From positions 1 through 28,132 of IMG/VR virus record IMGVR_UViG_3300010150_000111: a stretch of 28,132 nucleotides of DNA; one strand, given 5' to 3'. A program made the position numbers and the translations under genes. Positions 1 to 28,132 of this stretch are shown here, piece by piece. The stretch comes from a virus. Positions within the stretch are counted from its first letter, which is position 1. The number at the start of each line of letters is the position of its first letter. The notes beneath the pieces were generated by a model. That model was not told the origin of the DNA and did no database searches. It saw nothing but the letters and a program-made list of their open reading frames with translations.

Positions 1-147
1 AAGAACAGGCATAGGGTATATTCTGTTATTTCTGTTTGCACACTCTGCTTGCATAAAAATACCAGAAATTGAATATGTTTTTTTACCTTCACTTGAATTT
101 TCTACTAAAAGACTAACATCTTCGTTCATTTCTGTTATTAATTTCAT
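1..147 (-). CDS. 21: Prohead core protease gp21, N-terminal fragment (runs off left edge)
   Basis: The first 49 codons of a gene begin with ATG at 147 and stay open to the window edge. The translation contains the segment GIFMQAECANRNNRIYP, which matches the early part of T4 gp21 (GIFLQAEVVNRNKRLYP, from memory). gp21 is the serine protease that cleaves scaffold and head proteins during prohead maturation. Its catalytic residues lie beyond the window. The start codon overlaps the stop of the upstream core-protein gene by one base (TGATG), so translational coupling is likely. The order gp20, gp67, gp21 is the T4 order, but no separate gp68 gene lies between. This fragment is too short to have been called as an ORF by length. 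Confidence 0.85.
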   Translation of the reverse strand, partial: MKLITEMNEDVSLLVENSSEGKKTYSISGIFMQAECANRNNRIYPMPVL

Positions 148-515
148 CAATATCCCTCAGTTCCTGCTGGACGTGAAGTAGATTCATCTTCTTCTTTTTT
201 AGATTTTTTAGATTTTTTTGTTTTACTACAAGATGCTTCTTCTTTTACTGTTTTATCATCTTCATCTTCATCTTCATCTTCATCATTCTTTTTCTTTATG
301 GCCGAATCTCTAGCCATTTCCCAATCTTCACTATCTTCATCTCCGTCACCATCTTTATCATGGTTTTTCTTTTCACCTAAGATAGAAGGTGCTATTTCTT
401 CATATACATCAGTAAGTTTTTCTGCCATCTTTGTATATAAGATGTCTGTTATTTCTCGTTTTGCTCCAATTAGATTTTCATCTAAAAGTTCTGCTATTAC
501 TTTTTCTGTTTTCAT
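147..515 (-). CDS. 67: Prohead core (scaffold) protein, gp67-like
   Basis: This 122-residue protein has a helical N-terminal part (residues 1 to 48) and a very acidic D/E-rich middle (about 51 to 95). A Lys-rich stretch follows (KTKKSKKSKK, about 98 to 107). T4 gp67 (80 aa) has the same design, a short helix with an ELL/AIK-type repeat then a run of Asp and Glu, and lies at the same place between portal gp20 and protease gp21. gp67 is an internal scaffold component cleaved during maturation. The start is supported by AGAGGA 6 nt upstream and by a TATAAATA late-promoter motif 29 nt upstream. The protein is longer than T4 gp67 and its basic tail is unlike T4. The acidic run is encoded by a 6 bp GAAGAT tandem repeat. 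The family call rests mainly on position and composition. Confidence 0.7.
   Translation of the reverse strand: MKTEKVIAELLDENLIGAKREITDILYTKMAEKLTDVYEEIAPSILGEKKNHDKDGDGDEDSEDWEMARDSAIKKKNDEDEDEDEDDKTVKEEASCSKTKKSKKSKKEEDESTSRPAGTEGY
258..287. repeat. Hexanucleotide tandem repeat (GAAGAT on minus strand)
   Basis: Five consecutive ATCTTC units on the plus strand encode an alternating Asp-Glu run in the gp67-like core protein. Such a repeat can change in copy number by slippage without shifting the frame. Confidence 0.8.
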
Positions 516-543
516 GACTGTCCTCTTATTTGAAGGTTAAAAA

Positions 544-551
544 TATTTATA
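544..551 (-). promoter_or_regulatory. T4-type late promoter (TATAAATA)
   Basis: The minus strand reads TATAAATA at 551 to 544, an exact match to the T4 late -10 element used by the gp55 sigma factor with gp33 and the sliding clamp. It lies in the 40 nt gap between gp20 and the gp67-like gene, with its downstream end 29 nt before the start codon. That gives a short leader containing the Shine-Dalgarno. Late promoters have no -35 element, so none is expected. Confidence 0.65.
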
Positions 552-555
552 ATTT

Positions 556-2139
556 TTATTGTTTCGGCTGGTCTTGACTATTAGGATCTTCTTGTGGTTG
601 TATACCCAATTCCTGCTGCTGAAGCATTTGCTTCATTTGTTCCATTTCCATTTTTGTGGTTTCTTGGTTATTTTCTATTTCTATTTTCTTTATTTCTTCT
701 TCTGATTGCTTTAGTATATTTTTCTGAATATACTCAGTTGAAAAATATTTACCTATGTATGGTTCTACCGTAGCTAAAATAGACATTCTTTCTTTTAATA
801 TTTCAGTATCTCTCAATTCAGTAAAATATGAATCGTCATTAAATGTATATTTTATATCATTGGATATGTAATCCCAATCATTTTCAGATAAAACACCCTT
901 TAGTATTAATTGTTTTTTTACCGTATCTGTTAAAATTTGAGTAAATTTTTCTCTCAACCTATTGATAAATTTATAAAATTTAACTTCATCTCTGGTTATT
1001 TCTGCAGATCTACCCATATTAAAACCATTAACAGATTCTAATCTGGAAAGTGGAACACTCAATGCCCTAAAAAGTTTTCTTTGTAAATATTCTACATCAT
1101 CCATTTGTCCTAAATTCTGACCACCCTGTAGAGTACTAATTTCTGTTCCTCTACCACCTTCTCTTCTAGGTAACCAATAGTCTTCAAGCATGTGTAGATG
1201 ATTTCTATCGTCACGAACTTCACCTGTAGCTTGATTGTATGTTAATTTATTTCTATAACGATTCATTAATTCTTTTACATACTGTTCTGCTTTTTGTTTT
1301 GGTAAATTACCAACATCAATATAAAAAATTCTACGTTCTGGAGCTCTAGATATTCTATAAATGACAACTGCATCTTCTATTTGTCTAAGCATGTTTACAG
1401 GTCTAATTGCTTTTTGTAAATAACCTACGACCTTTTTTGTTGTTGTATCAACAATACCACTATGAACATAAGCAATTGAGTCTTTTGTTATTTTAACTCC
1501 AGCACTTGTTGTTGAAAATTGACTATTTCTGTCTGTGTCTGTATATACAAAAAATTCTTCTATGTCTGTTACCATAGGAATTGCTATGCTATCTTTAATA
1601 ATTGGTTTTTTGTTTATTTTTCTTACTTTTTTTATCTTAATTGGATCAATTGCTCTAGCTTCTTTTATTCCTGCTCTTGGATTATCAATGTCAATAATTA
1701 GGTGGTAGTATAATCTACCATCAATATACCACCGTCTAAACACTTCATATCCTTTATTTGAAATATCAAAAAGAGAAAGAACATAGTTGTATTCTTTATG
1801 AATTTTTTGCTTGATATTATCAGATAAATCAACATTATCTAAATTCAATTTAAATGGTTTTCTATCGGTTCCCATTATCACCGAATCATTAACTATGTCT
1901 TCTATTGCCATATCAACTTCTGGATATAAAGCTAAACTTCGATATGTACTTATAAATTGGTTTTCGTTTTGAATACCACCACCGAAATCTACATAAGTAC
2001 CTAAAAATCCACCAGTTTGTAATGTTTGTGCTCCATCGTACTCATCAGGAGAAACAAAACTTTCATTTCTGGTTGATTTTTCTATTTCTATTTCTTTGTC
2101 TTCTTTACCAATTGTAAAGCCAAATAAATTTACTGGCAT
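556..2139 (-). CDS. 20: Portal vertex protein gp20
   Basis: The protein is 527 residues, almost the length of T4 gp20 (524). The segment STYRSLALYPEVDMAIEDIV (about residues 85 to 104) is the characteristic gp20 N-terminal motif, and MGRSAEITRDEVKF near 375 to 388 is a further conserved block. The portal is a dodecameric ring at one head vertex. It nucleates prohead assembly, docks the terminase and serves as the DNA channel, later joined by neck proteins gp13 and gp14. The start has GGAG 6 nt upstream. The C-terminus is rich in Gln, Met and Glu (about 490 to 527), a low-complexity tail. It lies 18 nt downstream of the tail tube gene, in T4 order. Confidence 0.96.
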   Translation of the reverse strand: MPVNLFGFTIGKEDKEIEIEKSTRNESFVSPDEYDGAQTLQTGGFLGTYVDFGGGIQNENQFISTYRSLALYPEVDMAIEDIVNDSVIMGTDRKPFKLNLDNVDLSDNIKQKIHKEYNYVLSLFDISNKGYEVFRRWYIDGRLYYHLIIDIDNPRAGIKEARAIDPIKIKKVRKINKKPIIKDSIAIPMVTDIEEFFVYTDTDRNSQFSTTSAGVKITKDSIAYVHSGIVDTTTKKVVGYLQKAIRPVNMLRQIEDAVVIYRISRAPERRIFYIDVGNLPKQKAEQYVKELMNRYRNKLTYNQATGEVRDDRNHLHMLEDYWLPRREGGRGTEISTLQGGQNLGQMDDVEYLQRKLFRALSVPLSRLESVNGFNMGRSAEITRDEVKFYKFINRLREKFTQILTDTVKKQLILKGVLSENDWDYISNDIKYTFNDDSYFTELRDTEILKERMSILATVEPYIGKYFSTEYIQKNILKQSEEEIKKIEIENNQETTKMEMEQMKQMLQQQELGIQPQEDPNSQDQPKQ

Positions 2140-2157
2140 TTAATTCTCCATAATATA

Positions 2158-2703
2158 TTATGTTAACGTTTCGAAGTATTCGTATTCTACACTAACACTG
2201 AATGTTGCTAATTCGTCCATTCTACCATGACCCAAACTAAATTCACCTATGCTTGTTGGCCAACAATTTACCAATTTAATTTCTTTTATTGCTTTTGATG
2301 ACCCATCTAAGTCGTGGTGGTGTATCACCCAATTTGCAACATAAGGTTTTTCATCTGTATTGAAGTTTGTTTCATTACTTACATGATTATTTATACGATT
2401 ACTCCAATTGTGTAATTTTTGCCATAAATTAGACTTAGATGGATGTGGATCGATTACTGTAAATGCCCAAGTTCCATAATCTCTATCACCAGGCAGTTTT
2501 AGAGTTCTACCCCTAAAACCAACTCGAATTGGGTTAATTGTAGATGCTGGTAAACCTAAAGAACTTACTTCTGTTGTCATAGTAAAATCTGATTCTGAAC
2601 CAGACCCCGGAATCACCATATTAACATCATAACGATTTGGTCTAGTTCCTAAACCAACTTTATTTTTAAATTCACTTAAAGTTAAATCGTTCATATTTGG
2701 CAT
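2158..2703 (-). CDS. 19: Tail tube protein gp19
   Basis: The protein has 181 residues against 163 in T4 gp19. It shows the tube-protein signatures NRYDVNMVIPG near residues 23 to 33, LPASTINPIRVGFRGRTLKLPGDRDYGTW (start residue about 51), and FTVIDP followed by a WQKLHNW segment. gp19 stacks as hexameric rings inside the sheath to form the inner tail tube. The start has AGGAG 6 nt upstream. It is 3 nt downstream of the sheath gene, so sheath and tube are probably made from the same message, with an extra late-promoter-like motif at 2757 to 2764. Confidence 0.93.
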   Translation of the reverse strand: MPNMNDLTLSEFKNKVGLGTRPNRYDVNMVIPGSGSESDFTMTTEVSSLGLPASTINPIRVGFRGRTLKLPGDRDYGTWAFTVIDPHPSKSNLWQKLHNWSNRINNHVSNETNFNTDEKPYVANWVIHHHDLDGSSKAIKEIKLVNCWPTSIGEFSLGHGRMDELATFSVSVEYEYFETLT

Positions 2704-2706
2704 TTA

Positions 2707-3888
2707 TTACTCCTGACCTAATGTGTCTGTGAATATAAGAGTTATTTCTTCTACACTATTTATTGCTGTGTAATTCACCTGAGCATTAAATTTACCTAAT
2801 TCTATGTCGGATTGTGTGTTATTTGATTCATCACAAATAACAGAATAATTTGATATTGCTTGTTTCACTAAAAGACTTTGCATAAATGCTTCAGCTTGAA
2901 CAGTAAAATTTTCTCTGGTGGATGATGTATTTACTTCAAACAATGAGTTTCTAGATATTTTTCCTATTTCTTGTGTCAGCATTAATAGAAGGTTTATAGA
3001 TCCTATTTTTTCTCCACTTGCAGTTTTATCGGAAAATAATACAATTCCCTGATTTGGAAAACTTAAAACAAAGTTTATATTATTATCAGATAACACAGAA
3101 GCTTCTGATGTAGTAATAGCATCAGGCATTCTTACAGCACTTTTAATTGTCCCACGTTTAAATCCTGCGGGAGAATTAAATGACTCTGCTATTCTGTTTG
3201 TTCTTGCCATACAACCAGCTACATCATATGTTAAAGGTGTTTTGATGTATTTTGTTTCTTCTGTATATTGTGTACTTGGGTTCAATCTTTCCTTTGTTCC
3301 ATATACAAAGACATTATATTTGTTATTGTTACTAGTTGTATCAGTTTTATTCAATGTTCTTCGGATTAGAATTAAATCGTTATCTCTGTTTGCTTGGATA
3401 TTATCCAACTCGGAGTCTGCAGAATCTGCGTCCAATAGACAGTCTAATCTTGTAGAACCACTAGTAAATGGTGATGATGAACTTACACCTATTATACAAC
3501 TACCACCGTATTCTAAGTAGTTATTTACTCCCCACCATGCTCCTGTCCAACCACCAGTAGGTCCGATAGGCCATCTGACTTGTGTTGCTGTATTACCACC
3601 ATCTGCTGTGTATACTCCCGGATATAATGCACCGTTTACACCTATACCACCAAATCCATCAAAACTAACTCCAGCTCCATTACCAGATTTATAATTTAAT
3701 CTAGAATTCCAGTTGGTTAAGTCTGATATAACCATAAAACCATCATTAACTTCGGATGTGGTTCCTACTGCAATTAGTAGATTGTGGTTATCAACAACAA
3801 AACCTGCGACAAAATCGCCAGTTGGTTCTCCGTTTGTTGATACGAAAGAGTTCTCTCCGATTGTTACATTTACTGATGGTAAAGCCAT
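2707..3888 (-). CDS. 18: Contractile tail sheath protein gp18, compact form
   Basis: The C-terminal half carries recognisable sheath motifs. YDVAGCMARTNRIAESFNSPAG starts near residue 221, a SFPNQGIVLFSD strand lies near 277, and YSVICDESNNTQSDIELGKF near 347 matches the T4 gp18 block VCDETNNTPQRID. This C-terminal domain binds the tube and links neighbouring subunits. The protein is only 393 residues, compared with 659 in T4 gp18, and is close in size to the P2 sheath (396). The outer insertion domains of T4 therefore appear to be missing, while a Gly-rich N-terminal region (about 65 to 155) remains. The start has AGGAG 7 nt upstream, and a late-promoter-like motif precedes it. The position between terminase and tube genes is as in T4. 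Confidence 0.88.
   Translation of the reverse strand: MALPSVNVTIGENSFVSTNGEPTGDFVAGFVVDNHNLLIAVGTTSEVNDGFMVISDLTNWNSRLNYKSGNGAGVSFDGFGGIGVNGALYPGVYTADGGNTATQVRWPIGPTGGWTGAWWGVNNYLEYGGSCIIGVSSSSPFTSGSTRLDCLLDADSADSELDNIQANRDNDLILIRRTLNKTDTTSNNNKYNVFVYGTKERLNPSTQYTEETKYIKTPLTYDVAGCMARTNRIAESFNSPAGFKRGTIKSAVRMPDAITTSEASVLSDNNINFVLSFPNQGIVLFSDKTASGEKIGSINLLLMLTQEIGKISRNSLFEVNTSSTRENFTVQAEAFMQSLLVKQAISNYSVICDESNNTQSDIELGKFNAQVNYTAINSVEEITLIFTDTLGQE
2757..2764 (-). promoter_or_regulatory. Late-promoter-like motif (AATAAATA) ahead of tail tube gene
   Basis: The minus strand reads AATAAATA inside the 3' end of the sheath gene, about 54 nt before the gp19 start. It fits the NATAAATA form of T4 and cyanophage late promoters and would add expression of the abundant tube protein. 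It lies inside coding sequence and could be chance. Confidence 0.35.
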
Positions 3889-3916
3889 ATTGTTCTCCTA
3901 CATTTACTATCAGTTT

Positions 3917-3922
3917 TATTTA

Positions 3923-3924
<2 letters not shown>
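3917..3924 (-). promoter_or_regulatory. Late-promoter-like motif (AATAAATA) ahead of sheath gene
   Basis: The minus strand reads AATAAATA at 3924 to 3917, in the gap between gp17 and gp18. Its downstream end is 29 nt before the sheath start, the same distance as for the gp67-like gene. Confidence 0.5.
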
Positions 3925-6023
<2,099 letters not shown>

Positions 6024-6047
6024 CCTTAAACCCTTTCATAATCTGAA

Positions 6048-6755
6048 TTATTCGTTTTCTGATTCTCCTGTAGAACCAGTAATTCCTATAATACCAAGTC
6101 CAGGAATATTAACTTCAGTATCAAGAATAATTGGTCGCTCGTCCTCTCCTCGTATTTTTGAATATAATCTAGTTTTACAATCAAAATTTAAATTTGCGGC
6201 AATTAATCTTCTATCCAAAAAGTTTCCTTCGTAGTCTTCCTGTATTGCTACATTACCTAAAACTACAGGAACATCTAACTTCGTATCAATTTCATTTAAA
6301 TTTAATGATAAGATAAATTCAGGACTAAAATACGGAACAATCTGTTCTATTATTTGTAGCATCTCCGTCATAGTACGAGTAAATATATACAAAGAAAATC
6401 CTAAATTATAAGGAACTTCCTGAAAAGTTGTTTTTCTAGAATTTTCATTACCAATAATTGGTACTGTTCTTTCTATTGTTTTATTTAAATGTCTAGTTGG
6501 GTCATAATTTAAAGATGATATTTCGAAACCCATTCTCGGTAACGAAAGTTGAATTTTTGTATCATCACTTATACCACTCTGTTCAGTTAACCTTCTTTGA
6601 AATTTTTCTTTTGGTCCGTAAGTTAAAGGGACACGTATTCTTTGATTTGTTGTACCATCAGAGTTTTCTCTAGACACATAAATTTCATTAAATAAAGATC
6701 CAAATGCAACAGTAAGTTTTCTTAAAGATTGATTATAATAAAAATCAAACATCAA
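6048..6755 (-). CDS. 15: Tail sheath stabiliser / tail completion protein gp15
   Basis: The 235-residue protein opens with FDFYYNQSLRKLTVAFGSLFN and RIRVPLTYGPKEKF (about 40 to 53). T4 gp15 has MFGYFYNSSFRR...GDLFSNI and FIRVPITYASKEHF at the same places. The segment LYIFTRTMTEMLQIIEQIVPYFSPEF (starts about 122) matches T4 ELSIFTRYEDDMFQIVEQILPYFQPHF. gp15 caps the tail as a hexameric ring and joins tail to head. The reading frame overlaps the end of gp14 by 4 nt (ATGA). Two ATGs are adjacent at 6755 and 6752: GGAG spacing favours the first, alignment to T4 favours the second. Confidence 0.93.
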   Translation of the reverse strand: MMFDFYYNQSLRKLTVAFGSLFNEIYVSRENSDGTTNQRIRVPLTYGPKEKFQRRLTEQSGISDDTKIQLSLPRMGFEISSLNYDPTRHLNKTIERTVPIIGNENSRKTTFQEVPYNLGFSLYIFTRTMTEMLQIIEQIVPYFSPEFILSLNLNEIDTKLDVPVVLGNVAIQEDYEGNFLDRRLIAANLNFDCKTRLYSKIRGEDERPIILDTEVNIPGLGIIGITGSTGESENE

Positions 6756-7684
6756 TAATCTCCTTCTGAAAATGGATCTATATCACTAAAGTTAATTATA
6801 TCATCATCTTGTTTTTCTTTTTCTATAATATTATTATCTAATAATGCTTTATTTGTAATTGGATTAAATGGAATTATAATATCCAGTCTACCAGACTTGT
6901 CAATTAAACCAACAGATCCACTACTTACACCTATTAAATATTCACCATTTCCGATAGTAAACGAACCGGACATATTTCCTATTAATACTAAGTTTTTAGA
7001 ATCGTTATCTTTATCATTCCAGTCATACACAACACCAATTCCGTCCGCATTACTTAATGTTGCGCCGGTAGGTCCATTTCCTATAACTTGATATATAGTC
7101 TCACCAATTGTATAATCACCAGTAAATGCAGAATCTATATAAACTTCAAATCCTTTTGTTTGATTATCTGTTTGTACATCATCAATAAAGTTTTGTTCAG
7201 TTTCAATATCTTCATTTGAGTATGTGAATGCTTCACACGTCAAAACAAATGTGTATCTTTTACCTAATGGATAAAATGGATTTTCGTGTTCTACAAAATT
7301 AATTTCGAATAGTGTATCGCTAAGAGGAAAGTAAATTAAATCCCCTTCTCGAGGTCTTTCTAGAGATACATTTGTTCTTGTTATAAGTTCATGAAATCTT
7401 CTTGTAGAAACTACTAACTCTACTCGATCTTTTAATTGTATACCAAATTTACTGACAATATCACCCTGTCCATCAAATCCCTGAACACTATTGATATACA
7501 TTTCAATTTTATGCGAACCTTTAAATTTTGCTACTGGATCTTCACCAAATAATAAATCATTATTGAAATTTACTCTAGGAATATAATATACATCTCTTCC
7601 CATCGATCTGATGGTTTCTTCCGTTAAATCTTCTACAAGTCTTTGTTCACTTGTGTTATCTAAAAAGTATGGATTCTTAGCCAT
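6752..7684 (-). CDS. 14: Neck protein gp14
   Basis: Residues 1 to about 165 match T4 gp14. They include TSEQRLVEDLTEETIRSMGRDVYYIPR (starts about 11), RPREGDLIYFPLSDTLFEI (about 110) and FYPLGKRYTFVLTCEAFTYSNE (about 137). gp14 with gp13 forms the neck that closes the filled head and accepts the tail. The protein is 310 residues against 256 in T4. The extra length is a C-terminal module (about 178 to 270) with two similar beta-rich units (FTGDYTIGETIYQV and GSFTIGNGEYLIG), perhaps a surface-exposed decoration, followed by an acidic tail. AGGA lies 7 nt before the start. It is followed by gp15 with a 4 nt overlap. Confidence 0.92.
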   Translation of the reverse strand: MAKNPYFLDNTSEQRLVEDLTEETIRSMGRDVYYIPRVNFNNDLLFGEDPVAKFKGSHKIEMYINSVQGFDGQGDIVSKFGIQLKDRVELVVSTRRFHELITRTNVSLERPREGDLIYFPLSDTLFEINFVEHENPFYPLGKRYTFVLTCEAFTYSNEDIETEQNFIDDVQTDNQTKGFEVYIDSAFTGDYTIGETIYQVIGNGPTGATLSNADGIGVVYDWNDKDNDSKNLVLIGNMSGSFTIGNGEYLIGVSSGSVGLIDKSGRLDIIIPFNPITNKALLDNNIIEKEKQDDDIINFSDIDPFSEGDY

Positions 7685-7688
7685 TAGA

Positions 7689-8492
7689 TTATCCTGTCAT
7701 AAAGTCAACAGGCAGTTCGTATTGAGTATACACTTCTTGTTCTACCCTGTCTATTTCTGCTAACGCTTCGCTGTAAATTTGACCACCCCGGAGAACAACA
7801 CCACCTGGCATTTGAACTCCATCATATTTTGCTAAGTTTGATCCCCATTGTCTTTTTATCAATGCAGTAAAATACTTTTTTAATAATCGATCGTCAAATA
7901 TTTCAGTGTAAATTTCTGGACTTAATGCAACATAAGATTCGATCATTAAATATTCATCAGTTTGTATTTCATCCCAGTTCATGTCTATATGAAGTCTATT
8001 GGTAACTTTGCTAAATCTAACTGCCTTTTCTGGCTGAAAGAAATCTTCGATCATATTGATGTATCTCTTAGTAGAATCGTAAGACGCTAGTCCTTGTGAT
8101 ACTGCTGCATTAAGACCTCTATTTATACCGAAGTAGTCAGAAAGTGCTAATTGATATCTTATGTCAAACATATTAATGTTAGCAAATTGTCCAAATTGAA
8201 ACACTTTTACTACACTTAATATATCTTTTCCAGTTGGAGCATCACCTGATGGTCCGTTAATTGGTCCTAGCAAATTAGTCTGTATGTATTTGTTTACTTT
8301 ATCTTCTTCTGTTATCTTATGTGCAAAAAACCCTTTTTCTACACCATCAAAATGACGTTCTTTAAAGAAATCTAATGCTTCATCTAGTCGATCTTCTGCC
8401 TGCTCATAATCTACATTTATTTCAATAACAGGTGCGCCTAACCTACGATAGGCGTAATCAATTAGACTTTCTCTGGAATTTGGTTTTGCCAT
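7689..8492 (-). CDS. 13: Neck protein gp13
   Basis: The 267-residue protein begins with SRESLIDYAYRRLGAPVIEINV and EDRLDEALDFFKERHFDGVE, the conserved gp13 N-terminus in T4-type phages. A later segment, RLHIDMNWDE, is also typical. gp13 joins gp14 to form the head-closure ring under the portal. The start has GGAG 7 nt upstream. A CATAAATA late-promoter-like motif lies 17 nt before the start, so a late transcript for gp13 to gp15 may begin here. The gene is 4 nt from gp14. Confidence 0.92.
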   Translation of the reverse strand: MAKPNSRESLIDYAYRRLGAPVIEINVDYEQAEDRLDEALDFFKERHFDGVEKGFFAHKITEEDKVNKYIQTNLLGPINGPSGDAPTGKDILSVVKVFQFGQFANINMFDIRYQLALSDYFGINRGLNAAVSQGLASYDSTKRYINMIEDFFQPEKAVRFSKVTNRLHIDMNWDEIQTDEYLMIESYVALSPEIYTEIFDDRLLKKYFTALIKRQWGSNLAKYDGVQMPGGVVLRGGQIYSEALAEIDRVEQEVYTQYELPVDFMTG

Positions 8493-8508
8493 AAGTAATC
8501 TCCAAGAT

Positions 8509-8516
8509 TATTTATG
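8509..8516 (-). promoter_or_regulatory. Late-promoter-like motif (CATAAATA) ahead of gp13
   Basis: The minus strand reads CATAAATA at 8516 to 8509 in the 39 nt gap between the Cys-rich gene and gp13. It matches NATAAATA and lies 17 nt from the gp13 start codon. Confidence 0.5.
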
Positions 8517-8531
8517 GTTATATATTATTCA

Positions 8532-9050
8532 TTATCCAAAATGCTTTTCTGTAATTAGTCTTCTTTCTTTTTCTTTTTTTGTTTCCACTGTATCTGATGA
8601 TGCAACTGTATCTGATGATGCCACTGTATCGGGTGATGTAACTACAATTTCATTTATTTCTTCGGTATTCATAGTTTCTACGAAATACCTTCTAGATACA
8701 GGTGAAATTGATTCTTCTGGATTGCTTGATGCATAGTCTGAAAATCCAGGCATTTTTAATGGACATGACAATTTCGGGTAATCTAGTTTACTATACTCTT
8801 CATTATCTCCAATTAACCATGTGTTCTTATTGTCCCCACAACCACAACCACCACAATAATACTTACCTTCAGTTTTACTTCTGCATAGATGTTCACATGG
8901 CGGAAGTACACCGCCGTTATGTTGGTTTCCAAAGCAACTAATTACTCTTAGTTTTTTTGTGAATGGTTCTGTTTTTTTATTAGTTACTCCTCGAGAAATT
9001 AAAGACTTACTGAGATTTTTTGCCATAGAAAAACCCTTTTTAATATCCAT
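8532..9050 (-). CDS. Cysteine-rich neck-region protein of unknown function
   Basis: The function is not recognised. A basic N-terminus is followed by a Cys/His cluster. Counted from a possible ATG at 9065, it contains C44, H49, C57, H59, C61, C71, C74, C76 and C101, with the core CGGCGCG. Spacings of this kind suggest a metal site (zinc or iron-sulphur), which is inference. A Ser/Thr/Asp-rich linker carries three copies of a six-residue unit (S-D-T-V-A-S type), and the C-terminus is charged. Start choice is open. ATG at 9065 overlaps the fibre stop (TAATG), ATG at 9050 has GGAG 7 nt upstream and is reported here, and ATG at 9026 has AAGGG 7 nt upstream. It sits between the fibre and gp13, so a virion or neck role is possible. 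Confidence 0.6.
   Translation of the reverse strand: MDIKKGFSMAKNLSKSLISRGVTNKKTEPFTKKLRVISCFGNQHNGGVLPPCEHLCRSKTEGKYYCGGCGCGDNKNTWLIGDNEEYSKLDYPKLSCPLKMPGFSDYASSNPEESISPVSRRYFVETMNTEEINEIVVTSPDTVASSDTVASSDTVETKKEKERRLITEKHFG
8585..8638. repeat. Three 18 bp tandem repeats
   Basis: Three head-to-tail units of the type C(C/A)ACTGTATCTGATGATG occupy 8585 to 8602, 8603 to 8620 and 8621 to 8638. Only a few bases differ, mostly in the third copy. They encode a repeated six-residue Ser-Asp-Thr-Val-Ala-Ser unit in the linker of the Cys-rich protein and can expand or contract in frame. Confidence 0.85.
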
Positions 9051-9064
9051 ATAGTATCTCCACA

Positions 9065-10594
9065 TTAAGTAATAGGTGTATTATAATCAGCATCCGCAAC
9101 ATAATTATAGAAAATATTATCAAAAACAACAAATCCTGATAATGGTGTAACTCTAAGACCCTCTATGTATGATTGTATTCCTATTGTTTTACTTCCAGTC
9201 ACATGAAGTCTACCCCCACCATATCCAACAGTACCAGAGGATAAACGAAGATCTAATCCTGAGCTATTATTATACGCATCGTTTACCATTCCGCTTTGTG
9301 GTGAATATACTAAAGTTGTTGGACTAGTTCTCATAGAAACCGGAAAATTATGCCAGTGATCATCTGAGTTTGGATTTACTGTAAATCTATCTGGAGAGTG
9401 GTTTGGAAATGAACCATTCATTGTAGTTGAACCAGTATCAACCTCTAAGTCGTATGTACGTTGATAATATCGAGAGCACCTGGAAAGTTCTATTTTTGGG
9501 TCTGTTTCTTGTCTATATGGAGAAGATGATAGTGTTTCTCCCTGAGAGGAGAACAATCTTACATTAGAAAGTTCTAAATCTGTATTTTCCAATATACCAT
9601 TTAATTTAATTCCTACTGCAACATATCCATCACCAGTATTACCTGTGTGTCCCGCAGAGCTCCCCAGAGAGCTACTAACAATAAATGGAGTCCAGACACC
9701 ACCAGTTACAACTATAGGTGTATCTATTTCATTTATTGTATAAGATGATCCTGTATTTACACTTCTGCGTATATACAGTCCTAAAGTTCCCCCCGTTATT
9801 CCACTTGGTGGTCCTCCAGTTGCACCTGCACTTATACCACCAGTTCCTTGTGCATATCTAATATATCCATCAACTGTTACTGTTTCACCTAAAAATTTCT
9901 GTTGACCCTCTATGATATTTTCAATTCCATGAAAATCCGAAGATGACTTACTCGCATAGTTCATATTAACAGAACTATAATATAATGGATTCCCAGCAAC
10001 ATCAGTCTGTCCTACATCGAAAGATTTTCGTGTTATAGTTTTTGATGCTAATGCTGATGGATTATTTGTTCTAAACATCCAACGATCTGCAAAGAAATGA
10101 CTAGTGAGTTCTCCAAAGGATTTTCCTCTTTGCCACACATCAAAATTACCATTAATTAACTGATTTTTTAGTGTGTATTCTGCAGGACCTGCTGTTCCAC
10201 CCGCCGGTCCTGTTGCACCAGAAGAACCGGTACTTCCACCTAAAGATAAAGTTACGCTTCCAGTTTCTCCGTTAATTGATGTAACAATTGAACTTGCTTG
10301 TGTTCCATCTTGAAATTGTACACTTCCCGTTACCACTAGATTACCATCAACTGAAACTCCCCTTATAGTATCAGAGAGATCTATGTAGGCAACACCACCA
10401 CTAGAACCACTAGAACCACTAGAACCAGTAGATCCCATAGTAACATTTATGTTAGAAGAAGCTGCACTAACACCATATACAGACATTAGGTTTAATTTCT
10501 TTATTACCTCATCGTTTTCTTTTGCAACCCAATCGTAAAATGTTGTATTAGCATTTAAATTTTGGATTTGGAATGAATTATCTTCAACGCCCAT
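9065..10594 (-). CDS. Tail fibre protein with collagen-like repeats
   Basis: The 509-residue protein has Gly-X-Y-like stretches at 54 to 67 (GSTGSSGSSGSSGG) and 119 to 138 (GATGPAGGTAGPA type), which suggest a trimeric fibre shaft. Between them is VDGNLVVTGSVQFQDGT, a motif common in phage fibre shafts. From about 146 the segment LINGNFDVWQRG and FADRW (168 to 172) opens a jelly-roll-like domain seen in many phage fibre tips. RCSRYYQRTYD (near 400) opens another typical tip block. It probably contacts the host receptor. It sits where T4 has gp9 to gp12 and wac, so it seems to replace several T4 genes. The start has AGGGG 5 to 6 nt upstream. Family assignment is from remembered motifs, with no specific receptor implied. 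Confidence 0.75.
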   Translation of the reverse strand: MGVEDNSFQIQNLNANTTFYDWVAKENDEVIKKLNLMSVYGVSAASSNINVTMGSTGSSGSSGSSGGVAYIDLSDTIRGVSVDGNLVVTGSVQFQDGTQASSIVTSINGETGSVTLSLGGSTGSSGATGPAGGTAGPAEYTLKNQLINGNFDVWQRGKSFGELTSHFFADRWMFRTNNPSALASKTITRKSFDVGQTDVAGNPLYYSSVNMNYASKSSSDFHGIENIIEGQQKFLGETVTVDGYIRYAQGTGGISAGATGGPPSGITGGTLGLYIRRSVNTGSSYTINEIDTPIVVTGGVWTPFIVSSSLGSSAGHTGNTGDGYVAVGIKLNGILENTDLELSNVRLFSSQGETLSSSPYRQETDPKIELSRCSRYYQRTYDLEVDTGSTTMNGSFPNHSPDRFTVNPNSDDHWHNFPVSMRTSPTTLVYSPQSGMVNDAYNNSSGLDLRLSSGTVGYGGGRLHVTGSKTIGIQSYIEGLRVTPLSGFVVFDNIFYNYVADADYNTPIT

Positions 10595-10603
10595 ATTTTT
10601 CCC

Positions 10604-12001
10604 CTAAAATCGTTGTATTACTTGACCAATAAATGTTTTCTTATTAAAATTTTCAGTTGAATCATAAGAAAAACTAGTTCTTCCTATATGTAGAGATTTT
10701 CCAGAATATTCTTTTACTTCCGGGATTGATGTTGATATTATTTCAAAACTAGTGTTTAATGTCGGATGCATTATCCTATCACCAACTTGATATAAATTTT
10801 TGTTTTTTGTTTGAACTTCTAATATTTTTTCACCAAAACTCGGTCCATCGTAATATGATACTACAGTTGATGTTGTATATTGTGAAGTATTTGGTTTGGA
10901 TATATTAGTACCAAAACTAAAATCATTTTCGTCTGGTGCGGGACCAATACCGAATTGAGATATTGTTAACTTAACATTGTTTGATACTGATGCACTATTT
11001 TCTTTAAATAATTTTTCATTGGAATCATATAAAACATCTTCATTAATTCCAAATTTAAAAAATTTAGTTTGGTTAGATACAGATTTTATTTGTTCTATAT
11101 TAATTCTACAATTTATAAGTGCAAATTTAGCAGACAAAGCTTCCCTGACGTTTAATCCAGAAGAACCAATAAATCCTAATTCTATCGCGTTTGCAATATC
11201 TTGTATTTGTGAATCTGTATGTTTATTGGAAAGAACAGATTTTAAACTTTCGAATATATTAAAATCTTTATAACCAGTTCCCATACTGTTTATAGAAATT
11301 CCCATAATTGTGTATTCTCTATTTCCAATAGTGGTATTTGGAGAAGAGACTACATTTGTTTCTATTTTAATTGATGCTCCACTACCAGTATCACTAACAA
11401 TATTTATTATGGGATCTTTATAATTAATAACTCGATTTTCACTAGAAATTGAATTTACATTAATTTGTTGGTATATCAATCCACCAGCAATTGATTTTAT
11501 TGTTTTATCTGGAACTGGTATCCAATCTGAATTATTAATTATTACTTTATCTGTAGCAGATAATGTATATAAGTAGAGATATCCATACCCATCATCATAA
11601 AAATTAACTCCAGATTTATGATTTGGTGCTACAGAAGTATTAATTTTTTTATCGTATTTCTTTCTATTAAATTTATCATTTTGTATAATTAAATAAACAT
11701 TATTGTTACTTAAAAGATAATAATTTCCTTTAGGTGTTATTTGTGAATTCCATCTATTGTAGGAAGTTTTTGACCATTTAATGTATGGAACTACAACGTT
11801 ACAATCTTCAGCTTCTATCTGCTTAAAAATTGTAGAATCTTTAAATAAATTTAATCTTTCATTATCAGTGTTAAGATCAGCGCTAGTTGCAGCTTCAGAT
11901 CCTCCCAGAAAAAAAGAAAGAACTCTGTCTTTATTTTTGACCGAATTAACAAAATGTTCTGCATTTTTAACTGAAAGATTTGTTGCTGTTAAATCTGCCA
12001 T
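10604..12001 (-). CDS. 8: Baseplate wedge protein, gp8-like
   Basis: The 465-residue protein shares the gp8 layout. An N-terminal segment is followed by YIKWSKTSYNRWN, then a short strand NNVYLIIQN. Next comes the block DGYGYLYLYTLSATDKVIIN and NSDWIPVPD (about residues 145 to 170), which matches the DGYVWEYLF...VPWP region of T4 gp8. gp8 is a dimer on the outside of each wedge arm. The gene follows gp6 and a gp7-like gene, as in T4. The chosen ATG at 12001 has GGAG 5 nt upstream. An earlier ATG at 12019 would overlap the upstream gene and lacks a comparable site. The protein is longer than T4 gp8 (334). The assignment is moderately certain. Confidence 0.65.
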   Translation of the reverse strand: MADLTATNLSVKNAEHFVNSVKNKDRVLSFFLGGSEAATSADLNTDNERLNLFKDSTIFKQIEAEDCNVVVPYIKWSKTSYNRWNSQITPKGNYYLLSNNNVYLIIQNDKFNRKKYDKKINTSVAPNHKSGVNFYDDGYGYLYLYTLSATDKVIINNSDWIPVPDKTIKSIAGGLIYQQINVNSISSENRVINYKDPIINIVSDTGSGASIKIETNVVSSPNTTIGNREYTIMGISINSMGTGYKDFNIFESLKSVLSNKHTDSQIQDIANAIELGFIGSSGLNVREALSAKFALINCRINIEQIKSVSNQTKFFKFGINEDVLYDSNEKLFKENSASVSNNVKLTISQFGIGPAPDENDFSFGTNISKPNTSQYTTSTVVSYYDGPSFGEKILEVQTKNKNLYQVGDRIMHPTLNTSFEIISTSIPEVKEYSGKSLHIGRTSFSYDSTENFNKKTFIGQVIQRF

Positions 12002-12012
12002 ATTTACTCCGT

Positions 12013-13035
12013 TTAGCAAGGTGTCGTATCTGTATTTGGATTATCATCTAATTCTAACACAACAAAGTCAAATATATTTATATCACCAAAGGCAACACCA
12101 CTAGTTGGACCAATATTCCATATAGGATGTTTGAACGTTTTCATGTCAGCTGTATTTTCCAATATTGCATTAACCGAAGAAGAACCAGAACAACCACAAT
12201 CGGACAAATAATCTTCAGTTGCACCTAAAGGATATACGTAATAATTTCCAATTGCAGGAAAATCTTGTTGTTTGGGTGCAGTAAATCCTAAATTAGTGTT
12301 TTCTAATAATGTTTGTATTTCATCATCTACAGATTGTGCAGTTTGTTGTGTACCAGTTTCTTCTATAACGGTTAACGAAAAATTAGTGCCAGCTGGTTGC
12401 ATATAATTAATATATGCTTCTCTGTATAAATTCTCTCTAGGTATCGATCCAGATGAATGTGTAACTATAATATCATAAGTAAAAGCCGTTTCGCTGTTAT
12501 TAACTTGAACTTTTACTACTTCAGAAAATAATTTAGATAAAAATAAAACAATTCCATCTGAAGTTCCTTTTCGTAATAAAATATCACGTTTAAAGTTTAT
12601 AAGAAAATTTTGTACTTCTGGTAAACTCAAAGAACTTGCAACATTTTCTATCTGAGGAATAAAACTCATTATAGTAGCATTTAGTGTTTCTTGTTTTAAA
12701 TTTTGTAAATCAATTAAATCTACAAAGTTATCTGTATATAAACCAGACAATTCGTTGCAATATAACCAATTGTAATAATGTTGTAAAAATGTTATTAATA
12801 AAGTTTTTCCTTCTTCGTGTTCATTTTTTAACCAATATGGTGTAAAGTTGGTAACGTCAAAGATGGGTGGACAGTTAGAAAAAGTAGGACCAAGAGAAAA
12901 TGGATCTGATATAGAAAATGACATCGCAGCATCGGCTGCAGCTGCAGCTTCTTCTCTCGGTATTATTGATGCAATTGGATTGAGTACATGTACACCATCC
13001 TCTTGTATATTTGAAAACGTAATAAAATCTACCAT
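12013..13035 (-). CDS. Baseplate wedge protein, gp7-like / tail protein I-like
   Basis: The 340-residue protein contains a helical block, TLLITFLQHYYNWLYCNE (about 77 to 94). This is followed by FIPQIENVASSLSLPEVQNF and the strongly conserved-looking INFKRDILLRKGTSDGIVLFLSKLF. It resembles the helical tail-protein-I type subunit that pairs with the J/gp6 protein in contractile tails. In T4 that role belongs to gp7 (1032 aa), and the position between gp6 and gp8 is the same. It is much shorter than gp7, so only the core may be equivalent. An Ala-rich run lies near 30 to 38 and a CGCSG motif near 279. Its ATG overlaps the gp6 stop by one base (TGATG). The function is inferred from synteny more than sequence. 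Confidence 0.55.
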   Translation of the reverse strand: MVDFITFSNIQEDGVHVLNPIASIIPREEAAAAADAAMSFSISDPFSLGPTFSNCPPIFDVTNFTPYWLKNEHEEGKTLLITFLQHYYNWLYCNELSGLYTDNFVDLIDLQNLKQETLNATIMSFIPQIENVASSLSLPEVQNFLINFKRDILLRKGTSDGIVLFLSKLFSEVVKVQVNNSETAFTYDIIVTHSSGSIPRENLYREAYINYMQPAGTNFSLTVIEETGTQQTAQSVDDEIQTLLENTNLGFTAPKQQDFPAIGNYYVYPLGATEDYLSDCGCSGSSSVNAILENTADMKTFKHPIWNIGPTSGVAFGDINIFDFVVLELDDNPNTDTTPC

Positions 13036-14201
13036 CAAATATCCCCATCATATGTGTAAATTATTCCGACCATACCTCTACTTCGTATTAATTCTTGTGC
13101 AGTTACGTCGTCTACATTGTCTTCGTTTATTTTAAATTTAACTTCACCTGTTGGATTATCAGAATCGTCTAATATTGTTTTTACTACAATATTATCCATT
13201 GATGTAGATAAATTATTATTAACTAATAAAACTTTAATATCGTCTTTTGTTACAACTCTATCCTGAGAAGCGAAAGATCTGGGAACTAAAAATTTAATTT
13301 CATTCAAGCTTGGTGTATTCTTTCCTCCAGAGCTCAATCCTGATGTGGGTGTTATGGTAGACACAGAAAATCCGGAAGGTATATTTGAAAATGATATACT
13401 AGAACACCCATTACCCGAAGTACCAGAGGAAACTAAGTAACTAACTTTAACTTTACTGTTCGGTGATAATATATTGGAGTTTATAGTGTTTCCGGTAACC
13501 TGATCTATGAAAGAAGAAAATACTATATTATATCCAGAACTAGTTCTATCTAAGTAAAAGAATTTATCCGTACTTGACGGATTTTCTAAAACAGAAGATT
13601 TTAATTCATATGTTTCAAATTCTCCAGTAGATTCTATTTGAACTTCTATCTTAAGAGTTGACGTTTCTAAATCTTTTTCTGGAATCGATATGGATTGGTT
13701 TTCTATGTTTATAGCAGTACCAGTAAAAATCGCTTGATTTACAGATTGTTTTGCTTCGTAAATATTAAACTCAGCTTGGTTAACTTCGTTTAACGTTTCT
13801 ATGGTTTGTTCTTCAGTATTATAAAACAGTTTTATTTCACCATTAGACTTTCTACCGACGAATTTAGTTAAAGCGGGTATAGTTTGTCCAGCATCAGCAC
13901 CTAAAATCTTTATTTTAATACTGGAAGATTTTGGACCAGAAACTGTATATCCTTGAAGTTTAGCATGAGAAATTAATGATTCTATTTTCTGTGAAGTATC
14001 TAAAAACATTTCATTAACTAAAATATTCTGAAACAGTACTTGATAAAATGTATTATACGAAAGTAAATCCACTATAGTTGAAAGTGCAGAACCTTCAAAA
14101 TTAAAATCAGAAAAATCAGATTGACTTTTCATGTAAGAAACAATCTCATTGTAAATTGAAGTATAGTTTATATCTTTTAAATTGATATTTGGATTTGACA
14201 T
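13035..14201 (-). CDS. 6: Baseplate wedge protein gp6, shortened
   Basis: The N-terminal half shows the gp6/J-like signature. GSALSTIVDLLSYNTFYQVLFQNILVNEMFLDTSQ starts near residue 42, and an ISHAKLQGYTVSGPKSS block follows. FLVPRSFASQDRVVTKDDIKVLL (about 311 to 333) is also typical. gp6 dimers form the inner iris ring of the baseplate and join the wedges. The protein is 388 residues against 660 in T4, so the C-terminal half of T4 gp6 is missing or highly reduced. AGAGGG lies before the start. gp25 is directly upstream, the neighbour seen in many contractile-tail clusters. Confidence 0.87.
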   Translation of the reverse strand: MSNPNINLKDINYTSIYNEIVSYMKSQSDFSDFNFEGSALSTIVDLLSYNTFYQVLFQNILVNEMFLDTSQKIESLISHAKLQGYTVSGPKSSSIKIKILGADAGQTIPALTKFVGRKSNGEIKLFYNTEEQTIETLNEVNQAEFNIYEAKQSVNQAIFTGTAINIENQSISIPEKDLETSTLKIEVQIESTGEFETYELKSSVLENPSSTDKFFYLDRTSSGYNIVFSSFIDQVTGNTINSNILSPNSKVKVSYLVSSGTSGNGCSSISFSNIPSGFSVSTITPTSGLSSGGKNTPSLNEIKFLVPRSFASQDRVVTKDDIKVLLVNNNLSTSMDNIVVKTILDDSDNPTGEVKFKINEDNVDDVTAQELIRSRGMVGIIYTYDGDI

Positions 14202-14215
14202 TATTACCCTCTTTA

Positions 14216-14593
14216 TTATTGTATTGGTATTTTTATACTAGCACTGTCAGATATTGTTGCGTTCTGTAAATAATAATTGTACTGTAAGTCTATCACAAAA
14301 ACATTATTTTCAGTTTTAGTTTTTACCGAAATTACTTGTATTCTAGGTTCGTATCTTACCAACATCATTTTTATATCGGAAGATAAAGTTAAATTTATAT
14401 CACTACTAGAAGAAAATATATTGTTATATAATTCACCTCCAAATTCAGGATCAAAAGATTTTTCACCAGAAAATGTTAGTAATATATTTTTAATCGACTG
14501 TCGTATTGAAACAGAATCTTCTACTATATTTAAATCACCAGTAAATCGATTTTTAGTAAAACTAAAGTCTATATCTTTGTATTTTTTTATCAT
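14216..14593 (-). CDS. 25: Baseplate wedge protein gp25
   Basis: The 125-residue protein belongs to the gp25 family. It has SIRQSIKNILLTFSGEKSFDPEFG (residues about 29 to 52), with the PEFGGELYNNIF motif, and YEPRIQVISV (about 81 to 90), the family EPR motif. gp25 sits at the base of the sheath and starts sheath polymerisation in contractile tails. The length is close to T4 gp25 (132). It is 14 nt upstream of gp6 and 8 nt downstream of a hub-like gene. Its Shine-Dalgarno is weak. Confidence 0.94.
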   Translation of the reverse strand: MIKKYKDIDFSFTKNRFTGDLNIVEDSVSIRQSIKNILLTFSGEKSFDPEFGGELYNNIFSSSSDINLTLSSDIKMMLVRYEPRIQVISVKTKTENNVFVIDLQYNYYLQNATISDSASIKIPIQ

Positions 14594-14601
14594 ACTACTA
14601 T

Positions 14602-15546
14602 TTATCCATCTTCTACTTCAGGTTCTTCTTTTGCTTCAATATACAAACTATCACGCACTAGAGTTAGTTTCATTTTATGAAGAGAAACACCTGTTATTTT
14701 ATGATCCACAGAAAAAACTAACCATTTTCCATGAAACTTAGAATTTGTTTCTGGTTCAAATATATCAAATCTTTCTGAATAGTCGCTAAAACGATTTTTT
14801 ATTCCTTTAATTTTCGGAGATTTAAAATCACAAAAAATTATTTGTCCAGGTCTGATGTCTAAATTACCAGTAACGCTTATTTCTATAACTTGAGTATTTA
14901 TTAGCGACATTTGCGCTGTTCGGTTTAGTGGAGTTTTATCTGGAGTATTCCAAAAAGTAGAAATTGTTCTACTATGTTTCATGTAATTATAAAACTCAGG
15001 ACCAATATTAGGACAAGTACAACTTAACGTTCCATTGGGGTCTTCCCAAACACAACCCAGATATTCTTCTCCAAATTCATTCTCAATTAAAGTACACTCT
15101 TTTGATTGTTTCAGTAACGAATCTAATTCACTATCTGAAGGAATTGTATATGGAAATTCTGCAAACGTAGTTTTTGCCTCTTCATATGTATCATGTTTAG
15201 AGACAAATTCATACTTTCCGTAATTTTCTCCTGTAAGTCCCCGTATAATTAAAAATGAATCTACAGAATTTGTTGGTATATCTGACGAATTTACAATTAA
15301 GTTTCTACCTTCTGCATTCCAAAACCCAGAAAGTTTTACTATTTTTTCATCTTTTGGTATTAGTTCTTTTGCAGGACAATTGCACAATGGGTCTAATTCG
15401 TCACAATTTAAATTGTCTACCGGTCCATCTGGATTAGAACAAATATATTGATTTCTTATAGAATGAGTTTCTTCTACATTCACAGTTTTTTTTCTGGGAA
15501 TGTATTCTGTTAATATTTTAATTATTCTTGTGTCTTGATTACTCAT
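14602..15546 (-). CDS. Baseplate hub-like protein with two four-cysteine modules
   Basis: The 314-residue protein ends in a barrel-like region: VIEISVTGNLDIRPGQIIFCDF, then KFHGKWLVFSVDHKITG and MKLTLVRDSLY (about 222 to 304). This pattern of a low-contact barrel ending in a Leu-Val-Arg-Asp-Ser strand is seen in gp27-type hub domains. It also holds two similar Cys modules, C36-C48-C55-C57 and C151-C165-C176-C178, both ending in C-x-C-P. These could bind metal or form disulphides, though disulphides are unlikely in the cytoplasm. Its ATG overlaps the stop of the larger hub gene by 4 nt, which suggests that the two make one complex. There is no lysozyme domain, so T4 gp5 is not an obvious match. 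Confidence 0.55.
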   Translation of the reverse strand: MSNQDTRIIKILTEYIPRKKTVNVEETHSIRNQYICSNPDGPVDNLNCDELDPLCNCPAKELIPKDEKIVKLSGFWNAEGRNLIVNSSDIPTNSVDSFLIIRGLTGENYGKYEFVSKHDTYEEAKTTFAEFPYTIPSDSELDSLLKQSKECTLIENEFGEEYLGCVWEDPNGTLSCTCPNIGPEFYNYMKHSRTISTFWNTPDKTPLNRTAQMSLINTQVIEISVTGNLDIRPGQIIFCDFKSPKIKGIKNRFSDYSERFDIFEPETNSKFHGKWLVFSVDHKITGVSLHKMKLTLVRDSLYIEAKEEPEVEDG

Positions 15547-18125
15547 AAATTGCAGCTCCCATCACATTTACCATCGTGTGCATTAGTTGCACTGAAGTAG
15601 TATATCTTTTTATTGTCTCTGGTTGCATAGTCTCTAGTATCTAGTCCATATCTAACTAAATCGCTATATGATATAGTAGATAATTTTACTATGTGTCCAT
15701 TTGGAATTGCACCACAATCAAGTTCATTTTCGTACGTAACAGTATTTTCATTTATAGTCTTCTTTGCTCTTCGGTAACCGCCAATTGGTTGCATATTAAA
15801 ATCCAAAGGATAATCTGTTATATCACCCTTTGCTGCATTTATGCCAGGACCAACTAGTTCGTCGATTGATTGTCCGCTAGGTCTTTCATTTGGTAAATTG
15901 TAATCATCAGGAGAATCCTCTCCTTGATAATATATTATAGTATCACCAGTAATTGATGGATATGTATTTTCGTTGTATATAGTTCTATTCATTATCTCAT
16001 TAATATTATATGCACCAGATGGATTTCCCGTAATACCCGTTGCAGTTCCAGGTTTTTCTACCACCAAAAAAGGAGAATATTTGCTATTATGAAATGTTAA
16101 GGTTAATCCTTTCGCATTATCACCCAAGAAATATTTACCTATCGCATCAGTTACAGAATTCTCAAATTCAAATGTATAACCCCCAACTGGCACATTCGCA
16201 TTTGGTCCTGTAGCACTGATATAGAATTCTCCGGATAAATCACCCACACTGTCTATTTCCACGTTTCCTCTAAAAGTCGGGTTGGACGGAAACTTAACGA
16301 ATGAAAATTTCATTGGTCTACTAGAGCTTTGACCAAAACCAGTATCCGGAAGTCTAATTTGATTTAAACTATCTGTTTCTAGTTTATAAAATACAGATTC
16401 TTGAGTTACACCACCAAATGTTCCATCTGGTCTTGGAATATCGTCTGCGGTAATTCCAATGCCTAGAAAATTACCAACTTCAACTTTTGGTAGTAAAGCA
16501 ACTTCAGTCCATTCATATCTGTATATATTGTCATCAATTTTTTCGTGATTTGTGAGTAGTGCATATTTAATTTCTTCTTCTGCAGAGGTAACATCACAAC
16601 AAACAGAATACCTGTAAATATTAAATTTTTCTTTTTTAGAAAGCAATTCTCTATATTTTCTTTTAGATTCAAAAGAAGGTCTTTTTACTTTATCAATTAT
16701 ACGTTTTAATAGTTTCCCATCTAATGAGGTACAATCAAACATTTCTTGAAACATTTCAGTTTCGTATTGGGAAAAATCACCTAATATAAAGTTTTCTATT
16801 TTAGCTGCGCCAGTACCTCCAGTTGCACTAGTAATACCAACATCATTTCCATTCAATATAAAGTTGTTAACAGAATCGTTATCGTCAAATGATCTAGAAT
16901 TTACCCAACCATATAAATTATCATATATTCTGTTTTGATTATTTTCGCAATTTTCTATATCTTCATATGTAAGATTTGTTGCTATATCACCAGATTCTAA
17001 TCTAAACAAAGGAACTGAATCTTCCTTGTGGTTATATGTTATTTTTGTTTTTCTATACTTTTCTCTATCTCCCATCAGTCTATGAAATACATCACTTTCA
17101 TAATCTGGGGTTTCTCTAATGTAATACGAATACAGTGTGTTTCTTAAAAGTGCGTCCTTTTCCGAATAATCTTTAATTACATTAAGTTTATAAATTCTGT
17201 CTCTATCAGGAACATTACTATTGATATTATAGGTGGGTATTTTATTTTTACTTTCATCTAAAACATCGAATAAACCGTTAGAAATTAAATAGTCTATAGA
17301 TTTAAAATGCCAACCATTAAGGTCATGCCAAAAACAATAATTTGTTGCTGTTGGATTTCTTGCACTCACAGCATATTCTTTCGCATAATTTAACATTTGT
17401 ATTGGTGATAAATTATATGCTGATTTTTTTGTTGGGTAGTAAAAATTATTAGGATGAATCCATATGTAATTCAATGTTGATTCAGAATCTATCGGGGTAG
17501 TAAAGTACGTGTCGGATAGAAGTTCAACCAAACCTCTTTGATCCTCCACTTCTTCAACATCTATGTTTTCTGGATTTTCAGGGTCTTCTGTTTCTATGTC
17601 TGCAGTCAAACCTAAAGTAATTCCCGATGAAATATGACCAATAAATCCACCTGGAATATAACTAGATTCTTCTAATTGACGAGAAGCTTCTTGACTACAA
17701 AAACTTATTTTTATTTTTCTTATATTATAACCTTCTGGTGTTTTATCCATATCCACTATGTTAGAAGCATCATCCACTGAAACTATAGAAAAAATAGGAA
17801 ATTGTTTTTGTTCCTGATCTTTGTCATTTTGATTTTTTTTCGGTGATGTTGCAGTTATTTGTAAAAATTCATTACCTCTACCTTGAATTAATTCAAATTC
17901 GTTATTTGTTCCGTCAATGATCATACTACCCTCGATATAGTTTCCAAGAGTTTCTGTAAATTCTATAAAATCTAGTTTTATGTTACCACCATACTTCTTT
18001 ACTTCAGGTGAATTTAGAACTGAAAATATAAGATTACCATTTATGTCAATAATATTGACATCATTAACAGATATTTCTGAATTGTATGGTTGTGAAAATT
18101 TAGAATTTTTAAAACTTTTCGACAT
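15543..18125 (-). CDS. Large baseplate hub protein, gp27-like N-terminus
   Basis: The 860-residue protein is the largest in the window. Residues 1 to about 330 resemble a gp27-type hub. There is a beta barrel with GNYIEGSMIIDGTNNEFELI and GNEFLQITA, then IKISFCSQEASRQLEESS. A helical part with SPIQMLNYAKEYAV and YCFWHDLNGWHFKSIDYL (about 247 to 280) matches the remembered gp27-like pattern 'y-x-F-w-e-d-x-x-G-f-x-f-x-s-i-d'. gp27 trimers form the central hub that carries the spike. The remaining 500 residues have no recognised domain, although GATGGTGAAK and proline-rich loops are present. The C-terminus ends with a small Cys motif, DGKCDGSCNL. It is more than twice the length of T4 gp27 (391). 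AAGGA lies 6 nt before the start. Confidence 0.55.
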   Translation of the reverse strand: MSKSFKNSKFSQPYNSEISVNDVNIIDINGNLIFSVLNSPEVKKYGGNIKLDFIEFTETLGNYIEGSMIIDGTNNEFELIQGRGNEFLQITATSPKKNQNDKDQEQKQFPIFSIVSVDDASNIVDMDKTPEGYNIRKIKISFCSQEASRQLEESSYIPGGFIGHISSGITLGLTADIETEDPENPENIDVEEVEDQRGLVELLSDTYFTTPIDSESTLNYIWIHPNNFYYPTKKSAYNLSPIQMLNYAKEYAVSARNPTATNYCFWHDLNGWHFKSIDYLISNGLFDVLDESKNKIPTYNINSNVPDRDRIYKLNVIKDYSEKDALLRNTLYSYYIRETPDYESDVFHRLMGDREKYRKTKITYNHKEDSVPLFRLESGDIATNLTYEDIENCENNQNRIYDNLYGWVNSRSFDDNDSVNNFILNGNDVGITSATGGTGAAKIENFILGDFSQYETEMFQEMFDCTSLDGKLLKRIIDKVKRPSFESKRKYRELLSKKEKFNIYRYSVCCDVTSAEEEIKYALLTNHEKIDDNIYRYEWTEVALLPKVEVGNFLGIGITADDIPRPDGTFGGVTQESVFYKLETDSLNQIRLPDTGFGQSSSRPMKFSFVKFPSNPTFRGNVEIDSVGDLSGEFYISATGPNANVPVGGYTFEFENSVTDAIGKYFLGDNAKGLTLTFHNSKYSPFLVVEKPGTATGITGNPSGAYNINEIMNRTIYNENTYPSITGDTIIYYQGEDSPDDYNLPNERPSGQSIDELVGPGINAAKGDITDYPLDFNMQPIGGYRRAKKTINENTVTYENELDCGAIPNGHIVKLSTISYSDLVRYGLDTRDYATRDNKKIYYFSATNAHDGKCDGSCNL

Positions 18126-18134
18126 TACAAATCC

Positions 18135-19043
18135 TTAGATTATGTTTAATATTTTTCCTCTATTAAAACTACTGGAGGATAAAGTTCCAACATATAGAGA
18201 TAATGCATTTGCGTTTTTTATTGATACAAAATTGAGGTTTTTTCTTTCTAATTCTATATCAGTTTCTTTTTCTTTCAAAGTTGTGAAATAATAGTCTGTA
18301 AAAAGATCACTTGTTATGTCGTTACATAACTGATGAATAATTATATCAGATGCTGGAGTTGAACTGAAATCATAGGAATCGACATTAAGAGATTTAAATT
18401 GAGATATAGTTTCGCTTTTATCTGGTGATGTATGAATTGAAATTACTTTATCTATTTCCAATTCTTTTCTTCCTTGTTCATAATCTCCTGATGAAATTTC
18501 TTGCCAGGAATTTCCTTGATTTTTTCTGTATATGTAAATTTTATCAGATATAGTTCCTGTAGAATCTTCATTTTCAAACTCTTGATCTAGAATAATTCTT
18601 CTAAATGTCGTGTCATATTCTTTTACTATACCAGAAAAATACCAATCATCTGGAGTTGGTGGATCGTTTGTGTTATTATAAAGTATAACCATATCACCAG
18701 GCAAAATGTTTAATATATCTTTTCCATCTTTTACATAATATACAACACCAGAATATTTTTTTTGTAAGTTTAATTGAAATTTAGATTCGTCTATAGGTAA
18801 GTCTCTAAATGATTTTATATCATTCATATATGGAATTAACCAATAATCGTCTATTGATAAATAATTTATATTATTTAAATTTTCAATTCTATTAATTGAA
18901 TTTACAGTTTTTATTTTTTTATTTTGAATATTATTCTTTATATTATCATCAATAATAAAAGTTTTAAATATATTAAAACTTTCAACTGAACTACCGTCAG
19001 ATAATTTAAAGTTTGTTGTTGGGAAGTTATCAAAAAATGACAT
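18135..19043 (-). CDS. Baseplate wedge protein, gp53-like
   Basis: The 302-residue protein contains NINYLSIDDYWLIPYMNDIKSFRDLPIDESKFQLNLQKKY (starts about 57). This resembles the gp53 block in which a subunit 'PELYWVLLMCNDNYDPY...F...I.KY' pattern follows the N-terminal arm. In T4, gp53 (196 aa) binds the wedge at the gp6/gp25 level. The extra length is a C-terminal part rich in beta strands and Lys/Glu. AAAGG lies 8 nt before the start. The gene sits 2 nt after gp48 and before the hub genes, a position in which wedge and hub components are expected. The match is weaker than for gp25 or gp6. Confidence 0.55.
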   Translation of the reverse strand: MSFFDNFPTTNFKLSDGSSVESFNIFKTFIIDDNIKNNIQNKKIKTVNSINRIENLNNINYLSIDDYWLIPYMNDIKSFRDLPIDESKFQLNLQKKYSGVVYYVKDGKDILNILPGDMVILYNNTNDPPTPDDWYFSGIVKEYDTTFRRIILDQEFENEDSTGTISDKIYIYRKNQGNSWQEISSGDYEQGRKELEIDKVISIHTSPDKSETISQFKSLNVDSYDFSSTPASDIIIHQLCNDITSDLFTDYYFTTLKEKETDIELERKNLNFVSIKNANALSLYVGTLSSSSFNRGKILNII

Positions 19044-19045
19044 TA

Positions 19046-20086
19046 TTATGGCCTTTCGTCGAATTCGCCTTGATACAATTGAGATCTGGTAACTAATTTG
19101 GGTGCTACAATTCCGGCACTACCTACATCACCATACCTAGCAATCCTTACATTTGGATCGTTAACTATCTCATTTTTATTATTTTGATAAGTTCCAAGAA
19201 CTCTAACAATAGGTTCCATTTCAACAAACTTTAAAATCATATTTGTAATCATAGGGTATGTGTACCCCTGATCATCAGTTAAAACTGTGGTTGTGTCGTG
19301 GGTAACGTTTACAGTTTCAAGAAAACATAATTTTGGTTGACCTAGATGTGCAAGTGGAGAATTAACACCACCAGCCGAAGATTCTATGACACTACCATCA
19401 GATTGAACAAGTGCGTGTTCTATTGTAAACACTGGTGGTGTTCCTATTAAATCTCTATTACTCTGAGTAAATCTTGATAATGGAAATGAAAATGATTCCA
19501 ATTGAGAAATTGCAGACAATACACCAGTTTCTGAATATACATCAGATGCATCTCTCGCTATAAATTTATAACTTAATTCGTACTTTCTATATGAAGACCC
19601 AGTATAACGCATTTCATGATTACTCAAACTAACAACGGGTTGATCTGTAAGCTGAGAGCTCACGCTGCGCATCCCGTCAACATAAGAATTCATAGTTTGG
19701 TTTAGACTGGTTGCCGCGGAGGCCAACGCGAGCCTCCCTACGTCTAGGCCGAGGTCTAAGAGATTCTGTGGATTACCAATGCTGTTTATAGCGTTCTTCG
19801 CGGTGTTTGCGGCGGCGGCCCCACCTCGCTGGCCTTGCGGTGAAGTTAATTTGTCTAATGCGTATCCTAAACTAGTTTCAGATTGTGCAAAATTTTGATT
19901 AGCAACGCGAGTGATTGTATCTGGCATAGGAATAAACCAAGATTGTAATAATCCCTGACTACCGGGTTGTCTAGATATGTTTGCTCGAGATTCTAAAGTA
20001 TTTACTTCATGCGCTCTTATGCATAAATAATCAGAAAAGCTATCGATTCGAGTTTGATTTGATAATATCACCGATGTTTTAGGCAT
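19046..20086 (-). CDS. 48: Baseplate tail tube cap protein gp48-like
   Basis: The start at ATG 20086 (MPKTSVIL) has AGGAG 7 nt upstream. A longer reading frame beginning at 20143 has no such site and would run into the divergent gene. The resulting 346-residue protein is near T4 gp48 (364 aa). The segment YRKYELSYKFIARDASDVYS (about 175 to 194), followed by a long helix and LPLSRF-type aromatic loop, resembles the gp48/gp54 pair 'r-x-y-x-f-x-w-x-l-x-P-R-s-x-x-d'. gp48 caps the baseplate hub and joins it to the tube. Residues about 79 to 142 are Ala/Gly-rich and encoded by an unusually GC-rich stretch. gp48 against gp54 is not certain. Confidence 0.65.
   Translation of the reverse strand: MPKTSVILSNQTRIDSFSDYLCIRAHEVNTLESRANISRQPGSQGLLQSWFIPMPDTITRVANQNFAQSETSLGYALDKLTSPQGQRGGAAAANTAKNAINSIGNPQNLLDLGLDVGRLALASAATSLNQTMNSYVDGMRSVSSQLTDQPVVSLSNHEMRYTGSSYRKYELSYKFIARDASDVYSETGVLSAISQLESFSFPLSRFTQSNRDLIGTPPVFTIEHALVQSDGSVIESSAGGVNSPLAHLGQPKLCFLETVNVTHDTTTVLTDDQGYTYPMITNMILKFVEMEPIVRVLGTYQNNKNEIVNDPNVRIARYGDVGSAGIVAPKLVTRSQLYQGEFDERP
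20022..20029 (+). promoter_or_regulatory. Late-promoter-like motif (CATAAATA) ahead of gp4 cluster
   Basis: CATAAATA lies on the plus strand inside the divergent gp48 gene, 87 nt before the gp4 start. It fits NATAAATA and could drive the plus-strand gp4, gp54-like and gp26-like genes. It could equally be a chance match within coding sequence. Confidence 0.35.
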
Positions 20087-20115
20087 TAGTTGTTCTCCTA
20101 TATCTATATATAGTG

Positions 20116-20547
20116 ATGGCATATAAATCAATATACAAACCAAAGAATCCCGAAAAATATAATGGGAATATAGACAATATTGTATGTAGATCTTCTTGGG
20201 AAAGAAAAGTCTGTATATATTTAGACGAAAACAATAATGTCATACAATGGGGGTCTGAAGAATTATACATCCCATATTTTTCTCCTATAGATAATAAATG
20301 GCACAAATATTACCCAGATTTTTTAGCAAAAATAAAAGATAACTCAAATAACATAAAAAAGTATATATTGGAAGTTAAACCACACAAACAGACAATACAA
20401 CCCAAAGAAAGAAAAAACAAAAGAACCTATTTAAATGAAATGAAAACATTTACTATAAATACCTGTAAGTGGGAAGCTACAGAAAAATTCTGCGATGAAC
20501 ATGGGTGGATTTTCAAACTTTTAACAGAAAAGGACATTTTCAGATGA
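20116..20547 (+). CDS. 4: Head completion protein gp4
   Basis: The 143-residue protein matches T4 gp4 (150 aa) almost block by block. It has PEKYNGNIDNIVCRSSWERKVCIYLDENNNVIQWGSEEL near the N-terminus (T4 PHKYKGDVTTIVYRSGWERAYMNFLDQNKNVLEWASEEF), then PDFLAKIKD and YILEVKPHKQTIQP, and KWEATEKFCDEHGWIFKLLTEKDIF at the end. gp4 seals the filled head before tail joining and has a nuclease-like fold. A D-x-n-E-x-K pattern is visible in PDF...LEVKP. The start is ATG 20116, with a GTG at 20113 as an alternative. It is 29 nt from the divergent gp48 start. The end overlaps the next gene by 4 nt (ATGA). Confidence 0.94.
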   Translation: MAYKSIYKPKNPEKYNGNIDNIVCRSSWERKVCIYLDENNNVIQWGSEELYIPYFSPIDNKWHKYYPDFLAKIKDNSNNIKKYILEVKPHKQTIQPKERKNKRTYLNEMKTFTINTCKWEATEKFCDEHGWIFKLLTEKDIFR

Positions 20548-21170
20548 GTCTATCCATAATAAAAAATAGTTTTTTAAATGGTGCGAATATACTAAAAACA
20601 AATAGATTTTTAGTTGATATGACATTGTTTAATCCTAAAAAAAATAAATTTGTAAGAATGACAAACGAACCAGTTGTTCGTGTAGGTGCATCTTCGCTTT
20701 CGTTGATAACTAGAGATTATGTTAATCAAAACATACCAATCAAAGTTCCCAGAAAATTTCAATCAGCATATCAAGTTGAAATGACATTTTATCTCAGAGA
20801 ATCACTAAATGTTTTCAATGAACTAACAAATTTAGTTAAACAGTATGGTGGACAAAGATTTTTACAAGCAGGTCCAGGTGGTCAATTTAATAGACCCCTA
20901 AGTTATACACAAAATAGCATGTATAATACAGCAATAAGAAATAACACAGCAAAATTAAAACTTATAACTGATGGTGCTACAAATGCTGAAATTGATCCAC
21001 GAACAGGAGAAGTAAATCACATTGAATATTTATCATTTTACCCAGATAATATATTACCAATATCACTAGAGTCTACAGGTCCTACTACTTTAGCAACATT
21101 TAGCGTAACTTTCGGATTTGCAACAGAAAAAACATCAAACGAGCTCGATTTAGGTCCAATCTTCGAATAG
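20544..21170 (+). CDS. Tail tube-like protein, probable gp54 tube initiator
   Basis: The ATG at 20544 overlaps the gp4 stop, with AAAAGGA a little upstream, giving 208 residues. The protein has a tube-protein-like pattern. NRFLVDMTLFNP lies near the N-terminus and IPIKVPRKFQSAYQVEMTFYLRESLNVFNELTNLV in the middle. The C-terminus DNILPISLESTGPTTLATFSVTFGFATEK resembles T4 gp54 GCIPISVSAPELSYDGDNQITTFDVTFAY. gp54 is the platform on which tail tube polymerisation starts. T4 gp54 is 320 residues, so this is shorter. The gene lies next to gp26-like, and gp48 is divergent, whereas in T4 gp48 and gp54 are adjacent. A second tube or tail-completion role cannot be excluded. Confidence 0.6.
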   Translation: MSLSIIKNSFLNGANILKTNRFLVDMTLFNPKKNKFVRMTNEPVVRVGASSLSLITRDYVNQNIPIKVPRKFQSAYQVEMTFYLRESLNVFNELTNLVKQYGGQRFLQAGPGGQFNRPLSYTQNSMYNTAIRNNTAKLKLITDGATNAEIDPRTGEVNHIEYLSFYPDNILPISLESTGPTTLATFSVTFGFATEKTSNELDLGPIFE

Positions 21171-21178
21171 GATATTTT

Positions 21179-21901
21179 ATGATAATAGATTTAATGAAAA
21201 AACAAGTTCAAACGTTCAAGACAAAACTACCTGTATCCAAAAAAACTGTACAATTCAGACCTCTGTTAGTAAAAGAAGAAAAGCTAATAACAGAAATAAA
21301 CGAACTTGATAGTTCTATAGAAAACAGACTATCTAATCTAAGTAAATTAGTAGATTCTTGTTGTGTTGATATAGATTCGAAAAATTTAAACATGTATGAT
21401 TTTCAACATATGTTAATCGAATTAAGAAAACGATCATTTTCAGAAATAAGCGAGTTGAATATAACGTGTCCTGTAACATCAGAAAAAATAAATATCAATT
21501 TAGATTTAAATTCTGGTGTATCAAATAAAACCGATACTGAGTATCTTGAAATAGAATTAAATTCTATATTTCTAAAATTTAAAAAACCTACTATTTCAGA
21601 CTTGATTCAATCTGAATGTTTACCAAAAACATATACAGACTTAATAAATCTTATGGGTATTTGTTTGGTTGACATTGAAACAGATAAACAAAAATTAAAT
21701 ATGTCATCTATTAGCATAAAAGAAAAAATGGAAAGTTTAGAGTATTTACCAAAATCAAGTTTTGAAAAAATCAAAAATTTTATTCTTAATACCTTTGTTG
21801 AATTTAAAATTCACTATGTTACATCGGATGGAATAACAAGAACCATAGAAATCAAGGACTTCGTAACATTTTTAAAATTCTTTTTGGTTATACTACGCTA
21901 A
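21179..21901 (+). CDS. gp26-like baseplate/tail assembly protein, zero-frame product
   Basis: The 240-residue protein resembles T4 gp26-type proteins. LPVSKKTVQFRPLLVKEEKLI (17 to 37) is followed by two helical blocks with SNLSKLVDSCC and LNMYDFQHMLIELRKRSFSE (about 70 to 90), and then LNITCPV. T4 gp26 is a hub assembly factor. The arrangement here suggests a tail assembly chaperone. Near the 3' end the mRNA carries a T TTA AAA slippery heptamer (21871 to 21877) and an 11 bp hairpin whose loop contains the stop TAA. A -1 shift would therefore replace the last 7 residues with a 62-residue extension. AGGA overlaps the end of the upstream gene and lies 6 nt before the start. Confidence 0.7.
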   Translation: MIIDLMKKQVQTFKTKLPVSKKTVQFRPLLVKEEKLITEINELDSSIENRLSNLSKLVDSCCVDIDSKNLNMYDFQHMLIELRKRSFSEISELNITCPVTSEKININLDLNSGVSNKTDTEYLEIELNSIFLKFKKPTISDLIQSECLPKTYTDLINLMGICLVDIETDKQKLNMSSISIKEKMESLEYLPKSSFEKIKNFILNTFVEFKIHYVTSDGITRTIEIKDFVTFLKFFLVILR

Positions 21902-21913
21902 TTAGTATAACCA
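21871..21913 (+). promoter_or_regulatory. Programmed -1 ribosomal frameshift signal
   Basis: TTTAAAA at 21871 to 21877 is in the T TTA AAA phase of the gp26-like frame (X XXY YYZ). After 7 nt (TTCTTTT) comes a perfect 11 bp hairpin: TGGTTATACTA (21885 to 21895) pairs with TAGTATAACCA (21903 to 21913), loop CGCTAAT. The zero-frame stop TAA (21899 to 21901) lies in the loop. On the minus strand the hairpin is followed by A-rich, not T-rich, sequence, so it is not a terminator there. Confidence 0.8.
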
Positions 21914-22065
21914 CCGATATGTACAGAATAGTAGAAGAACATAATTACACATCAATCGAAATAGAAAACATGTTAGTCTGGGAAAAAGATATAATCATAG
22001 TAATACTCAATAATGAAATAGAAAAACAAAACCTATTAAACGAACAACTTTCTAGAACTGGATAA
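21877..22065 (+). CDS. -1 frameshift extension of the gp26-like protein (GT-type tail)
   Basis: This frame is open from the slippery heptamer to TAA at 22063 to 22065. After the zero-frame residue 233 it adds 62 residues, giving a fusion of 295. The extension begins ILFGYTTLISITTDMYRIVE and contains EIENMLVWEKDIIIVIL, then a charged helix. The pattern of an aromatic helix followed by a Met-x-x-Trp-Glu-x-Asp-Ile motif looks like the C-terminal part of longer gp26-type proteins (from memory). This supports translation of the frame. A possible independent start is ATG 21919 (48 residues), but it has no Shine-Dalgarno. The frame is too short to be reported by many gene callers. Confidence 0.75.
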   Translation: MLFGYTTLISITTDMYRIVEEHNYTSIEIENMLVWEKDIIIVILNNEIEKQNLLNEQLSRTG

Positions 22066-22069
22066 TCTC

Positions 22070-22570
22070 ATGCTACCCAAACTATCATATTTAGATTTTT
22101 CTGCTCCACTTACACCAGAGTATGATGCTATAGAAACTCAAGATGATATTAATGATGATACAGATTTTATAGGGCAATTTGATTTTGGTATGGTAAATTC
22201 TCAATCTAATGTTGATATTAACATGATCCAAAACGCAACATTAAATCCCTATGATATGTTTAATAACAATATGAGATCAGGTGCTGGAGTTTCAAATAGA
22301 ATAAATTCAATACCAAGGCCACAGGTAAGATCTGCTTCATCTGCAGTTACCAATAACTCCCCACAAGTTTACCAAGAAAACGATATAAATTTAGAAAATA
22401 AAAGAAATTACGAAAAAGCTCAGTCAATATCAGATTCATCTGATATTTCGAATCTAGGTATGTCTACTAGTAAATCAAATACAGCGAGACCTAGAACTAA
22501 TCTATACGACCCGCTGAATTCAATTTCCGAACTAAATAATAGTCAGGTATATCTCAGAGACTATACCTAA
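22070..22570 (+). CDS. Asn/Ser-rich protein of unknown function
   Basis: The 166-residue protein is not recognised. The N-terminus has an LPKLSYLDFSAP motif and an acidic patch (about 19 to 33). The remainder is rich in Asn, Ser, Asp and Gln, and lacks hydrophobic core segments, so it is probably disordered. Start ATG 22070 lies 4 nt after the frameshift-extension stop, with only a weak GGA upstream, so translational coupling is likely. In lambda-like and P2-like phages the gene after the frameshifted chaperone is the tape measure. This protein is far too short for that, although it could be a tape-measure partner or a virion protein. It converges with gp32. Confidence 0.6.
   Translation: MLPKLSYLDFSAPLTPEYDAIETQDDINDDTDFIGQFDFGMVNSQSNVDINMIQNATLNPYDMFNNNMRSGAGVSNRINSIPRPQVRSASSAVTNNSPQVYQENDINLENKRNYEKAQSISDSSDISNLGMSTSKSNTARPRTNLYDPLNSISELNNSQVYLRDYT
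22545..22568. terminator. Possible bidirectional hairpin between convergent genes
   Basis: AGGTATA (22545 to 22551) pairs with TATACCT (22562 to 22568), and TCT with AGA can extend the stem across a one-base bulge. It spans the last codons of the plus-strand gene, immediately beyond the gp32 stop on the minus strand. No clear U-tract follows on either side, so termination is uncertain. Confidence 0.3.
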
Positions 22571-23449
22571 TCACTCATTAGCAAGTTTTTCAAAGTAATT
22601 AAGTGCATCATCCTCTTTAGGATCTTCCTCTCTTGTTGGAGAGTTATTATCATTAATTTGAGGTGATGCAGTTTCCACTGTTTCGTTGGTTAGATCTTTC
22701 TTAGATGAATCATTAGCATCACCAAGAACAGTAACAAGTCTTTCCTTCAGCTCATCATAAGACTTGAATTGATCTTCTGCAATGAATGCTTGAAGTGAGT
22801 ACGTCTTCTTCCAAAGATCTTCGAGTACAGAATCCTGACCATCGAATAGAGCATCCGGAGAATCAAACTCTGACTTATCGTAGTTGATGTAACCAGCAAC
22901 CTTACGAACCTTTAGCTTGAAATCGGCACCCTTCCAAAAGTCAAAGGGATTAATTGCCTCTTCATCTTCAAACTCAGGAGACATTGCTTCGTTAATCTTG
23001 TCAAAGATTTTCTTACCGTACTTATAGAGGAAGTTCTTTCCTTCGTTTTGTGGATTAGCAGGATCACTTACCACAAGAATGTTGGAAATATACTGCATCT
23101 TACGCTTACGCTGACGAGCAATATCCTTGTCTGAATCTAGACCAGACTGCCACAACTTGTTGTTACCCTCACACAAAGGACATTTTCCACCAATAGTGGT
23201 GGGACAATTTTCGATAAACCACCCACCCGGTCCCTGAAATGCATGTGAGTAAAGCTTAACGAATGGGAGATCTTCATCTCCAAACGCAGGAAGAAAACGA
23301 ATAACGGCATATCCATTACTTGACTTATCTAGTTCTGGACGCCAAAATCGATCATCCTTATATGAGTCCTTAGACTCTGACTTTTCAATCTTCTCCTGAA
23401 GACTTTTCGTACTACTACCAGACTTTTTCTTCATATCTGCAAAATTCAT
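22571..23449 (-). CDS. 32: Single-stranded DNA-binding protein gp32
   Basis: The 292-residue protein is close to T4 gp32 (301). It has a basic N-terminus (1 to 40), then FWRP and YAVIRFLPAF in the OB-fold core. The zinc site has H69, C82, C90 and C93 in the order His-Cys-Cys-Cys, in the context HAFQGPGGWFIENC and CPLC. T4 uses H64, C77, C87 and C90. The acidic C-terminus (about 265 to 292) would bind replication partners. gp32 coats single-strand DNA in replication, recombination and repair. It uses CGT/CGA, CTT/CTC and AAG codons more than neighbouring virion genes, which prefer AGA, TTA and AAA. AAAGG lies 6 nt before the start. It has its own promoter and a two-hairpin leader. Confidence 0.95.
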   Translation of the reverse strand: MNFADMKKKSGSSTKSLQEKIEKSESKDSYKDDRFWRPELDKSSNGYAVIRFLPAFGDEDLPFVKLYSHAFQGPGGWFIENCPTTIGGKCPLCEGNNKLWQSGLDSDKDIARQRKRKMQYISNILVVSDPANPQNEGKNFLYKYGKKIFDKINEAMSPEFEDEEAINPFDFWKGADFKLKVRKVAGYINYDKSEFDSPDALFDGQDSVLEDLWKKTYSLQAFIAEDQFKSYDELKERLVTVLGDANDSSKKDLTNETVETASPQINDNNSPTREEDPKEDDALNYFEKLANE

Positions 23450-23462
23450 ATTTTGCCTTTCC

Positions 23463-23507
23463 CCGAGGAACTACCTCGGTACGAGTAATATCAGGACCAT
23501 CCTGATA
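23463..23507 (-). promoter_or_regulatory. gp32 leader with two hairpins
   Basis: On the minus strand the leader first forms an 8 bp hairpin, TATCAGGA/TCCTGATA with a TGG loop (23507 to 23489). A 6 bp hairpin follows, CCGAGG/CCTCGG with a TAGTT loop (23479 to 23463). The second ends 3 nt before the AAAGG ribosome-binding site. In T4, gp32 represses its own translation through leader RNA structure. A similar role, or mRNA stabilisation by the 5'-terminal hairpin, is inferred. Confidence 0.55.
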
Positions 23508-23513
23508 CGATCT

Positions 23514-23541
23514 ATTATATCATGTTTTTTTAGTATGTCAA
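23514..23541 (-). promoter_or_regulatory. Consensus sigma70-type promoter for gp32
   Basis: The minus strand has TTGACA (23541 to 23536), a 16 nt spacer, and TATAAT (23519 to 23514), both exact consensus. Transcription would start near 23507, precisely at the first leader hairpin. The -35 overlaps the end of the gp33-like gene. Confidence 0.75.
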
Positions 23542-23759
23542 AAGGGAAGTTTAGACATTTTTGGTAGCATATTAATGTCTTCTCCCTCAGACTGTATTTT
23601 CTCTATTATCGGCTTGGAAATTAATTTTGCTGCCATTTCCATGCTGTAATTATGTTCTTCTGCCACTTCAACAACTGCGTCGATATAGCCATCATCTCTG
23701 TTTTTCATTGCACACATTACTTTTGTACAAAAATCATTTTTTAGTTCATCACTTATCAT
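23538..23759 (-). CDS. 33: Late transcription coactivator, gp33-like
   Basis: The 73-residue protein has the central pattern YIDAVVEVAEEHNYSMEMAAKLISKPIIEKIQ (starts residue 25) and ends DINMLPKMSKLPF. Cyanophage proteins annotated as gp33 have a similar 'YIDAxxxxxExxxxExExxxxLIxKPLKEKI' core (from memory). gp33 binds RNA polymerase and, with the sigma factor gp55 and the sliding clamp, activates late promoters. In T4, gene 33 also lies close upstream of gene 32. T4 gp33 is 112 residues. The NATAAATA motifs ahead of virion genes in this window fit such a regulator. The gene starts 2 nt after the preceding stop. Confidence 0.6.
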   Translation of the reverse strand: MISDELKNDFCTKVMCAMKNRDDGYIDAVVEVAEEHNYSMEMAAKLISKPIIEKIQSEGEDINMLPKMSKLPF

Positions 23760-23761
23760 AA

Positions 23762-23983
23762 TTAATTTTTATTATCACTAAGATCACATTTTGGACAATC
23801 ATCTATCAATATTTTTTTCAGTTTTTTTGGTTTCACTGGTTTTTTTATTTCTACTTGATCAGACCAGATCCATTGGTGTCTAGTATTCATAGACCATTCA
23901 CCAGAGTTATTTTTTTCCCACATTGATCTGAAAAATGCAGATTTAGAATCCTCGTTAGACTGAACCCAAAATTTACTAGCCAT
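23762..23983 (-). CDS. Small Trp-rich protein of unknown function
   Basis: The 73-residue protein is not recognised. It has five Trp residues (W6, W22, W30, W38, W40), a Lys/Pro-rich stretch (47 to 57) and a CPKC motif (63 to 66) near the C-terminus. It is the first gene of the minus-strand cluster leading to gp33-like and gp32. T4 dsbA occupies a similar place upstream of gene 33, but no sequence similarity is evident. AAAGGA lies 6 nt before the start, and a sigma70-type promoter is just upstream. Confidence 0.6.
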   Translation of the reverse strand: MASKFWVQSNEDSKSAFFRSMWEKNNSGEWSMNTRHQWIWSDQVEIKKPVKPKKLKKILIDDCPKCDLSDNKN

Positions 23984-24003
23984 AATAGTTCCTTTCTACT
24001 AAA

Positions 24004-24031
24004 ATTGTACTTTAGAATTTCTACTTGTCAA
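24004..24031 (-). promoter_or_regulatory. Sigma70-type promoter for the gp33-gp32 cluster
   Basis: The minus strand has TTGACA (24031 to 24026) and TACAAT (24009 to 24004) separated by 16 nt. The predicted start is near 23997, with the ribosome site of the first gene directly after it. The intergenic region also serves the divergent plus-strand gene. Confidence 0.6.
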
Positions 24032-24068
24032 TACAATTATATATAATAATATATTCAGGAGAAATATA

Positions 24069-25124
24069 ATGGGATTAATAGTTAACATATCAGGTGGTAC
24101 TGCATCCATGTGTACAGATACTGGAACAACTCCAGTAGGTGCAACATGTCATTTACCTTTAAATAAAGTTGTCTGGGGTGATGATAATACATCATATAAA
24201 GTAAACGAAACATATCCACTTCCAGTTCAAATTATGGAAGTTACTGGGGAGTCTTTAGTTGTTACGGGTAATTTGGGTGCAAGTGGCGATTTTCCAATAA
24301 TAAACTCGCCAGGTACTACTATAGTTGTTTCTGGATCGACAAGCGCAGAACCTGTTCCAGTTAGTGGATCCATAACATTAGGATCTGATATAGGAATAAC
24401 TGGGACTGTACAGACAAGGACTTTGGATTCATCTACAGATAGTATTACTGTTTCTGGATCTGTTGGTATTTCTGCAGGAACATTAAATTTAAACGCCGGA
24501 ACAGACTCAGTTTCCGCGTTTGGTTATGATGGTGGTAGATTTGTACACACATCAATTTTTGGTGCTGACGGTACTACTGTTGGTGTGTCAGGTGATGCAA
24601 TAAAGGTTGCAATAACAAATTCAGGAATTACATTTAGTGCGAATATAGCATCTACTGTTGGAATTACAAATTCTGATGCATCTGGTGCAATACGAGTTGA
24701 GGGTATTAGCGGTGGTGTACCGTTGGTAGTTAAGGGAAGAAATGGTGAAGCAATTGAAGTTACAAATACACCATCGGATGCAATTTCTGTGACAGGTGAC
24801 TTTTTTGTTGATGGTTCACAACAAACAAAAATTAGCGAAATTGCAAGACCATCTACATTAATTGCAGGTTCTGTACAACTAGGAGGAAGTGCAGAACAGT
24901 TAATATCTAGTAATAATTTAAAATCTGGAATTAGAATAAAATCAAATCCATCAAACACAGATTTGATCTATATTGGACTTTCTGGGTTAACCGCAAATCC
25001 AACTAATGGGTATTGTTTGTCTTCTGGAGAAAGTATTTTCTTAGAATGTAATAATTCAAATTTAATTTACGGAAGAAATTCTGTTGCTGGTTTAACTGCA
25101 ACTATTAACTATATTGGATCATGA
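24069..25124 (+). CDS. Beta-rich virion structural protein (fibre or decoration type)
   Basis: The 351-residue protein is made of short strands with repeated Val-Thr/Ser-Gly motifs, such as VVTGNLGASG, VSGSITLGSD and VSGSVGISAG. A DSVSAFGYDGGRFVHTSIFGADGTTVGVSGDAIKVAI block follows (starts about 144). The C-terminal part has GIRIKSNPSNTDLIYIGLSGLT and a CLSSGESIFLEC strand (about 287 to 330), a pattern seen in phage virion proteins that end with a small jelly-roll. AGGAG lies 7 nt before the start. It overlaps the next gene by 4 nt (ATGA), so the two are co-translated. A role as a head or tail decoration is inference. Confidence 0.6.
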   Translation: MGLIVNISGGTASMCTDTGTTPVGATCHLPLNKVVWGDDNTSYKVNETYPLPVQIMEVTGESLVVTGNLGASGDFPIINSPGTTIVVSGSTSAEPVPVSGSITLGSDIGITGTVQTRTLDSSTDSITVSGSVGISAGTLNLNAGTDSVSAFGYDGGRFVHTSIFGADGTTVGVSGDAIKVAITNSGITFSANIASTVGITNSDASGAIRVEGISGGVPLVVKGRNGEAIEVTNTPSDAISVTGDFFVDGSQQTKISEIARPSTLIAGSVQLGGSAEQLISSNNLKSGIRIKSNPSNTDLIYIGLSGLTANPTNGYCLSSGESIFLECNNSNLIYGRNSVAGLTATINYIGS

Positions 25125-26344
25125 CCATCAACAACGAAACAAATTATGATAGTAGCACACCAAAGCTACACAAAACTGGTTCTTTGTATGGATTAAAATT
25201 CTACGACGAATTGGAAGATATATTTGATGTAGATCAAAATTTTACATGCATTCCAAATATATCACTATTAGACAATAACTCTAAAATTATTATAGATTTT
25301 AGTTCTTGTAGAAACAGTGAAGATAATAATTTTCTTAATAGTATAATTTCTGGACTTACTGCATCACCGGGAGGCACTTCCGGAATTACATTAAGTAATG
25401 CTAAACATTTAGATTCAGATAAAAATGAAACTAGTGATTTGAGTGGTTATTTTACTTACAATAAACACTACACCGGTGTAATTGTAGCAGATGTTGTTAG
25501 TATAAATTCAGTTCAAGATTACGATAAATTATATAAAAATTCAAATTTTATTGAAATACCAGATTTTAAATTTTCGGTTTCCTTAACATCATCGTCAAAA
25601 CAAAATATAGTAAAAAACAATTTTGGGACAAACATTACACCAAGTTTTTCTTCATTGGGTGCAGTAAAAAATGATTATGTTCAATTTTTAAATGGAACAA
25701 ATAAAGGTATTATGTATAAAATAGAAGGAATTTCTGTAGACTCTAACCTACATGAAATAATTTCACTAACTGCAGGAAATTCATATTCATATTCTGAAAT
25801 CCAAGAAGAAGATAGATTTAACTTAGAAACAAAAATTAATGTTTATAAAACAGAAAATTCTTCTTCGTATCAAAGATTGTTTAATCAAAGTGACTCCAAT
25901 CTTGTTTCATATAATAGTTTAGTAACTAAAATATTAGTTACCACAACAACAGATTCTACAGGTAGTAAATTTTTATTAGACCAACAGTTTATATCTCCAG
26001 GTATAAGATTAACCAAAGATAGTTTATATCTTTTCGATTTAACAGGAGTTGCTTTGGAAAATGGAGAAACCTTCTTATTAAGTTCAACTCCAGATGGTAC
26101 GCATGGAGGTGGTATTAATTATACTAAAGATGTAACATTATACTCCGGCAAAGGATTGGTATTTAACCCCAAATCAAGTAGGTCCTTATTTTATTATTCC
26201 GCGAAAACCAAAAATATGGGAAATATAATTAACATAGTTTCGGATTCTACCGGACCTACTACTGCAGTAGGAACATATAACTTTTTAGTTTCTAATAATA
26301 ACTCAGGTTTTTACCAGTCGTCTAACACACAAAATTCATATTAA
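25121..26344 (+). CDS. Virion-like protein with a degenerate cupredoxin-like domain
   Basis: The 407-residue protein is not recognised over most of its length. Residues about 282 to 372 match a domain frequent in marine phage structural proteins, as remembered: a strand with 'G-H-P-F-x-x-S-T', then DGTHGGG, and a YYYC-x-x-H-x-x-M-G loop. Here the segments are GETFLLSS, DGTHGGG and YYSAKTKNMG. The putative copper ligands His and Cys are replaced (E316, S360, T363) while M366 remains. The fold is therefore probably structural. The upstream gene overlaps by 4 nt. The 3' end overlaps the convergent minus-strand gene by 4 nt. Confidence 0.55.
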   Translation: MTINNETNYDSSTPKLHKTGSLYGLKFYDELEDIFDVDQNFTCIPNISLLDNNSKIIIDFSSCRNSEDNNFLNSIISGLTASPGGTSGITLSNAKHLDSDKNETSDLSGYFTYNKHYTGVIVADVVSINSVQDYDKLYKNSNFIEIPDFKFSVSLTSSSKQNIVKNNFGTNITPSFSSLGAVKNDYVQFLNGTNKGIMYKIEGISVDSNLHEIISLTAGNSYSYSEIQEEDRFNLETKINVYKTENSSSYQRLFNQSDSNLVSYNSLVTKILVTTTTDSTGSKFLLDQQFISPGIRLTKDSLYLFDLTGVALENGETFLLSSTPDGTHGGGINYTKDVTLYSGKGLVFNPKSSRSLFYYSAKTKNMGNIINIVSDSTGPTTAVGTYNFLVSNNNSGFYQSSNTQNSY

Positions 26345-26739
26345 ATTCTGTCCGGCGGATATGAGGGAATATTTTCCCCCATATCGTTCCACCCATAAAC
26401 TTTCCATACATCACCCACCTGAAAATCTTCGGGTGCTATGACTCTCGCCCACCAAACTCCATTGCCATATTGCTTAGTGCCATCTGGTAGTTGAACTTGT
26501 TCATAACCCGACACATTGGCAGAATCCGTTGCCAACTGGTGAATGATTTCTCCATCACGATATATCTCAACAACCCATTTTGCATTCGGGTTTGCCTCGA
26601 CCCATTCATCAACAGTCACTTCACCATCAGATAGATTAACAGATTGGTATCCATAAGTAGATGCTGAAATGGCGGCTGGTCCTCCTGATCCCGTGTCGTC
26701 TGCGACATCGAAATCACCTTTGACTAGATCAACCGCCAT
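26341..26739 (-). CDS. Unknown protein in GC-richer cassette
   Basis: The 132-residue protein is acidic and probably beta-rich. It has YQSVNLSDGEVTVDEWVEAN (about 31 to 50), KWVVEIYRDGEIIHQL and VWWARVIAPEDFQVGDVWKVYGW (about 95 to 117). No family is recognised. It overlaps the end of the dockerin-containing gene by 16 nt, so the two are probably translated together. Its GC content and codon choice (GCC, GTC, CTC) agree with the two genes upstream and differ from the AT-rich phage genes on its left. No signal peptide is visible. Confidence 0.6.
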   Translation of the reverse strand: MAVDLVKGDFDVADDTGSGGPAAISASTYGYQSVNLSDGEVTVDEWVEANPNAKWVVEIYRDGEIIHQLATDSANVSGYEQVQLPDGTKQYGNGVWWARVIAPEDFQVGDVWKVYGWNDMGENIPSYPPDRI

Positions 26740-27554
26740 TCCGCTTTTGGGACGATGAAATGTCCTTCTCGACCATTGTCGTTCGGAGTTTCATTCATCG
26801 TCAGAAGCAGAATGTGATCAGCAGTTTCCCACAGAGGATTGAACTCCTCTGTGATCTCGATAGGATCATCAGGTGGATCGGTGGGGTCAACATCACCCCC
26901 ACCGTTCGCAGCCTCGATCTGATCGTTCCAAGAATCCGAGATGGCTTGGAATAGAAGTTCCATGTCCAACATATTTACTACACCATCTTTGTTTAGATCG
27001 TACAGAGGATTGTCAGTTCCGAGTGCGCCAATCAGGAGTGTCTGATCAAGTTCATCGACCCAACCATCACCATTGAAGTCTGCGAGTTGTCCTTCAAGAC
27101 GAGTTACGATATCCCACATAACTGGAATTTCGATGTTTTCACCTGCTTCTACACGCTGACTCACTACGGTAATGATTCTCTTTGTGCTGGCTTCCCAACA
27201 AACCAAACCAGAATACTGTTCTGGAATGATCGGAATGATACCATCACTGAGTTGAACAGTAAGACGAATGCTCATGGTACGAGCGACCGATGTACTATTT
27301 GTCCATTCGACTGTACCGTCTAGACCAAACGGTCCAACATAATCACCCATTGGTCGTTCATAGACTGCAACTACCTGTCGATCCCCTACATCACCTTCGG
27401 AAATGGTGAGGATAGATTCTACGCCCTCGTCACTCAACTGAGGGAGTCTGGTCGTTGTAGTTGGTTTCGGCATTCGTGGAGGACAATCAATGTCCTGTGC
27501 AAATGCACTATTACTTGCCAGTACGGCTGCTAGCGTTAATGATCTCAGCATCAT
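26724..27554 (-). CDS. Secreted protein with dockerin-type repeat pair
   Basis: The 276-residue protein has a Sec-type signal peptide. Residues 1 to 19 contain basic R4, a hydrophobic LTLAAVLA core, and an AFA cleavage site before Q20. A beta-rich part follows (about 45 to 150, with two Cys at 24 and 119). Residues 157 to 206 hold two calcium-loop repeats. The first is D159-N161-D163-G164-V166-D167-D170 and the second is D186-N188-D190-G191-N194-D197. Each is followed by a Leu-rich helix, as in type I dockerins. An acidic Pro linker (about 220 to 232) leads to the C-terminus. Dockerins bind cohesins in bacterial surface and cellulosome proteins. Their role in a phage is unknown. GGGAG lies 6 nt before the start. 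It overlaps the holin-like gene by 44 nt. Confidence 0.75.
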   Translation of the reverse strand: MMLRSLTLAAVLASNSAFAQDIDCPPRMPKPTTTTRLPQLSDEGVESILTISEGDVGDRQVVAVYERPMGDYVGPFGLDGTVEWTNSTSVARTMSIRLTVQLSDGIIPIIPEQYSGLVCWEASTKRIITVVSQRVEAGENIEIPVMWDIVTRLEGQLADFNGDGWVDELDQTLLIGALGTDNPLYDLNKDGVVNMLDMELLFQAISDSWNDQIEAANGGGDVDPTDPPDDPIEITEEFNPLWETADHILLLTMNETPNDNGREGHFIVPKAEWRLI

Positions 27555-27783
27555 CGGCTGCTCCCTTCGTTGATACCTTTACCCATGCTCGACTCCAAAT
27601 GTAACTACACATCACTGCACCTGCGACACTCCACATGGCGATCTCTCCACCCTCTGTGATGGGCCAGTTCTTAAACCAACCCGTACCTTCAAGAAGCGGA
27701 AGTCCACCAATTCCAATTGCTGCCCAAAACTCGGTGGACTTCACACCTGGCTTTGGATCTGTTGTTGTCTTTACTGTAGCCAT
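27511..27783 (-). CDS. Holin-like small membrane protein
   Basis: The 90-residue protein opens with a polar, Pro-rich part (TTTDPKPGVKSTEFW). It then has a short hydrophobic segment, FWAAIGIGGLPLL (19 to 31), and a second, IAMWSVAGAVMCSYIWSRAWV (about 48 to 68). A charged C-terminus follows. The KPGxKxTEFW opening is reminiscent of a small membrane-protein family found in marine phages and bacteria, often labelled holin-like. A holin would make the membrane lesion that starts lysis. No endolysin is adjacent, so the call is tentative. The start has AAAGGAG 7 nt upstream. The 3' end overlaps the signal-peptide region of the next gene by 44 nt in another frame. Confidence 0.5.
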   Translation of the reverse strand: MATVKTTTDPKPGVKSTEFWAAIGIGGLPLLEGTGWFKNWPITEGGEIAMWSVAGAVMCSYIWSRAWVKVSTKGAADDAEIINASSRTGK

Positions 27784-27816
27784 ATTATATCTCCTTTATA
27801 TTATATATTAAAGATT

Positions 27817-28132
27817 CTAAGGAACTCGATAATCTTCTGATGCCCTTGCGACAGAATCTTGTTCTCTATCTGAAGTTATATCTGATATTGGATACGCAGC
27901 AGGCGTAGTAACAGACTCTTGTGGGTATCTCAAATGCCAATGTGGATCCCAATTCTGCATCAAATTTCTTACTTTGGGAATAGTTAATCCACCCGACCAT
28001 CGATATCCCACACGAGCCCCATCACTTGCGGCAGTTAAGTACTGGTTTTTAATTTCTAGATTAGAATAATCCATGACTAAAGATGAACTGTTACCAATAT
28101 TGTCTGAATTTGTAGTATACCCAGTTGGATTG
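27817..28132 (-). CDS. Unknown protein, C-terminal part (5' end beyond right edge)
   Basis: The reading frame is open from TAA at 27817 to the window edge, about 104 codons. An ATG at 28074 gives 85 residues but has no Shine-Dalgarno, and the 19 codons upstream of it are free of stops, so the gene probably starts outside the window. The sequence has a KNQYLTAASDGARVGYRWSGG segment, an NWDPHWHLRYP motif and an acidic, Arg-containing C-terminus. No family is recognised. It is AT-rich like the virion genes and lies 33 nt upstream of the holin-like gene. Confidence 0.5.
   Translation of the reverse strand, partial: NPTGYTTNSDNIGNSSSLVMDYSNLEIKNQYLTAASDGARVGYRWSGGLTIPKVRNLMQNWDPHWHLRYPQESVTTPAAYPISDITSDREQDSVARASEDYRVP

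Follow-up and report, generated by a model that had tools for sequence, protein, structure and literature searches.

The window analysed here is the whole stretch of DNA at positions 1-28,132 (28,132 nt) of the IMG/VR virus record IMGVR_UViG_3300010150_000111. It belongs to a marine T4-like phage and carries a T4-superfamily structural module with portal (phrog_213 at 1e-195), sheath, tube and terminase genes and a gp32-like protein. The open reading frames (ORFs) and signals that concern us are the following.

20505-21170, plus strand: ORF upstream of gp26, no significant family match
21179-21901, plus strand: gp26-like ORF, predicted short form (TAC-N) of 240 aa; PF12322 T4_baseplate, E 1.2e-28; phrog_150, E 3.3e-29
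21871-21877, plus strand: slippery heptamer T TTA AAA, in phase X XXY YYZ
21878-21884, plus strand: spacer, 7 nt
21885-21895, plus strand: 5' arm of the stem, TGGTTATACTA, 11 bp
21896-21902, plus strand: hairpin loop, 7 nt, which holds the TAA
21899-21901, plus strand: zero-frame stop TAA, inside the hairpin loop
21903-21913, plus strand: 3' arm of the stem, TAGTATAACCA, 11 bp
21877-22065, plus strand: -1 extension (TAC-C, gp51-type domain), 62 codons plus a stop at 22063-22065; base 21877 is read twice
22070-22570, plus strand: ORF of 166 aa in the slot of the relatives' tape measure, no family match

The preliminary description of this DNA had reported the heptamer, the 7-nt spacer, the 11-bp hairpin whose loop holds the stop, and the 62-codon -1 frame with coordinates that proved right to the base. 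The two arms of the stem pair at 11 of 11 bases, and a shift on the heptamer would give a long form (TAC-NC) of 233 + 62 = 295 aa. The predicted fold has a minimum free energy of -12.2 kcal/mol and a z score of -4.6, and none of 200 shuffles was equally stable. It is the sole perfect stem of at least 11 bp with a loop of 3-10 nt in the 28-kb window; shuffled windows average 0.25. A role as a terminator is ruled out by the absence of a downstream U-run. The window ORFs that are 120 aa or longer contain 94 in-phase heptamers, and just two of these open into a -1 frame of at least 30 codons that reaches more than 60 nt beyond the stop: the site at 21871 and a CCCAAAA at 26751 on the minus strand.

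The second of these sites lies in phase 25 nt before the stop of an ORF for a dockerin-domain protein (26724-27554, minus strand), and its -1 frame enters a 132-aa ORF at 26341-26739. Since these two ORFs overlap with an ATG, ordinary coupling at the overlap is likelier there than frameshifting. The dockerin gene is part of a segment, 26341-28132, with a GC content of 42-45%, compared with about 31% for most of the window, and this segment is possibly an acquired one or a chimeric join.

By itself the 62-residue extension gives a match to phrog_634 (gp51, 'baseplate hub assembly catalyst') at E 9e-9, the outcome of the HMM comparison with gp51-type proteins that had been proposed for it. Adding the extension to the short form raises the phrog_150 score from 103.2 to 110.6 bits and carries the alignment from profile position 234 to position 280 of 282. 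When the fusion was searched against phage records with tblastn, matches came in two pieces across two annotated genes, gp26 and gp51. By these comparisons the -1 extension is a real, coding protein domain. No second gp26/gp51 homologue that might serve as a separate in-frame long-form gene was found within the 28,132-nt window, which is a genome fragment.

In T4 the corresponding proteins are encoded separately. T4 gp26 (208 aa) and gp51 (249 aa) both belong to PF12322 (8.8e-64 and 3.9e-52), and the phrog_634 end is present in gp51 and absent from gp26. Aligned with the fusions, T4 gp26 ends near the junction and T4 gp51 reads through it in frame. Sequence comparison thus makes T4 gp26 and gp51 paralogues of the short and long forms, with gp51 as the long form carrying the phrog_634 end; in the window one gene and its -1 frame take their place. 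The preliminary description had seen in the extension a domain that other gp26-type proteins encode in frame. That it is a domain was borne out; its in-frame counterpart is T4 gp51, not gp26. In T4 and four relatives genes 26 and 51 are divergent, gene 26 has no extension in its -1 frame in any of the five, and in four of the five its last 60 nt contain no in-phase heptamer. Since gp26 and gp51 are paralogous and the -1 extension is absent from gene 26, two separate genes supply the two forms in T4-type phages. The abstract of a 2022 study by Vladimirov, Gautam and Davidson is said to describe conserved frameshifting in several groups of T4-like phages, with T4 using genes 26 and 51.

Conservation was assessed in two systematic scans. 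The first set of loci was fetched with the zero-frame gp26 body only; the window belongs to it, as do seven phage loci that include HMM seeds. In all 166 loci with a visible stop the extension is read in the -1 frame, with not a single +1 or in-frame case, and a correctly phased X XXY YYZ lies no more than 45 nt from the stop. The second set is independent of gp26, because its bait was the neighbouring gp32-like gene; a heptamer was sought in the last 60 nt of gp26. Each of the 68 loci with gp26 had both the -1 extension and an in-phase heptamer, and in the closest relatives of this set the alignments of body and extension join at the identical base. The two scans combined give the extension in the -1 frame in 234 of 234 loci. 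Other baits were less productive: a single-sequence scan with P0001 and a scan with the ORF upstream of gp26 recovered no relatives. The sample consists mainly of marine T4-like phages, because retrieval was biased towards loci of the highest similarity.

A non-redundant set of 176 loci was obtained by adding five outgroups (Vibrio nt-1, Rhizobium RHph_I1_9, Desulfovibrio 7757, Pelagibacter HTVC008M and S-PM2) and clustering at 90% identity; in the outgroups the heptamer was sought individually in all five, and three had their -1 frame checked visually. An in-phase slippery heptamer lies near the end of gp26 in all 176 loci: TTTTTTC in 137, TTTTTTT in 26, TTTTTTA in 10, TTTTTTG in two and TTTAAAA in one. 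T TTT TTN is therefore present in 175 of 176, and T TTA AAA as the sole heptamer occurs only in the window. The T TTT TTN of the relatives ends at the end point of the window heptamer or 3 nt before it. As controls, in-phase heptamers were found at 35 of 513 other gene ends of the same loci, a heptamer with an open -1 frame of 45 codons at one of 513, and Phe-Phe is encoded elsewhere as T TTT TTN in 54 of 608 cases. The heptamer, its phase and the -1 domain, whose conservation had been put forward as a check on the signal, are thus kept in all relatives with a visible gene end. Three Ackermannviridae loci (L254-L256) carry the -1-frame domain without a standard XXXYYYZ heptamer, two of them with a TAATG stop/start overlap, and may use another mechanism.

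The gp26 of the window is about 20-47% identical to its relatives and represents a distant lineage. Its nearest relatives, which form the window's clade (L171-L180, L209, L224 and L225; gp26 37-46% identical), read A AAT TTT TTA AAA, or have G or C in the codon just past the T run or beyond that codon. In the window the sequence is ACA TTT TTA AAA, so that only T TTA AAA remains. The 11-bp hairpin is absent from these nearest relatives, which fold only weakly downstream (z about -2.8 to +1.1). Among cyanophage-type sequences, 68 of which were compared, a stem of 11 bp starts about 5 nt after the heptamer. In this stem 89.8% of cells pair; sliding the partner lowers the figure to 24-45%. Both sides are changed in 31 cells, compared with 11.4 in shuffles. 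Column pair 21-35 is UA in 31 sequences, GC in 15 and AU in 11; in the -1 frame it is a synonymous alanine position with a residue varying among Glu, Val and Ala. As judged from the sequences, coding alone is a poor explanation of this covariation. The mean fold z score is -2.85 downstream of the slip site compared with -0.08 upstream. The cyanophage stem is counted as a named structure because RNAalifold gave only 3 pairs on the cyanophage alignment. Stems in the gp32-anchored lineage pair in a different register, and no single stem fits every lineage. The evidence for a downstream stimulatory structure is accordingly of two kinds: in the window the 11-bp stem itself, and in the cyanophage relatives, and only there, covariation. 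Of the conserved signal that had been predicted, the stem-loop covaries in cyanophages, and the exact heptamer and hairpin are peculiar to the window.

A different account of the locus treats the -1 ORF as a small gene of its own, translated by re-initiation or from its own start after the gp26 stop. The databases annotate the extension in this way, many cyanophage records calling it 'gp51', and the Vibrio Ackermannviridae loci L254 and L255 have an overlapping TAATG and lack an XXXYYYZ heptamer. This account is nevertheless improbable. From the upstream -1 stop to the ninth codon past the heptamer there is no ATG, GTG or TTG in 47 of 176 loci, and ATG is absent from this stretch in 67 of 176. 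Residues just past the heptamer are conserved (His at position 6, 0.91; Leu at position 9, 0.92). The first ATG in the -1 frame of the window is codon 15, where no Shine-Dalgarno-like motif was seen, and re-initiation would conserve neither the heptamer nor the stem. More improbable still is slippage of RNA polymerase on the T/A run to yield a fused frame. Most relatives do have runs of six T, but the run in the window is only five T followed by four A, every run sits in the X XXY YYZ phase of ribosomal slippage, and the covarying stems begin about 5-7 nt downstream, which fits ribosome stalling. A decayed gene or an assembly error that split a single long ORF has nothing in its favour except the split itself and is refuted by the relatives, since the identical split occurs in 234 of 234 scanned loci and in the cultured phages P-SSM2, S-PM2, phiM12, nt-1 and HTVC008M, which leaves it a negligible chance.

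The gp26-like gene is therefore best read as the tail assembly chaperone gene of the T4 superfamily, from which -1 frameshifting would give a short form of 240 aa and a long form of 295 aa. We put the probability of this reading, which comes from sequence analysis, at about 0.93. It was advanced in the preliminary description and is supported by the conservation, the cyanophage covariation and the match of the extension to the gp51 family. We infer the slippage itself, its rate and the chaperone role as follows. The majority of ribosomes would stop at the gp26 TAA, producing TAC-N. A minority would stall at the hairpin while T TTA AAA is occupied by tRNA-Leu and tRNA-Lys, the tRNAs would re-pair one base back on TTT AAA, and the ribosome would then melt the hairpin and translate 62 further codons to produce TAC-NC. 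By analogy with lambda G/GT and with T4 hub genetics, several copies of TAC-N and a few of TAC-NC would keep the tape measure protein assembly-competent, the C-terminal gp51-type domain would bring in tube or hub components, and both forms would be absent from the finished virion.

Lambda G/GT and P2 E/E' are likewise pairs of chaperones, one short and one long, each pair encoded by a single gene with a -1 shift close to where the short frame ends; no sequence relation between them and the window protein was seen. An AlphaFold2 model of the 240-aa short form had a pLDDT of 93, and a search of a viral structure library with it returned gp26-type baseplate hub proteins. Among solved structures, the fold search placed the HK97 tail assembly chaperone 2ob9 second (E 0.84, probability 0.63) and also listed 3fgx and 3klu; all matches were above E 0.001, so the match to 2ob9 is not significant and the modelled likeness to the HK97 chaperone fold is suggestive only. 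A sequence search of solved structures with a 78-row profile gave no relevant match.

The slot upstream of gp26 is annotated as tail tube in phiM12, nt-1 and HTVC008M. Between the gp48-like and tube-like genes of the window lies an ORF with a TnsA-like endonuclease N-terminal domain (20113-20547; PF08722, 4.4e-22), and TnsA-like ORFs are found at the same place in two relatives (G001 and G004). Directly 3' of the chaperone, 54 related loci outside the window's clade have a tape-measure-like ORF of 381-976 aa. Within the clade the same slot holds an ORF of 134-220 aa, mostly disordered-looking, and the 166-aa ORF next to the window chaperone is no recognisable tape measure. Neither the 58 kb of G001 nor the 37 kb of G004 showed a recognisable large tape-measure-like ORF; the tape-measure profile search also missed a genome with a known 393-aa candidate, and its silence proves nothing. 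Tail length follows a rule of about 0.15 nm per tape-measure residue, and phages of the window's clade possibly have very short tails. A tentative and rather doubtful extension of these observations is that the frameshifted pair of this clade serves a drastically shortened tape measure (134-220 aa) in contractile tails that by this rule would measure only about 20-35 nm, the signal having changed from T TTT TTN, the ancestral form, to T TTA AAA and gained a strong hairpin, which might retune the ratio of short to long form.

The tail assembly chaperones of T4-like phages were identified by Vladimirov, Gautam and Davidson (Virology 566:9-15, 2022). As cited in the PRFect paper, that work describes T4-like phages with one short and one long gene (PMC10885494), and as cited in the Adele paper, polyT slip signals in T4-like chaperone genes (PMC12846349). 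Because both the chaperones and frameshifting were described in 2022, according to these citing papers, a frameshifted T4-like chaperone is not new in kind (PMC10885494; PMC12846349). As far as the Adele paper describes them, the T4-like TAC-N/TAC-NC share with the window the gp26-family gene, the gp51-type -1 extension and a polyT-type slip site near the 3' end (PMC12846349). The window differs in having T TTA AAA for T TTT TTN, followed by an 11-bp hairpin whose loop contains the stop. What is new here is the divergent lineage, the shifted heptamer, the RNA covariation and, as a side result, the clade with no more than a 134-220 aa ORF in the tape-measure slot.

A review in 2010 called gp51 essential and of unknown function, and listed gp26 and gp51 as hub assembly chaperones (PMC3004832). 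In the same year cyanophage gp51 was described as being without its first ~200 residues, with no mention of frameshifting (Sullivan et al., 2010; PMC3037559). That short 'gp51' corresponds to the same -1 extension. Public cyanophage records (e.g., S-CAM1, L008, and S-RSM4, L006) have the extension annotated as a stand-alone gp51, internally started, or missed. The loci compared here show the small 'gp51' genes of cyanophages and other marine T4-like phages to be predicted -1 frameshift tails of gp26, and for this reason the first ~200 residues seemed to be missing. This result supports a chaperone role for T4 gp51, and the annotation of the core gp26/gp51 gene pair is to be corrected across hundreds of genomes.

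Follow-up and report, generated by a model that had tools for sequence, protein, structure and literature searches.

A gene of a marine T4-type phage encoding an apparently exported, dockerin-type protein of 276 aa ends in a textbook -1 frameshift signal, which was missed in the preliminary description of this sequence and through which the same gene would also give rise to a 404-aa form. The gene lies in the window, i.e., the whole 28,132-base stretch analysed, which is the IMG/VR virus record IMGVR_UViG_3300010150_000111 (Table 1). A single gene giving two products, one short and one long, is in all probability the right reading and is the best one available, because the slip signal is conserved and because the two frames are fused into a single ORF in a related phage. 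The comparison of relatives supports the domains of the protein, the conservation of the signal and the existence of the long form in frame in that relative, and from these sequences we infer the slippage, its rate and the export of both products.

In the proposed mechanism, the phage would make a Sec-exported 276-aa protein consisting of a beta domain and a type I dockerin. The ribosome would meet C_CCA_AAA at codons 268-270, aided by an upstream Shine-Dalgarno (SD)-like stretch and by a strong stem-loop that follows after 6 nt, and some of the ribosomes would shift to the -1 frame and read through the second ORF, leading to the 404-aa form with its extra C-terminal domain.

Table 1. Positions of the dockerin gene, its putative frameshift signal and the overlapping neighbour in the 28,132-base window
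Feature	Position	Strand	Basis
0-frame ORF, 276 aa, apparently exported beta-domain/dockerin protein (short product)	26724..27554	-	ORF list, Pfam, relatives, AlphaFold2
Putative Sec signal peptide, residues 1-19, cleavage between AFA and QD	27498..27554	-	Read by eye; layout kept in diverged relatives
Beta domain, residues 33-155	27090..27458	-	AlphaFold2, block pLDDT mostly 77-94; without close solved fold
Type I dockerin, residues 158-205, two calcium loops	26940..27083	-	Pfam 1.5e-11, own-genome search, Foldseek/VIA match to 2y3n_B
SD-like GAAGGA upstream of slip site	26763..26768	-	Duplex energy; stronger in most relatives
Slippery heptamer C_CCA_AAA, in frame, codons 268-270	26745..26751	-	Kept in 9/9 distinct sequences
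Putative stimulatory RNA structure, -39.5 kcal/mol, z -6.3	26663..26744	-	Folding against shuffles
5' arm of conserved 9-bp stem, 6 nt after heptamer	26730..26738	-	Pairing across sequences
3' arm of conserved 9-bp stem	26670..26678	-	Pairing across sequences
-1 frame ORF, 132 aa from ATG; C-terminal domain of putative 404-aa long product	26341..26739	-	ORF list; same domain in frame in L077
90-aa protein, two hydrophobic stretches, overlaps signal-peptide region; holin-like by size and layout only	27511..27783	-	ORF list; hydropathy

Domains and distribution of the dockerin protein

The T4-type setting proposed in the preliminary description is borne out by PHROG matches in the window to portal, sheath, terminase, neck and baseplate proteins and to a gp32-type ssDNA-binding protein. 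The portal is ~51% identical to the portals of cyanophages and of a Methylophilales phage. In the portals of two relatives (G006:C1:45242-46801 and G007:C1:42552-44111), one TAG and one TAA were reported within the match, yet the open frame is 525 aa.

The 276-aa ORF has an ATG start with a good SD sequence and its product begins with MMLRSLTLAAVLASNSAFA followed by QD, in which a basic n-region, a hydrophobic core and an AxA cleavage site can be read by eye. The same layout, also read by eye, recurs with diverged sequence (<50% identity) in the relatives and in other phage types, in agreement with the Sec signal peptide described previously. The region encoding it is doubly coded, through a 44-nt overlap with the end of the 90-aa gene, and the length of this overlap varies among relatives. 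The beta-rich domain of the preliminary description was recovered in an AlphaFold2 model, in which it is followed by the two helices of the dockerin. Fold matches of the beta domain comprise only scattered glycosidase beta domains, arrestins and fibre knobs (Z <6, E >0.001), and a function derived from them was rejected.

The type I dockerin motif consists of two F-hand calcium loops with Asp or Asn at positions 1, 3, 5 and 12. Both loops of the phage protein, D159-D170 and D186-D197, lie within a Pfam Dockerin_1 match covering residues 158-205 (E 1.5e-11, 44.7 bits against a cut-off of 22.9), and both display the F-hand pattern in the 12 aligned relatives. D159, N161, D163, D167, D170, D186, G191 and D197 are invariant in all 12, and N188 and D190 of the second loop are nearly so. 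The Dockerin_1 cut-off is also exceeded in L011 and L077, and the matches of L015 and L069 fall below it. In Foldseek, the modelled dockerin superposes on 2y3n_B, the dockerin of a solved cohesin-dockerin complex, with an rmsd of 1.0 over 47 columns (38% identity, TMt 0.73, prob 1.00, E 0.093); the same structure is the top match of a second structure comparison (Z 7.5, rmsd 2.8, 59 aligned). PHROGs and NCBIfam gave no match naming the 276-aa protein. The product is a genuine dockerin-type protein of T4-type phages, and apparently an exported one.

In IMG/VR, full-length relatives were found in 12 other contigs of the window's branch, five of them 78-97% identical to the window protein (L002, L003, L004, L005 and L006), five 45-49% identical (L011, L012, L013, L015 and L016), and L069 and L077 in addition. 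Because the pairs L004/L005, L012/L013 and L015/L016 are identical over the dockerin gene, the comparison includes nine distinct two-frame sequences, the window among them, and L077. A T4 portal is found on the same contig as the dockerin gene in L011, L012 and L077, i.e., in three of the 14 related records searched (window apart), most of which are fragments. Hence the gene is phage-encoded with relatives in phages, as the preliminary description had it. Two findings could have undone that description, namely loops outside the dockerin profiles and absence of the gene from related phages; the loops lie inside the profile and the gene is present in related phages.

Shorter relatives (L022-L026), 38-40% identical, end directly after the dockerin, and a T4 portal was not found on the records of the short-form phages L023, L024 and L025. 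Among known phages, tblastn with the window protein, L025 and L077 found nothing in 50,697 phage records. In BFVD, the 199-aa viral protein A0A516MFS6 is a whole-length structural match (Foldseek E 3.1e-10, 197 columns, 22% identity) which differs from the window protein by stopping near the dockerin end, as do L022-L026.

The frameshift signal and the second reading frame

At the junction of the two frames, an SD-like stretch, the heptamer C_CCA_AAA, a 6-nt spacer and a 9-bp stem follow each other in this order. The heptamer is found at the same place and in frame in eight out of eight sequences and the ninth, L069, also carries one, so that a conserved, in-frame X_XXY_YYZ heptamer within the overlap with the -1 ORF is present in all nine distinct sequences. 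Runs of at least three codons with an invariant third base occur only twice in the gene, at codons 268-271 (the slip site) and at codons 273-276 (the overlap, which is doubly coded), and in column shuffles four given columns are all invariant at a frequency of 0.00055.

Putative stimulators lie on both sides of the heptamer. Upstream, the SD-like stretch has a duplex energy of -5.4 to -12.3 kcal/mol and stands 8-11 nt before the heptamer in eight out of eight sequences, the window having the weakest of the set (-5.4). Downstream, the 9-bp stem TGGCGGTTG/CAGCCGCCA encloses a nested hairpin and is paired in 81 of 81 cells across the nine sequences. Six of its nine pairs never vary and the other three vary on one side only, via U-G or G-U; in the inner hairpin, both bases of one pair are altered in L015 and L069. 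All nine sequences fold better than dinucleotide shuffles (z -2.2 to -6.3, L012 being the weakest at -2.2). The covariation score of the stem was reached by 27 of 500 shuffles, a weak measure here because the outer stem hardly varies, and part of the conservation of this outer stem may stem from double coding.

As a control, 93 in-frame heptamers were collected from 29 window genes (8803 codons). The C_CCA_AAA site has by far the longest -1 frame of the 93 (136 codons against 64 for the next) as well as the strongest fold (-39.5, against a mean of -10.6 for random 82-nt stretches, none of 300 being as strong), and it alone combines a long -1 frame with a strong fold. A second candidate site, T_TTA_AAA, was noticed in the baseplate-hub gene of the window (21179-21901, plus strand), ~31 nt before the stop, with an upstream AGGA, a 64-codon -1 frame and a weak fold (-14.8).

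These elements can be set beside published frameshift data. In E. coli, C_CC.A_AA.A belongs to a set of 18 under-represented motifs whose shifting exceeds 0.10% in the absence of stimulators, and an SD-like sequence located 6-17 nt upstream is described as a proven stimulator (PMC4066793). Counted from the first base of the P-site codon, the dnaX and HIV stems are reported to hinder or stall ribosomes at a downstream distance of 11-12 nt (PMC7282821); the corresponding distance here, from the first base of CCA to the stem, is 12 nt. Given the known shift at this motif, the stimulation by SD-like sequences and the 12-nt stem distance, the expected output would therefore be both a short 276-aa and a long 404-aa form.

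Support for the long product also comes from L077, an 86.8-kb contig with a T4 portal and a diverged relative of the gene, in which a single ORF encodes a 356-aa protein with, in this order, a signal peptide, the beta domain, the dockerin and, last, the domain which the other sequences carry in the -1 frame. In BLAST with the window ORFs alone, this protein matches the second ORF at 6e-13 and the first at 1e-13, and with the joined products of L011, L069 and L012 the match spans the junction (up to 3.7e-34, 365-378 columns). The same polypeptide would therefore be made without a frameshift in one branch, which, on the sequences at hand, is the strongest single argument for the reality of the long product. 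The 132-aa domain itself gave a Pfam E-set match of 0.14, which is not significant, no significant PDB sequence match and a model with pLDDT 49, and no exact relative of it was found in the bacterial genomes and contigs searched, in searches run without a positive control.

Host, neighbouring genes and possible role

A scan of 84,980 genomes found nine loci with a single full-length relative (residues 7-202), which is on a phage-like contig in a marine Phycisphaerae MAG and is the same protein as that of the virus contig L025. The other eight loci match essentially the dockerin part, and three of these eight are titled Phycisphaerae or Phycisphaerales. The family profile matches 90 of 198 genomes of the class of this MAG against 20 of 194 of the class of Clostridium celatum, with best matches of 58.1 bits (phage contig apart) and 35.9 bits, respectively, and the bacterial matches listed begin at profile position 123 at the earliest, i.e., at the dockerin end. 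The T4-type branch itself was not found in 397 genomes of the MAG's class or in the genome contigs searched, and the host assignment is for this reason based on the resemblance of the dockerin and on one binned contig of another phage type. The resemblance of the dockerin module to Phycisphaerae (Planctomycetota) dockerins, together with the full-length relative on a contig of a Phycisphaerae MAG, makes a planctomycete a plausible host of the window phage, to be taken as a lead. The preliminary description had asked whether candidate hosts encode cohesins: matches to cohesin models exceed the cut-off in 18 of 101 genomes of the MAG's class, but none was found in the MAG with the full-length relative itself. 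In 11 related virus records, all of them fragments, no cohesin model matched at E<=1.

Small membrane-protein genes adjoin the dockerin gene in two phage groups. In the window, the two hydrophobic stretches of the 90-aa protein reach a mean hydropathy of only ~1.1 over 19 residues; the protein has no Pfam or PHROG match at E<=1, and none of the small neighbours matches a holin family. In phages of another type (L022, L024, L025 and L026, four of the four examined), the dockerin stop codon either overlaps or lies directly beside the start codon of a 43-46-aa protein (L022:3780-3917, L024:1323-1457, L025:6449-6580 and L026:563-703) that combines a single hydrophobic stretch with a charged tail (MExx..LPIIENN..PLIVWVLVY..VKGIRRDLQEIKDKI). 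Near the in-frame version, a possible lysis gene (L077:2784-3059) codes for a membrane protein of 91 aa that weakly matches haemolysin XhlA (E 0.0026, below cut-off). A T4 late promoter, TATAAATA, was sought for the cassette and dismissed, with no copy near it in the window and with five exact window copies, which is no more than chance; the motif is present upstream of the 90-aa gene in L015/L016.

A second dockerin/EF-hand protein adjoins the cassette in several relatives (L004:4661-5755, L002:2454-5633, L006:4683-5747, L011:1679-2785, L013:64-831 and L077:1423-2451). It starts with MRLQYTYEESDCY..., is without signal peptide and is extended to 1059 aa in L002; in the window, a different 85-aa ORF (27817-28074) at the contig end takes its place. 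Its dockerin-like pair scores equally well with EF-hand models. The HAIGCRH and GDSG motifs of this MRLQ protein are reminiscent of trypsin-like proteases, a reading that was dropped as neither Pfam nor PDB sequences gave support beyond the EF-hand/dockerin end. In addition, an exported-looking 295-aa protein lies beside the cassette in L011:751-1638 and L016:1628-2515, with the same start (...FAQEVCPPRYN) in both and no Pfam, PHROG or NCBIfam match.

The junction could also be read as two separate genes, the 132-aa ORF being started alone or by coupling and the heptamer and stem being explained by double coding or by a role in coupling. A possible start codon of the second ORF is present in nine of the nine sequences (ATG, GTG or TTG, never CTG), an invariant TGG codon accounting for the TG of this NTG and not for the lack of C, and starts overlapping an upstream stop are ordinary in phages. 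We consider two genes improbable, since no SD stands beside the NTG (duplex energy merely -0.1 to -4.1 kcal/mol in eight sequences) and the SD-like stretch is at frameshifting rather than starting distance, since third bases are frozen at a heptamer that lies upstream of the doubly coded part, and since the domain of the second ORF is fused in frame in L077. Another suggestion of the preliminary description, a cargo gene from the host, together with that of a contig misassembly, would fit with dockerins being mostly bacterial, but is refuted by the virus-contig and genome counts and is practically untenable: the gene is common to 12 other virus contigs, three of them with a T4 portal, and the beta domain was unseen in the bacterial genomes searched, one phage-like contig apart.

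One gene with two products could also encode a part of the virion, for instance a decoration or fibre protein whose C-terminus is extended by frameshifting, in which case the N-terminal hydrophobic stretch would not be an export signal. Frameshifted Ig-like extensions are described on phage coat and tail proteins (PMC5009743), and the adjoining protein without signal peptide (L004:4661-5755 and relatives) also carries a dockerin/EF-hand pair. This is unlikely, as the signal-peptide layout and the likely cleavage site recur at <50% identity and in other phage types and no PHROG structural family is matched. T4-type virions assemble in the cytoplasm, which further counts against an exported-looking protein being part of one. 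It is also conceivable, if rather doubtful, that the dockerin does not dock and is instead a calcium-stabilised spacer between two beta domains without a cohesin partner. The absence of cohesin matches from the related virus records and from the MAG agrees with such a spacer, as does the equal score of the neighbour's pair with EF-hand models; against it stand the dockerin pattern kept in both loops and invariant in 12 of 12, the close superposition on 2y3n_B and the cohesins in the putative host class.

For the protein read as an exported one in two forms, the envelope is suggested as the site of action by export, by the docking module and by the small membrane-protein genes that adjoin it in two phage groups. 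The dockerin may hold the protein on the outside of a Phycisphaerae-type host, via the host's own dockerin-receiving sites, where it would act late, together with the adjoining small membrane protein, in envelope disruption or release. This role is the most likely of those considered, and is put forward tentatively; superinfection exclusion comes next as a weaker candidate, and a virion part third. More broadly, phages of Phycisphaerae might plug into the dockerin-cohesin or sorting system of the host surface, with an effector whose short-to-long ratio is set by frameshifting and which acts late in infection on the host outside, a possibility that we regard as speculative.

Significance and comparison with known systems

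Outside lysis and superinfection exclusion, few phage proteins leave the cytoplasm and stay on the host. With a dockerin on such a protein, the partner to test becomes concrete (a cohesin or a dockerin receiver of the host), and the slip signal predicts two protein forms whose ratio can be tested. In this phage group, the ORF at 26341-26739, a separate gene to any gene caller, would be better annotated as the terminal part of the adjoining dockerin gene. Should a planctomycete be the host, the dockerin gene would be a marker for T4-type phages of Planctomycetota, and, if the surface-docking reading is true, it would represent a viral hijack of a bacterial surface-docking system in which frameshifting tunes an exported rather than a virion protein. 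A literature search of mostly open-access journals (titles and abstract openings) found no phage dockerin, no frameshifted exported phage protein and no phage paper for Planctomycetota. Frameshifted extensions of phage proteins are already known; an exported, dockerin-bearing one is what differs here, and no published case was found.

The module resembles type I dockerins by its Pfam Dockerin_1 match over the cut-off, with the nearest profile matches in Phycisphaerae. Type I dockerins are usually located at the end of an enzyme, whereas this one is phage-encoded, with a phage-specific beta domain before it and a frameshifted domain behind it. The GC-type dockerin of Planctomycetota (NCBIfam NF041540) is matched by relatives below its cut-off, but not by the window protein at E<=1.

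Frameshifted C-terminal Ig-like domains are described on coat and tail proteins of several phages, e.g., T3 and Lactobacillus phage A2, and some relatives encode such domains in frame, according to a review (PMC5009743, citing Fraser et al. 2006). As far as that review describes them, these extensions share with the present gene the short and long forms, the extra C-terminal beta-type domain and the existence of in-frame or frameshifted relatives (here L077 versus the rest). They are carried by virion proteins, whereas the window protein has a signal peptide and a dockerin, and they have an Ig fold, whereas the C-terminal domain of the window has only its E-set match of 0.14 and a low-pLDDT model. 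The signal itself resembles the bacterial -1 signals of the dnaX/IS911 type, with an SD-like sequence upstream, an X_XXY_YYZ heptamer, a short spacer and a stem-loop. It differs from them by its heptamer (C_CCA_AAA instead of A_AAA_AAG) and by a ~50-nt loop with a nested hairpin in place of a simple hairpin.
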